Source: Marivita hallyeonensis
Lineage (GTDB): Bacteria > Pseudomonadota > Alphaproteobacteria > Rhodobacterales > Rhodobacteraceae
DNA: 64,000 nucleotides
Direction of reading: 5' to 3'
Assembly: GCF_900129875.1 (NCBI RefSeq)
Contig: NZ_FQXC01000004.1
Coordinates: 62,001-126,000, forward strand
Shown here: piece by piece, positions 1 through 64,000 of the stretch
Layout: the number at the start of each line of letters is the position of its first letter
Position numbering within the stretch: the first letter of the stretch is position 1
Notes under the pieces: model-generated
The model's input: the letters and a program-made list of their open reading frames with translations, nothing else
Told to the model about the DNA's origin: nothing
Database searches by the model: none
Program-made: the position numbers and the translations under genes

Positions 1-1306
1 CGAGTACACGCTGAAGGTGCGTCAGGGCGTCAAATGGAACAATGGCGACGACTTCACCGCGGAAGACGTGGCGCGCAACATCATCGGCTGGTGCGACAGC
101 GAAGTCGAAGGCAATTCGATGGCCGCGCGCATGGCATCACTGCAAGACCCGGATACCGGCAAGGCCGCCGAAGGCGCCGTCACCGTGGTTGACAGCCATA
201 CCGTGCTGCTCAAGGCCTCTGCGCCGGACATCACCCTGATCCCGGGCATGGCCGACTACCCTGCGGCGATCGTGCATTCCAGCTTTGACGCGAACAACAT
301 GCTGGCGAACCCGGTAGGCACAGGTTTCATGCTGCCCGAAAGCCACGAGGTTGGCGTGAAAGGCGTGCTGGTGCGCAACGAAGGCTTTGACTGGTGGGGC
401 TATTCCGCTGGCAAAGGCGGCTTTATCGACCGGATCGAGTTCATCGACTACGGCACCGACCCGGCGGCATTCCTTGCAGCCTACGAGGCCGAAGAGATCG
501 ACATGAACTGGGAATCCGTTGGCGAATTCGTCGACGTGTTCGACGCCATCGGTCTGACCCGGTCGGAAATCCCCTCCGGCTTCACCATCGTGATCCGTCC
601 GAACCAGCTGGCCGAAGATGAAAACGGCAACAAGATCTACGGCGACAAGCGGGTGCGTCAGGCCCTCGCAATGGCTGTTGACAATGAAGTGTGCCTCGAA
701 CTCGGCATGGCGGGATACGGCATCGCGGCCGACAACTGCCACGTCGGCCCCATGCACCCCGAGCATGATCCAAGCGTCACGCGCATCCCCTATGATCCGG
801 CAGGTGCCAAGGCGCTGATGGAAGAAGCGGGCATGGCCGACTTCGTGCACGAAGTGCAGTCCATCGACGACGATTGGCGGCGCAACACCACGGCGGCGGT
901 TGTGGCGCAATTGAACGATGCCGGGATCCAGGCAACCCACACGGTTCTGCCCGGCTCGACCTTCTGGAACGACTGGACGAAATACGCCTTCTCGTCGACC
1001 AACTGGAACCACCGTCCGCTCGGCACACAGGTTCTGGGCCTCGCCTACAAGTCCGGCGTCGCTTGGAACGAGTCCGGATTTGCGAATGATGAGTTCGACG
1101 TGCTTCTGGCCGAAGCCAACTCACTGGCAGACGTCGATGCGCGTCGCGAAGTGATGGCCAAGCTGCAGGCGATCATGATCGACGAGGGTGTGACGATCCA
1201 GCCGTACTGGCGGACCGCGATGCGTCACCACCGTGACAATCTGGTGGGGGTCGAGAAACACATCGCCGACCTGCCGCAGCTCTACAAGTTCGGCATCAAA
1301 GCCTGA
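1..1306 (+). CDS. ABC transporter substrate-binding protein, family 5 (peptide/nickel type), 5' partial
   Basis: This is the C-terminal ~434 residues of a periplasmic solute-binding protein (SBP_bac_5 family) that captures a peptide-like or other substrate for an ABC importer. The frame is open from base 2 (codons for EYTLKVRQGVKWNNG), so the true start and the signal peptide lie upstream of the window; the GTG at 17 is internal. The family shows in the 'VKWNNGDDFTAEDV' block (lobe I), the 'DKRVRQALAMAVD' block (lobe II hinge) and the C-terminal 'QPYWRTAMRHHRDNLVG' segment. The two permeases and the fused ATPase that follow on the same strand complete the transporter. A strong terminator directly after the stop suggests that SBP transcript levels are set apart from the permeases, as is common. 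The substrate cannot be read from sequence. Confidence 0.93.
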   Translation, partial: EYTLKVRQGVKWNNGDDFTAEDVARNIIGWCDSEVEGNSMAARMASLQDPDTGKAAEGAVTVVDSHTVLLKASAPDITLIPGMADYPAAIVHSSFDANNMLANPVGTGFMLPESHEVGVKGVLVRNEGFDWWGYSAGKGGFIDRIEFIDYGTDPAAFLAAYEAEEIDMNWESVGEFVDVFDAIGLTRSEIPSGFTIVIRPNQLAEDENGNKIYGDKRVRQALAMAVDNEVCLELGMAGYGIAADNCHVGPMHPEHDPSVTRIPYDPAGAKALMEEAGMADFVHEVQSIDDDWRRNTTAAVVAQLNDAGIQATHTVLPGSTFWNDWTKYAFSSTNWNHRPLGTQVLGLAYKSGVAWNESGFANDEFDVLLAEANSLADVDARREVMAKLQAIMIDEGVTIQPYWRTAMRHHRDNLVGVEKHIADLPQLYKFGIKA

Positions 1307-1318
1307 TCAAACTGAAAG

Positions 1319-1344
1319 CCGCGCCCCTCGGGGCGCGGTTTTTT
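1319..1344 (+). terminator. Rho-independent terminator after the SBP gene
   Basis: A nine-base-pair GC stem (CCGCGCCCC / GGGGCGCGG, two-base loop) is followed by six T residues, starting 13 bases after the SBP stop codon. It lies between the binding-protein gene and the permeases, so it probably attenuates read-through and gives excess SBP over membrane subunits. Confidence 0.9.
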
Positions 1345-1419
1345 CGTCCCGCCGGGGCGACGCGAACCAAAACAAAAAACCGGTCGTGGACTCGACGCAG
1401 TCCACAAACAGGGTGAACC

Positions 1420-2466
1420 ATGGGACTTTTCATACTGAGACGGGTTGGCGTCATGATCCTGACGGGTCTGTGCCTGACCTTCCTCGTCTTTACCTTAACC
1501 AACCTCTACCCGAACCTGGAAAAGCTCGCCAAGACGCAGGGCAATTTCCGCATGTCGGACGAAGAAGTCACAAGCTTCCTGGAACGAGGCGGCTATCTGC
1601 AACCGATGGTCGTGAAATACGGGGAATGGTTGGGGGTTCTGCCATCTTATCGGCACGAAAATGCGGATGGTTCGATCCAGGGCCGATGTATCCTGCCCGG
1701 GCAAGCGCCAGAGGAGGCGCCCGAATTCTGCGGCGTGCTGCAAGGCTATTGGGGCTTCTCGACCGTGTTCAAGGACGAGGTGGGCAGCATCGTCGCGACG
1801 CGGCTTGGCCTGACCGGCAAGCTGATGTTCTGGGTCATGGTTCTCATGGTGCCTTCTGCCCTGATCCTTGGCGTCTTGTCAGGGATGAATGAGGGTTCGA
1901 AAACCGACCGAACCCTGTCGACCGTGGCCATCACAACGACCGCTACCCCGGAATACGTATCCGGCGTTATCCTGATTGCGGTCTTCGCGTCTTCCGCCGT
2001 GGGGCTCAAATGGTTCAAGGGAACCGCCACCTCGGCGATGGAGGATGCGAACTTTGAGAACTTCTTCCTGCCGGTTCTGACGATCTCGCTCTACGGAATG
2101 GGCTACATCGCGCGCATGACACGCGCGTCGATGGCCGAAGTCATGACCGCACAATACATCCGGACCGCCCGGCTCAAGGGCGTGAGTTTCCCGAACATCG
2201 TCGTCAAACACGCCTTGCGCAACGCGCTCATCGCGCCCTTCACCGTCATCATGTTGCAGTTCCCATGGCTGCTGAATGGTGTCGTCATCGTTGAGACGCT
2301 GTTCAACTACAAGGGCTTCGGATGGACACTGGTGCAAGCCGCCAGCAACAATGACATCGAACTGCTGCTGGGGGTCTCGGTCGTGTCGGTCTTCGTGGTG
2401 CTGGTGACCCAGCTCATATCCGACATCGGCTACGTGTACCTTAACCCACGCATCAGCGTGTCCTGA
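1420..2466 (+). CDS. ABC transporter permease, DppB/OppB family
   Basis: This 348-residue inner-membrane permease forms half of the translocation channel of the peptide-type importer. The N-terminus (MGLFILRRVGVMILTG) is the membrane anchor typical of DppB-like proteins. It is followed by a periplasmic stretch of about 100 residues and then several hydrophobic segments. The cytoplasmic EAA loop that docks on the ATPase is visible near residues 240-270 (YIRTARLKGVSFPNIVVKHA). The start ATG at 1420 follows a 'CAGGGTGAACC' ribosome-binding region. The second permease begins 17 bases after its stop. The periplasmic loop after helix 1 is longer than in DppB proper, as in many roseobacter paralogues. 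Confidence 0.93.
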   Translation: MGLFILRRVGVMILTGLCLTFLVFTLTNLYPNLEKLAKTQGNFRMSDEEVTSFLERGGYLQPMVVKYGEWLGVLPSYRHENADGSIQGRCILPGQAPEEAPEFCGVLQGYWGFSTVFKDEVGSIVATRLGLTGKLMFWVMVLMVPSALILGVLSGMNEGSKTDRTLSTVAITTTATPEYVSGVILIAVFASSAVGLKWFKGTATSAMEDANFENFFLPVLTISLYGMGYIARMTRASMAEVMTAQYIRTARLKGVSFPNIVVKHALRNALIAPFTVIMLQFPWLLNGVVIVETLFNYKGFGWTLVQAASNNDIELLLGVSVVSVFVVLVTQLISDIGYVYLNPRISVS

Positions 2467-2483
2467 GCGGAAGGAATAGAGAT

Positions 2484-3677
2484 ATGGAACCGCTCAGCTG
2501 GATCGAAATCATCACCCGCGTCCTCCTGCAATTCACCCCTGTCTGGTTGTCGCTTGTCATCCTTTTTGTCCTGTCGATCACCTACAAGCGCAAACTTGGC
2601 CTTTACGGCAAACTCTTCGACTCCACGATCGGCATGATCGGCTTTGCCCTGGTCATGTTCTGGGTCTTCACGGGTATCTTCGGCTCCTTTGGCATGATCG
2701 TAACGCACGATGCCCTGGCACAGGTCTCGGGGATGAAGAACGAGTTGCCCGGAGCGCCGCTCCCCAACCCGGACGAGGGCCAGTACCCGTACTACCTCTT
2801 TGGTGGTGACAACCTTGCCCGCGACGTGTTCAGCCGCATGGTCAAGGGTGCGTGGATCGTTGTGCAGATCGCGCCACTGGCCACGCTTTTCGCTTTCATG
2901 GTGGGCATCACACTCGGCCTGCCTGCCGGCTATTACGGCGGTCGGCTCGACACGTTCCTGAGCTTTCTCGCCAACCTCATCCTCGCCTTCCCGGTGATCC
3001 TGCTCTTCTACCTGCTGGTCACACCCGAGATCGTGGAAACCGGTATCCCGAGCTACATGGCGACGGTGCTCTTCGTGTTCCCGCTGGTGTTTGTCGGCGT
3101 ATTGCTGAACTCTCGCTACAAGACCCAGCCGAACATCCGCGCGCCACTGCTGATCGGGGTGCTCGGGATCATGGGCTGGCTCTACCTGTCGCTGATTTCC
3201 GAGATCGGATCGAAAGTCGCGGTGCTGCCCGGATTCCTTGACCTCTTCGACATTCCGAGCGGCATCCTCGTCGTTTTTGTCTCTGTCGTCTTCGTGAACT
3301 CACCGACCGTCTTCCGGATCGTCCGCGGCCTCGCCATGGACATCAAGACCCGCGATTATGTGGCGGCGGCGCAAACACGCGGAGAAGGCCCGTGGTACAT
3401 CATGCTTTGGGAAATCCTGCCCAACGCGCGCGGACCGCTGATCGTCGATTTCTGCCTGCGGATCGGTTACACCACGATCCTCTTGGGCACGTTGGGTTTC
3501 TTTGGCCTCGGCCTCAGCCCCGAAAGCCCGGACTGGGGCACGACCATCAATGACGGGCGCCGCCTGCTGCAGATCTACCTGCACCCGGCAATCGTGCCCG
3601 CGCTGTCGCTCCTGAGCATGGTGCTTGGGCTCAACCTGCTGGCAGACGGTCTGCGCGAGGAATCGTTGCGCGATTGA
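2484..3677 (+). CDS. ABC transporter permease, DppC/OppC family
   Basis: This 397-residue permease is the partner of the upstream DppB-like subunit. It has two N-terminal hydrophobic segments (residues ~10-75), a periplasmic loop with the 'HYLFGGDNLARDVFSR'-like block (here YYLFGGDNLARDVFSRM, ~115-130) typical of OppC proteins, and the C-terminal transmembrane domain. The EAA loop is at about residues 290-315 (DYVAAAQTRGEGPWYIMLWE). It is longer than standard DppC (~300 residues) because of extra hydrophobic segments in the middle (residues ~165-265). A GGAAGGAA-like ribosome-binding site precedes the ATG. Confidence 0.93.
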   Translation: MEPLSWIEIITRVLLQFTPVWLSLVILFVLSITYKRKLGLYGKLFDSTIGMIGFALVMFWVFTGIFGSFGMIVTHDALAQVSGMKNELPGAPLPNPDEGQYPYYLFGGDNLARDVFSRMVKGAWIVVQIAPLATLFAFMVGITLGLPAGYYGGRLDTFLSFLANLILAFPVILLFYLLVTPEIVETGIPSYMATVLFVFPLVFVGVLLNSRYKTQPNIRAPLLIGVLGIMGWLYLSLISEIGSKVAVLPGFLDLFDIPSGILVVFVSVVFVNSPTVFRIVRGLAMDIKTRDYVAAAQTRGEGPWYIMLWEILPNARGPLIVDFCLRIGYTTILLGTLGFFGLGLSPESPDWGTTINDGRRLLQIYLHPAIVPALSLLSMVLGLNLLADGLREESLRD

Positions 3678-3685
3678 TGAAAGAC

Positions 3686-3738
3686 GGTTTGGGGGGCCAG
3701 CCCCCCAAACCCCCCGAGGTATTTTTGAAACAGAGAAG
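3686..3738. repeat. Intergenic palindrome plus A/T-rich tail (recurring motif, copy A)
   Basis: A 26-base inverted repeat (GGTTTGGGGGGC, two-base loop, GCCCCCCAAACC) is followed by CCCCGAGGTATTTTTGAAAC and an AGAGAAGC purine tail. It sits in the gap between the permease and the ATPase gene. Related A/T-rich tails recur at 35788-35810 and 46550-46572. The arrangement resembles a repeat family that I recall as frequent in roseobacter intergenic regions; that recollection was not checked. Confidence 0.7.
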
Positions 3739-3777
3739 CAGGGGACCTGCCCTGCCATCCCAGACGGGAGAGACGAC

Positions 3778-5862
3778 ATGAAAGACAGCTACGACGGCCC
3801 GATCCTCGAAATCGACACGCTCTCGATTTCCTTTTTCACCCGGCTGCGCGAAATCCCGGCAGTGATGGACTTCTCCGTTTCGGTTATGCCCGGAGAGGCC
3901 GTGGGCCTTGTCGGCGAATCCGGCTGTGGCAAATCAACCGTCGCCCTGGGTGTCATGCAGGACCTTGGCAAGAACGGCCGCATCGTCGGCGGGTCGATCA
4001 AGTTCAAGGGACGCAACCTCAATGAGATGAGCCAGGAAGAGCTGCGCAAGATCCGCGGCTCCGAGATCGCGATGATCTATCAGGAACCGATGGCCTCTCT
4101 GAACCCGGCCATGAAGATCGGCAGGCAGTTGATGGAAGTGCCGATGATCCACCGCGGCTCGTCCGAGAAAGAGGCCTATGAACGGGCGCTGCAAGTGGTC
4201 ACGGATGTGAAACTGCCGGATCCCAAGCGCATTCTGGACGCGTATCCGCACCAGCTCTCCGGCGGCCAGCAGCAGCGCATCGTGATTGCGATGGCCCTGA
4301 TGGCGGAACCGTCGCTTCTGATCCTCGATGAACCGACCACCGCCTTGGACGTGACGGTCGAGGCCGCTGTCGTGGAACTGGTGAAGGAGCTCGGCAAGAA
4401 ATACGGCACCTCGATGCTGTTCATCTCTCACAACCTTGGTCTGGTTCTTGAGACCTGCGACCGGCTTTGCGTCATGTATTCCGGCGAGGCGGTCGAGCGC
4501 GGCTCGATCAAGGATGTGTTCGACGAGATGCAGCACCCCTACACGCAGGCGCTGTTCCGCTCGATCCCGCTGCCCGGCGCCGACAAGAACGCCCGACCCC
4601 TACGCGCGATTCCCGGCAACTTCCCCCTGCCCCATGAACGCCCGCCCGGCTGCAACTTCAGCCCGCGCTGCGACTATTTCGAGGCCGGGCGCTGCGACGC
4701 GCAGGATATCAAGATGCAGGCGGTGCCGGGCAATGATCGCCATGCCACGCGCTGCCTCAAGTTCCAGGAGATCGACTGGAATGCGCCGATAGAGGCAGGC
4801 GACCAAACCCAGAAGGGTGAGCCGGGTCGGGTTGTCCTCAAGATCGACAATCTCAAGAAGTATTACGAGGTGGCGGCCAACGCGCTGTTTGGCGGGGCGG
4901 GCGAGACCAAGGTGGTGAAGGCCAATGAAACCCTGAGTTTCGAGGCGCGCGAATCCGAAACGCTGGCCATCGTGGGCGAATCCGGCTGCGGCAAGTCCAC
5001 CTTCGCCAAGGTTCTGATGGGGCTGGAGACGGCGACCGAGGGGCAGATTCTTCTCGACAACCGAAACATCGAGGCGACCCCGATCGAAGCTCGGGATACC
5101 CAGACCATCGCGGATGTGCAGATGGTGTTCCAGAACCCGTTCGACACGCTCAATCCGTCGATGTCCGTGGGTCGCCAGATCATCCGAGCGCTGGAAGTCT
5201 TTGGCATCGGCAAAAATGAAGGTGAGCGTCGCAAACGCATGCTGGAGCTGTTGGACCTCGTCAAACTGCCCCGTGCCTTTGCTGACCGGATGCCGCGCCA
5301 GTTGTCCGGTGGCCAGAAACAGCGTGTCGGCATCGCCCGCGCCTTTGCGGGCAACGCGCGCATTGTCGTGGCGGATGAACCCGTCTCGGCGCTCGACGTG
5401 TCGGTGCAGGCGGCGGTGACGGACCTGCTCATGGAGATCCAGCGCGAACAGAAAACCACGCTTCTCTTTATCAGCCATGACCTGAGCATCGTCCGCTATC
5501 TCTCTGATCGCGTTATGGTTATGTATCTTGGCCACGTCGTGGAGCTCGGCAGCACCGACCAGGTCTTCTCGCCACCCTATCACCCGTATACCGAAGCGCT
5601 TTTGTCCGCCGTGCCCATTGCCGATACGTCAGTCGAGAAAAAGCACATCGTGCTTGAAGGCGACATCCCTTCGGCGATGAACCCGCCTTCGGGCTGCCCG
5701 TTCCAGACACGGTGTCGCTGGAAATCCGAGGTTCCGGGCGGTCTGTGCGAGAAGGAAGTGCCACCCGTGCGCCAGTTGGGCGACGGCCACCAGATCAAGT
5801 GCCACCTCCCGGACGAGAAGCTGACCGAGATGGAACCGGTGATCCAGATCGCGGCGGAGTAG
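3778..5862 (+). CDS. Dipeptide/oligopeptide-type ABC transporter, fused double ATP-binding protein (DppD-DppF type)
   Basis: This 694-residue cytoplasmic protein carries both nucleotide-binding domains of the importer in one chain. The first Walker A is GESGCGKST (residues 46-54) with signature LSGGQQQRI and Walker B LLILDEPTTALD. The second Walker A, an identical GESGCGKST, is near residue 400, with LSGGQKQRV and IVVADEPVSALD. Each half ends in the oligopeptide-transporter C-terminal cysteine region (CNFSPRCDYF and CPFQTRCRW). The start at 3778 is preferred because a GGGAGAGACG ribosome-binding region sits just upstream and the protein family begins here; the frame stays open about 50 codons further upstream across the palindrome. 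It completes the four-gene importer. Confidence 0.95.
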   Translation: MKDSYDGPILEIDTLSISFFTRLREIPAVMDFSVSVMPGEAVGLVGESGCGKSTVALGVMQDLGKNGRIVGGSIKFKGRNLNEMSQEELRKIRGSEIAMIYQEPMASLNPAMKIGRQLMEVPMIHRGSSEKEAYERALQVVTDVKLPDPKRILDAYPHQLSGGQQQRIVIAMALMAEPSLLILDEPTTALDVTVEAAVVELVKELGKKYGTSMLFISHNLGLVLETCDRLCVMYSGEAVERGSIKDVFDEMQHPYTQALFRSIPLPGADKNARPLRAIPGNFPLPHERPPGCNFSPRCDYFEAGRCDAQDIKMQAVPGNDRHATRCLKFQEIDWNAPIEAGDQTQKGEPGRVVLKIDNLKKYYEVAANALFGGAGETKVVKANETLSFEARESETLAIVGESGCGKSTFAKVLMGLETATEGQILLDNRNIEATPIEARDTQTIADVQMVFQNPFDTLNPSMSVGRQIIRALEVFGIGKNEGERRKRMLELLDLVKLPRAFADRMPRQLSGGQKQRVGIARAFAGNARIVVADEPVSALDVSVQAAVTDLLMEIQREQKTTLLFISHDLSIVRYLSDRVMVMYLGHVVELGSTDQVFSPPYHPYTEALLSAVPIADTSVEKKHIVLEGDIPSAMNPPSGCPFQTRCRWKSEVPGGLCEKEVPPVRQLGDGHQIKCHLPDEKLTEMEPVIQIAAE

Positions 5863-5865
5863 TTT

Positions 5866-6228
5866 ATGGACGTCTTGTACGGCGTGCGCGAATTGGCGTT
5901 AAGTGTTATACTCGTAAACAGCGAATACGGGTTCGAAGTTGCAAATCGCTTCCAGTACTCGGAACCTACAGAGGTATGCTTGCGCTTTGCTTACGGTGAG
6001 ACGTCTGCATGGTGGAATGCGCCACCAGAAGGGACATTCTACTATCAGGCGACCGGCCTAGAAACTGGCGATGAGCACAAATTGCTTTTCCTGGCGTTCA
6101 TAGAACGGCCAGGACCAGACATTCGGTTTGATGGCCGCGATCATTGCATCGAAAAGGACGCCAATGAACCAGTGTGGTTCTCAGTTGCACCAAGAAGTGA
6201 CACCCGTCTTGTGATTGGGCTCCACTAA
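5866..6228 (+). CDS. Hypothetical protein (orphan, atypical composition)
   Basis: This is a 120-residue open frame starting three bases after the ATPase stop; the GGAG that overlaps the end of the previous gene serves as ribosome-binding site. I recognise no domain. The protein is aromatic-rich and acidic, with no clear signal peptide or membrane span, and ends in RLVIGLH. Its codon use (TTA, ATA, AGA-type codons, GTT) and GC content (near half) differ clearly from the genes on both sides, which suggests recent acquisition. It could be a small immunity- or phage-type protein, but nothing in the sequence proves that. The ATG is well placed for translation coupled to the transporter operon. Confidence 0.6.
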   Translation: MDVLYGVRELALSVILVNSEYGFEVANRFQYSEPTEVCLRFAYGETSAWWNAPPEGTFYYQATGLETGDEHKLLFLAFIERPGPDIRFDGRDHCIEKDANEPVWFSVAPRSDTRLVIGLH

Positions 6229-6234
6229 AGAGCG

Positions 6235-6852
6235 TTACCGCCCCCAGATTGTCTTCACGTAATTGCGGGTTTCGCGGAACGGGGGGATGCCGCCGTGCTT
6301 TTGCACCGCGCCCGGTCCGGCGTTGTAGGCCGCCAGGGCCAGACGCCAGTTGCCGAACTTGCGGTACTGTTCCTTCAGGTAGCGCGCGCCGCCGTCGAGA
6401 TTCTGTGCCGGATCGTTGGGATCGACCCGCAGATCCCGCGCCGTGCCGGGCATCAGCTGTGCCAGACCGATCGCCCCTTTGGATGAAATCGCGCGCGGAT
6501 TGAAGTTCGATTCCTGTTGGACAAGCCGCAGGAAGAGGTCTTCGGGGATTCCATGCCGCCGTGCCGCATCACGCGCCATTCCGGCATAAACACCTTTGTA
6601 GCGGCCGCGATATTGCGGCATCACGCCGTCCTGTTCCTCCACGCCCCACTTTGTCGGAGTGACGACCTTGGGCGGCTGAAGGCGCACGGAATTCTTGTAT
6701 TGCTGCGCCGCGCGCGTATCCAGAACACTGGTTTTGCTGGTGAAAAGCGCCGCACGATTCTTGGTGGAGAGGACTTCCGCACTCACGACACCTGCACTGC
6801 ACATAGCGGTCAGCGACACGACCGCCAGCAATCTCTGTCTTCTCAATCGCAT
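6235..6852 (-). CDS. Lytic transglycosylase, SLT domain
   Basis: This 205-residue secreted peptidoglycan lyase cleaves the MurNAc-GlcNAc bond to give anhydromuropeptides in the periplasm. Residues 1-25 form a signal peptide (basic MRLRRQR, then a hydrophobic core ending SAGVVSA). The SLT domain covers residues ~85-205: the catalytic glutamate is in [10 protein letters not shown], followed by [13 protein letters not shown], and the family motif [12 protein letters not shown] lies near the C-terminus. The protein stops soon after the domain, as in the short periplasmic members of this family. It is divergent from ssb, with 176 bases between them. Confidence 0.93.
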
Positions 6853-7028
6853 CTCTGCGTAAGCCCCACACTGAGATTTTGGAAAGGTATAGTCGCAAAA
6901 ATCGCGTCACACCAGCCTTGGTTGGTCAGGATTTCTTAACCACAAGCTGATGCTATCCCACCGGTACGCTGGTATAGAGTCCGGCAAATGGCGCATCGCG
7001 CGAGAATCGATACACGGATGGGGGATGC

Positions 7029-7529
7029 ATGGCAGGCTCAGTCAACAAGGTCATCATTGTCGGAAACCTGGGGCGCGACCCCGAAGTGCGTACGTTCCAG
7101 AACGGCGGGAAAGTCTGCAACCTGCGGATCGCAACGTCCGAAAACTGGAAAGACCGCAACACCGGCGAACGGCGCGAAAAGACCGAATGGCACAGCGTTG
7201 CGATTTTCTCGGAACCGCTCGCCCGGATTGCGGAGCAGTATCTGCGCAAGGGATCGAAGGTGTATATCGAAGGCCAGCTGGAAACCCGCAAATGGCAGGA
7301 CCAGTCGGGTCAGGATCGCTACACGACCGAAGTCGTCCTGCGCCCGTACAAGGGTGAGCTGACACTCCTCGACAGTCGCGGCGAAGGCAGCGGCGGCGGG
7401 GGATACGGCGGCGGCAGCGGTGGTGATTACGGTGGCGACTACGGCGGTGATTACGGTGGAAGCAGCGGTGGCGGCAGTGGCCCCGCGCGGGCCCCGGCGC
7501 GCGACATCGATGATGAGATCCCGTTCTAG
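7029..7529 (+). CDS. ssb: Single-stranded DNA-binding protein
   Basis: This 166-residue SSB binds single-stranded DNA during replication, repair and recombination. The OB-fold domain is residues 1-~110 (start [20 protein letters not shown], core [20 protein letters not shown]). It is followed by a glycine-rich flexible linker with short Gly-Gly-Asp-Tyr repeats (residues ~118-150) and the invariant acidic tip DDEIPF that recruits partner enzymes. Length and layout are standard. A terminator for this gene lies inside the 3' end of the convergent small gene downstream. Confidence 0.98.
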
Positions 7530-7536
7530 GATCGGA

Positions 7537-7758
7537 TCACTCCGACCAGCCGAACGCTTCAAGGGCCGCCGCGCAGGCGGCCTCTTTCGTTTTATGTACC
7601 TGTAAGGGACGCACCTCTAGAACCCGCCAGCCATGCGGGTCTTCGGGATCGCGGCGGCAAAGCGCGGCGTCGTAGGTTTCATCGTTCAACTGGCGCACGT
7701 CGATACAATGCACACCATCCGCCGCCTCGATCGAGGCAAGGACCAGCGGTCGGGTCAC
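7537..7758 (-). CDS. Small conserved-looking hypothetical protein downstream of aroB
   Basis: This 73-residue protein has no motif I recognise. Its GTG start overlaps the aroB stop (GTGA), so it is most likely the third gene of an aroK-aroB-unknown operon with coupled translation. The sequence is soluble, with an even mix of charged residues, a central CRRDPEDPHGWRVLEVRPL stretch and a C-terminal Ala-rich helix (KTKEAACAAALEAFGW). Its base composition matches the neighbours. The end of the gene contains the hairpin that terminates the convergent ssb gene. Confidence 0.75.
   Translation of the reverse strand: MTRPLVLASIEAADGVHCIDVRQLNDETYDAALCRRDPEDPHGWRVLEVRPLQVHKTKEAACAAALEAFGWSE
7564..7594 (+). 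terminator. ssb terminator inside the convergent gene
   Basis: A stem GGCCGCC / GGCGGCC with a five-base loop is followed by TCTTTCGTTTT, 35 bases after the ssb stop. It lies inside the 3' coding end of the opposite-strand small gene, so one sequence serves as coding DNA on one strand and terminator on the other. Confidence 0.7.
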
Positions 7759-8870
7759 ACCCGCGCGCGCAGGGCGTCCTGCAGCAACGCGCGCACCGCC
7801 TCTTCCGGGACGTCGCTGGTGACGAAGGCCTGTCCGATGCCCCGGGCAAGGATGAAGCGCAACTGACCGTCGATCACCTTCTTGTCCTGCCCCATCAGCG
7901 CCAGCAGCGCGTCGGCATCCGGGAGATCACCCGGAATGTCGGACAGGGTCACCTTCATGCCCATGCGGCTTAGAAGTTCGCGCACGCGGCTCGGGTCTTC
8001 CTGTGCGCACAATCCCATGCGCGACGACAGATCGAACGCCAAGGCGCAGCCAACGGCGACGCCCTCCCCGTGCAAGAGCCGGTCGGAATAGCCCGTCGCG
8101 GCCTCCAGGGCATGGCAGAACGTGTGGCCGAGGTTCAAAAGCGCACGGTCGCCCTGTTCGGTTTCATCCCGGACAACAATCTCGGCCTTCATCTCGACCG
8201 ACCGTTTGACCGCATAGGCCAATGCGTCGGGATCGCGGGCACGAATGGCTTCGAAGTGCGCATCCTGCCAGTCGAAGAATTCCGCGTCGCCGAGCAATCC
8301 GTATTTCACCACCTCACCGTAACCGGCCAGAAAATCACGCTCTGGCAAGCTGTTCAGAACCGCGATGTCCGCCAGCACCAAAGAAGGTTGATGAAACGCA
8401 CCGATAAGGTTTTTGCCCTGCGGCGCGTTGATACCCGTCTTGCCGCCGACCGAGCTGTCCACTTGTGCCAGCAGCGACGTGGGAACCTGCACAAAGCGGA
8501 TACCCCGGCGCAAGACAGCGGCAGCAAAGCCGACGAGGTCGCCAATCACCCCGCCGCCAAGCGCAATCACAACATCGCGGCGTTCGATCTTCTGCTCCAA
8601 CAGCCATTCCACACAGCGCTCGAACTGCGGCCAGGCTTTCGTTGCCTCCCCGGCAGGCAGGGTCAGGCTGACGGCATCAATCCCGTCGGCCGAGAGCGCG
8701 TCTGTCAGTTTCTGAAGATGCATCTCCGCGACATTCGCGTCGGTCACGATGGCGACCCTGGGGCGGGCCAGCAACGGCCCGATCTCGGCACCCGCGCGCG
8801 CCAGCAAATCAGGCCCGATACGCACATCGTATGCGCGCCCCTCCAGCGGAACATGCACCGTTTGGATCAT
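7755..8870 (-). CDS. aroB: 3-dehydroquinate synthase
   Basis: This 371-residue enzyme converts DAHP to 3-dehydroquinate, step two of the shikimate pathway, in the cytoplasm (NAD and a divalent metal required). Family blocks are clear: VVIALGGGVIGDLVGFAAA (nucleotide binding, ~100-118), VPTSLLAQVDSSVGGKTGIN (~130-150), the YGEVVKYG metal/active-site block, and LNLGHTFCHALE with metal-binding histidines. It overlaps aroK by four bases (ATGA), so the two shikimate genes are translationally coupled. Confidence 0.98.
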   Translation of the reverse strand: MIQTVHVPLEGRAYDVRIGPDLLARAGAEIGPLLARPRVAIVTDANVAEMHLQKLTDALSADGIDAVSLTLPAGEATKAWPQFERCVEWLLEQKIERRDVVIALGGGVIGDLVGFAAAVLRRGIRFVQVPTSLLAQVDSSVGGKTGINAPQGKNLIGAFHQPSLVLADIAVLNSLPERDFLAGYGEVVKYGLLGDAEFFDWQDAHFEAIRARDPDALAYAVKRSVEMKAEIVVRDETEQGDRALLNLGHTFCHALEAATGYSDRLLHGEGVAVGCALAFDLSSRMGLCAQEDPSRVRELLSRMGMKVTLSDIPGDLPDADALLALMGQDKKVIDGQLRFILARGIGQAFVTSDVPEEAVRALLQDALRARV

Positions 8871-9415
8871 TCAGTCATCTCCAGAACATCAGGGCGTGTC
8901 CGGAGTGCCGCAATCACCCGTTCGGCCATGTCATCTATCGACAAGCCCGGCTCGGACACGACGGTCAGGTCCGCCTGGGCATAGATCGGCACACGGTCGT
9001 GATAGAGCTTGGTCAACGCGCTCAGCGGGTCCGGCACGCGCAACAACGGTCGTGTGTCCTTGTGCTTGACCCGGCTCCACAGCAGGTCGAGATCGGCGTT
9101 CAACCACACTGACACCCCTTTGCTGGTGATCAGATCCCGGTTCTCGGCCGCCAGAAACGCACCGCCACCGGTTGACAAAACGCCCTTCTTTTCCTCCAGA
9201 AGCCGCGCAATCACCTGCCGCTCCTTGACCCGAAAAAAGGACTCTCCATCCCGTTCGAAAATCTCGGGGATGGTCATGTTCGCGGCTTTTTCGATCTCGG
9301 CGTCCGAGTCCAGAAATGGCGCGTGCAGGGCTGCGGCAAGGGCCTTTCCGACGGCGGTTTTCCCGGCGCCCATCATCCCGACCATCACCACCGTTTTCTT
9401 CAGTCTCGCCCGCAT
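8867..9415 (-). CDS. aroK: Shikimate kinase
   Basis: Shikimate kinase transfers phosphate from ATP to shikimate. The P-loop GMMGAGKTAVGKAL lies near the N-terminus. It is followed by the shikimate-binding region with DSDAEIEK and FRVKERQV, and the STGGGAFL block. The ATG at 9415 (MRARLKKTVVMVGMM, 182 residues) is chosen; a TTG ten codons upstream (9445) is possible but has no better ribosome-binding site. Its stop overlaps the aroB start. It is the first gene of the aroK-aroB operon and is divergent from the small membrane peptide gene at 9536. Confidence 0.96.
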   Translation of the reverse strand: MRARLKKTVVMVGMMGAGKTAVGKALAAALHAPFLDSDAEIEKAANMTIPEIFERDGESFFRVKERQVIARLLEEKKGVLSTGGGAFLAAENRDLITSKGVSVWLNADLDLLWSRVKHKDTRPLLRVPDPLSALTKLYHDRVPIYAQADLTVVSEPGLSIDDMAERVIAALRTRPDVLEMTE

Positions 9416-9535
9416 TGCTCGTGTTTCTCGGCCAAGTGCCGCCAATTTCTTGCAATATTCGGCTGAATGACGTGATCTTGTGGAAAAGGCCAGTTATAAG
9501 TTGCAAAAAATCAATGAGGCAGGGTGAGGGTGTCC

Positions 9536-9685
9536 ATGGGACGCATCGTGAAATGGCTGATCTATCTGTTGATCATCGGCGGATTGGCGCTTGTCGCCTA
9601 TGCGTATATCGGCCCCTATTTCGGGGCTAATTTTTCCCCGCCCCAGACCGAGGTTCGGCAACCCGTGACGCTGGATGCGAATTAA
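9536..9685 (+). CDS. 49-residue single-span membrane peptide
   Basis: This short frame starts MGRIVKWLIYLLIIGGLALV: a basic N-terminus, one hydrophobic span (residues ~7-28), then a short hydrophilic tail ending PVTLDAN. An AGGGTGAGGGTG stretch just upstream provides a ribosome-binding site. Its last 11 bases overlap the start of the large secreted protein downstream, a classic sign of translational coupling. Composition matches the genome. The function is unknown; as first gene of an operon ending in xerD it may be a small membrane partner of the next protein. It falls below the usual length cut-offs for gene calling. Confidence 0.75.
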   Translation: MGRIVKWLIYLLIIGGLALVAYAYIGPYFGANFSPPQTEVRQPVTLDAN

Positions 9686-11231
9686 GGCGGCACTCATCTG
9701 GTTTCTGGCCGGTGCGATCCCCGTAGCGGCGCAGGACGGACCGTTGTCGGCCATCGATTGGTTGGCCGTGCAACGCGAGATTCCGTCCGTGGTGGCCATC
9801 ACACCGGCGCCAAACGAAGCCCCGGTCGCGGAAACCGCGGCAGTGCCCGATATCGAGGTACAAACCCTCAACGCCCCGTCAGTGGGCGGCACCGGACTTT
9901 TACCAAGCAGTATCACGGGACTTCCTCCGTCTCTCTGGCGTGGGAGTACAGAGGCCGATGTGATCGCCGCGCTGGAACCGCTGCGGCGCGGAAAGCCAGC
10001 CGTTCCCGCGCTGGACACCCTGTTGCACACCCTGCTGCTGGCCGAAGCCGACCCGCCACAAGCCTCCGACGGCAAGCGCTTGTTCGAGGCAAGGATCGAC
10101 GCACTGTACGATCATGGCCTCGTCGCACCAGCCGAAGCCATGGTCGATCGCGCCGGTGATCTGACACCAACACTGTTCCAACGCGCGTTCGACCTTGCGC
10201 TCCTCACCGGGTCTGACGAGGCCCTGTGTCAGCGCCTCAACGAAAACCCCAGTCTCAGCCGTGATCTCTCCACGCGCATCTGGTGCGCGACCCGCGCCGG
10301 GGATTTTTCGCTAGCGATGACCGTGTATCAGACCGGCGTCACTCTTGCGCAATTGTCCGACACGGACGAAGAGCTGCTGCTGAGGTTTCTTGATCCTGAA
10401 TACGCGGAACAGGTGGATCCGCTTCGGCCACCGGTGCGCCCGACACCGCTTCAGTTTCGTCTGTTCGAAGCCATCGGAGAGGCGCTGCCCACTGCGCCGC
10501 TGCCCCTGCCCTTCGCGGTGGTGGAACTCACCGGAGACGCCGGATGGCGGGCCCAGCTTCAGGCCGCCGAACGCCTCGCCCGTGCGGGCGCGATCGACGG
10601 CAACCAGCTTTTGGGCGCATACACCCAGCAAATGCGCGCGGCCTCCGGCGGTATCTGGGACAGGGTCGAAGCGCTGCAACGGTTCGAAACGGCGTTGACC
10701 ACCGGCGATCCCGGCGCGGTCTCCTCCTCACTTGAGCGCGTGTGGCCGCAAATGCGCAATGCCGGGCTTTTGGTACCTTTTGCGAACCTCTTCGCCTCAC
10801 GCCTGCAAGGGCTGCCCCTGTCGAGCCGCGCTGCGCGCATCGCGGCCTATGCGGCACTGCTGTCGGATGATTACGAAGCTCTGGCTGGCAATTTGGCCGA
10901 CACCGACGACCCCCAAATCGCCTTCCTCGCCGCGATCGCCAAAGGACAGGCGCCGCAAACGCTGCCGCCCGATATGCCTCACCGCAGATCCCTCGCGGAC
11001 ACCTGGCAGGCAGCGCCTGTTGCCCCGCCGGACATGGCGCGGATGCCGGGGCAAAACCGCCTTGGCGAAGCGCTTCTTAGAACCATCGACACCTTCGAAA
11101 ACGGCGCCAATGGCAACAGCGCCGATCTTACCTCGGCACTGACCACCCTGAGGGCCTTCGGCCTTGAAGACACTGCACGGCGCAGCGCATTGCAGCTGGC
11201 CATCCTCGACCTGGAGCGTGCCAGACGATGA
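9675..11231 (+). CDS. Large secreted hypothetical protein upstream of xerD
   Basis: This 518-residue protein has a signal peptide (MRIKAALIWFLAGAIPVAAQ, cleavage near residue 20) and an otherwise soluble, alanine- and leucine-rich sequence. The many short helical segments of paired helices suggest an alpha-solenoid-like periplasmic fold; no catalytic motif is visible. It overlaps the 49-residue membrane peptide at its start and xerD at its end (ATGA), so the three genes form one operon. I do not recognise the family by name. A structural role at the cell envelope is possible but unproven. Confidence 0.85.
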   Translation: MRIKAALIWFLAGAIPVAAQDGPLSAIDWLAVQREIPSVVAITPAPNEAPVAETAAVPDIEVQTLNAPSVGGTGLLPSSITGLPPSLWRGSTEADVIAALEPLRRGKPAVPALDTLLHTLLLAEADPPQASDGKRLFEARIDALYDHGLVAPAEAMVDRAGDLTPTLFQRAFDLALLTGSDEALCQRLNENPSLSRDLSTRIWCATRAGDFSLAMTVYQTGVTLAQLSDTDEELLLRFLDPEYAEQVDPLRPPVRPTPLQFRLFEAIGEALPTAPLPLPFAVVELTGDAGWRAQLQAAERLARAGAIDGNQLLGAYTQQMRAASGGIWDRVEALQRFETALTTGDPGAVSSSLERVWPQMRNAGLLVPFANLFASRLQGLPLSSRAARIAAYAALLSDDYEALAGNLADTDDPQIAFLAAIAKGQAPQTLPPDMPHRRSLADTWQAAPVAPPDMARMPGQNRLGEALLRTIDTFENGANGNSADLTSALTTLRAFGLEDTARRSALQLAILDLERARR

Positions 11232-12157
11232 GCGACACCCACTGGATCGCCGCTTTCCTCGATGCCCAAGCGGCAGAGCGCGGTGCTGCCACCAACACGC
11301 AACTGGCCTACGCGCGCGATCTGAAAGACTTCACGGATTGGCTCGAGCGGGAAGCTGCGTCACTGGCGACAGCGCAGAAATCGCATGTGGAAGACTATCT
11401 GGTCTATTGCGACGCACAGGGTCTGGCCAAATCGACCCGCGCGCGGCGTCTGTCTGCGATCAAGCAGCTCTACCACTTTTGTTTCGAGGAAGGTCTCCGG
11501 TCCGATAACCCCGCAGTCCAGATCAGTGGCCCGGGCCGTGACAAGCGCCTCCCGAAAACCCTGTCGACCGAGGAGGTCGACCGCTTGCTCGAGGCGGCCC
11601 TCACCCGGGGGCGCAGCCCGGATGACAGATGCCGCAACACCTGTCTGATGCAGTTGCTCTACGCCACTGGCATGCGCGTCAGCGAACTGGTGTCGCTGCC
11701 GCTGTCCTCGGCCAAGGGGGATCCGCGCATGCTGCTCATCAAGGGCAAGGGTGGCAAGGAACGTATGGTGCCCCTCTCCCCCCCGGCGCGCGCGGCCTTG
11801 CGCGACTGGCTCCAGCTACGCGAAGCGCAGGAGGACGCCGCGCGCGTCGATGGCAAATCCGGATCGACCTTCCTGTTCCCCTCGCGCGGCAAGTCCGGAC
11901 ACCTGACCCGGCACGCGTTCTACATCCTGATCAAGGACCTTGCTGTGACCGGCGGCGTCTCTCCGGCCAAAGTCACCCCGCACACGCTGCGCCACGCGTT
12001 TGCCACGCATCTCCTCGCCAACGGGGCTGATCTGCGGGCCATCCAGACCTTTCTCGGCCATGCCGATGTGTCGACCACCGAGATCTACACGCATGTTCTG
12101 GAAGAACGGCTGAAAGAGCTGGTGCTCGATCATCACCCACTGGCCCGCGATGCGTGA
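11228..12157 (+). CDS. xerD: Tyrosine recombinase XerD
   Basis: This 309-residue site-specific recombinase should resolve chromosome dimers at dif together with XerC. The N-terminal SAM-like core-binding domain (residues 1-~95) includes the characteristic NTQLAYARDLKDF. The catalytic domain has Arg I in YATGMRVSELVSLPL, HTLRHAFATHLL (His and Arg II), LGHADVSTTEIYTHV (His III and the nucleophilic Tyr). Xer proteins are hard to separate by eye; placement close to aroK/aroB is the usual xerD context in alphaproteobacteria, which favours XerD over XerC. It is intact, unlike the island integrase at 54 kb. Confidence 0.93.
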   Translation: MSDTHWIAAFLDAQAAERGAATNTQLAYARDLKDFTDWLEREAASLATAQKSHVEDYLVYCDAQGLAKSTRARRLSAIKQLYHFCFEEGLRSDNPAVQISGPGRDKRLPKTLSTEEVDRLLEAALTRGRSPDDRCRNTCLMQLLYATGMRVSELVSLPLSSAKGDPRMLLIKGKGGKERMVPLSPPARAALRDWLQLREAQEDAARVDGKSGSTFLFPSRGKSGHLTRHAFYILIKDLAVTGGVSPAKVTPHTLRHAFATHLLANGADLRAIQTFLGHADVSTTEIYTHVLEERLKELVLDHHPLARDA

Positions 12158-12221
12158 CCGCCCCTTGAACGTGGCCCACCGTGCCCCCATAACCCGATAA
12201 ACCTGTTTCAACGTTGGACCC

Positions 12222-13538
12222 ATGGAACCCGCATCTACCGCGGCAGACGCCGCTTTCTGGATCACTGCCTCCGCCATCGTCGGATTGCTGGTCCTTTCGG
12301 CCTTTTTCTCCGGATCGGAAACCGCGCTGACCGCAGCCTCGCGCGGCAAGCTGCGCACGATGTCCGACAAGGGATCAATGGGCGCCGAACGCGCCCTGAC
12401 GATCACCGAAGACAATGAGCGCCTTATCGGATCAGTGCTGCTGGGCAACAACCTGGTCAATATTCTGGCGACGTCTCTGGCAACCGCCCTCTTCACCCGG
12501 TTGTTCGGCGAAAGCGGCGTTGCCTTGGCGACGCTGGTCATGACCCTGCTTGTTCTGATCTTTGCCGAGGTGCTGCCCAAAACCTATGCCATCACCAATC
12601 CCGAAACCGCGGCAAGCCGTGTGTCGCCGGTCATTGCGCTTGTCATCACCGTCTTTTCACCGATCGTCGGTGCCGTTCGCATGTTGGTGCGCGGCGTGTT
12701 GCGCATCTTTGGGGTCAAGACGGATCCCGACAGCCACATCCTGGCCGTGCGCGAAGAAATCGCGGGCGCGCTGCAACTCGGACACTCCGAGGGCGTGGTC
12801 GAGAAAGAGGACCGCGATCGCATCCTCGGCGCGCTGGACCTGAGCGAACGCACGGTTGAGGAAATCATGCTCCATCGCTCGGGCATCGAAATGATCGACG
12901 CCGACAACGATCCGCAGGACATCCTCCGGCAGTGCCTCGAATCCAACCACACCCGCCTGCCCGTCTTCCGCGGCGACCCCGAGAACATCATCGGTGTGGT
13001 CCACGCCAAGGACCTGTTCCGCGCCATGTACACGTTCATGCAGGAAAGCGATCGTCCGGCGGACGCGATGAACGAATTCAAATTCGCCGACGTGGCAATG
13101 AAGCCGTACTTCATCCCCGAAAGCACGTCACTCGATGACCAGATGCGCCAGTTCCTCCGCCGCCGCACCCACTTCGCACTCGTCGTAGACGAATACGGCG
13201 CATTGCAGGGGTTGATCACGCTCGAAGATATCCTCGAAGAGATCGTTGGCGAGATCACGGACGAATTCGACCCCGACGGCGACCACCCGATCAAACGCGG
13301 GGACGACGGCAATTTCTGGATCGACGGGTCCATGACAATCCGCGATCTCAATCGCGCACTTGAGTGGAACCTGCCGGATGAAGAGGCCAACACAGTCGCA
13401 GGCCTCGTGATCCACGAGGCGCAGATGATCCCCACCATCGGCCAGTGCTTCAGCTTCCACGGGTTCCGCTTCGAGGTCACCGCCCGCGACAACAACCGCA
13501 TCACCGCGCTGAAGATCCGCCCGCTCGCGCCCGAGTAA
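12222..13538 (+). CDS. Hemolysin-family CNNM/CBS-pair protein (CorC/HlyC/YtfL type)
   Basis: This 438-residue inner-membrane protein has an N-terminal CNNM (DUF21) domain with hydrophobic segments at residues ~10-35, 70-115 and 130-155. It then has two CBS domains (~210-330, including HTRLPVFRGDPENIIGVV and HFALVVDEYGALQGLITLED) and the C-terminal CorC/HlyC domain (~350-435). Related proteins act in magnesium or cobalt transport or its regulation; 'hemolysin' is a historic name. Length is standard. It is followed by the hairpin array that separates it from the convergent oxidoreductase. Confidence 0.93.
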   Translation: MEPASTAADAAFWITASAIVGLLVLSAFFSGSETALTAASRGKLRTMSDKGSMGAERALTITEDNERLIGSVLLGNNLVNILATSLATALFTRLFGESGVALATLVMTLLVLIFAEVLPKTYAITNPETAASRVSPVIALVITVFSPIVGAVRMLVRGVLRIFGVKTDPDSHILAVREEIAGALQLGHSEGVVEKEDRDRILGALDLSERTVEEIMLHRSGIEMIDADNDPQDILRQCLESNHTRLPVFRGDPENIIGVVHAKDLFRAMYTFMQESDRPADAMNEFKFADVAMKPYFIPESTSLDDQMRQFLRRRTHFALVVDEYGALQGLITLEDILEEIVGEITDEFDPDGDHPIKRGDDGNFWIDGSMTIRDLNRALEWNLPDEEANTVAGLVIHEAQMIPTIGQCFSFHGFRFEVTARDNNRITALKIRPLAPE

Positions 13539-13548
13539 GTCAGGCCCC

Positions 13549-13694
13549 GTTTCCGTCACCGGAAACGCCGCGGCCCGCGCGCGCGGGCCGTCCTCTGCGC
13601 CCGGCAGAGGGCCCGTGTCCGTGACGGACACGTCTCCCCGGCTGCGCCGGGGATCAACACTGCGCGGCAGTGTCACGTTTCCAGTGATGGAAAC
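13549..13694. repeat. Array of seven consecutive hairpins between convergent genes
   Basis: Seven inverted repeats follow each other with only 3-4 bases between most of them. They are GTTTCC..GGAAAC (13549-13566), the perfect 20-base palindrome CGGCCCGCGC/GCGCGGGCCG (13571-13590), CCTCTGC..GCAGAGG (13592-13610), CGTGTCCG..CGGACACG (13614-13632), TCCCCGGC..GCCGGGGA (13635-13653), ACACTGC..GCAGTGT (13657-13673), and GTTTCC..GGAAAC again (13677-13694). Loops are 0-6 bases. The array fills the whole gap up to the stop codon of the convergent gene. No T-tract follows any stem, so it is not a set of ordinary terminators. Confidence 0.9.
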
Positions 13695-16109
13695 TCACGC
13701 GCGCAGGCGCGCGCCGTCCGGGTCAAACGGCGGACGGTCGAGAATGGTCGCGCGGTGCGGGCGGCCGAGGATCATCACCTCCACGGCATCCCCGGGGGCG
13801 GCGTCCTTGACGTAGCCAAGCGCAAGCGACTGCCGGACATGGTACCCGTAGCCTCCTGATGTGACCCGGCCAATGCCGACGCCATCCTTGAAGATCGGTT
13901 CTCCTCCGGTCGCATCGGCGTTCGATGCGCTCACATCTGCATCGTCCAGCGCAAGCAGAACCATCCGCTCCCGCGGTGACGTGTTCATGGTCTCAACCGC
14001 TGCGCCCTTGTTAAGGAAGTCCGTGTCGAGTTTGCACAGGCGATCAAGCCCGCACTCCTGAGGCCAGTATTCCGGGCTGTATTCCCGCCCCCAGGATCCG
14101 TAGCCCTTCTCCAGCCGCAAGCTCATCAACGCGCGGCTGCCGACCGGGACGGCCCCGACCTCCCGGCCCGCCTCGAGCAGCGCGCCATACAGCGCCACCT
14201 GATCCTCGGCGCGGCAATGCAGTTCCCATCCCAGATCGCCTGTGAAGGACACCCGAAGCGCCATCACCGCGACCCCGGCCACCTCCATCGTCCGGGACCG
14301 CATGAACGGAAAACTGTCTGTGTCCAGCGATGTGTTGGTCAGCCGCTGCAAAAGCGCGCGGGCTTGCGGACCCGCAACATTGAAGCCGCACCAGGAGTCA
14401 GTCAGGCTTTCAAAAGCTGTCCCCTCGGGCAAAGGCACCTGATCGTAAAAGCGCGTCTGATAGCGCTCAGCCACGCCGGAACTGATGATCCAGAACTCAT
14501 CTTCGGCCAAGCGCGTCACCGTCGCGTCTCCCGCAATGCCGCCTCGTTTGCCGATCAGCGGCGTCAGACAGGATCGGCCAATCTCGCGCGGCATCCGGTT
14601 CGCGAACACCGCATTCAGCCAGTCCTCCGCCCCGGGCCCGGACACCCGGTATTTGGCGAAGTTCGAAATGTCGATGATCCCCGCCGCCTCCCGCAAAGTG
14701 CGCGCCTCGTGTCCCACCACGTCCCACCAGGGCTGACGTGTGAACCCCGCGCTGTCGGGCACGTCCTTCGAGAAGTAAAGCGGGTGCTCCCACCCGTAGT
14801 TCAGCCCGAACACAGCGCCCATGTCGCGCTGCATCTGATAGACCGGGCGTGTGCGCACCGGGCGCCCCGCCGCGCGTTCCTCGTTCGGGAAATGGATCTT
14901 GAACCGATGGGCGTATTGATCACCGACCCGCGCCTTGGTGAACTTGGCATCCGCCCAGTCACCGAACCGCGCCACGTCCCACGCGAACATATCGTACTGC
15001 ATCTCGCCTTCGATGATCCACTGCGCCACCATCAGCCCCATACCACCCGATTGGCTGAATCCCGGTATGATCCCGTTGCAGCAGAAATAGCCCGGCTTCC
15101 CGGGCACCGGACCCAAAAGAACGTTCGAATCCGGCGACCAGATCATCGGGCCGTTGATGACGCGCTTGATCCCGGCCTCACCAACCGCAGGCACGCGGGC
15201 GATCGCGCGCATCATGTTGTCCTCGATCCGCTCCAGATCATCGGCGAACAGCTCATGCCCAAAGCCTTGCGGCGTTCCGTCCTCCGCCCAGAAGCGCACG
15301 TCTTTCTCATATGCCCCGACCAGCAGGCCCTTGCCCTCTTGCCGCAGGTAGTACTCGCCGTCGCGATCCGCGACCGAGGGCAAACGACGCTCCATCGCGG
15401 CGATCTCGGCAATGGGTTCGGTCACGAAGTATTGGTGCTCGGTCGGCAAGAGCGGCAGCGTGATCCCGGCCAGAGCCGCCACCTCGCGCCCCCAAAGGCC
15501 GGCGGCGTTCACCACCCAATCCGTACGAATATCGCCCTTTGGCGTACGGACGACCCAGGTTCCGTCCGGCTGCGCCTCGGTCGCCGTCACGGGCGTGAAG
15601 CGATGGATCTCGGCCCCCCGCTGCCGCGCACCTGCCGCGTAGGCCGCCGTGACGCCGGACGGGTCGACGTTGCCGCCATCGGGTTCGTACATGATGCAGC
15701 GGATGCCGTCGAAATCGACGAGCGGATGCAGCCGCTCTGCTTCGTCCCGCGAGACTTCGTGGAAGTTCATTCCGTAAAGCCGCGCCTTAGCCTCTTGCAG
15801 GCGTAACTGGTGTTCCCGCGCTTCGGTCTGCGCCAGATACAGTGACCCCGGCTGGAACACACCGCAGGATTGTCCGGTCTCGGCTTCAAGCTCTTTGTAG
15901 AGGGTCATCGTGTAATGCTGCAGGCGGCTGATATTGGTGCTATCGTGCAGCCCGTGGATGTTCGCCGCCGCGTGCCATGTGCTGCCGCTGGTCAGCTCGT
16001 CGCGTTCCAACAGGACAACATCGGTCCAGCCCAATTTTACCAGATGGTACAAAATCGAGCAGCCGATAACGCCGCCCCCGATGACAACGGCCTGGGCGTG
16101 GGTTTTCAT
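13695..16109 (-). CDS. FAD-dependent oxidoreductase with GcvT domains (dimethylglycine/sarcosine dehydrogenase-like)
   Basis: This 804-residue enzyme probably oxidises an N-methylated amine and may pass the one-carbon unit to tetrahydrofolate. The domains in order are: DAO-type FAD domain from the N-terminus (VVIGGGVIGCSILYHL, dinucleotide fold), with the GSTWHAA motif whose histidine is the covalent-flavin residue in DMGDH/SarDH relatives; an FAO_M middle domain (~385-440); then GcvT and GcvT C-terminal domains (~445-800). The start at 16109 has an AGGAG site eight bases upstream; the open frame extends further but without a site. It is divergent from a paralogue at 16259, so the two share a control region. 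Confidence 0.92.
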   Translation of the reverse strand: MKTHAQAVVIGGGVIGCSILYHLVKLGWTDVVLLERDELTSGSTWHAAANIHGLHDSTNISRLQHYTMTLYKELEAETGQSCGVFQPGSLYLAQTEAREHQLRLQEAKARLYGMNFHEVSRDEAERLHPLVDFDGIRCIMYEPDGGNVDPSGVTAAYAAGARQRGAEIHRFTPVTATEAQPDGTWVVRTPKGDIRTDWVVNAAGLWGREVAALAGITLPLLPTEHQYFVTEPIAEIAAMERRLPSVADRDGEYYLRQEGKGLLVGAYEKDVRFWAEDGTPQGFGHELFADDLERIEDNMMRAIARVPAVGEAGIKRVINGPMIWSPDSNVLLGPVPGKPGYFCCNGIIPGFSQSGGMGLMVAQWIIEGEMQYDMFAWDVARFGDWADAKFTKARVGDQYAHRFKIHFPNEERAAGRPVRTRPVYQMQRDMGAVFGLNYGWEHPLYFSKDVPDSAGFTRQPWWDVVGHEARTLREAAGIIDISNFAKYRVSGPGAEDWLNAVFANRMPREIGRSCLTPLIGKRGGIAGDATVTRLAEDEFWIISSGVAERYQTRFYDQVPLPEGTAFESLTDSWCGFNVAGPQARALLQRLTNTSLDTDSFPFMRSRTMEVAGVAVMALRVSFTGDLGWELHCRAEDQVALYGALLEAGREVGAVPVGSRALMSLRLEKGYGSWGREYSPEYWPQECGLDRLCKLDTDFLNKGAAVETMNTSPRERMVLLALDDADVSASNADATGGEPIFKDGVGIGRVTSGGYGYHVRQSLALGYVKDAAPGDAVEVMILGRPHRATILDRPPFDPDGARLRA

Positions 16110-16176
16110 GGCGCATTTCTCCTGCCGAACGTGCCTCCACCCTTTTCCGACAATCGCAGAGAGGGTTGCCAAGAGC

Positions 16177-16191
16177 CGACACACAGTGTCG
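16177..16191. promoter_or_regulatory. Candidate operator between divergent oxidoreductase genes
   Basis: An inverted repeat CGACAC-ACA-GTGTCG lies in the 149-base gap between the two divergent FAD/GcvT genes. Its size and symmetric placement fit a dimeric repressor or activator site. This is inference from symmetry only; no regulator gene is adjacent. Confidence 0.35.
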
Positions 16192-16258
16192 TTTTCGGGC
16201 AGGCAGGCCCGACACCGGGATGGACATGGTCGGGCAAACGCGAACAGGATCGGACGGT

Positions 16259-18664
16259 ATGAAAACGCAAGCACGTGTGGTGGTCATAGGCGGCGGGGTC
16301 GTCGGGGTGTCAGTGCTCTACCACCTGACGAAACTCGGCTGGTCCGATGCGATGTTGGTCGAGCGGTCGGAACTGACCTCCGGCAGCACATGGCACGCGG
16401 CAGGCGGGTTTCATACGCTCAACGGCGATACCAACATGGCCGCGCTGCAGGGCTATACGATCCGTCTCTACAAGGAGCTTGAAGAGATCACCGGCATGTC
16501 CTGCGGATTGCACCACGTGGGCGGCATCACGCTCGCAGACAATCGCGACCGGTTCGACATGCTGCTCGCTGAACGGGCGAAGCATCGGTATATGGGGCTG
16601 GACACGCAGATCGTCGGACCGGAAGAGATCGCCAAGATCGCGCCGATCACCAACACCGATGGCATCCTTGGTGCACTCTACGACCCACTCGACGGCCATC
16701 TCGACCCGTCCGGGACCACCCACGCCTATGCCAAAGCGGCGCGTATGGGTGGGGCAACGATCGAAACCCATGTCATGGTGCAGGAAACCAACCAGCGCGC
16801 GGATGGCACTTGGGACGTGGTCACCGACAAGGGCACGATCCACGCGGAACACGTGGTCAACGCGGGCGGCCTTTGGGCGCGCGAGGTGGGCGCGATGGCG
16901 GGCGTCTACCTGCCGCTGCACCCGATGGAACATCAGTACATCGTCACCGATGAGATCGCAGATATCTACGAGCGTAGCGAAGAACACCCGCATGTGATGG
17001 ACCCGGCAGGCGAAAGCTATCTCCGCCAGGAAGGGCGCGGCCTGTGCATCGGGTTCTATGAACAGCCCTGCCGCCCGTGGGCGGTCGATGGCACACCGTG
17101 GAGCTTTGGCCACGAACTCCTGCCCGACGACTTTGACAAGATCGAAGACAGCATCGCCTTCGCCTACCAGCGCTTCCCAGTCCTTGAGACCGCGGGCGTC
17201 AAATCGGTGATCCACGGGCCATTCACCTTCGCCCCCGATGGCAACCCGCTCGTTGGCCTCGTCCCCGGACTGCGCAACTACTGGTCCGCATGCGGCGTGA
17301 TGGCAGGCTTCAGCCAGGGCGGCGGTGTCGGCCTGATGCTCGCGCAGTGGATGGTCGAGGGCGAATGCGAGCGGGACGTCAGCGCGATGGACGTCGCGCG
17401 GTTCGGCGACTGGATCAGCCCGGGCTACACGCTGCCGAAGGTGATCGAAAACTACCAGAAACGCTTTTCCGTCAGCTATCCCAATGAAGAACTCCCCGCT
17501 GCGCGACCCAACCGCACGACCCCGATGTACGACATTTTCGACCAGATGGGCGCGGTCTGGGGCGCGCAATTTGGGCTTGAGGTGGTGAACTACTTCGCCA
17601 ACGACGGCGAAGACCGCTACGAGACCCCCAGTTTCCGCCGATCCAATGCCTTCGACGCCACCGCGCGCGAGGTGAAGGCCGTCCGGGAAGCCGTTGGAAT
17701 CAATGAGATTCACAACTTCGGAAAGTACGAGGTCACCGGCCCGAATGCCCGCGACTGGCTTGACCGCATCATGGCAGGCCGCGTGCCGAAACCGGGCCGC
17801 CTGTCGCTGACCCCGATGCTGTCCCATAAGGGCAAACTGATCGGCGATTTCACCATCTCCTGCCTGTCGGACACGCATTTCCACCTGACCGCCAGCTACG
17901 GCGCGCAAGCTTATCACATGCGCTGGTTCGAACAGCACGCGCAGGACGGCGTGACCGTGCGCAATGTGTCGGACACGCTGACCGGATTTCAGATCGCCGG
18001 ACCGAACGCCCGAAAGGTGCTGGACGCCGTGACCCGCGATGCGACCGACCTGCGGTTCATGGACGTGCGCGCGATGACCATCGGCACGACGCCCTGCCTC
18101 GTGCAGCGGGTCAGCTACACGGGCGGCTTGGGGTACGAGATCTATTGCGAACCCGTGGCGCAGCGTCAGCTCTGGCACACGCTATGGAGCTCCGGTCAGG
18201 ACCACGGCATGCGCCCCTTCGGAATGCGGGCGATGATGTCGCTGCGCCTCGACAAGTTCTTCGGGTCTTGGCTGTCGGAGTTCTCACCCGACTATACCCC
18301 GGCCGAAACTGGCATGGATCGTTTCATCGCGTTCAAGAAAAACACCGACTTCATCGGGCGCGCCGCGGCAGAGGCCGAGAGGTCCAATTCGCCCGAACGA
18401 ACCCTTGTTGCCTTCGAGGTCGATGCGCAGGACGCCGATGTGCAGGGCTATGAACCCGTCTGGGTCGACGGTGAGGTGCGCGGCTTTTGCACCTCGGGCG
18501 GGTACTCGCACCACGCGGGCAAGTCTATCGCTCTGGCCCTGATCCCGCGCGACCATGCTCAGGATGGAACCAAAGCGAAAATCGAAATTCTGGGCCAAAT
18601 GTGCGACGCAACGCTCATCACCACCCCGCTTTACGATGCGGACGGGGCGCAGATGCGCGGCTAG
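16259..18664 (+). CDS. FAD-dependent oxidoreductase with GcvT domains, paralogue (dimethylglycine/sarcosine dehydrogenase-like)
   Basis: This 801-residue protein has the same layout as the divergent neighbour: N-terminal FAD-binding VVVIGGGVVGVSVLYHL, the GSTWHAAGG motif with the presumptive flavin-linking histidine, the FAO_M region, and C-terminal GcvT folate-binding domains (FGKYEVTGPNARDWLDRIMA, SYTGGLGYEIYCEP). The start ATG at 16259 gives the family-typical MKTQARVVVIGGG N-terminus; the frame runs 31 codons further upstream without a good site. Substrates are probably methylated glycines from glycine betaine breakdown or similar osmolytes; which of the two acts on which cannot be told from sequence. 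Confidence 0.93.
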   Translation: MKTQARVVVIGGGVVGVSVLYHLTKLGWSDAMLVERSELTSGSTWHAAGGFHTLNGDTNMAALQGYTIRLYKELEEITGMSCGLHHVGGITLADNRDRFDMLLAERAKHRYMGLDTQIVGPEEIAKIAPITNTDGILGALYDPLDGHLDPSGTTHAYAKAARMGGATIETHVMVQETNQRADGTWDVVTDKGTIHAEHVVNAGGLWAREVGAMAGVYLPLHPMEHQYIVTDEIADIYERSEEHPHVMDPAGESYLRQEGRGLCIGFYEQPCRPWAVDGTPWSFGHELLPDDFDKIEDSIAFAYQRFPVLETAGVKSVIHGPFTFAPDGNPLVGLVPGLRNYWSACGVMAGFSQGGGVGLMLAQWMVEGECERDVSAMDVARFGDWISPGYTLPKVIENYQKRFSVSYPNEELPAARPNRTTPMYDIFDQMGAVWGAQFGLEVVNYFANDGEDRYETPSFRRSNAFDATAREVKAVREAVGINEIHNFGKYEVTGPNARDWLDRIMAGRVPKPGRLSLTPMLSHKGKLIGDFTISCLSDTHFHLTASYGAQAYHMRWFEQHAQDGVTVRNVSDTLTGFQIAGPNARKVLDAVTRDATDLRFMDVRAMTIGTTPCLVQRVSYTGGLGYEIYCEPVAQRQLWHTLWSSGQDHGMRPFGMRAMMSLRLDKFFGSWLSEFSPDYTPAETGMDRFIAFKKNTDFIGRAAAEAERSNSPERTLVAFEVDAQDADVQGYEPVWVDGEVRGFCTSGGYSHHAGKSIALALIPRDHAQDGTKAKIEILGQMCDATLITTPLYDADGAQMRG

Positions 18665-18673
18665 ACTGCGGCC

Positions 18674-19279
18674 ATGACCGAAGTTGCCATCCTGATTCCC
18701 GCCGCAGGTGCCAGCCGCCGCATGCGCGGCACCGACAAATTGTTGGAAAGGGTCGACGGTCAGCCGCTTTTGCGTCTTGTGGCGGAACAGGCTTGCACCG
18801 TGGCAGCCCCGGTGATCGTCACGCTGGCAGAGGACGCTGACACGCGGGCGAAAGCGCTCGATGGGCTGTCCGTGCGGATCGTGCTCGTCAAGGACGCGGC
18901 AGAAGGCATGTCGGCGTCTCTGCGTGCCGCCGCGCGGGCGGTACCCGACACGACCGATGGCCTGCTCATCCGGCCAGCCGATATGCCGGACCTCACAGCC
19001 GACGACTTGCGCCATGTCATCAGTGCCTTTGTCGAGGCGGGCGGCAAAGACATCGTGCAAGGCACGGGCGCGGACGGGACACCCGGCCACCCTGTGGTGT
19101 TCCCGATCAGCCTTGTGCGGGACTTCGACACGCTGTCAGGAGATGCCGGTGCGCGGTCGATCCTGAAGGCGCACCGGAACCGCGTTCGATACGTGCCACT
19201 CCCGCAGGACCACGCCCTCACCGACCTCGACACACCCGAAGATTGGGCCGCGTGGCGTGCGCGAAATCCGGGTCGCTAA
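18674..19279 (+). CDS. MobA-like nucleotidyltransferase (molybdenum cofactor cytidylyltransferase type)
   Basis: This 201-residue enzyme of the NTP_transf_3 family has the N-terminal nucleotide-binding loop LIPAAGASRRMRGTDKLLE and the metal-site motif IRPADMPDL. It also has the GTPGHPVVFP block typical of MocA/MobA-like cytidylyl- or guanylyltransferases that attach CMP or GMP to molybdopterin. It begins nine bases after the oxidoreductase stop and is probably co-transcribed with it. No molybdenum enzyme is coded nearby, so the acceptor cofactor is an inference from family. Confidence 0.85.
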   Translation: MTEVAILIPAAGASRRMRGTDKLLERVDGQPLLRLVAEQACTVAAPVIVTLAEDADTRAKALDGLSVRIVLVKDAAEGMSASLRAAARAVPDTTDGLLIRPADMPDLTADDLRHVISAFVEAGGKDIVQGTGADGTPGHPVVFPISLVRDFDTLSGDAGARSILKAHRNRVRYVPLPQDHALTDLDTPEDWAAWRARNPGR

Positions 19280-19300
19280 CCTGTAGATAAGTCTGCGGAC

Positions 19301-19333
19301 AAAAAAAATGGAACAGCTCTCCCCAACTGTCCC
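19301..19333 (-). terminator. Rho-independent terminator on the minus strand
   Basis: On the minus strand, stem GGGACAG / CTGTTCC with a ten-base loop is followed by A and eight Ts. It lies about 157 bases beyond the stop of the convergent oxidase-family gene at 19490. It therefore ends either a long 3' UTR or a separate small RNA transcribed from 19334-19489. Confidence 0.7.
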
Positions 19334-19489
19334 ACCTTTTCCGGTTGCTGCCACTTTCGGGCGCTGCCGTGTGAAATTGTCGCGCGCTCCCCAGCGCTGG
19401 ACGGACATTACTCAAGTTTTGCTTCAAGGCAAGGCGAAAAGTGACAAAGGCGTGATGTACGGCTTGGCTCTGATCGGCCAAAGATGACC

Positions 19490-20044
19490 CTACGGCACCC
19501 GCCATTCACCCGCCCAGTTGTCAGACGCCTTGAAAACAGCGCGTCTGTGCGGATCGACGAGTTGCATCAGCTCGATCTGATCGATCTTGCATGTCAACAC
19601 GGTGAACCAGTCTTCGGTCGCCAATTTGGTGTAGGCATCGGCGCGGGGGATCGGTGTTCCGGGCGTGGGTGAGGCCCCATACGCGATGCGAGACCCGTCC
19701 GGCACACGTGACCATTTGTGACGCACGTCCTCGCCAGAGCGGATGTCCACCGATGTGGACAACCTGATCTGTAGTTTCGGCTTTACGTCCCAAATATGAA
19801 GCTGGGCAAACGGATGCACCGCAAGCGATCGCACCTTGTCCGAGCCGCCATCGGTGTGCACCTCCGCGGTTCCGGCGACACGATCCGCACCGCGCAGAAC
19901 GACGGTGCGTGCTTCGGGATACCCGTCCGGCGAGACGGTTGCAAAGGTCGGATGCCGGGCGGCGGCACGCTTGTCTGCGACGCCGCGCGACAGGCGCTGC
20001 CAGCCAAGGTCGAGGAAGTCGGACAAGGCTTTGGTGTCACTCAT
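19490..20044 (-). CDS. Pyridoxamine 5'-phosphate oxidase family protein
   Basis: This 184-residue protein has the split-barrel FMN-binding fold of the PNPOx-like family. Visible blocks are HPTFATVSPDGYPEARTVVLRG (flavin-binding strand region), the VRSLAVHPFAQLHIWD segment and the C-terminal WFTVLTCKIDQIELMQL. It is shorter than true PdxH and lacks the C-terminal PdxH tail, so it is more likely a general flavin- or heme-binding relative than a vitamin B6 enzyme. It overlaps the upstream lipocalin-like gene by eight bases and is the last gene of that operon. Confidence 0.85.
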   Translation of the reverse strand: MSDTKALSDFLDLGWQRLSRGVADKRAAARHPTFATVSPDGYPEARTVVLRGADRVAGTAEVHTDGGSDKVRSLAVHPFAQLHIWDVKPKLQIRLSTSVDIRSGEDVRHKWSRVPDGSRIAYGASPTPGTPIPRADAYTKLATEDWFTVLTCKIDQIELMQLVDPHRRAVFKASDNWAGEWRVP

Positions 20045-21077
20045 AACCGGTCATCTCCAGATACCCTTTGCCCGAATGACTGCCCTCGACGGTCACCGGC
20101 CCTTCCCAATACGGGATCGAAACGCCCATCCAGGCATTCGGGTTCAGTGCCTTCACTGTGACGTCCACGTCTCGCTCGGGTAATTGCACCGCCCAACGGG
20201 TCGGAATGTCCCGACCCGCGACACGGGTGATGTCCAACGGCTGCGCGCGGAATGCCCCGTTCGGAAAGGCGGTCGTGGTTCCGTCGGGCGCGATCCAGGT
20301 GGCCGAGGAGAATGACGTGCCATCGGTCTCGCGCAGGAGGAATCCCATCAATTTGTCGCCGCTGTCAAAGGACAATGAGAACCAATCCCAACCCGATTGG
20401 GTGTCCGCCAGAGGTTGCGACGACCATTCCCGGTCAAGCCAGGCGGAACCGGTCACCGCGACCTCACCGCCCGGTAAAGTCAGAGAGCCCGACACACGGA
20501 AATAGGGCTGCGAGTAGTAGTAGCTCGCCTGCCCCTGATCCGATTTCACAGAATACCCGGCATCGCCATGAAAGACCAAAGGCCCTTCGGCCAGCAAGTT
20601 GAGGTCATAAGCGAACTCGGCTCCGCGTGCGGTCAGCCGCATGTCGTCAAAGGACGGGCCTGCCATACGCCAGTCGTCGATCCACGCATTGAACGGCTGC
20701 ACGGTGACCCCCGCCTGCCCTATCCCGCCCCGCGCGATGCGTTCGGCGACGTAGTGGGCGTCCTCCGTTGTGAGCGCGGCATGCGCGAACCAGACCTGCG
20801 GGTCCCCCCAGCCATCGGCGGTTTCGGGGGCAAGCGCGGAGCGGAAAAGCGTCCATTGTACGCCGTAGGGCGTTCCATCCTCCGCTTCGAGGTTCGCGGT
20901 CAGGTACCACCATTCGATCCGAAAATCGGGATGCGGTCCGTGATCCTGCGGGAAGTCGAACCTATAGCCCGCACGCGGGACCGCGAAATCATCAGCCTCG
21001 GTACCCAGCCCGGCAAAACCCTGCGCCTGCGCCAATGCGGGCAGCAACAACAGGATCAGAAGAACCCTAGCGATCAT
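20037..21077 (-). CDS. Secreted lipocalin-like protein (AttH / carotenoid 1,2-hydratase family)
   Basis: This ~346-residue exported protein has a signal peptide (MIARVLLILLLLPALAQAQG) and a double lipocalin-like barrel of the AttH/CrtC family. Family blocks are RFDFPQDHGPHPDFRIEWWY (residues ~40-60), the VQWTLFRSALAP strand and the WLDREWSSQ motif near residue 215. The ATG at 21077 is preferred to a TTG six bases upstream; either way the start lies inside the end of the permease gene, so translation is coupled. With the FtsX-like permease and LolD-like ATPase upstream it makes an AttEFGH-type cluster, probably handling a lipid or hydrophobic molecule at the envelope. Confidence 0.85.
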   Translation of the reverse strand: MIARVLLILLLLPALAQAQGFAGLGTEADDFAVPRAGYRFDFPQDHGPHPDFRIEWWYLTANLEAEDGTPYGVQWTLFRSALAPETADGWGDPQVWFAHAALTTEDAHYVAERIARGGIGQAGVTVQPFNAWIDDWRMAGPSFDDMRLTARGAEFAYDLNLLAEGPLVFHGDAGYSVKSDQGQASYYYSQPYFRVSGSLTLPGGEVAVTGSAWLDREWSSQPLADTQSGWDWFSLSFDSGDKLMGFLLRETDGTSFSSATWIAPDGTTTAFPNGAFRAQPLDITRVAGRDIPTRWAVQLPERDVDVTVKALNPNAWMGVSIPYWEGPVTVEGSHSGKGYLEMTGYE

Positions 21078-23463
21078 TGGCAAAGACCTTGAGCAGACTG
21101 GACGGCGGCGTGCGCGACAACCGGAACGCCGGCCAGAGGGCCGCGACCGCAGCGGCTACGATGGCGAAGAGGCTCAGCACAGCGTAGTGGCCCGGGAACA
21201 GGTACATCGGCAATTGCCATCCGAATGCTTCAACATTCACATATGCAAGCAGCACCCAAGCAAGGAGCAATCCCAGCGGAATGGCCAGCAGCGTGGTCAG
21301 CAAAGCAAGGATGACAGACCGCAACAGCTCCAACCGACCCAGATCACGGCGCGTCATGCCCAACGCCCAGACCGGCGCCAGTTGCGGAACGCGCAAAGAG
21401 GCGAGTGTGAGCAGGCTCATCAGAATGGCAAAGGCGGCGACACCAAGCGTGAGCACGTTCAATGCGCCAGTGATGGTGAAGGTGCGCTCGAACACGCTGA
21501 GGGAAAACGCCTTGATGCGCGCCTGATCGATGACCGCGGCCGGTGGCAGACCCAAGTCGTCCAGCAAGATGCGCGTCAGCGCCTCCGGGTCCTCGGTCCG
21601 TACGCCGAATTGCGTGGCGATCTGGTCTGGATAGATCGAGCGGAACAGCGTTTCCGACATCACCGCCTGCCCCAAGGGATTTCCATAGTCGGCAACAATG
21701 CCCGCGATCGGCAACGTGACATCCGGTGCCACACGCACCGGATCGCCGACCCATAGTCCCGCACGCCGCGCCAGTTGCTCACTCACCACAACCGCATCTT
21801 CGTCCGCAACCTGTGACCAGACATCACCAGACCGGTCGAGAAAAAGCCAATTCTCGCGGTAGGTTGGCCCGACACGCACTCCGAAGAGGTCGGACGGCAC
21901 GCCGGCAATCTCGGTTTCGACAGACAGCAGCGGCAGCACTTCCCGCGCCTCGTTGCGCAGCACGGTCTCAACTTCGGCACTCCGCGCCTCATCCTCGATC
22001 TGAACGAAAAGCTCGGGCGCCAACCGTTGGTCAAGGAAGTCGACAAAAGTCACACGAAAGCTCGACACCATGGTCGACACGCCGACATTTGCCGCCGTCG
22101 CCAGAAGCAGCGCCATCAGCGCAAGGCTCAGCCCCGGCACTTGCTGCCGTGTGTCAGCCCAAAACCATTGCCAGATGACAGTCGTCGAGAGGCGTTCTGC
22201 CAGTCCCACTGCGCTGCGCAGCATGAGCGGAAGGATCAAGGCCGCCCCGATCAGAACACAAGCCAGCAAGGCAAAACTGAGCAGCAGCCCCTGCCCCCAG
22301 ATCGCAATCCCGGCACCAAGACCGAAAAGACCAAGCGCCACTGCGCCCAACCGCGTGGCACCTGACCCGGACGCAACGGACCATGCGCGCGGTCGTGCGC
22401 TTTCGAGGATGCTCATATGCGCGATCTTCCAAAGCGCTCCCGCCGCGGCAATCGCGGTTCCGCCAAGGGCAATGGCCATGCCGGACACCCACCATTCCGG
22501 ACGCAGTTGCAACGTTCCGGCGACCTGTGCGCCGTAAAGGCCCTGCACAGTCGCCGCGACATTCGGCAAAAGCACGGACGCCATCACGTAGCCCAAGGCC
22601 ACCCCAACCGCGCCCGCCAGCACCGCAAAGACCACCAGCTCGGCGATCGTCAGGACAACGAGCGTCCGCAAAGGCACACCAAGCGCGCGCAATGTCCGCA
22701 CCATCCCGCGGCGTTGCTCGAACGCCAATGAAATCGTGCCATGGACGATGAAAATCCCGACGGCAAAGCTCAGAAGCCCGAAAGCGGTCAGGTTGAGGTG
22801 AAAGCTGTCGGTCAGCCGGTTGGCACCCGCGTCTTGCGCGGGCTGTCTCGTCAGATCGGGCGCAACGGCGCTAAGCGGCGGTAGGCCCATGGGCTGAACG
22901 CGGGCAAGCGTCAGACGGCTCAGTTGTCCGTCTGCCTCTAACAGCCTTTGCGCCGCGCCGATATCGGTCACAGCGATGCCCGGCGCGATGCCCTCGTCAA
23001 TCAGGATGCGCTGCGGGATTTGGCCCTCCAGACGATCCGCCGTTTCGGCATTGGCGAAGACCAGCTCTCCTTCCAGGAACGCACCAAGGTCTGCGTCCGC
23101 GTTCATCGCCACCGGCGCCATCGTGCCCGGTGCGGTCAGCGGGTCGATCCCTAAAACGCGCACCCGTCCGCGATCCGCATCCAATCGCCCTTCAAGGATC
23201 GGCGACACCTGCCACCCTGCCCGCCTCAACGCGACATACGTATCTTGCGGAACCGTGCCACCCGCACGCGGGACCAGTTGATCGAACTGCCCTTCGCCCA
23301 GAGTTGCCGCTGCCGCGTCATAGCTCGCGCGGGCCTCTGCATTGATCGCCTGCACGCCCGACCACAACGCGGTCGCAAGCGCCAGCCCGGCGATCAGCGC
23401 GAAGAACTGCAGCCAATTCCGACGCCAGTGGGACAGGAGCGCTGTGAAAACGGTCAACGTCAC
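21067..23463 (-). CDS. FtsX-like ABC transporter permease
   Basis: This 798-residue inner-membrane protein has an N-terminal span (residues ~15-40), a large periplasmic domain, two sets of FtsX-type transmembrane segments (about 220-345 and 670-790) and a central group of helices around 375-465. This ten-span layout is that of the LolCE/MacB-related AttG-like permeases (8-10 spans, ~800 residues). It overlaps the ATPase gene by four bases (ATGA) and the AttH-like gene by 11. Such proteins use ATP to drive conformational changes across the periplasm rather than classic transport. Confidence 0.9.
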   Translation of the reverse strand: MTLTVFTALLSHWRRNWLQFFALIAGLALATALWSGVQAINAEARASYDAAAATLGEGQFDQLVPRAGGTVPQDTYVALRRAGWQVSPILEGRLDADRGRVRVLGIDPLTAPGTMAPVAMNADADLGAFLEGELVFANAETADRLEGQIPQRILIDEGIAPGIAVTDIGAAQRLLEADGQLSRLTLARVQPMGLPPLSAVAPDLTRQPAQDAGANRLTDSFHLNLTAFGLLSFAVGIFIVHGTISLAFEQRRGMVRTLRALGVPLRTLVVLTIAELVVFAVLAGAVGVALGYVMASVLLPNVAATVQGLYGAQVAGTLQLRPEWWVSGMAIALGGTAIAAAGALWKIAHMSILESARPRAWSVASGSGATRLGAVALGLFGLGAGIAIWGQGLLLSFALLACVLIGAALILPLMLRSAVGLAERLSTTVIWQWFWADTRQQVPGLSLALMALLLATAANVGVSTMVSSFRVTFVDFLDQRLAPELFVQIEDEARSAEVETVLRNEAREVLPLLSVETEIAGVPSDLFGVRVGPTYRENWLFLDRSGDVWSQVADEDAVVVSEQLARRAGLWVGDPVRVAPDVTLPIAGIVADYGNPLGQAVMSETLFRSIYPDQIATQFGVRTEDPEALTRILLDDLGLPPAAVIDQARIKAFSLSVFERTFTITGALNVLTLGVAAFAILMSLLTLASLRVPQLAPVWALGMTRRDLGRLELLRSVILALLTTLLAIPLGLLLAWVLLAYVNVEAFGWQLPMYLFPGHYAVLSLFAIVAAAVAALWPAFRLSRTPPSSLLKVFANDR

Positions 23464-24116
23464 GCAAGGCGACCCTGGCTCAGGTGTACGTGGCGGCTCA
23501 TCCGGTCCGCGACGGCCTGCGAATGCGTCACAACCATCAACGCGGCCCCCGTTTCGGTCACCAGCGCAAGCATCTGGTCCAGCACCTCTGCCGCCGTGGC
23601 TTCGTCAAGATTGCCTGTCGGCTCATCCGCCAAAACAAGGCGTGGACGGGCGGCCAGCGTCCGTGCAATGGCGACACGTTGCTGTTGACCGCCGGAAATC
23701 GCTTCGGGGTATTTCTCGAGATGCGGCGTCAGACCCAGCGCCTTTGCCAGTGCCGCGACCTGCGTCGGATCGTGGCGCCCGGAGAGCCGCGCCTGGAACG
23801 CAATGTTCGCGGCCACGGTCAGGGATGGGATAAGGTTGAACTGCTGAAACACCACGCCGACCTCGGACCGCCGCAACGCGGCGCGCGCCGTATCGTCCAT
23901 CTCTGTGATGTCCTGACCGTTCACGCGGATCACGCCGCTGTCGACCACGTCCAGCCCGCCAACAAGATGCAGAAGCGTGCTTTTTCCCGACCCGGATTCA
24001 CCGGTGAGTGCCAGTGTTTCGCCGGCCTGCATCTGCAGGTCGACACCGCGCAGCACCGGTGTCGCTCCGTCCGCCCCGGCGAACGATTTGGTCACATTCT
24101 CAACGCTCAATACCAT
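23460..24116 (-). CDS. ABC transporter ATP-binding protein, LolD/MacB type
   Basis: This 218-residue nucleotide-binding subunit powers the FtsX-like permease encoded immediately downstream. It has Walker A GESGSGKST (near residue 38), Q-loop FQQFNLIPSLTV, signature ISGGQQQRVAIARTL, Walker B LVLADEPTGNLDEATA and the His-switch VVTHSQAVADR. Sequence and length are of the LolD/MacB-ATPase class. It is the first gene of the operon running to 19490, and is divergent from the membrane protein at 24216 with 99 bases between. Confidence 0.94.
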   Translation of the reverse strand: MVLSVENVTKSFAGADGATPVLRGVDLQMQAGETLALTGESGSGKSTLLHLVGGLDVVDSGVIRVNGQDITEMDDTARAALRRSEVGVVFQQFNLIPSLTVAANIAFQARLSGRHDPTQVAALAKALGLTPHLEKYPEAISGGQQQRVAIARTLAARPRLVLADEPTGNLDEATAAEVLDQMLALVTETGAALMVVTHSQAVADRMSRHVHLSQGRLA

Positions 24117-24215
24117 GGGGGTCAGGTATCACGCCTGACCGTCAGGGAAAGCCCCACCACGGAAAAACCCGTTGGGCGCTTTGCCGTCCGCATCCAAGAT
24201 GCTACCTCGCTCAAC

Positions 24216-24920
24216 ATGAGTGTGTTCATTCTGACCCCCGACACGGTGCTGAACCCCAAGGCGTTGGAAACCGGTTCGGTTCCCCGAAAAGTCCTGCATC
24301 GCATCGCTTTCCTGCCGCGCGGTGGCGGGCTTGGCCTGATTGCGCGGGTCATCATGGAAAACGAGCCGCTGCGCTATTTCATTGCGCTGTCGCCCTTCGT
24401 CATCGCCATGTTCATCTGGCGCGACCTCGCGCTACCGATTTCGCAAGCGCCCGTCGCCATGATCATCGTGATCGGCTTTTTCGAGATGAAGGTCCTGCGC
24501 ATGTCGCCCGAGAAGCGCGCAAAGCTGATGTCTGAAGACGACGCCGACCGTGTGCTGGACATGTTCCGCTACCGCGCGCGTCAGGTATTAAGCAAGATCG
24601 CGGCGCACCGGCAGCAGCGCTCTGGCGAATTGATGCTGGTCGTCGAGCAAAGCGAGCTGGCGCATGTCACACCGCTGACTCTTGTCTCTTTGCAGACGTC
24701 GAATGGCAAGCCGCGGATTTTGGAACTGGACGGGATCGAACAAACCCTTTTGAAATCAGACCTGTTCGACGACGCCTTCACAGTGCGTGACCTGCACCGC
24801 GCCAATCTGCGCGAGGACGTGTTTCTGCGGAGCGAGCGCTTTGACACTCGTGGCGTGTCGGGCCACGCGCGCCTTGCCGCGATCCTGGATCGCCCGTCGT
24901 CTCAGGAAGCCCCGGCATGA
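24216..24920 (+). CDS. Membrane-associated hypothetical protein upstream of MoxR
   Basis: This 234-residue protein has two adjacent hydrophobic segments (residues ~50-90, PLRYFIALSPFVIAMFIW and APVAMIIVIGFFEMKVL) flanked by soluble regions. The large C-terminal part (~100-234) is hydrophilic and predicted to be cytoplasmic. I do not recognise the family. The ATG at 24216 is taken because the frame upstream overlaps the opposite ATPase gene. The stop overlaps the MoxR-type ATPase start (ATGA), so it is first in a three-gene operon with the AAA ATPase and VWA protein and may anchor that module at the membrane. Confidence 0.75.
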   Translation: MSVFILTPDTVLNPKALETGSVPRKVLHRIAFLPRGGGLGLIARVIMENEPLRYFIALSPFVIAMFIWRDLALPISQAPVAMIIVIGFFEMKVLRMSPEKRAKLMSEDDADRVLDMFRYRARQVLSKIAAHRQQRSGELMLVVEQSELAHVTPLTLVSLQTSNGKPRILELDGIEQTLLKSDLFDDAFTVRDLHRANLREDVFLRSERFDTRGVSGHARLAAILDRPSSQEAPA

Positions 24921-26023
24921 GCGTAAACGCCGCCACCCTGTCAGCTGGCGACGCGCTTGAGGTGCTGTCAGCCGCCTGGGACGCACAGGTCACCGGTGGT
25001 CTGACGACGTCCTGGATGCTGCACGGGCGACCCGGCGTCGGCAAGACCCAGCTCGTCCAGACCCTCGCCCAGCAACGCGACGCAGAACTGTACGATATCC
25101 GCCTCACGACCATCGAACCGCAGGACCTGCGCGGCCTTCCCTACTACGATCACGAGACCAAGAAGACGCTCTGGTACCGTCCCGAGGACTTGCCGGACGC
25201 CCCGGACCGGCCTGCGGTCCTGTTTCTGGACGAACTGACCGCCGCTTCTCCGTATCTCCAACCCACCGTCTACGGTCTCTTGCAGGAGCGCCGCGTCGGA
25301 CGGCATCGCCTGCCGGACAGTGTTTTCATCGTCGCGGCCGGCAATACGGTGGAAGACGGCGCGATTGCCTACGAGATGGGAACGGCCCTGTCTGATCGAC
25401 TGGTGCACCTGCATGTCAAAGCCAGCGCGAAAGACTGGCTGGAACGGTATGCCGTGGATCAACGCCTGCATCCGGCCGTGACAGCCTTCCTGCGCGCGCG
25501 TCCCGATTTGCTCGACACCACCGAGGACACCCTGCGGCGGGGCGACATGATTGCCTGCACCCCGCGATCGTGGGAACGCGTCAGCCAGATCATGCACGCC
25601 ATCCCGGATCGGCGCATGCGCGACGCCATGGTCGCCGGTACGATCGGTATCGCCCCTGCGGCGGATTTCGCCCGCGTGGCGGATGAACTGGACAGCATGG
25701 TCACCGTCGCCGACCTGCTGCAGACCCCACGCAGCAAAAGACCGGAATTGTACCCGACATCGATGAATGGCCTTGTCGGCCTGATCTACGGGCTTGTCGC
25801 CCAGACCGACGCAGAGACCATCAAGGGCACCATCGAAGTGATGGCCGACATCCGCAGTCTGAAAAGCGATGCCGTATCCGCCCTGCCCCTCGCCGAACTG
25901 ACCAGCTTTGGGTTCGAGCTTCTGATCCGCAAGGCGCTGGCCAACGGGCTGGAGGATGGCTTCCGCGGATCGGACGCCTACGCCCAGTACGCGGCCGAAC
26001 GGGCAAAAGCCGAGGCCGGTTGA
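24917..26023 (+). CDS. MoxR-family AAA+ ATPase
   Basis: This 368-residue cytoplasmic AAA+ ATPase has Walker A GRPGVGKTQ (near residue 38), Walker B VLFLDELTAA (~100), sensor-1 region VFIVAAGNTVEDGA (~135) and a C-terminal lid domain. MoxR ATPases work with VWA-domain proteins to insert metals or to activate or remodel target complexes. Its immediate partner is the VWA-like gene that starts at its stop codon. Target unknown. Confidence 0.9.
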   Translation: MSVNAATLSAGDALEVLSAAWDAQVTGGLTTSWMLHGRPGVGKTQLVQTLAQQRDAELYDIRLTTIEPQDLRGLPYYDHETKKTLWYRPEDLPDAPDRPAVLFLDELTAASPYLQPTVYGLLQERRVGRHRLPDSVFIVAAGNTVEDGAIAYEMGTALSDRLVHLHVKASAKDWLERYAVDQRLHPAVTAFLRARPDLLDTTEDTLRRGDMIACTPRSWERVSQIMHAIPDRRMRDAMVAGTIGIAPAADFARVADELDSMVTVADLLQTPRSKRPELYPTSMNGLVGLIYGLVAQTDAETIKGTIEVMADIRSLKSDAVSALPLAELTSFGFELLIRKALANGLEDGFRGSDAYAQYAAERAKAEAG

Positions 26024-26025
26024 GC

Positions 26026-27246
26026 ATGCGCCCGAGCCACAGTCGCCGAGCCCAAACCGCGCTGTCACACATGGCCGAGGTCGACCCGGCCGTGGCGGCT
26101 TTGGCCCTTTGGTGCGCGCATCGCGACCATGATGACCCAACCTGCACCCAGGGGGATACGATCCTCTACGGTCCCGAGTTCGAGGCGCTGTCTGTTCCCG
26201 AACAAATCGGCCTTGCCGCCCATCATGTGCTGCACGTCGCCCTGCGCCATAGCGCGCGGCAGACCGAAATGGCTTCGCGGCTCGGACGGAAATTCAAACC
26301 GCTGCTCTACAACCTCGCGAGCGATGCCATCGTGAACGAGGCGCTTCTCAACGGAAACCACGCCCTGCCACGCCCTGCAGTACGCGCCAAGGAGCTCATT
26401 GAATTGCTGCCCGGTCTGGACACCGTGGCTCCGGACATCCTTGGGGATTGGGACACCGATCGCCTTTACCACGCATTGGCGCGTCCGCGAGACGGGGATC
26501 CCTCCGAAACAAACCCGGCCATCGAGGATTATCTGCTCAAACGCCGGTTTGCGCCGGACCTGACCGCGGAAGGTACGTACGAGAGCCAAAGCGACGTCTG
26601 GTCGTCCCGCGTGGACCAGGCGCTCGACATGGGTCGATCTGGCGGGATAGGCATTGGCGTATCGCTTGCGCGGTTCGCGGACCTCCCACAGTCGCGAACA
26701 CCGTGGGAACTGCGTTTGCGGCGCTTGCTGCTGAAGGCAGCGAGCGATGTGCCGCGCGTGTCACATCGGCGGCCCTCGTCCCGGTGGATCGCCAGCGATG
26801 CGCAGGCGCGACAGAGCGGCACTCGGACGCCCGCTTTTGAACCCGGAATGACGCGCGACATCCGTCGCCCGCGCCTTGCCATCGCCCTCGACACATCAAG
26901 CTCCGTCACCGATAGGCAGCTTGACCTCTTCGCCAGCGAAGCGGTCGGGATCCAGCGGCGGACCACTGCGGAACTGCACCTTCTCGCGTTCGACACCGAA
27001 GTCCACACGCACCAGCGGTTCGACCACGCAGACGACCTGACCCGGATCGACATGCGGCGTGGTGGCGGCACATCTTTCGACCCCGTCATCGCGAAGGCCG
27101 GTCAACTCGACCCGTCCTTGCTGATCGTCCTGACCGACCTTGAAGCTCCGCTGGGACCGCAACCCGGCTTCCCGGTGATCTGGGCGGTGCCATCCGCCGT
27201 CACGCGCGCTCCATCATTTGGGACGGTTCTGAGTATGCAGCACTAG
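26026..27246 (+). CDS. VWA-like / DUF2201 putative metallopeptidase
   Basis: This ~406-residue partner of the MoxR ATPase has an N-terminal region with AAHHVLHVALRH (HxxxH, metallopeptidase-like, residues ~65-75) and a C-terminal VWA-like domain with a MIDAS-type DTSSS (in LAIALDTSSSVTDRQL) and the IVLTDLEAP strand. The ATG at 26026 is used; a TTG at 26020 overlaps the previous stop and is equally possible. The family is often found as the third gene of such modules; its substrate is unknown, and catalytic activity is not demonstrated by the HxxxH motif alone. Confidence 0.87.
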   Translation: MRPSHSRRAQTALSHMAEVDPAVAALALWCAHRDHDDPTCTQGDTILYGPEFEALSVPEQIGLAAHHVLHVALRHSARQTEMASRLGRKFKPLLYNLASDAIVNEALLNGNHALPRPAVRAKELIELLPGLDTVAPDILGDWDTDRLYHALARPRDGDPSETNPAIEDYLLKRRFAPDLTAEGTYESQSDVWSSRVDQALDMGRSGGIGIGVSLARFADLPQSRTPWELRLRRLLLKAASDVPRVSHRRPSSRWIASDAQARQSGTRTPAFEPGMTRDIRRPRLAIALDTSSSVTDRQLDLFASEAVGIQRRTTAELHLLAFDTEVHTHQRFDHADDLTRIDMRRGGGTSFDPVIAKAGQLDPSLLIVLTDLEAPLGPQPGFPVIWAVPSAVTRAPSFGTVLSMQH

Positions 27247-27247
27247 C

Positions 27248-27275
27248 CGCGATGTGTCGGCGCGCCGACATCGCG
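27248..27275 (+). terminator. Hairpin after the VWA gene
   Basis: An interrupted stem (CGCGAT..ATCGCG outside, GTCGGC-GC-GCCGAC inside, with a two-base bulge) lies two bases after the VWA stop. No T-tract follows, so it may stabilise the 3' end or act as a weak terminator. Confidence 0.4.
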
Positions 27276-27369
27276 CAGATTGCAAAAACTTCAGAGATCG
27301 CGCACGATCGAGATCCAAACACATTATTGCGTGACGGGCCTCAATCGGCTCAAGACGGAGAAGATTTCC

Positions 27370-27690
27370 ATGCCTTCATTCACAAAACTCGCCCTCGGTT
27401 TGATCGCCAGCGCTGCTCTGACCGCCTGCGTCGAAGATACTGGGGATGCGGCCCCTCCGGCGGCCACACCTGCAGCAAGCAGTTTCTCTACGCCGGAAGA
27501 ACGGGCCTGCCTGCGCGATGTAGCGTCGACGACGGGCAACAGTGACGTCTACGTCGTCTCGTCGGAATTCAGCCAGGCCGGCACGAATGTGACGATTGGC
27601 GTTGGATCGACAGGTCGTTGGAGCTGTACCGCGTTCTCTGACGGGACAACCGCGAATATCATGTCCACAACGGGTGAAGGGTTCCTCTAG
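27370..27690 (+). CDS. Small lipoprotein
   Basis: This 106-residue exported protein has the N-terminus MPSFTKLALGLIASAALTAC, a lipoprotein signal with lipobox LTAC (lipidated Cys at residue 20). A low-complexity Ala/Pro/Thr linker (~26-40) precedes a small domain with two cysteines (ERACLRD, WSCTAFSD) that could form a disulfide and resembles the short domains of envelope lipoproteins. The start has a GGAG site six bases upstream; an in-frame upstream extension lacks a site. Function unknown. Confidence 0.8.
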   Translation: MPSFTKLALGLIASAALTACVEDTGDAAPPAATPAASSFSTPEERACLRDVASTTGNSDVYVVSSEFSQAGTNVTIGVGSTGRWSCTAFSDGTTANIMSTTGEGFL

Positions 27691-27695
27691 CCTTA

Positions 27696-27719
27696 GAGGG
27701 CGCTCGACCACGCGCCCTC
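27696..27719 (+). terminator. Terminator after the lipoprotein gene
   Basis: Stem GAGGGCGC / GCGCCCTC with an eight-base loop, followed by ACAAAATTTTC, begins six bases after the stop. The T-tract is short but correctly placed. Confidence 0.7.
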
Positions 27720-27741
27720 ACAAAATTTTCTAGAGAGCCCC

Positions 27742-27765
27742 CAGAATCTTCGTACGAAGATTCTG
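27742..27765. repeat. Perfect 24-base palindrome
   Basis: Half-site CAGAATCTTCGT is followed directly by its exact complement ACGAAGATTCTG, with no spacer. It lies between the lipoprotein terminator and the 3' end of tRNA-Leu. A chance palindrome of this length is very unlikely. Confidence 0.85.
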
Positions 27766-27845
27766 CAGCGCGACCAGTAAATTTTGAATGGACGCACGTC
27801 GTGTTTCACACGCCGTGCGGCCCAATCGTCAAAGAAAGAAAACCG

Positions 27846-27931
27846 TGGTGCCCAAGGTGAGACTCGAACTCACACGCCCGTGAAGGCGGGGGATTTTGAA
27901 TCCCCTGCGTCTACCATTCCGCCACTTGGGC
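27846..27931 (-). tRNA. tRNA-Leu, anticodon CAA
   Basis: On the minus strand it begins GCCCAAG and ends CTTGGGC-ACCA (CCA encoded). The anticodon stem GGGGA/TCCCC encloses loop TTCAAAA with CAA at 34-36. The long class II variable arm (CGCC..GGCG type) and a T-arm with GTTCGAGTC confirm leucine identity. It is 86 bases including CCA and is single copy in this window. Confidence 0.96.
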
Positions 27932-28051
27932 CACGTCCGTTTCCTATCCAAGCTGCCACACCTCGTCCAGCGCAAAAACGCAGGACGCGCCGTGGGCTTG
28001 ACCACCTCGGAAGCGCGTGGTCTTAGCCATCTCAACACGCGCGGAGCGATC

Positions 28052-28630
28052 ATGATACGACGCCTATACGACTGGACCATGTCCCTCGCGGATCACCCAA
28101 AGGCCCTTTGGGTCCTGGCTTGCGTGGCGTTCATCGAAAGCTCTGTCTTTCCCATTCCGCCCGACGTCCTGATGATCCCCATGATCCTCGCCCGGCCGTC
28201 GCGGGCCTGGCTGATCGCTCTGGTGGCGACCGTGTCCTCCGTCCTCGGCGGCCTTCTGGGCTACGGGATCGGCTTCTTTTTCTACGAAGCCATCGGAGAG
28301 CCGATTCTGAGTGCGCTTGGCAAAGCAGACGCCATGGCCGAATTCAATGACCGCTTCAATGGAGTGGGTTTTTGGGCGGTCCTGATCGCGGGGATCACCC
28401 CCTTTCCCTACAAGGTCATCACGATCATGTCGGGCTGGACCGCGATGCCGCTCGCGACATTTGTCGTCACCTCGATCATCGCCCGGGCGTTCCGGTTCTT
28501 CATCGTCGCCAGCCTGCTTCGGGCCTTCGGGGCTCCGGTCCGACAATTCATCGAAAAGCAGTTGGGCCTTGTTTTCACGCTCTTCGTGCTGTTGTTGATT
28601 GGCGGGTTCTACGTCGTGAGGTTCCTGTGA
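28052..28630 (+). CDS. DedA/YqaA-family membrane protein
   Basis: This 192-residue inner-membrane protein of the SNARE-associated (DedA/VTT) superfamily, YqaA-like, contains the typical ESSVFPIPPDVLMIPMIL block (residues ~25-43), the loop GITPFPYKVITIMSGW (~110-125), and about four to five hydrophobic segments. Related proteins are lipid scramblases or flippases, for instance for polyprenyl-phosphate carriers. The ATG at 28052 has GGAG upstream; the in-frame extension overlaps the tRNA and is rejected. Its stop overlaps the next start (GTGA). Confidence 0.9.
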   Translation: MIRRLYDWTMSLADHPKALWVLACVAFIESSVFPIPPDVLMIPMILARPSRAWLIALVATVSSVLGGLLGYGIGFFFYEAIGEPILSALGKADAMAEFNDRFNGVGFWAVLIAGITPFPYKVITIMSGWTAMPLATFVVTSIIARAFRFFIVASLLRAFGAPVRQFIEKQLGLVFTLFVLLLIGGFYVVRFL

Positions 28631-29094
28631 CGCTCAATCGGAAATCACTGATGCTGATTGCCGCCGGTGGATCATTGGCGTTGATGCTTGGCGCTTTTGC
28701 CTTTCAGTATCTTGGCGGTCTTCCGCCGTGCAAATTATGCATCTGGCAACGCTATCCGCATGTGATCGCCATCGGCATCGGCCTCATCGCGCTGCGCTTT
28801 GGCAATGCCCTACTGGCCTGGCTCGGTGCTCTTGCCGCATTCGCGACCGCCGCGATTGGCGGGTATCACACCGGCGTCGAACGCGGCTGGTGGGAGGGTC
28901 CCACCACATGCTCTGCCGGTCCCATTGGTGGGCTTTCGACGGATGAGCTTTTCGACCAGATCATGAATGCCCCGCTCGTGCGCTGCGACGAGGTGCCGTG
29001 GGAATTGTTCAGCCTGTCCATGGCAAGCTGGAACATGATCGTATCGCTGGGTCTCATGGCACTCTGGATCGCCGCAGCGCGCAAGTCCGCCTAG
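28627..29094 (+). CDS. DsbB-family disulfide bond formation protein
   Basis: This 155-residue four-helix inner-membrane protein reoxidises periplasmic thiol oxidases with quinone. The redox CxxC is in PPCKLCIWQRYPH (residues ~36-48). A second pair of cysteines lies in the periplasmic loop (TTCSAG and LVRCDE, ~97-120), as expected for DsbB. It starts at GTG 28627 overlapping the DedA-like stop, so it is co-translated with it; an upstream in-frame extension lies wholly inside that gene. No DsbA gene is nearby. Confidence 0.92.
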   Translation: MTLNRKSLMLIAAGGSLALMLGAFAFQYLGGLPPCKLCIWQRYPHVIAIGIGLIALRFGNALLAWLGALAAFATAAIGGYHTGVERGWWEGPTTCSAGPIGGLSTDELFDQIMNAPLVRCDEVPWELFSLSMASWNMIVSLGLMALWIAAARKSA

Positions 29095-29516
29095 GTCCGC
29101 TTTCGCGTGGACAGCAGCAGAGACGTTTCCGACTGCGTGACGCCGTCGAACTTCCGGATCTCGAACAGAACGGCGTCAAGCGCTTCGAGCGTCTCCGTCC
29201 CCAGTTCTGCGATGATATCCCATCTGCCATTGGTCGAGTGCACGGCGCGCACCTGTGGCAATCCCGAAAGCTGCCGGATGATGCGGTCGGTCCCGCGGCC
29301 CTCGATGCCGATCATCATCAGGGCCCGCACCGGGTCTTGCGCCACGTCCTCTTTCAGGACCACGGTGTAACCGACGATATCGCCAGTCTCGCGCAACCGG
29401 TCCAACCGCGCACGTATCGTCGCGCGGGACATATGCAACATCGTTGCGAGGTCAGAGACCGACGCACGTCCATTGTGGCGAAGGGCCGAGATCAACTGTC
29501 GATCTGTTTTGTCCAT
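29091..29516 (-). CDS. Lrp/AsnC-family transcriptional regulator
   Basis: This 141-residue regulator has an N-terminal helix-turn-helix (MDKTDRQLISALRHNGRASVSDLATMLHMSRATIRARLDRL) and a C-terminal RAM ligand-binding domain with VRALMMIGIEG and VRAVHSTNGRWDIIAELG. The ATG at 29516 gives the family-typical start; a TTG three codons upstream is less likely. It is divergent from the arginase-ornithine cyclodeaminase operon, so it is probably its amino-acid-responsive regulator. It overlaps the convergent dsbB-like gene end by four bases. Confidence 0.93.
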   Translation of the reverse strand: MDKTDRQLISALRHNGRASVSDLATMLHMSRATIRARLDRLRETGDIVGYTVVLKEDVAQDPVRALMMIGIEGRGTDRIIRQLSGLPQVRAVHSTNGRWDIIAELGTETLEALDAVLFEIRKFDGVTQSETSLLLSTRKRT

Positions 29517-29532
29517 AGTGACCAATCTCTAT

Positions 29533-29560
29533 TCTCATTTCGACAAGTTGTATCTCATTT
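29533..29560. promoter_or_regulatory. Candidate Lrp-type operator (direct repeats) in the Lrp/arginase gap
   Basis: The octamer TCTCATTT occurs at 29533-29540 and 29553-29560, a period of exactly 20 bases (two helical turns), in the A/T-rich divergent control region. Same-face repeats suit the multimeric binding of Lrp/AsnC proteins. Inference only. Confidence 0.4.
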
Positions 29561-29633
29561 TGCGCACTCTGACCACTTCTCTGCTTCCCGCATTGCAACA
29601 TATGAGCGTGTGAAACAGAGAACGGACTGAACC

Positions 29634-30557
29634 ATGGATTCGAAAAGCATCGTCCTCGTCGGCGCACCGATGGATTGCGGAAAGGCGCGCAAAGGCTGTC
29701 TCATGGGGCCGGACGCCTATCGCACGGCTGGCATCGCACGCGCTTTGACGGATCTCGGGCATCACGTGACCGATGCCGGGGACGTGACCCCCGATGCCAA
29801 CGACATCCCGGATCGGGATGGCCTGATAAACTTGGGCGAAACCATCGGCTGGACCACAGCGCTGATGCGCGCGGCCGAGAGCGCGATGGCGACGGGTCTG
29901 CCCATCTTCATGGGTGGGGACCATGCCTTGTCCCTCGGCACCGTTCCGGGCGTGGCGGCACACGCGGCCAAATCCGGTCAGCCGCAGTTCGTGCTTTGGC
30001 TGGACGCCCATAGCGATTTCAACACTCTGGAGACCACGGCCTCCGGCAACCTGCACGGCACACCCCTGGCTTACGCCACGGGTCAAAGAGGGTTCGAAGG
30101 GTTCCCCGACCTGCCCGTCACAGTGCCCGCCAGCCAGACCTGCATCATCGGACTGCGCTCCGTCGATCTGCCCGAGCGCGCCTTGATGGAACAAACAGAT
30201 GTGCGCGGCTACGACATGCGCGCGATGGACGAACATGGTGTGGCGGCACTTTTGGTGCCCTTCCTCGACGACGTGGCCAAGGCCGGTGGCGCGCTGCATG
30301 TCTCGCTTGACGTCGACTTCATCGACCCGACGCACGCGCCTGCGGTCGGCACCACGGTTCCCGGCGGCGCCACGGTGCGCGAGGCGCATCTTGTCATGGA
30401 ACTGCTCTGCGACAGCGGTCTGATGACCTCGCTCGATCTGGTGGAGTTGAACCCGATGCTCGACGAACGCGGGCGCACGGCACATCTGATGGTCGATCTC
30501 GCGGCATCTGCCCTTGGTCGACGGATCTTCGACCGCCCCACCCCCCGAATGATGTGA
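29634..30557 (+). CDS. rocF: Arginase
   Basis: This 307-residue ureohydrolase should hydrolyse arginine to ornithine and urea with a binuclear manganese site. Metal ligands are visible in GGDHALSLG (His), VLWLDAHSDFN (Asp-x-His-x-x-x-Asp pattern) and HVSLDVDFIDP (Asp-x-Asp), plus the ELNPMLDERGRTA block near the end. The next gene is ornithine cyclodeaminase, which favours arginase over agmatinase. It is divergent from the Lrp-type regulator. Confidence 0.95.
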   Translation: MDSKSIVLVGAPMDCGKARKGCLMGPDAYRTAGIARALTDLGHHVTDAGDVTPDANDIPDRDGLINLGETIGWTTALMRAAESAMATGLPIFMGGDHALSLGTVPGVAAHAAKSGQPQFVLWLDAHSDFNTLETTASGNLHGTPLAYATGQRGFEGFPDLPVTVPASQTCIIGLRSVDLPERALMEQTDVRGYDMRAMDEHGVAALLVPFLDDVAKAGGALHVSLDVDFIDPTHAPAVGTTVPGGATVREAHLVMELLCDSGLMTSLDLVELNPMLDERGRTAHLMVDLAASALGRRIFDRPTPRMM

Positions 30558-30565
30558 GGTCCACG

Positions 30566-31606
30566 ATGCAACCGTCAGACAAGGCGCTCGTCCCGTTCGT
30601 GTCGGTCGACCACATGATGCAGCTTATCCATCGCGTTGGTCTGCCCGAGATGATCCGCCGGATCGCGGATGCCATCGAGGACGACTTCCGCCGCTGGGAA
30701 AGCTTCGACAAGACGCCCCGCGTCGCCGCGCACAGCCCTGTTGGCGTGATCGAACTCATGCCCACCGCAAATGACACGCAATACGCATTCAAATACGTGA
30801 ACGGTCACCCGAAGAATACGGCTGAGGGTTTGCAAACGGTCACCGCGTTTGGGCTGCTGGCCGATGTGGACACGGGCTATCCGGTGCTCTTGTCCGAGAT
30901 GACGATGCTCACCGCTCTGCGCACGGCTGCGATGTCGGCGCTGGTCGCGAAACACCTCGCGCCAAAGGGGGCCGACACGATGGCGATGATCGGCAACGGC
31001 GCGCAGGCGGAGTTTCAGAGCATCGCCATGCAGACCATCTGCGGGATCACCACGGTGCGTCTCTACGACAACGACCCGGACGCGACGCGAAAATGTGCAA
31101 CCAACCTCACCGGAACCGGTTTGACGGTGGTGCCCTGCGCCACCGCGGAAGACGCCATCGAAGGTGCACAGATCCTGACGACCTGCACCGCGGACAAGCA
31201 ATACGCAACGATCCTGACCGACAACATGGTCGGCAGCGGCGTCCACATCAACGCCATCGGAGGCGACTGCCCCGGCAAGACGGAACTGGCCGAGGCCATC
31301 CTGCACCGGTCATCGATCTTTGTGGAATACCCGCCGCAGACGCGGGTCGAGGGGGAAATCCAGCAGTTGGACCCGGATCACCCGGTGACGGAATTGTGGA
31401 CGGTCTTCAGCGGTGCGCATCCCGGACGCCGCGATGCGCGTGAGATCACGCTTTTCGACAGCGTGGGTTTCGCCATCGAGGACTTCTCGGCCCTGCGCGT
31501 GGTTCATGCGCTGACGGTGGAAACCGGTCTCAACCTGCCGTTGGACTTGCTGGCAGACCCGGACAATCCGCGCGACCTCTACGGTATGTTGATGCGGGCG
31601 GGATAG
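30566..31606 (+). CDS. ocd: Ornithine cyclodeaminase
   Basis: This 346-residue NAD-dependent enzyme converts ornithine to proline and ammonia; with arginase it forms a two-step arginine-to-proline route. The Rossmann motif region is MAMIGNGAQAEFQSIAM (near residue 135). Family blocks LTALRTAAMSALVAKHLA and INAIGGDCPGKTEL are present. The ATG at 30566 has GAGG six bases upstream; a GTG at 30554 overlaps the arginase stop but lacks a site. The gap after this gene to dctD (convergent) is about 76 bases. Confidence 0.95.
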   Translation: MQPSDKALVPFVSVDHMMQLIHRVGLPEMIRRIADAIEDDFRRWESFDKTPRVAAHSPVGVIELMPTANDTQYAFKYVNGHPKNTAEGLQTVTAFGLLADVDTGYPVLLSEMTMLTALRTAAMSALVAKHLAPKGADTMAMIGNGAQAEFQSIAMQTICGITTVRLYDNDPDATRKCATNLTGTGLTVVPCATAEDAIEGAQILTTCTADKQYATILTDNMVGSGVHINAIGGDCPGKTELAEAILHRSSIFVEYPPQTRVEGEIQQLDPDHPVTELWTVFSGAHPGRRDAREITLFDSVGFAIEDFSALRVVHALTVETGLNLPLDLLADPDNPRDLYGMLMRAG

Positions 31607-31682
31607 CGGAAGGGCTATCGAAAACCCTTCTCTAATCGGTATCGAAACGGCGTCGGAAAGCGCCGTCTATGGCGCTTTACAC

Positions 31683-33017
31683 TTATAGATAATCCGACCG
31701 CTGCAACCCGTATTTCGCCATCTTCTCGTTCAAGGTCCGGCGTGGCAGGCAAAGCTCCTCCATCACCGACGCAATCGACCCGCGATGGCGGCGCATCGTG
31801 TTGTCGATCAACATGCGTTCAAACGCCTCGACATATTCCTTGAGCGGCTTGCCCTCGGTCGTCATCACCGGCTGCATCTCGTCATGGTCGGACATCAGCA
31901 GCGACGCGATGGTCCCTGTGCCACGGCGCGACTGCAGCACCGCGCGTTCGGCCAAGTTGATGAGCTGACGCACATTTCCCGGCCACGGGGCCTGCAGAAG
32001 CTGGGCTGCCTCCTGCGCACTGACCTGCGGCGCGTCGCAGCCGTATTCGTCCGCGAACTGGTCCGCGAGAGCCGTAAAGAGCGTCAGGATATCCTCCCCG
32101 CGATTGCGCAAAGGCGGAGCGGTGATCTTGAGCGCCGCAAGGCGGTAGTATAGGTCCGGCCGAAGCGCGTCCTCGCAGGTGCGGCCTTCGTCCTGAAGGT
32201 TGCAGATAGCCACGATCCGCGTCTCGGGCGGGGTGCCCTGATCGTTGATCATCGTCAGCAGGCGCGCCTGCGCGGCATCCGACAGCGCTTCGATATCTTC
32301 CAGGACGAGCGTGCCGCCCCGTGCCTCTTCCACGGCAGGAAGGCGCACATCGTCCGGCTGCATCGGCCCGAAAAGACGGCGGATCAGCGTGTCCTCGTCC
32401 ATCGCGGCGCAGGAGATCAGAACGAATTTCTTGCCCGCGCGGCTGCCCACGGCATGAAGCGCATGGGCGACCAGCGTTTTACCCGTTCCGGTTTCCCCGT
32501 CGATCAGGACATGCCCGTCCGCCTGCCCCAGATCGAGGATGTCTTCGCGCAACCGCTCCATCGCGGGGCTGGCCCCGATGAGCTTGCGCATCATCTGGTT
32601 GCCGTCGCCCAGTTCTCGCCGCAGCGCCCGGTTATCGAGCGTCAAACGACGCGCATTGGTGGCTTTCTTGGCAAGGTCCGACATGCGGTCCGGGTTGAAC
32701 GGTTTCTCCAGAAAGTCGAACGCCCCGATCCGCATCGCCTCAACCGCAATCGGCACGTCGCCGTGGCCGGTAATCATGATCACCGGCAGCGCACTGTCCG
32801 ACCCCATGAGTTTGCGCAGAAGCTGGATGCCATCCATGCCCGGCATCTTGATATCGGAAATCACGATGCCCGGATAATCCGGTCCCAGCGTGCCCAACGC
32901 CTCTTCGGCGCTCGAGAACGTCTCGGTGTCATAGCCTGACAAGGCCAGCCACTGGCTGATGGACTGGCGCATGTCCTTTTCGTCGTCGACAATCGCAATC
33001 TTCATGGCTTTTCCCAT
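31683..33017 (-). CDS. dctD: DctD-type response regulator (NtrC family) lacking the GAFTGA motif
   Basis: This 444-residue response regulator has a receiver domain (IVDDEKDM, phospho-acceptor in IVISDIKMPGMDGI), an AAA+ domain with Walker A GETGTGKT, and PWPGNVRQLINLAERAV, then a Fis-type helix-turn-helix (HRGSIASVMEELCLPRRTLNEKM). In classic members the sigma-54 contact loop GAFTGA follows the 'ELFG' segment; here the sequence goes RRLFGPMQPDDVRLPAVEE, with no such motif. Walker B is LVLEDIEAL rather than LFLDEI. It may therefore regulate without sigma-54, as R. capsulatus NtrC does. A GCGGAG site precedes the ATG at 33017, inside the end of the kinase gene region. Confidence 0.88.
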   Translation of the reverse strand: MGKAMKIAIVDDEKDMRQSISQWLALSGYDTETFSSAEEALGTLGPDYPGIVISDIKMPGMDGIQLLRKLMGSDSALPVIMITGHGDVPIAVEAMRIGAFDFLEKPFNPDRMSDLAKKATNARRLTLDNRALRRELGDGNQMMRKLIGASPAMERLREDILDLGQADGHVLIDGETGTGKTLVAHALHAVGSRAGKKFVLISCAAMDEDTLIRRLFGPMQPDDVRLPAVEEARGGTLVLEDIEALSDAAQARLLTMINDQGTPPETRIVAICNLQDEGRTCEDALRPDLYYRLAALKITAPPLRNRGEDILTLFTALADQFADEYGCDAPQVSAQEAAQLLQAPWPGNVRQLINLAERAVLQSRRGTGTIASLLMSDHDEMQPVMTTEGKPLKEYVEAFERMLIDNTMRRHRGSIASVMEELCLPRRTLNEKMAKYGLQRSDYL

Positions 33018-33021
33018 GGGT

Positions 33022-34785
33022 TTACTCCGCAGCCTGCGTCTGGTCGTTCAATATCGGCAGTTGCATCTCGAACACCGCGCCGCCCTGTTCGGCGTTGCGG
33101 GCCAAGAGCCTGCCCCCTAGGTCGTTGACGATCCCCGAAGAAATGGCAAGGCCCAGCCCGACGCCATCGCCCGGTTGCTTGGTCGTGTAGAACGGCTCAA
33201 AGAGCGCATCGAGGTCTTCGATCCCGTGCCCGTTGTCGCGGATCGCAAGGGTGGCCGTCTCGCCGCTGGCAAGGATGATCTCAAGCTGCGGGTCCGACAC
33301 GGTCTTGGTGGCATCAAGCGCGTTGCGCAAGAGGTTCACCATGACCTGCTCGATCCGCATCCGGTCCCCCATCACGAGCACCGGATCTTCGGGCAGGATC
33401 TTGGTGATCTTGACCTTCCGCGACTTCAGCTGCGGCTCCATCATCGACAGCGACGAGGCGAGCGCTTCACCCATGTTTACAGGCGAAAACGCCTCTTGCC
33501 CCTTGCGCGCGTAGCTCTTCAGCTGCCGGGTGATCCCGCCCATGCGTTCGATCAGATCGTCGATCCGGCTGAACGCGGACAGCGCTTCATCCGGCCGGTT
33601 GCGGCGCATCAGGAGTTTGGCGCCGGCGAGATAGGTTTTCATTGCCGCCAAGGGTTGGTTCAACTCATGACTGACGGCGGCCGACATCTCCCCCAGGGCC
33701 GCCAGTTTCGAGCTTTGCGCAAGCGTCTGTTCGGCGACCGCAAGCGTTTCCTGCACCCGTTCCCGCTCGGCGATTTCCCGCTGTAGCCTTGCGTTCAATG
33801 CGCGAAGCTCTGCCGACTCCCGCTGGAACAGCGCCATCCTCAAGGCAGTTTTGCGGCTCAACGCGTAGAACGCCAGCGCCACCAGAATCGCAAACCCCAT
33901 GATTTCGAGGGCGAGGACGGCATTAACCCGCTCACGCACGCTCGAATAGGTGGTGAAGGTCGTCATGTTCCAGCCTCGGAACGGAATGCGGCCCTCGATC
34001 TGCATCACGGCCTCGCCTTGCACATAGGCATCGGCGGGCAAGGCGGTCCAATCGGCGGTCGCGCGGATCGCCCGCTCGATGGCTCCGTCCGGCGGTTGCC
34101 GTTCCAGCGCCGTCTGGACGCTCTGACCCCGCCAGCGCGGCTCCGTGGCGAGGATGATCTCGCCCTCGCTGTTGGTCACCAGAACCGCATCCGAGATCCC
34201 CGCCCAGGCACGTTCGAACTTCGCAAGGTCCACCTCGACCACGATCACGCCGATAGATTGACCCTGACTTTCGATGCGCCGGCTATAGCTGAAATTAAAG
34301 CTGCCAACTTCCTCGCGTTGCGAGGTGAAGACGGTCGCGTTCGACCGAAGCGCTTCGATGAAATAGGCCTGACTGCGGTGTTGCTCGCCCAGCCTCTCTC
34401 GATCCGTCGCGGCGACGGTCCGGCCGTCGACGTCGAGCAGCATCAACGATGCCGCACCGATCTCGTCCACGAAGGAAATGAGCCGCTGCGAGCTTTGTGA
34501 AAAGTCTCCGGAATTCAATGCCCCGATCAAGGCGGGGTCCCTGGCAAGGAGTTGCGGCACAATAGCGTTGCGGCGCAACTCGGACACGAGGTTGCCGGAA
34601 TACAGCGCGAGCCGCAGCTCAGCGCGGTTCTTGGTGCTCTCTGTGAACCGGTCGGTCAGGTAGCGATTGGTGAGATAGACCGTCGCCACGGCCACGGCGA
34701 TCAGAGCACAGAGCGCGGCCCGCACGCGCCAGGACAGAGATCCGGACCGTTTGCCTTTGCTTTCAATGAATGTGTCGCGCGCCAT
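33022..34785 (-). CDS. dctB: DctB-type sensor histidine kinase
   Basis: This 587-residue membrane kinase has a transmembrane helix at ~20-42, a periplasmic double-PAS-like sensor (residues ~45-290, with LYSGNLVSELRRNA and GSFNFSYSRRIESQGQ), a second helix (~293-315), and a coiled linker (~325-365). The HisKA domain has the phospho-His in AAVSHELNQPLAAMKTYL, and the HATPase domain has N-box LLRNALDAT, DNGHGI and GLGLAISSGIV. The layout matches C4-dicarboxylate sensors of the DctB type. It is transcribed just ahead of the regulator gene. No dctPQM transporter is in the window, so its ligand is inferred from family only. Confidence 0.92.
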   Translation of the reverse strand: MARDTFIESKGKRSGSLSWRVRAALCALIAVAVATVYLTNRYLTDRFTESTKNRAELRLALYSGNLVSELRRNAIVPQLLARDPALIGALNSGDFSQSSQRLISFVDEIGAASLMLLDVDGRTVAATDRERLGEQHRSQAYFIEALRSNATVFTSQREEVGSFNFSYSRRIESQGQSIGVIVVEVDLAKFERAWAGISDAVLVTNSEGEIILATEPRWRGQSVQTALERQPPDGAIERAIRATADWTALPADAYVQGEAVMQIEGRIPFRGWNMTTFTTYSSVRERVNAVLALEIMGFAILVALAFYALSRKTALRMALFQRESAELRALNARLQREIAERERVQETLAVAEQTLAQSSKLAALGEMSAAVSHELNQPLAAMKTYLAGAKLLMRRNRPDEALSAFSRIDDLIERMGGITRQLKSYARKGQEAFSPVNMGEALASSLSMMEPQLKSRKVKITKILPEDPVLVMGDRMRIEQVMVNLLRNALDATKTVSDPQLEIILASGETATLAIRDNGHGIEDLDALFEPFYTTKQPGDGVGLGLAISSGIVNDLGGRLLARNAEQGGAVFEMQLPILNDQTQAAE

Positions 34786-34852
34786 TGCGCGAGAATACGC
34801 AGAACCTGCGCCCCTCTCAAGCGCAGGCTGCTCACGCCCGCGTCAACTGGCG

Positions 34853-35521
34853 CTATGCCGCCGCAAACGCATTGGCGAGACTGGTGAACACTGCCTTGCC
34901 ATCGGTGCCGCCATGCCCTTCGTCCGCCGCGCGTTCGGGATGCGGCATCATGCCAAGCACACGGCGGTTCGCGGACAGGACACCCGCAATATCGGCTGCA
35001 GACCCATTGGGGTTCTCGGCGTAGCGGAATGCGATCCGGTCCTCGGACGCCAATTGCGCCAGAACCTCGTCGGACGCGGTGTAGTTGCCATCGTGATGCG
35101 CAATGGGAATGCCGATCTGCTGTCCCACGGTGTAGCCGCGCGTGTAGACGCTGTCGGTGGTGGCGACGATCAACGGCACGGTCCGGCAGATGTATTTCAG
35201 CCCTGCATTCCGCAAAAGCGCGCCGGGCAGCAATCCGGTCTCCGTGAGGACCTGAAAGCCGTTGCAAACACCCAGGACGTAGCCACCGCGATCTGCATGC
35301 GCCGTCACTTCGGTACAAATGGGAGAGTTCGCAGCAATCGCCCCGCAGCGCAGGTAGTCGCCAAAGGAAAACCCGCCCGGAATGCCGACAAGGTCGATCC
35401 CTTTCGGCAGAGCGGTATCCTTGTGCCAGACCATCTCGACCTGAATTCCCGCGTTCTGCAACGCGACAGCCAGGTCCCGATCACAGTTCGATCCGGGGAA
35501 AACAATGACCGCGGCGCGCAT
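34853..35521 (-). CDS. purQ: Phosphoribosylformylglycinamidine synthase subunit PurQ (glutaminase)
   Basis: This 222-residue class I glutamine amidotransferase subunit supplies ammonia for FGAM synthesis. Family signs are the N-terminal [17 protein letters not shown], the nucleophile region [20 protein letters not shown], the catalytic His/Glu in MMPHPERA and the [10 protein letters not shown] block. The start at 35521 overlaps the purS stop by one base (TGATG), so the subunits are coupled. Length is standard. Confidence 0.98.
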
Positions 35522-35751
35522 CAGCTCAGCTCGATCTGGTAGCTTTCGATCACCGTGTTCGCGAGCAGCTTTTCGCACATCTCGCGCACGGTGTCTTCGG
35601 AGGTGCCATCGGCGAGGTCCAGTTCGATCACCTTGCCCTGCCGCACTTTTTCGACGCCGTCAAAGCCCAGCCCGCCAAGCGCATGGCGGACTGCCTCGCC
35701 CTGGGGGTCCAGAACCCCGTCTTTCAGCATCACATGCACCCGTGCCTTCAT
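35521..35751 (-). CDS. purS: Phosphoribosylformylglycinamidine synthase subunit PurS
   Basis: This 76-residue subunit joins PurQ and PurL in FGAM synthetase. The sequence [20 protein letters not shown], the VRQGKVIEL strand and the C-terminal IESYQIEL are typical. The start at 35751 gives the expected family length; the frame upstream is open but runs into the intergenic repeat. Upstream on the same strand is purC, downstream purQ. Confidence 0.97.
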
Positions 35752-35787
35752 CGTGCTCTCCGTTGCGATCAGGGGCGCGGACCCCCG

Positions 35788-35831
35788 CTTCTTCTTTTTC
35801 CAAATATGCCTGCCGAACGGTTCCGGCAGGC
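35788..35831. repeat. Intergenic palindrome with A/T-rich tail (recurring motif, copy B)
   Basis: Reading the plus strand, a 23-base stretch from 35788 (CTTCTTCTTTTTC, then CAAATATGCC) runs into the inverted repeat GCCTGCCG..CGGCAGGC (35808-35831, eight-base loop). It lies in the purC-purS gap. The 23-base stretch matches copy C at 46550-46572 (other strand) at all but one or two positions. On the minus strand the hairpin follows purC closely. Confidence 0.75.
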
Positions 35832-35837
35832 GCATCG

Positions 35838-36599
35838 TCAATTGATCAGCTTTGGCTTCTCCATCGGCGTCGCGTTTGCCGGCATTACGCCGAGGCGCCG
35901 CGCCACTTCGGTATAGGCATCGGCCAGATCGCCCAGATCGCGCCGGAACACGTCCTTGTCGAGCTTGCGGCCGGTCTCGATGTCCCACAAGCGACAGCTG
36001 TCGGGGCTGATCTCATCCGCCACGATCAGGCGTTGATAGTCTCCGTCATAGACGCGGCCGATCTCGATCTTGAAGTCGACCAGCTTGATACCGACGCCAT
36101 ACATCAGGCCCGACATGAAATCATTCACGCGGAGCGCAAGGCTCAGGATATCGTCCATGTCCTGCTGGCTCGCCCAGCCGAACGCGGCGATGTGTTCCTC
36201 GGTCACCAGAGGATCGCCGAGGCTGTCATCCTTGTAGCAATATTCCACGATCGGGCGCGGCAGCGCTGTGCCTTCTTCGATCCCAAGCCGTTTTGCCATC
36301 GTCCCAGCGGCAAAGTTGCGCACGATCACCTCGAGCGGGATGATCTCGCATTGCCGCACCAGCTGCTCGCGCATGTTCAGGCGTTTCATGAAATGCGTCG
36401 GAACACCGATCGAGTTGAGCCCAACCATGAAGAACTCGCTCAGGCGGTTGTTCAACACGCCCTTGCCGTCGATCACGTCCCGCTTTTCCGCATTGAATGC
36501 AGTCGCATCGTCCTTGAAATACTGGACGACCGTGCCCGGCTCGGGGCCTTCGTAAAGGATCTTGGCTTTGCCTTCGTAAATCTTCTTGCGACGGGCCAT
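35838..36599 (-). CDS. purC: Phosphoribosylaminoimidazole-succinocarboxamide synthase
   Basis: This 253-residue SAICAR synthetase joins CAIR and aspartate using ATP in purine synthesis. Motifs: N-terminal [20 protein letters not shown] (nucleotide loop), [30 protein letters not shown] and the SPDSCRLWD block. It is the first gene of a purC-purS-purQ run on the minus strand and is divergent from the ATPase zeta-subunit gene. Confidence 0.98.
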
Positions 36600-36796
36600 G
36601 TGAGGTCTTTCTGTCCAAAGCGCTCAAGAGCGCGAGAGCGGCTTTCTCGGGCGCGCAAAACGCAACGACCCAACGCCGGTTGCCTGCGTCTTAGTGCATG
36701 GGACCGTGTGCCGCAAGCGACGCATCCACTTGAACCATGCGGCGCGTCGGGCCATACCTGACCCAACGCCAACGCTTCTTTTTGGAGACCACACTC

Positions 36797-37111
36797 ATGT
36801 CGACCTTTGACGACCGCGAACACGCCTTCGAGAACAAATTCGCCCATGACGCGGAAATGCTGTTCAAGGCCGAAGCCCGCCGCAACAAACTGCTTGGTCT
36901 CTGGGCAGCAGAGATCCTCGGCAAGACCGGTGATGACGCGGACGAATATGCGAAAGAGGTGGTCAAAGCCGATTTCGAGGAGGCCGGACACGAAGACGTG
37001 GTCCGCAAGGTCTCTGGCGACATGGGAGGCCGGGTGACCGATGACGAGATCCGCGCCAAGATGGCCGAACTCCTGATCGTGGCCAAAGGCCAGATTATGG
37101 ACGAAGTCTGA
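36797..37111 (+). CDS. F1-ATPase inhibitor zeta subunit (DUF1476)
   Basis: This 104-residue all-helical protein of the DUF1476 family starts MSTFDDREHAFENKFAHDAE, with the conserved LFKAEARRNKLLGLWAAE helix and the C-terminal DEIRAKMAELLIVAKGQIMDEV. In Paracoccus denitrificans this family is the zeta subunit that blocks ATP hydrolysis by the F1-ATPase through its N-terminal region. The ATP synthase genes are not in this window. The start at 36797 matches the family; a strong terminator follows, so it is monocistronic. Confidence 0.92.
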   Translation: MSTFDDREHAFENKFAHDAEMLFKAEARRNKLLGLWAAEILGKTGDDADEYAKEVVKADFEEAGHEDVVRKVSGDMGGRVTDDEIRAKMAELLIVAKGQIMDEV

Positions 37112-37130
37112 TCCATCACGCCATTTTGGA

Positions 37131-37158
37131 ACGCGCCCGCGCTCCGGGCGCGTTTTTC
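37131..37158 (+). terminator. Terminator after the zeta-subunit gene
   Basis: A stem of eight pairs (CGCGCCCG / CGGGCGCG, five-base loop) with a run of five Ts begins 20 bases after the stop. It is a canonical intrinsic terminator. Confidence 0.92.
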
Positions 37159-37187
37159 TTTGCGTTTCAACCGATCCAAGAGGCGAC

Positions 37188-37847
37188 ATGTCCCAGATCG
37201 TTCTAGTGCGTCACGGTCAGGCCAATACCGGTGCGCGCGATGAAGCCGACTATGACCGGCTGAGCGATCTTGGCCACAAGCAGTCGCAATGGCTTGGCGC
37301 GCATTTCCGGGACAAGGGCGATGTCTTTGCACATGTCTGGACCGGCACCCTGCGGCGCCACGTTGAAACCGCCGAGGGTATCGGAGCATCGACGCCTGCG
37401 CATGTCACGCGCGACCCCCGGTTGAACGAACTTGAATACTTTACCATGTCGCAGCTTCTGGCCGAGCAGCATGACATCCATCTGCCGACGACTCGCGAAG
37501 GTTTCGTGCGGCATTTGCCGACGCTCTTCCAGTATTGGGAAGACGGCAAGCTGGAAGGCGCGCCCGAAGATTTCGATCATTTCGAGTCGCGTGTTCGGGA
37601 TGTGATGGAAGAGGTCACGGCGCTGAACGGCCGCAGCCTGCTTGTTACCTCCGGTGGGCTGATCGGGATGGCGATGCGGCTTACGTTGCGGCTCGACATG
37701 GCTGCGTTCTGCAACATTTGCCTGTCGATCCAGAACACGTCGCTCAGCAGTTGGTTGCCACTGGAAGGCCATCTGGCGCTGACCCAGTTCAACGCGCTGC
37801 CGCATCTCGACACGCCAGACCGATTGTTTGCGCAAACCCATATCTGA
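37188..37847 (+). CDS. Histidine phosphatase family protein
   Basis: This 219-residue member of the phosphoglycerate-mutase-like superfamily has catalytic LVRHGQANTGARD near the N-terminus, the second Arg/His region HVWTGTLRRHVETAEGI, and the C-terminal block LLVTSGGLIGMAMR in place of the more usual VxHGGxIR. The position usually held by the second catalytic histidine reads Ser-Gly-Gly, which may lower activity or mark a divergent subgroup. Substrate unknown. Confidence 0.87.
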   Translation: MSQIVLVRHGQANTGARDEADYDRLSDLGHKQSQWLGAHFRDKGDVFAHVWTGTLRRHVETAEGIGASTPAHVTRDPRLNELEYFTMSQLLAEQHDIHLPTTREGFVRHLPTLFQYWEDGKLEGAPEDFDHFESRVRDVMEEVTALNGRSLLVTSGGLIGMAMRLTLRLDMAAFCNICLSIQNTSLSSWLPLEGHLALTQFNALPHLDTPDRLFAQTHI

Positions 37848-37915
37848 TGCGAGACCGGCTTTCGCCTGAACGGCGCTGTGACTAGGATGGCCCAAGCGAA
37901 TACGGGAGGCAGACC

Positions 37916-38965
37916 ATGACCCACCTCTGGGTGCGCGCGGAAAGTCGCGACAATGAAGAACGTGTCGGCATCCTGCCCGATGGCGTCGCCGCGCTGCTGG
38001 CGCAGGGGATGGAGGTCACCGTCGAAGACAGCCTGACCCGGGTGATCCCGACCGCCGACTACGCCGCAACCGGCGCGACGATCGCCGCCGAGGGCAGCTG
38101 GGAGAACGCGCCAACGGACGCGATCATATTCGGGTTAAAAGAATTACCGGATAATGACACACCGCTGCGCCACAGTCACATCATGTTCGGCCACGCCTAC
38201 AAGGGCCAACCCGCCGGACAACGTCTGCTCGCGCGGTTCAAGCGCGGCGGCGGGACGCTCTACGACCTCGAATATCTGGAAGACCCGGATGGCCGCCGCG
38301 TCGCTGCCTTTGGCTATTGGGCGGGCTACGCAGGCGCCGCGGTGTCGCTTCTGGCCTTTGCGGCGCAAGGCATTGGTCCCTGCCCATCCGTGACGACGTG
38401 GCCTTCGTCGGAGGCGATGCGTGACGACGTCAGAACCGCTCTGAACGGAGCCACGCCCAATGCGCTGGTCATCGGGGCTTTGGGCCGCGTCGGCACCGGT
38501 GCGACTGACCTCTGCGAAGCGTTGGGGCTTGCTGTCACCAAGTGGGACATGGACGAAACGGCTCATGGTGGGCCCTTCCCCGAAGTGCTTGACCATAAAC
38601 TGTTTTTCAACTGCATCCTGGCCCGCCCCGGTACTCCTGTCTTTGTCCCCGCTGACGCCTGCACACGTCCCCGCAAGCTGCGGGTGATTGGGGACATTGC
38701 CTGCGATCCGGACAGCGATTTCTCTCCGATCAAGGTCTACGACCGGGTGACAAGCTGGGCCGAACCGGTGGTCCGGGCGTGCGAGGATCCGCCGCTCGAC
38801 GTGATGGCCATCGACAATCTGCCATCCCTGTTGCCGAAGGAGTCATCCGACGACTTCGCGGCGCAGCTTCTGCCGCATCTGAAGACACTGGACGCGCTGG
38901 ACAGCAGTGTTTGGGGCCGCGCGAAGCGGTATTTCGACGACCACATCCAAAAGGTGACGATATGA
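37916..38965 (+). CDS. Saccharopine dehydrogenase (NAD, lysine-forming type, LYS1-like)
   Basis: This 349-residue enzyme has the alanine-dehydrogenase/PNT-like N-terminal domain (LWVRAESRDNEERVGILPDG), the FGLKELPDNDTPLRHSHIMFGHAYKGQ block typical of LYS1 proteins, and a Rossmann region ALVIGALGRVGTGATDLCEAL. It interconverts saccharopine and lysine plus 2-oxoglutarate. It overlaps the next gene by four bases (ATGA); the pair carries both saccharopine dehydrogenase types on separate chains. Confidence 0.9.
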   Translation: MTHLWVRAESRDNEERVGILPDGVAALLAQGMEVTVEDSLTRVIPTADYAATGATIAAEGSWENAPTDAIIFGLKELPDNDTPLRHSHIMFGHAYKGQPAGQRLLARFKRGGGTLYDLEYLEDPDGRRVAAFGYWAGYAGAAVSLLAFAAQGIGPCPSVTTWPSSEAMRDDVRTALNGATPNALVIGALGRVGTGATDLCEALGLAVTKWDMDETAHGGPFPEVLDHKLFFNCILARPGTPVFVPADACTRPRKLRVIGDIACDPDSDFSPIKVYDRVTSWAEPVVRACEDPPLDVMAIDNLPSLLPKESSDDFAAQLLPHLKTLDALDSSVWGRAKRYFDDHIQKVTI

Positions 38966-40089
38966 CCATTCACTGGTGCGGCACAGGGCTTTCCTCGGTC
39001 CCCGGCCTGAGGCGGCTGATACAGGACGGGTATTCCGTCGTGGTATGGAATCGCACCGTCGAGAAGGCCCGCGCGGCTGTGGGCGACCTGATCGACGACG
39101 TGCGCGCCTTTGACACCGAGGCGCTGGCCAGCGCGGTCACTGCCGGTGACGTGATCGTGTCGATGCTGCCGGGCGACTGGCATGTACCGCTGGCGCAGAT
39201 CGCCATCGACAAGGGCGCGCATTTCGTTTCGTCTTCTTACATAGCGCCGGAGATGCGCGCGCTGGACGCGGCGGCGAAAGAGGCCGGAGTCGCTTTGGTG
39301 AACGAAGTCGGGCTGGACCCCGGAATCGATCACCTGATGGCGCATCACCTTGTCGCCGAGTACCGCAAGAGTGCGGCGTATCACGTTGAAAACACGATCT
39401 CTTTCAAGTCCTATTGCGGTGGCGTCCCGAAGGAAACCAACGCCTTTCGCTACAAGTTCAGCTGGGCGCCGGTTGGCGTTCTGAAGGCGCTCCGCTCGCC
39501 TTCGAAATCCATCCGGCACTTCACCGAACTGACCGTCGCGCGACCGTGGGATGCGATCAGCCGCTACGACGCGCCGTTGCCGCAACCCGAGACATTCGAG
39601 GTCTACCCGAACCGCGACAGCCTGCCCTTCATGCAGGACTACCAATTCGACGGACGGTGGCCGGTCAAGGAATTCGTGCGCGGCACGCTACGCCTCAACG
39701 GCTGGGCTGACGCGTGGTCGGACATCTTTGCCGAAGTCGGCACCGCCGACGACGCGCGACTGACCGAAATGGCCGATGCGCTGCTGGCCGACAACGCCTA
39801 CGCGCCGGGCGAAGCTGATCGCGTTGTCCTGTGTGTCGATTTCCTCGCCGAACGGGACGGCACGCCGGTCTGGCACAAGACGTATGTGATGGACGCATGG
39901 GGCGACGCACGCGGCACCGCCATGGCCCGGCTGGTTTCTGTGCCCGTGTCGCTGGCCGTGGAAGCCGTGCTCGCCCATGAGATCCCGCCAGGTGTCAACC
40001 CCGCCCCGCACGACCCCAAGCTGGTCGCGCGTTGGCTGGACGAGGTGCAGACGCTGGCGCAACACCTGATGGTCGTGGATCACTTGTAG
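38962..40089 (+). CDS. Saccharopine dehydrogenase-like protein (glutamate-forming type, LYS9-like)
   Basis: This 375-residue protein has an N-terminal Rossmann fold with IHWCGTGLSSVPGLRRL and a saccharopine dehydrogenase C-terminal domain: VNEVGLDPGIDHLMAHHL, FKSYCGGVPKETN and FSWAPVGVLKALRSP are hallmark blocks. It should split saccharopine to glutamate and aminoadipate semialdehyde. The start at 38962 overlaps the previous stop, so the two enzymes are made from one message, giving a complete lysine-saccharopine module. Its stop codon lies in the inverted repeat that follows. Confidence 0.9.
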   Translation: MTIHWCGTGLSSVPGLRRLIQDGYSVVVWNRTVEKARAAVGDLIDDVRAFDTEALASAVTAGDVIVSMLPGDWHVPLAQIAIDKGAHFVSSSYIAPEMRALDAAAKEAGVALVNEVGLDPGIDHLMAHHLVAEYRKSAAYHVENTISFKSYCGGVPKETNAFRYKFSWAPVGVLKALRSPSKSIRHFTELTVARPWDAISRYDAPLPQPETFEVYPNRDSLPFMQDYQFDGRWPVKEFVRGTLRLNGWADAWSDIFAEVGTADDARLTEMADALLADNAYAPGEADRVVLCVDFLAERDGTPVWHKTYVMDAWGDARGTAMARLVSVPVSLAVEAVLAHEIPPGVNPAPHDPKLVARWLDEVQTLAQHLMVVDHL

Positions 40090-40190
40090 GTCGGGCAGCA
40101 TTGTCCGACCTACGGGCACAGTGAATGGACATCCTCGGGCCTTCGCCGGAGGATGACAGTTGGTTTATCGCAGGCCGGGCTTCAACCCGG
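40086..40190. repeat. Three successive intergenic inverted repeats
   Basis: GTAGGTCGG..CCGACCTAC (40086-40113, ten-base loop) includes the stop codon of the saccharopine gene. CATCCTC..GAGGATG (40130-40155) contains an inner GGC-CTTC-GCC. CCGGG-CTTCAA-CCCGG occupies 40175-40190. None has a T-tract. They resemble REP-like palindromes I recall as common in roseobacter genomes; copy number elsewhere was not checked. Confidence 0.7.
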
Positions 40191-40194
40191 AAGC

Positions 40195-40465
40195 TCATTA
40201 TAAAGAGAAGAAGCGGCGCCGCCCCATGGGCCTGACGGTTCTCTCAACGTCCCCGATTCAACGGGCGACCTGTACTTGGGGGATACCCAAGCCTGTTCGG
40301 AAACCGGTCTCTCATGGTCAGCCTTCCGGCGTGTGAGAGAATGCGTGTCGCAAAACACGCGGGTCAGAAAAGTCGCGGCATGGGAGTGACCCTTCCCGCT
40401 CGATGCGCATCGTGGGCGGGTGTGTGCCCCAGAGGTGGTTAACTGAGGACCAACGGGGCGCACGG
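40195..40465. other. Structured non-coding region, candidate RNA (orientation unknown)
   Basis: The 398-base gap from 40090 to 40487 has no convincing gene. After the REP-like palindromes, five local stems follow each other: TCTCTCA/TGAGAGA (40308-40340), GCGTGT/ACACGC (40343-40360), GGGTCA/TGACCC (40361-40392), CCCGC/GCGGG enclosing CGATGCGCATCG (40395-40420), and GTGTGCCCC/GGGGCGCAC (40422-40463) with an inner TGGT/ACCA. An A/T-rich TATAAA box (about 40199-40204) could start a plus-strand transcript. I found no tmRNA tag, RNase P or SRP signature. Confidence 0.45.
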
Positions 40466-40487
40466 TGGCATGGCCGTTTGATCGAGC

Positions 40488-41795
40488 TTAGTCCTCTCCG
40501 AACACCCGTACGAAGATCGTGTCGACATGTTTCGTGTGGTAGCCGAGGTCGAACTTCTCTTCGATCTCATCCACGCTCAGCGCCGCCGTCACGTCGGGAT
40601 CGGCCAGAAGCTCGGCTTTGAAATCCGTGCGGTTTTCCCAGACCTTCAACGCGTTGCGCTGCACGTAGGTATAGGCGTCTTCCCGGCTGACCCCGGCTTG
40701 GGTCAACGCCAGCAAGACGCGCTGGGACATCACGAGGCCCGGGAACTTGTTCATATTTTCCAGCATGTTCTCGGGGAAGATCAGCATCTTGTCGATAACC
40801 CCGGTCAATCGCGCCAAGGCGAAATCAAGCGTGATCGTCGCATCGGGGCCGATCATCCGCTCTACCGAGGAGTGCGAGATATCGCGCTCGTGCCAAAGGG
40901 CCACGTTCTCCATCGCCGGGATCACCGCAGAACGCACCATGCGGGCGAGGCCCGTCAGGTTCTCGGTCAGGACCGGGTTCTTCTTGTGCGGCATGGCGGA
41001 CGAGCCTTTTTGCCCCATGGAGAAGAACTCCGCCCCTTCCAGCACCTCGGTCCGTTGCATGTGACGGATCTCGATGGCGATGTTTTCGATCGACGACGCG
41101 ATCACGCCAAGGGTGGCAAAAAACGCGGCGTGCCGGTCACGCGGGATGACCTGCGTGCTGATCGGTTCCGGCACCAGGCCCATCTTGTCACAGACATGTT
41201 CTTCCACGCGCGGGTCGATATTGGCAAAGGTGCCCACGGCGCCGGAAATCGCCCCCGTCGCGATCTCGGCCCGGGCATCGCGCATGCGGCTGAGGTTGCG
41301 GTCCATCTCGGCGTAGAAGCGCGCAAAGGTCAGGCCCATGGTCGTGGGTTCGGCGTGAATACCGTGGGACCGTCCGATGCGCAGCGTGTCTTTATGCTCG
41401 TACGCACGCCGCTTCAGCGCTGCCAACAGACCTTCGAGGTCGGCGATCAGAAGGTCCGCCGCACGCGTCAGCTGCACGTTCAGCGTCGTGTCGAGCACGT
41501 CGGACGAGGTCATGCCCTGATGCACGAACCGCGCTTCTTCTGCGCCGACATGCTCTGCCAGATGGGTCAGAAACGCGATCACGTCATGCTTCGTCACCGC
41601 CTCGATCTCGTCGATGCGCGCCACGTCGAATTCCACATCCTTGGCCTTCCAGACGGCCTCGGCGTTCTCCCGCGGGATCACCCCCAGATCCGCCATCGCG
41701 TCGCAGGCATGGGCCTCGATCTCGAACCAGATGCGGAACTTGGTGGCGGGTTCCCAGATGGCGACCATGTCGGGGCGGGAATAACGGGGGATCAT
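40488..41795 (-). CDS. purB: Adenylosuccinate lyase
   Basis: This 435-residue lyase acts twice in purine synthesis, cleaving SAICAR and adenylosuccinate. The fumarase/aspartase-superfamily signature [15 protein letters not shown] (near residue 285) is intact; also present are [14 protein letters not shown] and [16 protein letters not shown]. The start at 41795 ([20 protein letters not shown]) is the family start; the upstream frame is open without a site. It is set apart from the other pur genes of the window. Confidence 0.98.
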
Positions 41796-41956
41796 GCGGG
41801 CGATCCTTTCATCGACTGACTTGCGGAATTTGCGCGCACTCCTAGACTGCACGCCCGATTGCCACAAGAGACCCCACCCCGGATGAGACGCTTTGCCCTG
41901 ATCGCACCCGCCTGCCCGTCCGGCATCATCCGTGCCCGGACGCTGGATCGCCGGAA

Positions 41957-42385
41957 ATGACGGACACGCTGACGCTGGATCTCGACCGGTTTCTTGGCGC
42001 TTGGGATCTGCATCGCACCATTGCCGACCGCCTGACGTCTTCTGACAGCCGGTTCACCGGCACGGCATCCTTTGAAACGCGGGACTGCGGTCTGCTTTAC
42101 GCCGAAACCGGAATCCTGCACATGGTCGGCCAGACGCCGTTCAAGGCAGAACGCCGATACCTCTGGCGGCAAGAGGACGACCGTATCGTCGTCGATTTCG
42201 AGGACGGCCGTCCCTTCCACAGCTTTGCACCCGGCGATCCTACGGCCATGCATTGGTGTGATCCCGATACCTACAAGGTGGTCTACGATTTCACGAACTG
42301 GCCCGCGTGGCAGAGCACGTGGCGGGTGTCGGGGCCGAGGAAAGCCTACACCATGGTCAGCACCTACGCGCGTGCAGCGCACTGA
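41957..42385 (+). CDS. DUF6314 family protein
   Basis: This 142-residue soluble protein is lipocalin- or fatty-acid-binding-like in its pattern. Characteristic positions are FLGAWDLHRTI at the start, LLYAETGIL, RYLWRQEDD, VDFEDGRPFHSF, AMHWCDPDTYKVVYDF and WRVSGPRKAYTMVSTY at the end, which fit what I recall of DUF6314. Function unknown. It stands alone between purB and the small secreted peptide gene. Confidence 0.8.
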   Translation: MTDTLTLDLDRFLGAWDLHRTIADRLTSSDSRFTGTASFETRDCGLLYAETGILHMVGQTPFKAERRYLWRQEDDRIVVDFEDGRPFHSFAPGDPTAMHWCDPDTYKVVYDFTNWPAWQSTWRVSGPRKAYTMVSTYARAAH

Positions 42386-42454
42386 CGAAGACCTTTTTGC
42401 CAAATGCCAAATCCGTGCTACCGTTGCGTCACGCAACACGCAGGAGACTGACTG

Positions 42455-42619
42455 ATGACCATCAAGACACTTCTGACCACCGCAGCCCTGACGCTGGCCA
42501 CCGCGACCTCCGGTTTCGCAGCGTGCCAATGGGGCGACCACGACACGGCCTCCATGACCTGCGCCGCGGGCACGGTCTATGACGCCGAAACGAACACCTG
42601 CAAGGTTGTCAGCGGCTGA
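42455..42619 (+). CDS. 54-residue secreted cysteine-containing peptide
   Basis: This short gene starts MTIKTLLTTAALTLATATSG, a clear signal peptide cleaved near FAA|CQWG. The mature peptide of about 30 residues has three cysteines (CQWGDHDTASMTC and NTCKVVSG) around a 'GTVYDAETNTC' core. AGGAG lies nine bases before the ATG and a terminator follows. Related short peptides in this order are, as I recall, often mislabelled 'adenylosuccinate lyase' because they lie near purB; there is no lyase similarity. Function unknown. Confidence 0.75.
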   Translation: MTIKTLLTTAALTLATATSGFAACQWGDHDTASMTCAAGTVYDAETNTCKVVSG

Positions 42620-42648
42620 TTCAAGCCTCGACAAAGTAACCTTAGAGG

Positions 42649-42670
42649 CGGCCGGGCTGGCCGTATTTTT
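42649..42670 (+). terminator. Terminator after the small secreted peptide
   Basis: Stem CGGCC/GGCCG with a five-base loop is followed by TATTTTT, 30 bases after the stop. It is short but well placed. Confidence 0.75.
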
Positions 42671-42714
42671 CTTGTGCGCAAATTGCCTCTTGTCTAATCC
42701 ATGACGTCAAACAT

Positions 42715-42915
42715 GTGCCGCTTGCTTTTGACATAAACATTGAGCCGGACAGCCTTCTGGCGCGGTGTTATCTTGGGCAAGCGTTTGTCGAAGCGGGCAA
42801 TGTCGAACTGGCCCAGCTTCAGCTCAGCGAAATCCGTCAGGGTGGTGGTCGCTCAACCTGGCCCGAAATGCAGCTGCACATGGCGATTCAATTCGGTCAG
42901 GGCTACAGCTACTGA
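42715..42915 (+). pseudogene. C-terminal remnant of a TPR-type secreted protein
   Basis: The frame encodes 66 residues from a GTG with no ribosome-binding site. The readable part, LLARCYLGQAFVEAGNVELA followed by a Gly/Arg segment and the end FGQGYSY, matches the last TPR and tail of secreted TPR proteins that I recall in roseobacters (usually ~180 residues with a signal peptide). Signal peptide and earlier repeats are absent, although the frame remains open upstream to the previous terminator. It is best read as a 5'-truncated gene; an expressed short protein cannot be excluded. Confidence 0.5.
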
Positions 42916-42969
42916 GACTTTATTAACCCTGCTCCGCTATCCGGTGAGTGATCAACCGAATGACGGAGC

Positions 42970-44040
42970 ATGGGCGTGACACAACTTCCTCAGGTTGCGG
43001 GGGTAAAGGCGGGCACTCCGCAGCCCGCGCCAGTCAAAAACCTGTCCCGGCGCGCCAAGGCGGCCATCGTTGTCCAGTTCATTCTCAAGGAAGGCGCGGA
43101 CGTACCGCTGTCTTCACTCCCCGAGGACCTACAGGAACAGCTGACGCATCTTCTGGGCGAAATGCGCTATATCGATCGCAACACAATGAATGCAGTCATT
43201 TCGGAATTCACGGAAGAGCTTGATTCGGTTGGCCTTTCTTTCCCGGGCGGCATCGCTGACGCGTTGTCGGCTCTGGACGGGAAGATCAGCGCGCAAACCG
43301 CGTCACGCCTGCGAAAGGAAGCCGGTGTCTGCCAGATCGGTGATCCGTGGAAGCGGATCGCCGCGTTGCCGCAGGCAAGATTGAAGGATCTGGTGCGGTC
43401 CGAATCCATTCACGTCGTGGCGGTTCTGGTCTCAAAGCTCGACGTCACCAAAGCCGCCGAATTGCTTAGTAGCCTGCCCGGCGAACAGGCAAGGCGTATC
43501 ACCTATGCCATGTCCATGACCGACGCCGTCACCCCCGACGCAGTGGACCGGATCGGCATCAGCCTCGCCACCCAGTTGGACGCTGAACCGCCGAAGGCAT
43601 TCCGCTCACAACCGTCCGAACGCGTTGGCGCGATTCTGAACTTCTCGCGCGCGGCCAAGAGGGACGAATTGCTGACCGCATTGGATGAAGAGGACAAGGA
43701 TTTCGCCGAGGAGGTCCGCAAATCCATCTTCACCTTCGCGCATATCGCGGAGCGGATGAACCCGATAGACGCGCCAAAGCTGACGCGGGACGTGGATCAG
43801 GACACCCTTGCCCGCATAATCAAAGGCGTCGAGACCGAGCAGGATCAGGCTGTGGTCGATTTCATCTTGTCGAATATTTCCAAACGGTTGGCAGAAGGCC
43901 TTCGTGAAGCAGCTGAAGATTTGCCGCAACTCAAACCGAAAGATGTCGAAGCGGCTATGAACGCTGTGGTACTGGCCGTTCGAACTCTGGAAGAGGCCGG
44001 CGAGATCACTTTGAACTCGCCTGAAGAGGGTGATGATTAG
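42970..44040 (+). CDS. Divergent FliG-like flagellar motor switch protein, orphan
   Basis: This 356-residue protein fits FliG in length and C-terminal domain: DEEDKDFAEEVRKSIFTFAH, IIKGVETEQDQAVVDFILSN, then a DVEAAMNAVVLAVRTLEEAG segment and the GEITL end are the torque-domain pattern. The middle domain has LLSSLPGEQARRITYAM. FliG forms the C-ring with FliM/FliN and meets the stator. No other flagellar gene is near, and the N-terminus is long and Pro-rich. The GGAG site lies only one base from ATG 42970 but seven from GTG 42976, so the GTG may be the real start. Confidence 0.82.
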   Translation: MGVTQLPQVAGVKAGTPQPAPVKNLSRRAKAAIVVQFILKEGADVPLSSLPEDLQEQLTHLLGEMRYIDRNTMNAVISEFTEELDSVGLSFPGGIADALSALDGKISAQTASRLRKEAGVCQIGDPWKRIAALPQARLKDLVRSESIHVVAVLVSKLDVTKAAELLSSLPGEQARRITYAMSMTDAVTPDAVDRIGISLATQLDAEPPKAFRSQPSERVGAILNFSRAAKRDELLTALDEEDKDFAEEVRKSIFTFAHIAERMNPIDAPKLTRDVDQDTLARIIKGVETEQDQAVVDFILSNISKRLAEGLREAAEDLPQLKPKDVEAAMNAVVLAVRTLEEAGEITLNSPEEGDD

Positions 44041-45140
44041 GGGCGGATCACCGACCCGCTGTCCTTGCGAAACACGAAGCAGCGGTCGCGTCGTACGGTC
44101 AGCCACATCACCGTTCCGGGTTTCGGCAGAAAGACATTCGGCACCGTGGCGCGAATGACGCTTTGGTCATGATCCATGCGAAACTCAACCAGGCTCTCTG
44201 ACCCCATGAAGCGTGCCCGCTCCACCGTGCCGCGTGCCGGAGCGCCCGCCAAAGGTGTCGGGTTTGGGCCCCGCCCGTCGCGGTCGAAGTCGATGCCGAC
44301 ATGCTGCGGCCGGAACACGATCTCGACCTCGCCTCCATCCGGGACACCGGGTGCAAGAAACTGACCGAACGGCGTGTCGGTCAATGCGCCGCGCACGGTG
44401 CCGCTCAGGAGGTTTATGTCGGAAAAAAACGCCACGGCCGCCTTATCCGCCGGAGCATTGTAGATGTTGTAGGGCGCCCCGCGCTGGACGATCTTGCCGT
44501 CGCGCATCAGCGCGATTTCATCGGCCATGCGCATCGCCTCTTCCGGTTCGTGCGTCACGAGCAGGACAGAGGTGCCCTCTTCTTTCAGAAGCGCCAGCGT
44601 TTCATCGCGGATTCCGTCGCGCAGGCGATTGTCGAGACCGGAAAACGGTTCGTCCATCAGCATGATGGACGGCCGCGGCGCAATCGCGCGGGCCAGCGCC
44701 ACACGCTGTTGTTCGCCACCGGACAACTGATGCGGGTATTCGTTGACGTAATGGGACAGCCCGACCCGTTCCAGCAATTCACCGACGCGCGGAGCCCTGT
44801 CCCGACGAGATCCGCTGAGACCGAACCCCACATTGTCGCCGACCGTGAGATGCGGAAACAGCGCAAAATCCTGAAAGATCAGACCGATAGAGCGCTTTTC
44901 CGGCGGCACGCGAAACACCGTGTCGCACACAAGCTGACCGTCGACATGGATCGTGCCGCTTGTCTGCATGTCCACACCGGCGATGATGCGCAGCGTCGTC
45001 GATTTCCCACAGCCCGAGGGACCGAGCAGACAGGTCACCTTGCCGGGGTCGATCGCCAGCGACACGTCATTCACCACGCGCTTGCCTTCGAAGTCGCGCA
45101 CGATGTTGCGTATTTCGAGCCGGGGATGGGTGCCGGTCAC
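44037..45140 (-). CDS. ABC transporter ATP-binding protein, FbpC-like (iron(III)/polyamine type with TOBE domain)
   Basis: This 367-residue ATPase of the CUT1/POPT type has Walker A GPSGCGKST (near residue 38), Q-loop FQDFALFPHLTV, signature LSGGEQQRVALARAI, Walker B IMLMDEPFSGLD, H-switch LLVTHEPEEAMRMA, and a C-terminal TOBE-like regulatory domain (~240-365, VEIVFRPQHVGIDF). Resemblance is best to FbpC-like importers of iron or related anions. The binding protein and permease genes are not adjacent, so the transporter it serves is unknown. Its 3' end overlaps that of the convergent FliG-like gene by four bases. Confidence 0.88.
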   Translation of the reverse strand: MTGTHPRLEIRNIVRDFEGKRVVNDVSLAIDPGKVTCLLGPSGCGKSTTLRIIAGVDMQTSGTIHVDGQLVCDTVFRVPPEKRSIGLIFQDFALFPHLTVGDNVGFGLSGSRRDRAPRVGELLERVGLSHYVNEYPHQLSGGEQQRVALARAIAPRPSIMLMDEPFSGLDNRLRDGIRDETLALLKEEGTSVLLVTHEPEEAMRMADEIALMRDGKIVQRGAPYNIYNAPADKAAVAFFSDINLLSGTVRGALTDTPFGQFLAPGVPDGGEVEIVFRPQHVGIDFDRDGRGPNPTPLAGAPARGTVERARFMGSESLVEFRMDHDQSVIRATVPNVFLPKPGTVMWLTVRRDRCFVFRKDSGSVIRP

Positions 45141-45253
45141 CGGTGCCTCACGTATTTTCCGAGTGAAAGTGTCGGATTATCAGAGGTCAGGTATCAGTCG
45201 AACGCCCGGCTCGCAAGCCCCGAGAAAGGCTCGCGGAACCGGTGTAACCGCGA

Positions 45254-46519
45254 TTATGGCCGCGTCGTGCCGTCGCCGACGACGATGTATTTGAAGCTTG
45301 TCAGCTGCTCTGCTCCGACCGGACCGCGCGCGTGCATCTTGCCCGTTGCGATGCCGATCTCGGCCCCCATGCCGAACTCGCCACCGTCGGCGAACTGCGT
45401 GGATGCGTTCCGCATCAGAATGGCGCTGTCCAGCCGCTCAAAGAAATGATCCGCCGTCGCATCGTCCTCGGTCAGGATGCAATCCGTGTGATTGGACCCG
45501 TATTTGCGAATATGCGCGATTGCGGCGTCCACGTCCTCCACGACCTTCGCCGCGATGATTGTGTCGAGGTATTCGCAGCCCCAGTCGTCGTCCGTGGCGG
45601 CAACGGTGCCTTCGATCGCGCGCAGCGTTTCGTCCGCGCGGACTTCGACGCCCGCGTCCAGAAGCGCACGGATCACGCCCTGCCCGATGGTCTCGACCGC
45701 ATCGCGGTGAATCAGCAGGCATTCCGCCGCACCGCAAATCCCGGTGCGTCTGGTCTTGGCGTTGAGGATGACGTTCAGGCTTTTGACCGGGTCGGCGTCC
45801 TTGTCGACGTAAATGTGCACGATCCCTTCCAGGTGCGCGAAGACCGGCACCCGTGCCTCGCGCTGAACGAGACCCACAAGGCCCTTGCCGCCGCGCGGGA
45901 CGATGACGTCGACGTAGTCCGTCATGGTGAGAAGCTCGCTCACCGCTGCGCGGTCGCGGGTGGGCACAAGCTGAATGGCATCTTCGGGCAACGCGGCGGC
46001 CTGTAGCCCTTCGATCAGACAGGCATGGATTGCGGTAGAGGAATGGAAGCCTTCGGACCCGCCCCGCAGGATCACCGCGTTGCCCGCCTTCAGGCAGAGC
46101 GCGCCCGCATCGGCGGTCACGTTGGGGCGGGATTCGTAGATCACCCCAATCACGCCGAGGGGCGTTCGCACCCGTTTGATGTGCAAGCCGTTCGGACGGT
46201 CCCATTCCGAGATCACGGCCCCCACCGGATCGGTCTGCTCAGCCACCGCGCGCAGGCCGTCGACGATGCCGCGCACGCGGTCTTCGTTCAGCATGAGCCG
46301 GTCCATCATGGCACCGCTCAGCCCCTTCTCGCGCCCGTATTCAAGGTCCTGCTTGTTGGCCTCGACGATCGCCGCGCGGTTTTTCCAAACCGCCTCTGCC
46401 GCGCCGATCAAGGCCGCATGTTTCCGCTCCGCGCTTGCGAATGCCAGCTCGGCAGCGGCTGCCTTCGCGCGGGCGCCGATGTCGGCCATGATTGCGGGAA
46501 TGTCTGTCATGTCTTTCAT
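45254..46519 (-). CDS. proA: Glutamate-5-semialdehyde dehydrogenase (gamma-glutamyl phosphate reductase)
   Basis: This 421-residue enzyme reduces glutamyl-5-phosphate with NADPH, step two of proline synthesis. It carries the aldehyde-dehydrogenase-fold motif with the catalytic cysteine in [14 protein letters not shown] and the [20 protein letters not shown] block. The [20 protein letters not shown] segment near the end is characteristic. It lies downstream of proB on the same strand, separated by 54 bases that contain motif copy C. A second ATG at 46510 is possible. Confidence 0.97.
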
Positions 46520-46549
46520 ATCGCTGGCCTTCTTGGCGGATGTCGCGTT

Positions 46550-46572
46550 GGCATATTTGAAAAAAGAAGAAG
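46550..46572. repeat. Recurring intergenic motif, copy C (no palindrome)
   Basis: GGCATATTTG followed by AAAAAAGAAGAAG lies in the proB-proA gap. It is nearly identical to the complement of 35788-35810 and related to 3711-3738. Here the adjoining hairpin is absent. Confidence 0.6.
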
Positions 46573-46573
46573 T

Positions 46574-49277
<2,704 letters not shown>

Positions 49278-49307
49278 TTCGATATGTCCAAGCTGACCGC
49301 CGCGCGA

Positions 49308-49850
49308 TCAGCTCATTCGTTTGAGATAGGTCCAGGTTTGGACGGTTGCATTTCGCGCGACAGAGAAGCTTTCCGCGTCGCCGATGTATTCAAAGCCGCA
49401 ATGCGTCAGGACACGGGCCGACGCCGGGTTGTCCTGAAACACACTGGCGAAGATCGTGTCATTGCCAAGCGGATTGGCCGTGACCAAAGCCTCGACCGCG
49501 TCGGAGGCAAGGCCGGTATTCCAGAACGGTGGCCCGACCCAATAGCCGATCTCCGACTGGTTGCGGTCCATCCGTTCGAGCGAAATCAGACCCATAACCT
49601 CTGGCCCGCCAACCGCCGTGCCATCCATGGCCCAAACGTCTTCCAACCGGTCCGGTGCAAGTGCGCGATCGACAAAGCTCTGCGCCGCGCCCGGCGGCAA
49701 GGGATGCGAAATCGTGGTTGTCATGTTCGCAACACGCTTGTCGGCGGTGTAGTGTTCGATCAAGCCGACATCGGATGGCCTCAGCGGGCGCAGATCAAAG
49801 CGGTCTGTTTTCACCGCGGTTTGCGGTTCGGTCGTTGTGTCCAGTGACAT
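49308..49850 (-). CDS. GNAT family N-acetyltransferase (second)
   Basis: This is a 180-residue RimL-type acetyltransferase with FDLRPLRPSDVGLIEHY at the start, YWVGPPFWNTGLASDAVEAL for the cofactor loop and ASARVLTHCGFEYIGDAE near the end. It is paralogous in layout to the next gene and lies 30 bases upstream of it on the same strand, between rpmA and obgE. The start at 49850 is followed by a Thr-rich leader (MSLDTTTEPQTAVKTDRF). Confidence 0.9.
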   Translation of the reverse strand: MSLDTTTEPQTAVKTDRFDLRPLRPSDVGLIEHYTADKRVANMTTTISHPLPPGAAQSFVDRALAPDRLEDVWAMDGTAVGGPEVMGLISLERMDRNQSEIGYWVGPPFWNTGLASDAVEALVTANPLGNDTIFASVFQDNPASARVLTHCGFEYIGDAESFSVARNATVQTWTYLKRMS

Positions 49851-49895
49851 CTGCTCGCTCCTCCTCGCAGATAGATCGGCTCCCCCAAGCCAACG

Positions 49896-49924
49896 AAAAA
49901 GGGACCGGCGTTTCCGCCGATCCC
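49896..49924 (-). terminator. Terminator after rpmA
   Basis: On the minus strand, a ten-pair stem GGGATCGGCG / CGCCGGTCCC closed by a GAAA tetraloop is followed by five Ts, 30 bases after the rpmA stop. It should separate ribosomal protein transcription from the GNAT-obgE-pro genes. Confidence 0.93.
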
Positions 49925-49953
49925 CTTGTTTTGTCCAAAACCTTAAGGTCGGC

Positions 49954-50223
49954 TTACTCAGCGGCCTCCGCCGCTGGCATGACAGAAATAAACGTGCGGC
50001 CCTTGAGACCTTTGTGGAAGGTCACGTTACCGTCGATGGTCGCGAAGATCGTGTGATCCTTGCCCATGCCCACGCCTTCGCCCGGCCAGAACTTGGTGCC
50101 GCGCTGACGCACGATGATGTTTCCTGGGATCGCGGACTGGCCACCGTAGAGTTTGACGCCAAGACGGCGTCCGGCAGAGTCGCGACCGTTGCGGGATGAA
50201 CCGCCTGCTTTTTTATGTGCCAT
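49954..50223 (-). CDS. rpmA: 50S ribosomal protein L27
   Basis: This 89-residue ribosomal protein of the large subunit reaches the peptidyl-transferase centre. The N-terminus [20 protein letters not shown] is diagnostic, followed by [20 protein letters not shown]. It lies 13 bases after rplU on the same strand, the usual L21-L27 order. Confidence 0.99.
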
Positions 50224-50236
50224 TGGTCAGGTCTCC

Positions 50237-50917
50237 TTACTTCGATGCCAGTTCTTTGGCCTGTTCGATCCAGCCTTCACGCTCGATCCGGCCCTTGAAC
50301 GACAGCTTCTCGCCGAATTCCTCGACGTCTGCCTCGGTCCATGCAGCGATCTGGGCGAAGGTGGTGATACCAGCTTCGTGCAGCTTTTTCTCGAGCGCCG
50401 GGCCGACGCCGGAGAGTTGCTTGAGATCGTCTGCGCCAGCCGCCGCTTTCGGTGCTTCGGCTTTCTTTTCTGCTTTCGGGGCCGCGTCCGCCTTGGGTGC
50501 AGCCTCTTTCTTCGGTGCGGCCTTCTTCGGAGCCGCAGCGGCAACCGCCGCACCGGACACGGAGCCCGCGCCGATCGCCGCTTTCACGCCGGACTTGTCG
50601 GCGTCAGAAGCGAGGATGTCGGTCACACGCAGAAGCGTCAGTTGCTGGCGATGGCCAACGGTGCGCTTGGAGCTGTGCTTCCGGCGACGCTTGACGAAGT
50701 TGATGACCTTCTTGCCTTTGATCTGGTCAACGACCTCGGCCTGAACGGCGGCGCCGTCAACCAGAGGGGACCCGACAACAGGCTTATCACCGCCAAGCAT
50801 CAGAATTTCATTGAACTGGACTGTTTCGCCTGCATCGGCTGCCAGCTTTTCGACGCGCAGTGTGTCGCCCGATTGGACCTTGTACTGCTTGCCGCCGGTT
50901 TTCATCACCGCGAACAT
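50237..50917 (-). CDS. rplU: 50S ribosomal protein L21 with C-terminal helix-hairpin-helix extension
   Basis: The first ~100 residues are standard L21 ([40 protein letters not shown]). They are followed by an Ala/Lys/Pro-rich low-complexity linker (~125-165) and a helix-hairpin-helix-like domain ([20 protein letters not shown], ~168-226). The 226-residue length is about twice that of E. coli L21. Extended L21 proteins of this kind are known in Rhodobacterales. The tail's function is unknown; its fold suggests nucleic-acid or protein contact outside the ribosome core. Confidence 0.97.
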
Positions 50918-51021
50918 GGTGGTCTTCCTTTGTTACCCGCGTCCTGTGGCCCCGGTCGCCCGGCGTTTCGGGGGTAAGCCCCGCCTCGAACAGCGCGCCC
51001 TTTTCGGGGCGAAGTTGTCTC

Positions 51022-51052
51022 AAAAAACAAAAGGCGGGACCGAAGCCCCGTC
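51022..51052 (-). terminator. Terminator after the DUF2059 gene
   Basis: On the minus strand, a GC-rich hairpin (GACGGGGC-TTCG-GTCCCGCC region) is followed by TTTTGTTTTTT. It lies between the DUF2059 gene and rplU and should end transcripts from the former. Confidence 0.75.
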
Positions 51053-51108
51053 TTTGCGTGTCGCGGCTTATGCTGGGTCGCACCGCATTTGTCAACGGGC
51101 TTTGCGCC

Positions 51109-51930
51109 CTAAAGCTCTTGCACCTGCATCTGGCGCGCAACCGCAATGCCAAGCGCGTAAGAGATGTCATCGTACATCTTGTTGAACCCTGCGAACAGCG
51201 CACGATTCAAAGCCCGGCCCGGTTCGGTTTTCGACAGAGCCGTGTATTCCTCGACCACGCCGTGTTCGAGCGGCCGGTACGCCATCAGCAGAAATGCATA
51301 CACCCACTCGCGCGTGTCGATGCGCGTTTCTTCCTCGGACGACCAGACTTCTGTCAGAATGTCCGCCTCGGACATCTCGAGTGCGCCTCCATCCACCATG
51401 CCGAGGTAGAACTGGTAGTTGGCGTTCATCGCCCCCACGAGATTGGCCTCGACAAGGTCATTGGTGTCGACGAAATCCGTGATTGTCGCCAGCGTCTCTG
51501 ACTCCGTTCCCTCAAGATCCCGGAACGCTGCACGCGCGGCGTCTTCGATCTCTTGCTCCCGCATCGCGGTCCGGGCGCTGAGTTCCAGATCGATCACTTG
51601 TTGTCCGGTGTCCGAGGTGAAGAACTCCAGAAGTTGGGAGGTATCCGCGTCGCCGAATTCCTGCGAGAACACGCCGCGCACGGTCTCGAGCATCCGCGCC
51701 TCGTCGTAAATCCGCTCGATCGTTGCCTTCCAGCTGTCGGTTGCACCACCTGGCACCATGTCAGCGGCGAGCGTGTCGCCGTATTCGATACCCTCGGCCT
51801 GCATGATCTCAACAATTTGCGGCACACCAAGCGCATTCAGCAAATCATCGACATCGTCGGCATGGGCGGGTGCGGTCCAAGAGGCCAGAACCACCCCGGT
51901 CACTGCTGTCGCGAACATTTTGCGCATCAT
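51109..51930 (-). CDS. DUF2059 domain secreted protein
   Basis: This 273-residue exported protein has a signal peptide (MRKMFATAVTGVVLASWTAPAHA) and a helical mature part. The central segment with LLEFFTSDTGQQVIDLELSA is the DUF2059 hallmark (C-terminal half of many small periplasmic proteins), here in a longer two-part protein. No catalytic residues are evident. It is upstream of rplU on the same strand, but a terminator separates them. Confidence 0.8.
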   Translation of the reverse strand: MMRKMFATAVTGVVLASWTAPAHADDVDDLLNALGVPQIVEIMQAEGIEYGDTLAADMVPGGATDSWKATIERIYDEARMLETVRGVFSQEFGDADTSQLLEFFTSDTGQQVIDLELSARTAMREQEIEDAARAAFRDLEGTESETLATITDFVDTNDLVEANLVGAMNANYQFYLGMVDGGALEMSEADILTEVWSSEEETRIDTREWVYAFLLMAYRPLEHGVVEEYTALSKTEPGRALNRALFAGFNKMYDDISYALGIAVARQMQVQEL

Positions 51931-52164
51931 GGTCTCACCCCGTCTTTCTTGCCTCTGTCATACCTATGGCGCATGTCATGCAATGCCAACCCACTCCACC
52001 GTGATCGCAATGTCATGCCGTCAGATGACATTGCGACGTGAAGACCCGTATCGGCGACCAAGCAGACGGGACATGGGCAATGTCGATTTGTCTATACACG
52101 CATGACGGGTCTGACTAAGCTTTCGCCATCCTGTGCATATACGCCAATCAGACCGAGACGCACC

Positions 52165-52971
52165 ATGAGTACGGTCCATTCCGACGACGCAATTCTGAAG
52201 AACTTCAAAACCAATATCGAGCTCATGCTGGTGAAACACGGCCTGACGGACGTGGAACTGTCAGAGCGCGCCGGGTTCGACGACAAGGGTCAGGTGAACG
52301 CCATCCTGAACAGCACGTCTTTGCCGAACATGGCCGTGCCCATGCGTCTGGCAGACGCGCTGCGCGTGCCGGTGGAGACGCTGCTGCGTGATCCGAAAGA
52401 GCACCTGTCGCAGAAGTTGGAGGTGCTTCCCCTGCAGGACGTGGACGCGCGGGCTGCACAGTTGATGACCGCCATCTTCAAGGCGACCGAAAAGACGCTA
52501 GAGCGCTTTGGCGACCGACCGACCATGGATTCGATCATCGCGTGGTGGAAGGAAACCGGCGGCAGTCTTGTTCAGTGCGATCAACTGTCACCGCATTTCG
52601 ACCTTGTCGAGGCGAATAGCAGCGGCGGCGTTCCCGGTGTCCAGCACATGGGTGCCATGGGATTGTCCGCCACGACCCTTAGATCGCAGCAGAGCGCACG
52701 TCTCGAACAGTTTCTTGCGACACTGAACAAAACGGATCTCGATGAGCTCAATACGCATATCCGGACGGTCAGCCATTCGGGCGTGGGGATGATCTCCCCA
52801 CAGACCCGTGTGGTCGAGCTGCCCGAGCTTGGTGATCCGATCGAAGTCAGCTTCGTGCGCCTCATGCTTCCGGTCACCGATATCAGCGGCCAGCCCTACG
52901 TGTTGAACTACTCGACGCTCTTGAGCGAATCCACGCCCAGGAGGCAGGAAGGCCGCATTCTGAAGAACTGA
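52165..52971 (+). CDS. XRE-type transcriptional regulator with C-terminal sensor-like domain
   Basis: This 268-residue protein has an N-terminal lambda-repressor-like helix-turn-helix (MLVKHGLTDVELSERAGF, RLADALRVPVETLL; residues ~15-75). The C-terminal domain of ~170 residues resembles a PAS-like or ligand-binding region (IAWWKETGGSLVQCDQLSPH). The ATG at 52165 (MSTVHSDD) is chosen; the frame extends 21 codons upstream without a better site. Its 3' end overlaps by 64 bases the convergent acyltransferase-like gene, a tail-to-tail pair that may be functionally linked. Confidence 0.8.
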   Translation: MSTVHSDDAILKNFKTNIELMLVKHGLTDVELSERAGFDDKGQVNAILNSTSLPNMAVPMRLADALRVPVETLLRDPKEHLSQKLEVLPLQDVDARAAQLMTAIFKATEKTLERFGDRPTMDSIIAWWKETGGSLVQCDQLSPHFDLVEANSSGGVPGVQHMGAMGLSATTLRSQQSARLEQFLATLNKTDLDELNTHIRTVSHSGVGMISPQTRVVELPELGDPIEVSFVRLMLPVTDISGQPYVLNYSTLLSESTPRRQEGRILKN

Positions 52972-53615
52972 GCCATGCGCGCCAAATCCTCGGACGGCAG
53001 GGCGACAAGGTATTCACCCTCTGCCCTTCCGGCGGGACGCGTCTTCCAGGTATGCGCGCCGGGATATTGACGGGTGAATCCGTACTCGGAGGCATAGCCC
53101 AGACGAACATCGTCGGCGCGGACAAAGGCGTAAAGCCAATCCGGCTGCCAACGCAGGGCGCAATAGGCGAACAGCAGATGCGTATAAAGAGACAACAGGT
53201 TGCGCGACCCGCGGGCGGATTTGGCGATGAAGAACTCCCCCATATACACCACGTCCCCGGTGATCTCGTCGCAGTTCCGTGATCCGTCCAAAACGCCCGA
53301 GCCGTCATACAAACGCCGGTAGCTGCGCGCCCAGAACTCGGTCAGCCTTTCCGTCCAGAGCGTATCCAGCCGCGCGGCAACGCCACCGATATCGGTGCCG
53401 TCCCGTTGCAATATCAGCCACACGGCGCGGTCTTTCGATAGATCGTTGAACTCGGACGACAACATCGGTGTGAACGACGTCTTCCCGATCGCGGTCATCC
53501 GCGCTTCGGCGGCACCGAAGTCAGACGTCTCGTCGATGCTGATCCCGCGCTCTGCAAGACCGGCTTGGCACATACTGAAAAGGGTCATCACATCAAGATT
53601 GGCTATGGGGGTCAT
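52908..53615 (-). CDS. Hypothetical protein, possible acyltransferase-fold (FeeM/GNAT-like)
   Basis: This 235-residue soluble protein has an order of segments, VWLILQRDGTDIGGVAARLD, then VYMGEFFIAKSARGSRNLLS (strand and CoA-like loop) and LRWQPDWLYAFVRADDVRLG, that suggests the GNAT/autoinducer-synthase/FeeM fold. No exact catalytic signature is seen. The ATG at 53615 has AGGTGG eight bases upstream; a GTG at 53627 is less well placed. It is convergent with, and overlaps, the XRE regulator. Confidence in the fold is low to moderate. Confidence 0.7.
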   Translation of the reverse strand: MTPIANLDVMTLFSMCQAGLAERGISIDETSDFGAAEARMTAIGKTSFTPMLSSEFNDLSKDRAVWLILQRDGTDIGGVAARLDTLWTERLTEFWARSYRRLYDGSGVLDGSRNCDEITGDVVYMGEFFIAKSARGSRNLLSLYTHLLFAYCALRWQPDWLYAFVRADDVRLGYASEYGFTRQYPGAHTWKTRPAGRAEGEYLVALPSEDLARMAQFFRMRPSCLLGVDSLKSVE

Positions 53616-53834
53616 GGTAGAATCCACCTATGGTTGTTAACAGCCTGACGAGTGCAACTCATTCATGCCGGTTAACCAACCCTCGGGCCGTCAACTGCTT
53701 TTCAATCGGTGCTTTCCTGTGCCGTTGCTCCGACCCCGGATGCAGCGCCCCGCTTCACCGCCCGCCGGAATGCACCAAAATGAGTGAAACAGGGCTTGCA
53801 GTCGGCTTAGGAAAACTCTAGTGACGCCAACCGT

Positions 53835-53924
53835 GGAGAGGTGCCGGAGTGGTCGAACGGGGCGGTCTCGAAAACCGTTGTGGGTGCAAGCCCACCCAGG
53901 GTTCGAATCCCTGTCTCTCCGCCA
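53835..53924 (+). tRNA. tRNA-Ser, anticodon CGA
   Basis: GGAGAGG at the 5' end pairs with the TCTCTCC before G-CCA (CCA encoded). The anticodon stem GCGGT/ACCGT holds loop CTCGAAA with CGA. There is a long class II variable arm and a T-arm GGGTTCGAATCCC. It is 90 bases long. Its 3' end faces the decayed integrase, as is typical for tRNA-integrated elements. Confidence 0.97.
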
Positions 53925-53978
53925 TATAACCACTTTAAAGTTCTTTAAATTAGTAAGTATCTCGACCGCAAACTAATG

Positions 53979-53999
53979 TGTTCCCACACTTGTTCCCAC
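53979..53999. repeat. Direct repeats beside tRNA-Ser (candidate integrase arm sites)
   Basis: TGTTCCCAC occurs at 53979-53987 and 53991-53999 (period 12) between the tRNA 3' end and the integrase stop. Close direct repeats in this position commonly are arm-type sites of tyrosine integrases. Inference from place and pattern. Confidence 0.4.
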
Positions 54000-54027
54000 G
54001 TCCGGCGCTTTCTTCCAAAATGCGCCG

Positions 54028-55067
54028 CTAGCTATCGAGAACATCGTTAACCGACTCGCCGGTAATCAATTCTCGCTGCCGTTCGCGGCTGAGCTGACCA
54101 TAGCTGCGCAAAGTGGTTAATACGTCCGTATGGCCAAGGTTCTGGGACGTCGCAACGATTTCAGCCACAGAGGTGCAAGTTTTGGCTGCGTGACGGGCGA
54201 GCATGTGAGGGAAGGCGTGAGGACCGAACGCCGGAAGACTTGCATTCTCAAACGCGACGTTGACAATTTTGCGCACAGGCTCGGTGCTTTTCCAAGGACG
54301 GCGTTCAAAGCCCTCGACGATGAAGCCGGTATTGGACTTAGGCGCAACAGCCGTTGCAGGAAACAGCGGGTCGTCCGGGCCGTAGAACGCTTTGTCGCCG
54401 AGGTAGGTTAACTATGCGCGCAATGCTTCTTCGGCCTCTGGGAAACCTCCGGCGAAGAAGGTGTCGATGCTCTTGCCAAACTTGGTTGCCACTTCGCGTG
54501 GGTTTTGGGTTACGGATTTCTCGTCCAGATCGATGCGTTTGATGCGCAAGGTGACTAGAGCCCCAACCCGAATGCCAGTCAGGCACAGAAGAGCAAAGAC
54601 CGCCTTGTCGCGCATCTCGCGTACGGTTGTCATAGGCATACTCTCAAGGGCGCGTTTCGCTTGTTTGATGCTCGGCGCTGGGCGCGACGGAGCAGTGCGA
54701 GCTTCGGCTTCGTCGCGTCGTGAAAGTTTGAAGTAGTCTGCATCTGACGCTCGGATACGACTGCGAAACCCATCTTGCTGAGAAAGCCAGAGCGTGAACT
54801 CGCGCAAGGTTGCAAGGATCGCGCGCGTGGTAGACTTGCTCAAAGGCTTGCCGGTTGCAATCCTGGCTTATTGAGCTCGGCTCGGAAGCCCATGGCCCAT
54901 TCGATGTGGAACCTCGCAAAATCCTTGCGCCCGTTCCAGATATCAAAGCGTTCAAGCGCGGCAAGCTCCCTGTCGAGAGACTTGTCGGAAAGCTGACGTG
55001 CGTGCTTGCGATAGTCCACGAACCGGCGCTTGAGGCGTTCGTTTTTCTCGTTCGGACGTTTGGTCAC
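54028..55067 (-). pseudogene. Tyrosine recombinase/integrase, decayed
   Basis: The reading pieces at 55067-54840, 54843-54412 and 54411-54028 together make a ~346-residue phage-type integrase: N-terminal MTKRPNEKNERLKRRFVDYR, core-binding LREFTLWLSQQDG, Arg I in LTGIRVGALVTLRI, and LGHTDVLTTLRSYGQL with the Tyr. Three lesions are visible. One base is missing at the T-run 54842-54844 (minus strand). An in-frame TAG at 54412-54414 stands where the frame reads ALRA-stop-LTYLGDKAFYG, probably a former Trp codon. The box II motif reads HAFPHML where HxxR is required (CCT for CGT). The enzyme should be inactive. Confidence 0.85.
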
Positions 55068-55171
55068 GGGAGCCTCCTTTTAGGCATAAAAAGCAAGGAA
55101 ATCAGGTGCCGAAAGGGCATGTCGGGAAGTGGAAAAACAAGGGGGAGCACTGTCCACCACCTTAATGTTCG

Positions 55172-55585
55172 CTATAGCAGCGTGATTTTGAGATCGAGGG
55201 TCCGGGCAATTTCAGGGATAAGACTCTCGGCAACCGGCTTCGATACAACTGTTTCGTAGGTCTCACAGAAGGCCGTTAACTTGGCCCGCCCCTGTTTGAC
55301 TTCACAGTCTACAAAGCCTTCGGCTGCGCGCCGTTCCTTCCGGCACTTCACACAGTAGAAAGCGTCGATCCGCGTTCTTACGGAGAGGCTTTTCCGCTTC
55401 GACTTGATGTAGTCGCGCAGGTCGTCGCCCCGGATCAACGCAGGTCGCGTGCCATTCATGACATGCAGCCCGTCTGACGCCCAGTTGCGGATTGTGCGGA
55501 GAGAGACGCCGGCAACCTCCGACGCCTCTCCGATGGTGTTGCAATAGAACGACTTGATCCCGCTCAGGCGGGCTTGCTTTGGCAT
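55172..55585 (-). CDS. Helix-turn-helix protein with cysteine cluster
   Basis: This 137-residue protein has an N-terminal MerR/excisionase-like helix-turn-helix (GEASEVAGVSLRTIRNWASD, residues ~18-38) followed by a wing-like basic stretch. A cysteine group in AFYCVKCRKERRAAEGFVDC may bind zinc, and the C-terminus (SLIPEIARTLDLKITLL) is helical. It lies seven bases downstream of the AlpA-like gene on the same strand. The two probably regulate excision or element genes. The exact family is not recognised. Confidence 0.72.
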   Translation of the reverse strand: MPKQARLSGIKSFYCNTIGEASEVAGVSLRTIRNWASDGLHVMNGTRPALIRGDDLRDYIKSKRKSLSVRTRIDAFYCVKCRKERRAAEGFVDCEVKQGRAKLTAFCETYETVVSKPVAESLIPEIARTLDLKITLL

Positions 55586-55592
55586 GCGAACC

Positions 55593-55808
55593 TCACTCGC
55601 CCGCAGGGGACTCGTTGCGCTTCAACCAATCGCGCAAGGCACCAATTGTGATCAGGCGTCGCGTCCCGATTTTGACGCTTTTCAACTCGCCCGACGACAG
55701 CGCCGCATAGAGAGACGTGCGCCCTATGCCGCACAGGCGCGCGGCTTCGTTCGGCGACACCGCAAGGATTTGCGCTGGGTGATTGATGATGTCCGTTGCG
55801 TCCGTCAT
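55593..55808 (-). CDS. AlpA/excisionase-family DNA-binding protein
   Basis: This 71-residue winged-helix protein has SPNEAARLCGIGRTSLYAAL (helix-turn-helix) and VKIGTRRLITIGALRDWLKR (wing and third helix), the standard pattern of small 'excisionase family DNA binding domain' proteins that act as directionality factors or activators beside integrases. Start ATG at 55808. It is consistent with an integrative element. Confidence 0.85.
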   Translation of the reverse strand: MTDATDIINHPAQILAVSPNEAARLCGIGRTSLYAALSSGELKSVKIGTRRLITIGALRDWLKRNESPAGE

Positions 55809-55889
55809 GGCCCATACTCCTTTGCTTGGGTGTATGGGAACGGTGGCGAACGCTGGTTGGGCAGAAAAAGCCGGTGGATAATTGACCAG

Positions 55890-56107
55890 TTATTGACCAG
55901 CCCTGACCTTGCTGACGTAGTCTTGCACGCGTGAAAGCGACGGCAACTTAAGACCCGGGTATTCTCTTTGGAAAATCGAAAGAACGGCCTTCACTTCTTC
56001 GTTGCGCCCGGTCAGGGCTTCGCTGGAGTCAATCCGTGATTGAATGATGCCAATGAGCAGTTTGCCGTATCTATTGGGCGCGCCGGACTTTTTGCCTTAG
56101 GGCACAT
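55890..56107 (-). pseudogene. 72-residue protein readable only with a -1 shift at an A5 run
   Basis: An ATG at 56107, inside the end of the 203-residue gene, begins MCPKAK and meets five As (minus strand, 56093-56089). Beyond these the minus-one frame reads KKSGAPNRYGKLLIGIIQSR and onward to a stop at 55890, a plausible helical protein of about 72 residues with no start codon of its own until late. With six As the gene would be intact and would overlap its upstream neighbour in the usual coupled way. It is either a one-base deletion or a slippage-dependent gene. No function recognised. Confidence 0.5.
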
Positions 56108-56708
56108 CACCCAGTGTGCAGAGATCAAATTGAGGAATGAGGCAACCGTTTCTCGGTGACATTTCCACCAGTTCGTTCAGCGTGACCGTCATGGCTATGG
56201 AGATCGGCAATTGGCCTTCTGCGGACACGACCAAACGTGACGGTGCATGCACTTCTCTTGAAAGCGCATCTGCGAGTTGTCGGGCATCGTCCTCGTCGGA
56301 CAAGCGAGGCAGAAAACAGAGCACGATGTCGCCTTGATCGGTTGATACTGACCCAATCCGCCAGGTCTCACCATACACGGGCGTTGCCTTACGACGTTTG
56401 CAGTCGAAAGCATCAGCTAGTTGGCCGATCAAGAATGGGAGGTTGGGCGTCACCGTATTCATTCGCTCTCGCGCGAGTTCGACGAAGCAAAGCTCAGGGC
56501 AATAATAGCCGTAAGTGCTATCTTCAAATTTAATTTGGGCGGTGTGAGGATCGCTGCACTCGGCGCACACAACGGCGGAAATAGCCCCGGTTTCCCTGAA
56601 GAAGCCGAACCCCAAAAGGTCGTTGTAACCTTGGCGATGGCGCAACGAGTGGGTTGGCGCCGCAGCTTCAAGAGCGATCATTTCGCTCAGCAAATCAACG
56701 GGGTTCAA
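56097..56708 (-). CDS. Hypothetical island protein (203 residues)
   Basis: This protein of unknown family is helical at the N-terminus (MNPVDLLSEMIALEAAA), followed by a small cysteine-containing region (VVCAECSDPHTAQIKFEDST, YGYYCPELCFVELAR) that may bind a metal. A mixed C-terminal domain has WRIGSVSTDQGDIVLCFLPR and a stretch with SISIA-like strands. There is no signal peptide or membrane span. Its start overlaps the end of the upstream gene's true C-terminus (TGATG), and the next small gene starts within its end, so these form one translational unit. The function cannot be assigned. Confidence 0.75.
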   Translation of the reverse strand: MNPVDLLSEMIALEAAAPTHSLRHRQGYNDLLGFGFFRETGAISAVVCAECSDPHTAQIKFEDSTYGYYCPELCFVELARERMNTVTPNLPFLIGQLADAFDCKRRKATPVYGETWRIGSVSTDQGDIVLCFLPRLSDEDDARQLADALSREVHAPSRLVVSAEGQLPISIAMTVTLNELVEMSPRNGCLIPQFDLCTLGDVP

Positions 56709-56941
56709 TTCACCGCCTCAACGACATCCACGTCCGGAAGTGGCGGAGCCAACAGTTTCCAGCGCTCCAAAAGGTTGAAGACAAAATGGCGATCCGCCTC
56801 CGTTTTGTTCGGTAGAGTAGTGGTGTTCGGTAAGCACAGAGTTACCGTCAGCGTACGACCGCGTTTCCATCTCTTGCTTTGAGAAATATTCGCAGCGTGG
56901 CACCGTAGATTTGCCATCCGCCTGCCCGAAGTGGTGAACAA
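56705..56941 (-). pseudogene. Displaced C-terminal segment of the 374-residue island gene
   Basis: In the minus-one frame relative to the gene upstream, the sequence reads GRTLTVTLCLPNTTTLPNKT and ends LPDVDVVEAVN, stopping exactly at the start of the 203-residue gene (TGATG). This looks like the original C-terminus of the upstream gene, cut off by loss of one A in the run at 56864-56866. The upstream ATG-type start of this frame has no ribosome-binding site. Confidence 0.55.
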
Positions 56942-57972
56942 GCCCCAAACCTTCGATCGAGAAAATCGTAGAGAGTTTCGTCATCGCCCCGCTTCTCGAT
57001 GCGGGTGAAAGCTTGGCAGGATGAGAAGAAATCCAGTGACGACACTTCGACGCGCTCAATCCCGTCAGCGAACGCAGTCTCAAACTCGGGCAACTTGCGA
57101 AGCGTATCAAGTAACACCTCGCGTCTTGGTGTTTTGACCGGGGCGGCTGAGTGCGGCGCAAAGTTGTTGGCGAAAGACAAAGCGTATTCGTCCAAAAACT
57201 TTTTCCCGCCACTGGCCGATATCTCTACGATCCGGGATTTCAAATCGCAGGCGAAACCGACTTCCAGCACTTTCTGGACGAGTTGACGTTCCAACGTCTC
57301 AGCTTCGCCAAACGCCAATTCGCTGGCGGCTTTTTCCTCAACGTAGATGGTCGCGTGCAACAATGCTGCTTTTTCACCTGTGATTGGGTCGACGCGGATA
57401 GACTCGTACCAATCTGCTTCGCTTCTGCGATGATCCGGGACGTCCAGAATGCCTAGAACGTCGTTTAGAAAAGCACGACGCGCGTGTTCATCCTCCAGCT
57501 TCCATGGGTGGCCATCAACATCAAACTGGAACGCTGCCCAACCCCTTCCGCCAGTACGTCGCATGAGGGAAGTTTGCGCTGCGATACGGTCGATGATCTG
57601 CGGGAAATGGATAGCAAGCATCAGCAAAGTATGCTGAACGCTCTCAAGCCCCTCAAGATCGACGCCTTGTCCTGCGCATATTTGCTCCACTGCGAGGAGG
57701 CCATTTTCGTCCGCGATGCTGGCAAAGAGGTCTAAATCGGCTTTCAATTCGTCCTGTTTCCGATCGGGGAGGCCTCTTAGCAATTCTTCAATCGCTCGAA
57801 CAAACTTGGTGCCACGCCCCTCGCTGTTCCAATCAAAATCATCAGGCGCTTGAATGCACCGGCATTCTAGAATGTTCAGACGCCGAGCAGTCGGTGATTT
57901 GCGGAGAAATCCGCTGAAAGATGTCACATCTGTGCCGCTTGAGATGAATAATTGAAAATATGTGGTTTCCAC
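56848..57972 (-). CDS. Hypothetical island protein (374 residues, probably frameshifted near its 3' end)
   Basis: This large soluble protein of unknown family starts METTYFQLFISSGTDVTSFS. Helical stretches, a WAAFQFDVDGHPWKLEDE block (residues ~145-165), a strand-rich middle (VDPITGEKAALLHATIYVEE) and a C-terminal IYGATLRIFLK are visible; there are no membrane spans, nucleotide loops or nuclease motifs that I can name. It is the first gene of the three-gene cluster. Its present end (ARDGNAVVR) arises from a frameshift; the original protein would be about 423 residues, continuing into the segment at 56705-56850. Codon use and GC are lower than the core genome. Confidence 0.7.
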   Translation of the reverse strand: METTYFQLFISSGTDVTSFSGFLRKSPTARRLNILECRCIQAPDDFDWNSEGRGTKFVRAIEELLRGLPDRKQDELKADLDLFASIADENGLLAVEQICAGQGVDLEGLESVQHTLLMLAIHFPQIIDRIAAQTSLMRRTGGRGWAAFQFDVDGHPWKLEDEHARRAFLNDVLGILDVPDHRRSEADWYESIRVDPITGEKAALLHATIYVEEKAASELAFGEAETLERQLVQKVLEVGFACDLKSRIVEISASGGKKFLDEYALSFANNFAPHSAAPVKTPRREVLLDTLRKLPEFETAFADGIERVEVSSLDFFSSCQAFTRIEKRGDDETLYDFLDRRFGACSPLRAGGWQIYGATLRIFLKARDGNAVVR

Positions 57973-58184
57973 TTGTTTCGTTCAAGTTGATTGTGTTCGT
58001 CGCCGTCGTTGAATTTGGCTTGACGGCCAACTTAAATTTTAGTGGTAGCGATGTTTGCGCAAGCTGCGAAGATGAAAGGAACTAAGCGGTTTACGAATCG
58101 CAAAAACTGTGGGCCCTATTCATCAGTAAGAGCCGCGTTTTTCGCAACTCTCAAAGGTTATTAATCAGATACAAGAGGTGAATC

Positions 58185-60881
58185 TTGCCAGATATATCAA
58201 TTGTCGGTGGCAGCGTAGCTGAGGACAGATTTAACTTTATTGAATTCACAGTCACGTTGTCGGAGCCTGCACTTGACGCGATATCAGTCTCATATCGCAC
58301 CTTGCGCGACACAGCGCTTGATTTTGACTTGGACGACTCGCTTACCAGCGCTGACTATAATGGCACCTTGACCTTTGCACCGGGCGAGACATCGCTGTCG
58401 ATCTTCCTCGAAGCTGGAAGCGACACGCTTGACGAGTTGGACGAGAATATCACGCTTGAATTATTCAATCCGACGTCGAATGCTGTTTTCGCAGGGGGAG
58501 CACCTGTACTCAGGAGCACTGGAGTTATTTTGGACAATGACGGCGTTGGTTCAAATCTCGCAGTTTTTGTCTCCGATCCTGTTCTCGTTGAGGGCGACAG
58601 TGGACAAAGTGAGGCTGTCTTTGAAGTGCGACTTTCGCAACCTGCGCCGACCGGGTTTACGTTCACGTATGAAACGGCCGATATTTCTGCGAAAGCCGGC
58701 GCGGACTACATCGCAACCAGTGGGACGCTAAGCTTTGCAGCCGGTCAGGAGGTGGCGTCTGTATCTGTCCCAGTCCTCAACGATACGATTGGCGAGGCCG
58801 ATGAGCGATTTGCTTTGGTGGTCACGCCACCTGCTTCGCCTGTCATAGGTACGGATGGCGCGGTTGGCGAAGCACTTATCCTCGATACCGACACCAGCCC
58901 CCTTCCCGAGATCAGTGTGGAAGGTGATGTTGTAACTGAAGCCCGCTTTGACTTCCTCCGCTTCACAGTCACGTTGTCGGAGCCTGCACTTGACGCGATA
59001 TCAGTCTCATATCGCACCTTGCGCGACACAGCGCTTGATTTTGACTTGGACGACTCGCTTACCAGCGCTGACTATAATGGCACCTTGACCTTTGCACCGG
59101 GCGAGACATCGCTGTCGATCTTCCTCGAAGCTGGAAGCGACACGCTTGACGAGTTGGACGAGAATATCACGCTTGAATTATTCAATCCGACGTCGAATGC
59201 TGTTTTCGCAGGGGGAGCACCTGTACTCAGGAGCACTGGAGTTATTTTGGACAATGACGGCGTTGGTTCAAATCTCGCAGTTTTTGTCTCCGATCCTGTT
59301 CTCGTTGAGGGCGACAGTGGACAAAGTGAGGCTGTCTTTGAAGTGCGACTTTCGCAACCTGCGCCGACCGGGTTTACGTTCACGTATGAAACGGCCGATA
59401 TTTCTGCGAAAGCCGGCGCGGACTACATCGCAACCAGTGGGACGCTAAGCTTTGCAGCCGGTCAGGAGGTGGCGTCCGTATCTGTCCCAGTCCTCAACGA
59501 TACGATTGGCGAGGCCGATGAGCGATTTGCTTTGGTGGTCACGCCACCTGCTTCGCCTGTCATAGGTACGGATGGCGCGGTTGGCGAAGCACTTATCCTC
59601 GATACCGACACCAGCCCCCTTCCCGAGATCAGTGTGGAAGGTGATGTTGTAACTGAAGCCCGCTTTGACTTCCTCCGCTTCACAGTCACGTTGTCGGAGG
59701 CAAGTTCGGAGGCGATATCGATTGATTATCAGGTCATCGAAGGCTCGGCGAACTCTTCTGACTTCGATGACGGGTTGTCGAATGGAACCCTTACGTTTGC
59801 ACCCGGTGAGACAACTCGTTCCATTTTTGTTGAAGCTGGGTCAGACACATTAGATGAGCGCGACGAAAGTGTCTTTCTTCGCTTAGAAAATGCGGTCAAT
59901 GCCGTATTTCCATTCGCCAACTCTCAGGCGTTTGCCACCGGCTTCATTCTAGACGATGACGGTGTTGGACCGAATATCGCAGGTGCAATCCAGCCCACCA
60001 TCGTACGCGAAACGGGCTCAGAGTTTACGGACTACAGTGTCTTGGTCCATCTGTCGCAAGCATCGTCAACCGAACTCGTCTTTGACGCCACACTCCTGTC
60101 GGGCTCTGCAACCGTCGGCCAAGACATCCAACTTCTGGATAACACGCTCACGTTCGCACCTGGGGCCACCACAGCAGCATTAGATGTGCGTGTTCTGGGA
60201 GATGAAGCCACATCTGAAGGCAATGAAACACTTGAGTTGGCTCTCGTCCCTGCATCAGGCACGCCATTCGTTGGATCAATCGACAACGGTGAGATACTGA
60301 TCTTGGATGGGCCAGCTTTTTCAGGCGAACCTTTTCCAGAGCCAGAGCCAGAACCGGAACCGGAGCCAGAACCCGAACCGCCAACTGACCCGGTTTCCAG
60401 TAACCTCGATGGCGCGGACTCCAACATAAACGTTGATGGTTTGATAAACGTATTCATCGATTTTGGCGGTCAGGACACCTACACGTTCCTGAGTTCGCTC
60501 GGGGCGGACGTTACAATAACCGACAATAATACGAGTACTATCAACCTTCCTGAAGGGATCGTAGTCACATCGGCGCTCTTTCTTGCTGATGGGGCCCAGT
60601 TTACGATCAACGGTAACACGGTGACGTTGTTGGGGAACCCGGCGAGCTTTGACTTCATTTTCGGAGGGACGCCGCTAGACCCGAATGCTGGCACGGCCTT
60701 GACCTTTACGCAAACCGCGAGCGCCTTCGGGACAACCGTTCCGTCTCTCGGTGGCGCGCCGAACGAGGCAACGGTGACCGGATCGGTGCAGATCGACGGC
60801 ACGATCGGAGTGACCGCTTCGTCCGCCATGCTTCTAGGGATACAGGACACTGGGCCTGGCAGTGAATTTTCAATGGTTTAA
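58185..60881 (+). CDS. Calx-beta repeat secreted/surface protein with duplicated module
   Basis: This 898-residue acidic protein has about six Calx-beta-like domains arranged as three A-B pairs. Pairs one and two are almost identical (717-bp tandem duplication); the third is diverged. Typical strands are GTLTFAPGETSLSIFLEAGS in A and GTLSFAAGQEVASVSVPVLN in B. They are followed by a Pro-Glu repeat linker (residues ~718-735) and a ~160-residue C-terminal domain with FGGTPLDPNAGTALTF and AFGTTVPSLGG. There is no N-terminal signal, so type I secretion or similar is likely. The TTG start has GAGGTG four to five bases upstream. Confidence 0.85.
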   Translation: MPDISIVGGSVAEDRFNFIEFTVTLSEPALDAISVSYRTLRDTALDFDLDDSLTSADYNGTLTFAPGETSLSIFLEAGSDTLDELDENITLELFNPTSNAVFAGGAPVLRSTGVILDNDGVGSNLAVFVSDPVLVEGDSGQSEAVFEVRLSQPAPTGFTFTYETADISAKAGADYIATSGTLSFAAGQEVASVSVPVLNDTIGEADERFALVVTPPASPVIGTDGAVGEALILDTDTSPLPEISVEGDVVTEARFDFLRFTVTLSEPALDAISVSYRTLRDTALDFDLDDSLTSADYNGTLTFAPGETSLSIFLEAGSDTLDELDENITLELFNPTSNAVFAGGAPVLRSTGVILDNDGVGSNLAVFVSDPVLVEGDSGQSEAVFEVRLSQPAPTGFTFTYETADISAKAGADYIATSGTLSFAAGQEVASVSVPVLNDTIGEADERFALVVTPPASPVIGTDGAVGEALILDTDTSPLPEISVEGDVVTEARFDFLRFTVTLSEASSEAISIDYQVIEGSANSSDFDDGLSNGTLTFAPGETTRSIFVEAGSDTLDERDESVFLRLENAVNAVFPFANSQAFATGFILDDDGVGPNIAGAIQPTIVRETGSEFTDYSVLVHLSQASSTELVFDATLLSGSATVGQDIQLLDNTLTFAPGATTAALDVRVLGDEATSEGNETLELALVPASGTPFVGSIDNGEILILDGPAFSGEPFPEPEPEPEPEPEPEPPTDPVSSNLDGADSNINVDGLINVFIDFGGQDTYTFLSSLGADVTITDNNTSTINLPEGIVVTSALFLADGAQFTINGNTVTLLGNPASFDFIFGGTPLDPNAGTALTFTQTASAFGTTVPSLGGAPNEATVTGSVQIDGTIGVTASSAMLLGIQDTGPGSEFSMV
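58245..59678. repeat. Tandem duplication, two copies of 717 bp
   Basis: Copy 1 is 58245-58961 and copy 2 is 58962-59678. The only difference seen by eye is T at 58760 versus C at 59477 (silent). The 21-base word beginning TTCACAGTCACG occurs at 58245, 58962 and 59679, marking both junctions and the start of the diverged third module. 717 is 239 codons, so the frame is kept. Confidence 0.93.
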
Positions 60882-61000
60882 GTGAAAAGAGAGGAGCCTT
60901 TTCGTACTTTATTCTGGAACGAGCGAAGAAAGTGCGAAGATGTGATTTGGGAAAAAGGTGCGTCAATAATATTAAATGCTAGTTTGTCGAAAGCATTCAA

Positions 61001-61034
61001 ACCGCCCCGGAAATCCCGGAGCGGTTTTTCTTTT
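61001..61034 (+). terminator. Terminator after the Calx-beta gene
   Basis: Stem ACCGCcCCGG / CCGGaGCGGT with a short loop is followed by TTTTCTTTT, 120 bases after the stop and just before the convergent gene's end. It is oriented for the plus strand. Confidence 0.85.
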
Positions 61035-61037
61035 GGG

Positions 61038-64000
61038 TCAGAAAATCGCCTCTTGCACGGGAGCTAGGCTTGAACCAACGATTTGAGTAGCCGAGTTAAG
61101 GCTACCAGCTCCCGAAAAGTCTACGGTCAGCGTCGTGCCATCAGTCGCAAAACCCAACTCTATTGAATTACTTGCAGCCGCAGTCAAAGCTGCGGAGTCC
61201 ACCTCAGTCAGCGAGTTGGCGTCGAATTCCACAAGCTGAACCGAGAAACCGCTATTGACCGTTATGCTGCTTCCTGTGACCAGATCAGCAGTAAAGCCGT
61301 CGAGATTAGTAATGCTGGATGCAAGAACATATAAAATGCCATCAAGCACCACGTCGCCCGACGCGGAGTAGGTATCATGTTCAATCAAGACGCCACCGCT
61401 AACCAGAAAGTCAAAGCCAAACCCACCGGTGTTCACAGTTAAGTCGCCATTGATCGTCAGGTCTTCTATTCCGGATGAACTGCGCAGGATGTTATCCTGA
61501 ATGACATCAGCGTTCAGTTGGCCGCCACTGGTCACGTCCAAAATGCCATTATTGACGATCTCATCGCCTTCGAGGGTACCGCCGTTGCTGACGGTGACAA
61601 TCGCATTGCCGCGCGCTCCAGGTGAATCTTCGGATAAGGATGCATCTGCACCGAAGTCAAAGACGCTGCCTGAGCCATCGACATTCAAGATACCTTCGGA
61701 ACCATCATTCTCTGCCAAGATGAAAATTCCATCAGGATCATTGGTAATGATCCCGCCATCGAGCACATTGATTGTGCCGCTTGACCCGGCTTCGGCACCC
61801 GCACGGATAAACCCTGTCTCACCACCGTCGATGTCGATGTTGTCGGCGCCGTCAATGGAAATTGTCGACCCCGCGCCAGTGACGGTGAGCGTGCCGACAC
61901 CTCCATCGTTTCGTCCTACTTGAAACCCGGGAAAATCGCCTCCGTCGCCAGTGATCGTAATGTCGGCTCCGTCACCCACCAAGATGCTGCCTTCTGCGTT
62001 GCGAGCCACATCCAGAAAGGCTCCGAACTCATTGCTGACTGTGGAACCTGCCAAGCTCAGCGTAGTGCCTTCTCCTTCGAAGACAGTGGCTGCCATACCA
62101 TCTCTGCCAGAGGAAAAGAAATTAGCTTCAACATCCGCGCCGTCGGACACTGTGAAAGTGGACGAGCCTACGTTTCGACCAACTTCGATGGAGCCTTTGC
62201 CTGCAACGAGGAGTGTTCCTTCGCCGGTAATCTCCGCACTTGCTGTCCCACCATCACGATCACTTCCACCGGACAACTGCATACCGCCGCCGAACTCTTC
62301 ACCTGCAAGAAGATGTATCTGAGCGCCGTCGCGAAGGATGAAAGAGCCAGTTCCTCCCTCTTCCGCAACACGCATGAAACCATTGTCGCCGACTCCGGAG
62401 GCGCTTCCAAGCGTCACCATCGTCCCAAGTCCCTCGACAATCAGAGTACCGTCAGCCGTCGCACCTTCCACGTTGTTGGCGTCACCGATTATAATTGACT
62501 GTCTCAGGCTGACGCTTGCGCCATCGGAAATGGTCACTGTGCCTTCAGCCACCGGGTCACCGTCGCCCACGACGTCCTGCCCACGAATTTCCGCGATGCC
62601 CATGCCGCCTTGCTCGCCATAGGATAGCGTCACAATCGTACCTTGCCCGGTGATCGTTGTAGTACCGGTACTGTTGATCGCAGTGTTGATGCCTTCTGCC
62701 GTTACGCTGGCACCGTTGGAAACAGTGAGTGTCGCGGTCCCAACGTTTCGGCCAACTTCGATATAGCCATCCTCAACCAGCAGTTCAGTACCAGACCCTG
62801 TGACATCGAAAGTTGCCGTGCCGCCTATACGATCGCTGCGGCCTGACAATTGGATACCCGCGCCGAACTCTTCGCCGGAAAGCAGGTCAAGTTGAGCACC
62901 ATCGCGGAGCACCAAAGAGCCCGTGCCGCCGTCCTCTGCGATGCGCAAAAAACCATCTCTGCCAACACCACTCTCGCCGCCGAGAGTAACGTTGGTGCCA
63001 GCGCCCTCGATCGTTATGGATGCAGTCCCATCTTCCGCCGCGATTATGTCTCCCGCGAAAACAGTAGCACCGTCAGACACAGTGAACTCGGCCTGACCAG
63101 ACCTATGGCCCACAAAAATACCGCCCTCTTCGACCAAGAGCGACGTGCCAACACCAGTGAAGAGAGCGGTAGCTGTGCCATTCTCGTCGCTTCCGCTCGA
63201 TAGGTCGAGAAAAGCGCCGAATTCATCACCTGCGAAAAGACGCATTTCAGCACCATCCCGCAAAATGAGTTCACCATTGCCGCCTTCTTCGGCTACATTG
63301 ATCCCGCCAGACCGACCTTCGTTTGTCGCCAGGCCGGCTGTGAACAACGTACCGTTACCTTCGACAATCAAAGTGCCGTTTGCGACAGCACCAGCCACGT
63401 TGTCGGCGTCCGCAATGCTCACAAAGTTGCGCACGTTGACTTCGGCGCCATCCCGGATGATCACCAAGCCATCAGCGGTTCGGTTCTGTGTTGTGTCGGT
63501 AACGCCGTCTTCGCCACTGCTGATGTTTGCTATTGTTAGAGACCCTCGTTCACCACCACCGGAATTTATGACCGATACCGTGGTCTGCGCCCCTTCGATC
63601 ACCAAATTCCCCACAACGCTTTGGCCCCCGGGGAGCAACACGTCGTTTTCGATTTCCGGGCCTGAGTTACGGGCAATTTCGATGGACCCACGTGAGTCAG
63701 GGTCAAAGTGGTCAACTATTACTTGGGCTCCGTCGTTGATAAAAAATGTTCCCGTGGTCGAACGTCCATCACTTGTTGAAACCCTTAGCTGTGAGCTTCC
63801 ACTGAACTCCGTACCGGGAAGAGTTACCAAAGTCGAAGGACCTGTAAGCGAAAAGACGCTATCTCCGTCACTGATCTGGAAGTCATCGCCAACCGTCAGT
63901 TCAGCGTTCTTCACAACAAAACTGGAGGGCGTTCCCGTTGCCGCAAAAATATCGCCGTTTGTTTCCAATTCCAGCAAGCCTTGTGGAGTGTCGCTACTGG
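61038..64000 (-). CDS. Large beta-helix repeat surface protein, 5' partial
   Basis: The frame is open from the window edge (about 987 residues visible; start outside). It consists of short beta-strand repeats rich in Gly, Asp, Thr and Ser, of the type GTATLTVSNGASVTAEG, as in autotransporter passengers and other beta-solenoid adhesins. Three ~105-residue blocks recur, each with a variant of LILRDGAEMRLFAGDEFGA, a GSD..GGTA segment and IEVGRNVGTATLTVSNGA. The C-terminus (ILYVLASSITNLDGF, then SLAPVQEAIF) lacks an outer-membrane beta-barrel, so it is not a classic autotransporter; export route unknown. No cysteines were noticed in the visible part. Probably an adhesin or matrix protein. Confidence 0.8.
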   Translation of the reverse strand, partial: SSDTPQGLLELETNGDIFAATGTPSSFVVKNAELTVGDDFQISDGDSVFSLTGPSTLVTLPGTEFSGSSQLRVSTSDGRSTTGTFFINDGAQVIVDHFDPDSRGSIEIARNSGPEIENDVLLPGGQSVVGNLVIEGAQTTVSVINSGGGERGSLTIANISSGEDGVTDTTQNRTADGLVIIRDGAEVNVRNFVSIADADNVAGAVANGTLIVEGNGTLFTAGLATNEGRSGGINVAEEGGNGELILRDGAEMRLFAGDEFGAFLDLSSGSDENGTATALFTGVGTSLLVEEGGIFVGHRSGQAEFTVSDGATVFAGDIIAAEDGTASITIEGAGTNVTLGGESGVGRDGFLRIAEDGGTGSLVLRDGAQLDLLSGEEFGAGIQLSGRSDRIGGTATFDVTGSGTELLVEDGYIEVGRNVGTATLTVSNGASVTAEGINTAINSTGTTTITGQGTIVTLSYGEQGGMGIAEIRGQDVVGDGDPVAEGTVTISDGASVSLRQSIIIGDANNVEGATADGTLIVEGLGTMVTLGSASGVGDNGFMRVAEEGGTGSFILRDGAQIHLLAGEEFGGGMQLSGGSDRDGGTASAEITGEGTLLVAGKGSIEVGRNVGSSTFTVSDGADVEANFFSSGRDGMAATVFEGEGTTLSLAGSTVSNEFGAFLDVARNAEGSILVGDGADITITGDGGDFPGFQVGRNDGGVGTLTVTGAGSTISIDGADNIDIDGGETGFIRAGAEAGSSGTINVLDGGIITNDPDGIFILAENDGSEGILNVDGSGSVFDFGADASLSEDSPGARGNAIVTVSNGGTLEGDEIVNNGILDVTSGGQLNADVIQDNILRSSSGIEDLTINGDLTVNTGGFGFDFLVSGGVLIEHDTYSASGDVVLDGILYVLASSITNLDGFTADLVTGSSITVNSGFSVQLVEFDANSLTEVDSAALTAAASNSIELGFATDGTTLTVDFSGAGSLNSATQIVGSSLAPVQEAIF

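Follow-up and report, generated by a model that had tools for sequence, protein, structure and literature searches.

A row of seven hairpins without T-tracts between convergent genes of Marivita hallyeonensis: a candidate two-way 3'-end element related to a genus-specific paired-hairpin cassette

Genomic context and structure of the hairpin array

The window, the whole 64,000-nucleotide stretch of the Marivita hallyeonensis genome analysed here, contains a convergent gap between a plus-strand CorC-type gene, whose stop codon ends at position 13538, and a minus-strand gene whose stop codon occupies 13695-13697 (Table 1; gene calls were made with a custom script rather than a standard caller). 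Positions 13548-13694 hold seven perfect, non-overlapping hairpins (H1-H7) with stems of 7-8 bp and loops of 3-5 bases, neighbours lying 1-3 bases apart, and an eighth hairpin (H8), with a stem of 6 bp, falls within the 3' end of the minus-strand gene. Nine bases separate the plus-strand stop codon from H1, and H7 directly abuts the minus-strand stop codon. The first and last hairpins of the array carry GTTTCC/GGAAAC arms, and the inner stems have no obvious sequence in common among themselves.

Table 1. Positions of the two flanking genes and of the hairpins between and beside them
Feature	Position	Strand	Remarks
CorC/CNNM-like membrane/CBS protein gene	12222..13538	+	stop codon 13536-13538; every NCBIfam match below the curated cut-off
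H1, B-type hairpin CGTTTCCG-TCAC-CGGAAACG	13548..13567
H2, perfect 20-base palindrome	13571..13590
H3, hairpin CCTCTGC-GCCCG-GCAGAGG	13592..13610
H4, hairpin CGTGTCCG-TGA-CGGACACG	13614..13632		B-like by eye
H5, hairpin TCCCCGGC-TGC-GCCGGGGA	13635..13653
H6, hairpin ACACTGC-GCG-GCAGTGT	13657..13673
H7, B-type hairpin GTTTCCA-GTGA-TGGAAAC	13677..13694
H8, hairpin CGCGCG-CAGG-CGCGCG	13698..13713		within the minus-strand gene, at its 3' end
FAD oxidoreductase and GcvT-like domain fusion, dimethylglycine dehydrogenase/sarcosine oxidase-like	13695..16109	-	all NCBIfam matches below the curated cut-offs

The minus-strand gene and its divergent neighbour at 16220-18664 (+) both encode FAD oxidoreductase/GcvT fusions of the sarcosine oxidase/dimethylglycine dehydrogenase type with similar family matches, and a XerC/XerD-like tyrosine recombinase gene (11228-12157, +) lies immediately 5' of the CorC-like gene. 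The array showed no match to a CRISPR or to any Rfam family at the gathering score; across the window, the Rfam matches were two tRNAs and a strong match to the Ruegeria Cis52 sRNA (RF02647; 2043-2220, minus strand; 112.7 bits), all located elsewhere.

This is the sole array of at least three hairpins in the window, with the minimum stem set at either 6 or 7 bp, and no such array occurred in ten dinucleotide shuffles of the window under either setting. The gap folds with z scores of -7.2 on the plus strand and -6.6 on the minus strand, none of the 200 shuffles per strand being equally stable, and all eight hairpins are GC-rich, with individual energies of -6.5 to -17.4 kcal/mol. An alternative fold, available on either strand, joins H1 to H7 through 18 bp and encloses the five inner hairpins; it reaches -100.9 (+) and -101.7 (-) kcal/mol, compared with -90.9 and -91.3 for seven local hairpins, and is thus about 10 kcal/mol more stable on paper, although during transcription the local hairpins could be the first to form. 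No T-tract follows any hairpin of the array on either strand, the eight adjoining bases on the relevant side holding at most three T or A.

The original prediction, made from the letters of this stretch, had described seven back-to-back hairpins in the convergent gap, identical GTTTCC/GGAAAC arms at both ends, a perfect 20-base palindrome and the lack of T-tracts, and each of these features was recovered. It had placed the array at 13549-13694, whereas the first stem starts one base earlier and the additional H8 lies beyond the minus-strand stop codon. Its proposal that both strands be folded against shuffled controls likewise yielded the excess of stability reported above.

Hairpins and wobble pairs by gap class

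Hairpins with stems of at least 7 bp were surveyed in 2.06 Mb of the same genome, comprising the window and 100 further stretches, with a first set and a replicate set. Convergent gaps contained 4.33 and 4.11 hairpins per kb in the two sets, respectively, against 0.50 and 0.28 after shuffling, an enrichment of 9- to 15-fold. The corresponding densities were 1.70 and 1.81 (shuffled, 0.43 and 0.49) in codirectional gaps, 0.72 and 0.62 (shuffled, 0.32 and 0.38; little enrichment) in divergent gaps, and 0.46 in coding sequence (first set). In convergent gaps of the first set, 72 of 86 hairpins lacked five T or A in the eight adjoining bases. Among 116 hairpins in codirectional gaps, 77 were nearer to the upstream stop codon and 38 to the next start codon; 12 of the 77 were followed by a T-rich stretch (at least five T in eight bases), so that U-dependent termination is probably in use in this genome. 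The first set comprised 109 convergent gaps, and seven hairpins were found in two of them, namely the gap of the window and one in stretch L116. Besides the gap of the window, hairpin-rich convergent gaps of this genome were noted at 15804-15927 of L116 and 4531-4656 of L151, with partly different stems. A bias towards GNRA tetraloops was also considered and rejected: GTGA/TCAC loops recur with no visible strand bias, the counts of GNRA and complementary loops being 2 and 4 in codirectional gaps and 4 and 5 in convergent gaps.

A G-U pair preserves an RNA hairpin transcribed from one strand, and the opposite strand then carries an A-C mismatch. When near-stop stems of codirectional gaps were restricted to those containing a single non-Watson-Crick pair and read in message sense, G-U outnumbered A-C by 22 to 8 (p=0.016) and, in the replicate, by 16 to 6 (p=0.052), while the coding controls gave 146:134 and 90:100. 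Two observations temper this excess: when T-less near-stop hairpins were taken alone, the ratio was 21:12 and not significant (p=0.16), and stems near start codons in codirectional gaps showed an excess of G-U as well (6:3 and 8:2), which counts against a 3'-end reading. Function of the RNA from both strands predicts fewer wobbles where both strands are messages. In the pooled data, G-U or A-C defects were found in 22 convergent stems against 85 perfect ones, and in 52 codirectional near-stop stems against 79 (Fisher p=0.0019), other mismatches occurring in 21 convergent and 33 near-stop stems; the G-U:A-C ratio of 10:12 within convergent gaps is uninformative because the reading strand is arbitrary there. 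The gap-class enrichment, together with the scarcity of wobble-type defects in convergent stems, suggests that the hairpins act in RNA made from both strands.

A genus-specific family of paired-hairpin cassettes

The arms shared by H1 and H7 recur elsewhere in the genome as one half of a cassette, which consists of an A hairpin (GATGCG-loop-CGCATC) and a B hairpin (GTTTCC-loop-GGAAAC). The pattern GTTTCC-N6-GGAAAC has 14 sites in the M. hallyeonensis genome against 2 for the reversed pattern, and GATGCG-N4-CGCATC has 13 against 0 for its control. Across a genus set of 17 genomes, consisting of this genome and 16 others (metagenome-assembled genomes included; assignment to Marivita inferred from named loci), the B pattern occurs 2-26 times per genome and the reversed control 1-3 times. 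In 148 other genera it remains at background level, with at most 3 sites per genome, 47 having any and the control reaching 4. This genus-wide cassette family had been overlooked by the original prediction.

Thirty B sites (14 from the genome itself and one from each of the 16 relatives) were inspected for neighbours. A second hairpin lay 3-6 bases away in 27, a figure favoured by the criteria for an A neighbour (a loop-4 hairpin at most 40 bases away with six of six pairs, or five of six with a GCG or GTG core) and including two cases from this array, with two pairs among the 30 sites sharing a gap. By position, 18 B sites were convergent, 11 codirectional, one intragenic and none divergent; the 13 A sites comprised seven convergent, four codirectional and two intragenic. 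None of 25 cassettes had T5 after or A5 before it.

A covariance model (R1) was built from 25 A-B pairs with the two of this array left out. With up to 150 candidates scored per genome, it matched 11-101 times in each of the 17 genus genomes and 25 times in the genome itself, counts that include the 25 training cassettes, which are bound to match, and that enter a palindromic site twice when it matches on both strands. Under stricter filters, three of 99 other genera yielded one weak match each (best E 2.4e-4). Within the array, R1 recognised H1-H2 at 13547-13593 on the minus strand (30.6 bits, E 6e-6), H6-H7 at 13655-13696 on the plus strand (24.7 bits, E 2e-4), H7-H8 at 13675-13717 (19.8 bits, E 3e-3 in 64 kb) and, weakly, H3-H4 (10.1 bits); H1 was scored again at 13527-13568 with almost no A stem. 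These scores lean mainly on the B arms, which are common to all training rows, the A partners having diverged in sequence. The array appears to have been assembled around copies of this genus-specific cassette that have since diverged. The hairpin array of stretch L124 and the gap of L116 in the same genome likewise contain matches to the model.

A DNA uptake sequence was rejected as an explanation of the recurrent arms, as single words occurred near expectation in the first set (GTTTCC, 613 versus 668; GTTTCCG, 239 versus 249; GATGCG, 1968 versus 1857). Longer words reaching into the loop, GTTTCCGTCA and GATGCGGTGA, were over-represented in the same set (11 versus 3.3 and 16 versus 6.4 expected), so it is the hairpin that stands out and not the half site. 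No paper on Marivita intergenic repeats or on the consensus strings of the cassette was found among the open-access texts searched.

The same gap in relatives

The CorC-type gene was located in all 16 other genus genomes, and in 15 of them it faces the same convergent partner gene; in the remaining one (L274), the partner gene was not within the 1.5-kb flank. One A-B pair lies near the CorC stop codon in relatives. In 13 of the 16, the pair downstream of the gene scores 15 or 16 of 16 base pairs, the maximum among 320 shuffles being 13, and 12 of these 13 sit in the convergent gap, the other being that of L274. The three remaining relatives score 9, 11 and 13, their pairs being decayed or doubtful. 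A GGGGGC-loop-GCCCCC hairpin bearing a TATTT stretch frequently comes next after the A-B pair. Such a hairpin, then a ACCCCCGAGGTATTT-like sequence and a AGAGAAGA-like end, make up a recurring 3'-end element that often adjoins the A-B pair and has sites in the L006-L014 gaps downstream of the CorC-like gene and in other gaps of the genome itself.

Pairing is retained in these relatives despite changes in the arms. In an alignment of 14 rows, from which the two lowest-scoring and probably mis-anchored sequences (L268 and L273) were dropped, A pair 4 is C-G in nine and T-A in five, A pair 8 is A-T in nine, C-G in four and mismatched in one, B pair 1 is G-C in ten and A-T in four, and B pair 6 is T-A in ten and G-C in four; the rows are sequences rather than independent events, some coming from close relatives. 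Only two of 252 cells hold a G-U pair, and the B arms of L271 read GTTACC/GGTAAC. Among dispersed copies (alignment A2), six of 14 pairs changed on both sides, with 18 cells against 3.0 in shuffles; because the B arms were fixed by the search pattern there, only the outermost and innermost B pairs are informative.

The array of the window, with a B hairpin at each end, exceeds this arrangement. H2-H6 have no evident counterpart in the 16 genus relatives, and the co-variation therefore covers the A-B hairpins alone. When 22 gaps were compared, the window included, 15 contained at least one hairpin with a stem of 7 bp and nine at least two. Outside the genus, six of 12 orthologous gaps contained such a hairpin, with different stems, and the other six had none. 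Since pairs are decayed or doubtful in three of the 16 relatives and half of the gaps outside the genus are free of hairpins with a stem of 7 bp, the element seems dispensable in some species.

Origin of the array

Cassettes in other genomes of the genus form clusters of two to four with periods of about 60, 67, 76 or 103-105 bases. Near-constant periods of 103-105 or 66-67 bases characterise the clusters in L316 (B sites at 2002, 2105 and 2210), L319 (1838, 1941 and 2044) and L317 (1986, 2053, 2120 and 2186); by eye, the repeats of L316 and L319 extend to the spacer as well, a pattern suggestive of tandem duplication. Seven clusters, chosen among the best R1 matches listed, were inspected, and by gene lengths they seem to amount to about three loci. 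According to the custom calls, six of the seven lie between codirectional genes, a placement that counts against the two-way 3'-end reading. No clean insertion boundary was visible by eye when 24 cassette gaps were compared with the genome itself, cassettes being common to both, decayed or missing; one of the 24 (L293) is the genome's own locus against itself, and several are one gap in different relatives. The present array may go back to an ancestral gap with an A-B pair, through multiplication and divergence in this species. The idea of repeated insertion of palindromic elements, raised in the original prediction, accordingly holds in part: a dispersed cassette that clusters elsewhere contributes its B hairpin twice to the array, as H1 and H7, but a clean insertion site was lacking.

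The family resembles repetitive extragenic palindromes (REPs) in having many intergenic palindrome copies per genome. As described in PMC3733652, REP/BIME elements, of which the CGTC-tagged REPs are common in alphaproteobacteria, are short intergenic palindromes, often dimers of two different units, located mostly in convergent or codirectional gaps near 3' ends, and the CGTC type lacks a dedicated transposase. The likeness ends at the array, where seven to eight stems follow one another nearly without a spacer, and at the cassette arms, which vary while pairing is kept. GTAG/CGTC tags flanked 25 cassettes at chance level (left GTAG 1 and GACG 1, right CGTC 2 and GACG 1; about 0.9 expected per tag and side). 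A Y1 (RAYT) transposase was found in four of the 17 genus genomes, being absent from M. hallyeonensis, from 12 of the 16 others and from the three genomes richest in matches (101, 91 and 79). The missing tags and the missing transposase link rule out a RAYT-driven REP family of the GTAG/CGTC type. The part of the REP survey PMC12306157 that was available does not name the genus Marivita.

A two-way 3'-end element and its alternatives

Taken together, the array is probably, by a modest measure, a 3'-end element that works in two directions, in which RNA hairpins without T-tracts are stacked around diverged cassette copies. Each converging message would reach the array at most 10 bases past its stop codon, RNA polymerase would be released through Rho, head-on collision or hairpin pausing, and the RNA 3' end would then be trimmed back to the hairpins, which would protect it. 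The array would accordingly be transcribed from both sides, with RNA ends presumably lying at its hairpins and additional hairpins raising efficiency, and the stems would stay Watson-Crick because the same bases serve both messages. This proposal builds on what comparison of the sequences reveals, namely the array, the cassette family, the 3'-end placement and the two-sided A-B changes behind the same gene in relatives. A row of hairpins ending both messages appears to be the simplest reading, as it covers the placement, the scarce wobbles, the absent T-tracts and the persistence in relatives. The original prediction had listed four roles without choosing among them, and two gained support. 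One is the partly upheld insertion of palindromic elements; the other, an action at the 3' ends of two convergent RNAs, agrees with the enrichment by gap class, with the few wobble-type defects in convergent stems and with the hairpins that persist in relatives; the compensatory changes and the excess over shuffled sequence on which that prediction was to stand or fall are both present, the former for the A-B hairpins and not for H2-H6.

SEnd-seq work of Ju and colleagues has reportedly described bidirectional terminators between convergent genes with U-tracts on each side. Those elements share with the array a single palindromic element serving two converging units, polymerase collision possibly helping, and differ from it in their U-tracts. 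An ordinary bidirectional or canonical intrinsic terminator was indeed rejected here: GC-rich hairpins are present, but the U-tract is absent on both strands. Rho is encoded in the genome. The 150 bases beyond the array have C and G fractions of 0.32 and 0.36 on one strand and 0.27 and 0.40 on the other; they are not C-rich and G-poor, and hence offer no simple Rho-loading signature. In E. coli, according to PMC13289151, Rho-dependent ends are trimmed to hairpins without U-tracts. Those exonuclease-stop hairpins are likewise GC-rich, lie near the message end and have no strong U-tract, whereas the array lacks a C-rich, G-poor downstream signature and has seven hairpins instead of one. Overlapping 3' UTRs of convergent genes can also be cleaved by RNase III, as stated in PMC7821165.

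Termination units that need no U-trail have been proposed to consist of hairpins that follow a stop codon at intervals of under 15 bases (Gupta and Pal 2021, PMC8355165), and the hairpins of the array show that spacing close behind the stop codons. A cluster of this kind, in which hairpins alone pause and dislodge the polymerase additively in both directions without Rho or an exonuclease, is an unlikely account. The 1-3-base spacing of the array falls well within that proposal, which describes several U-trail-free hairpins right behind a stop codon and, in the passages considered, draws its support from agreement with RNA-seq; the array differs in filling an entire convergent gap behind two genes and in having ends that come from a recurring sequence family, and the T-rich stretches behind 12 of 77 near-stop hairpins indicate that the genome probably uses U-dependent termination. 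We regard as unlikely the idea that the hairpins are largely non-functional REP-like palindromes that spread or duplicate, are tolerated behind genes and keep perfect stems by template switching instead of selection. The family is dispersed and genus-specific, its clusters have near-constant periods with repeated spacers in L316 and L319, and G-U steps are almost absent (2 of 252 cells), as templated correction would yield; template switching can create and repair stems, as reported in PMC8794818, and templated palindrome repair could mimic the A-B co-variation. Such a process sits poorly with the absence of B sites from divergent gaps (0 of 30, although 163 of 751 first-set gaps are divergent), with the A-B pair kept in 13 of 16 relatives despite arm changes, with the absence of a Y1 transposase from 13 of 17 genomes and with the message-sense G-U excess in codirectional gaps, unexpected for a process confined to DNA.

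An element acting at the DNA level is very improbable, be it a row of inverted repeats for a dimeric protein or a set of cruciforms that, between converging polymerases, would serve as a roadblock or take up supercoils. Excess of GTTTCC-N6-GGAAAC over its reversed control in the 17 genomes would suit it, as would a GTYRAC-like core seen by eye in many sites, and stacked palindromes between convergent genes would stand where positive supercoils meet; yet the inner stems have no obvious common sequence, a fixed protein site would hardly tolerate B arms that vary among relatives (GTTTCC, GGTTCC and GTTACC), and the sampled B sites avoid divergent gaps. The protein-binding chain suggested in the original prediction gained no direct support. 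A further reading is decidedly unlikely: a dispersed 3'-end signal peculiar to Marivita may have evolved in the form of the paired-hairpin cassette, whose core and loop are conserved and which a dedicated factor for RNA binding or 3' processing would recognise on either strand, in which case the array would be that signal multiplied, insulating two converging messages.

Biological significance

The means by which bacteria end messages that lack a U-tract are still to be established, and failure costs most at convergent genes, where read-through makes antisense RNA. Even if the array proves ordinary, it would still be an extreme case of a common arrangement. As a REP-like family without known tags and mostly without a known transposase, the cassette offers a setting in which selection and templated palindrome repair may be separable. 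The variation downstream of a single gene, from no intact pair through one pair to seven hairpins, would provide a natural test of the action of such hairpins and of their number.
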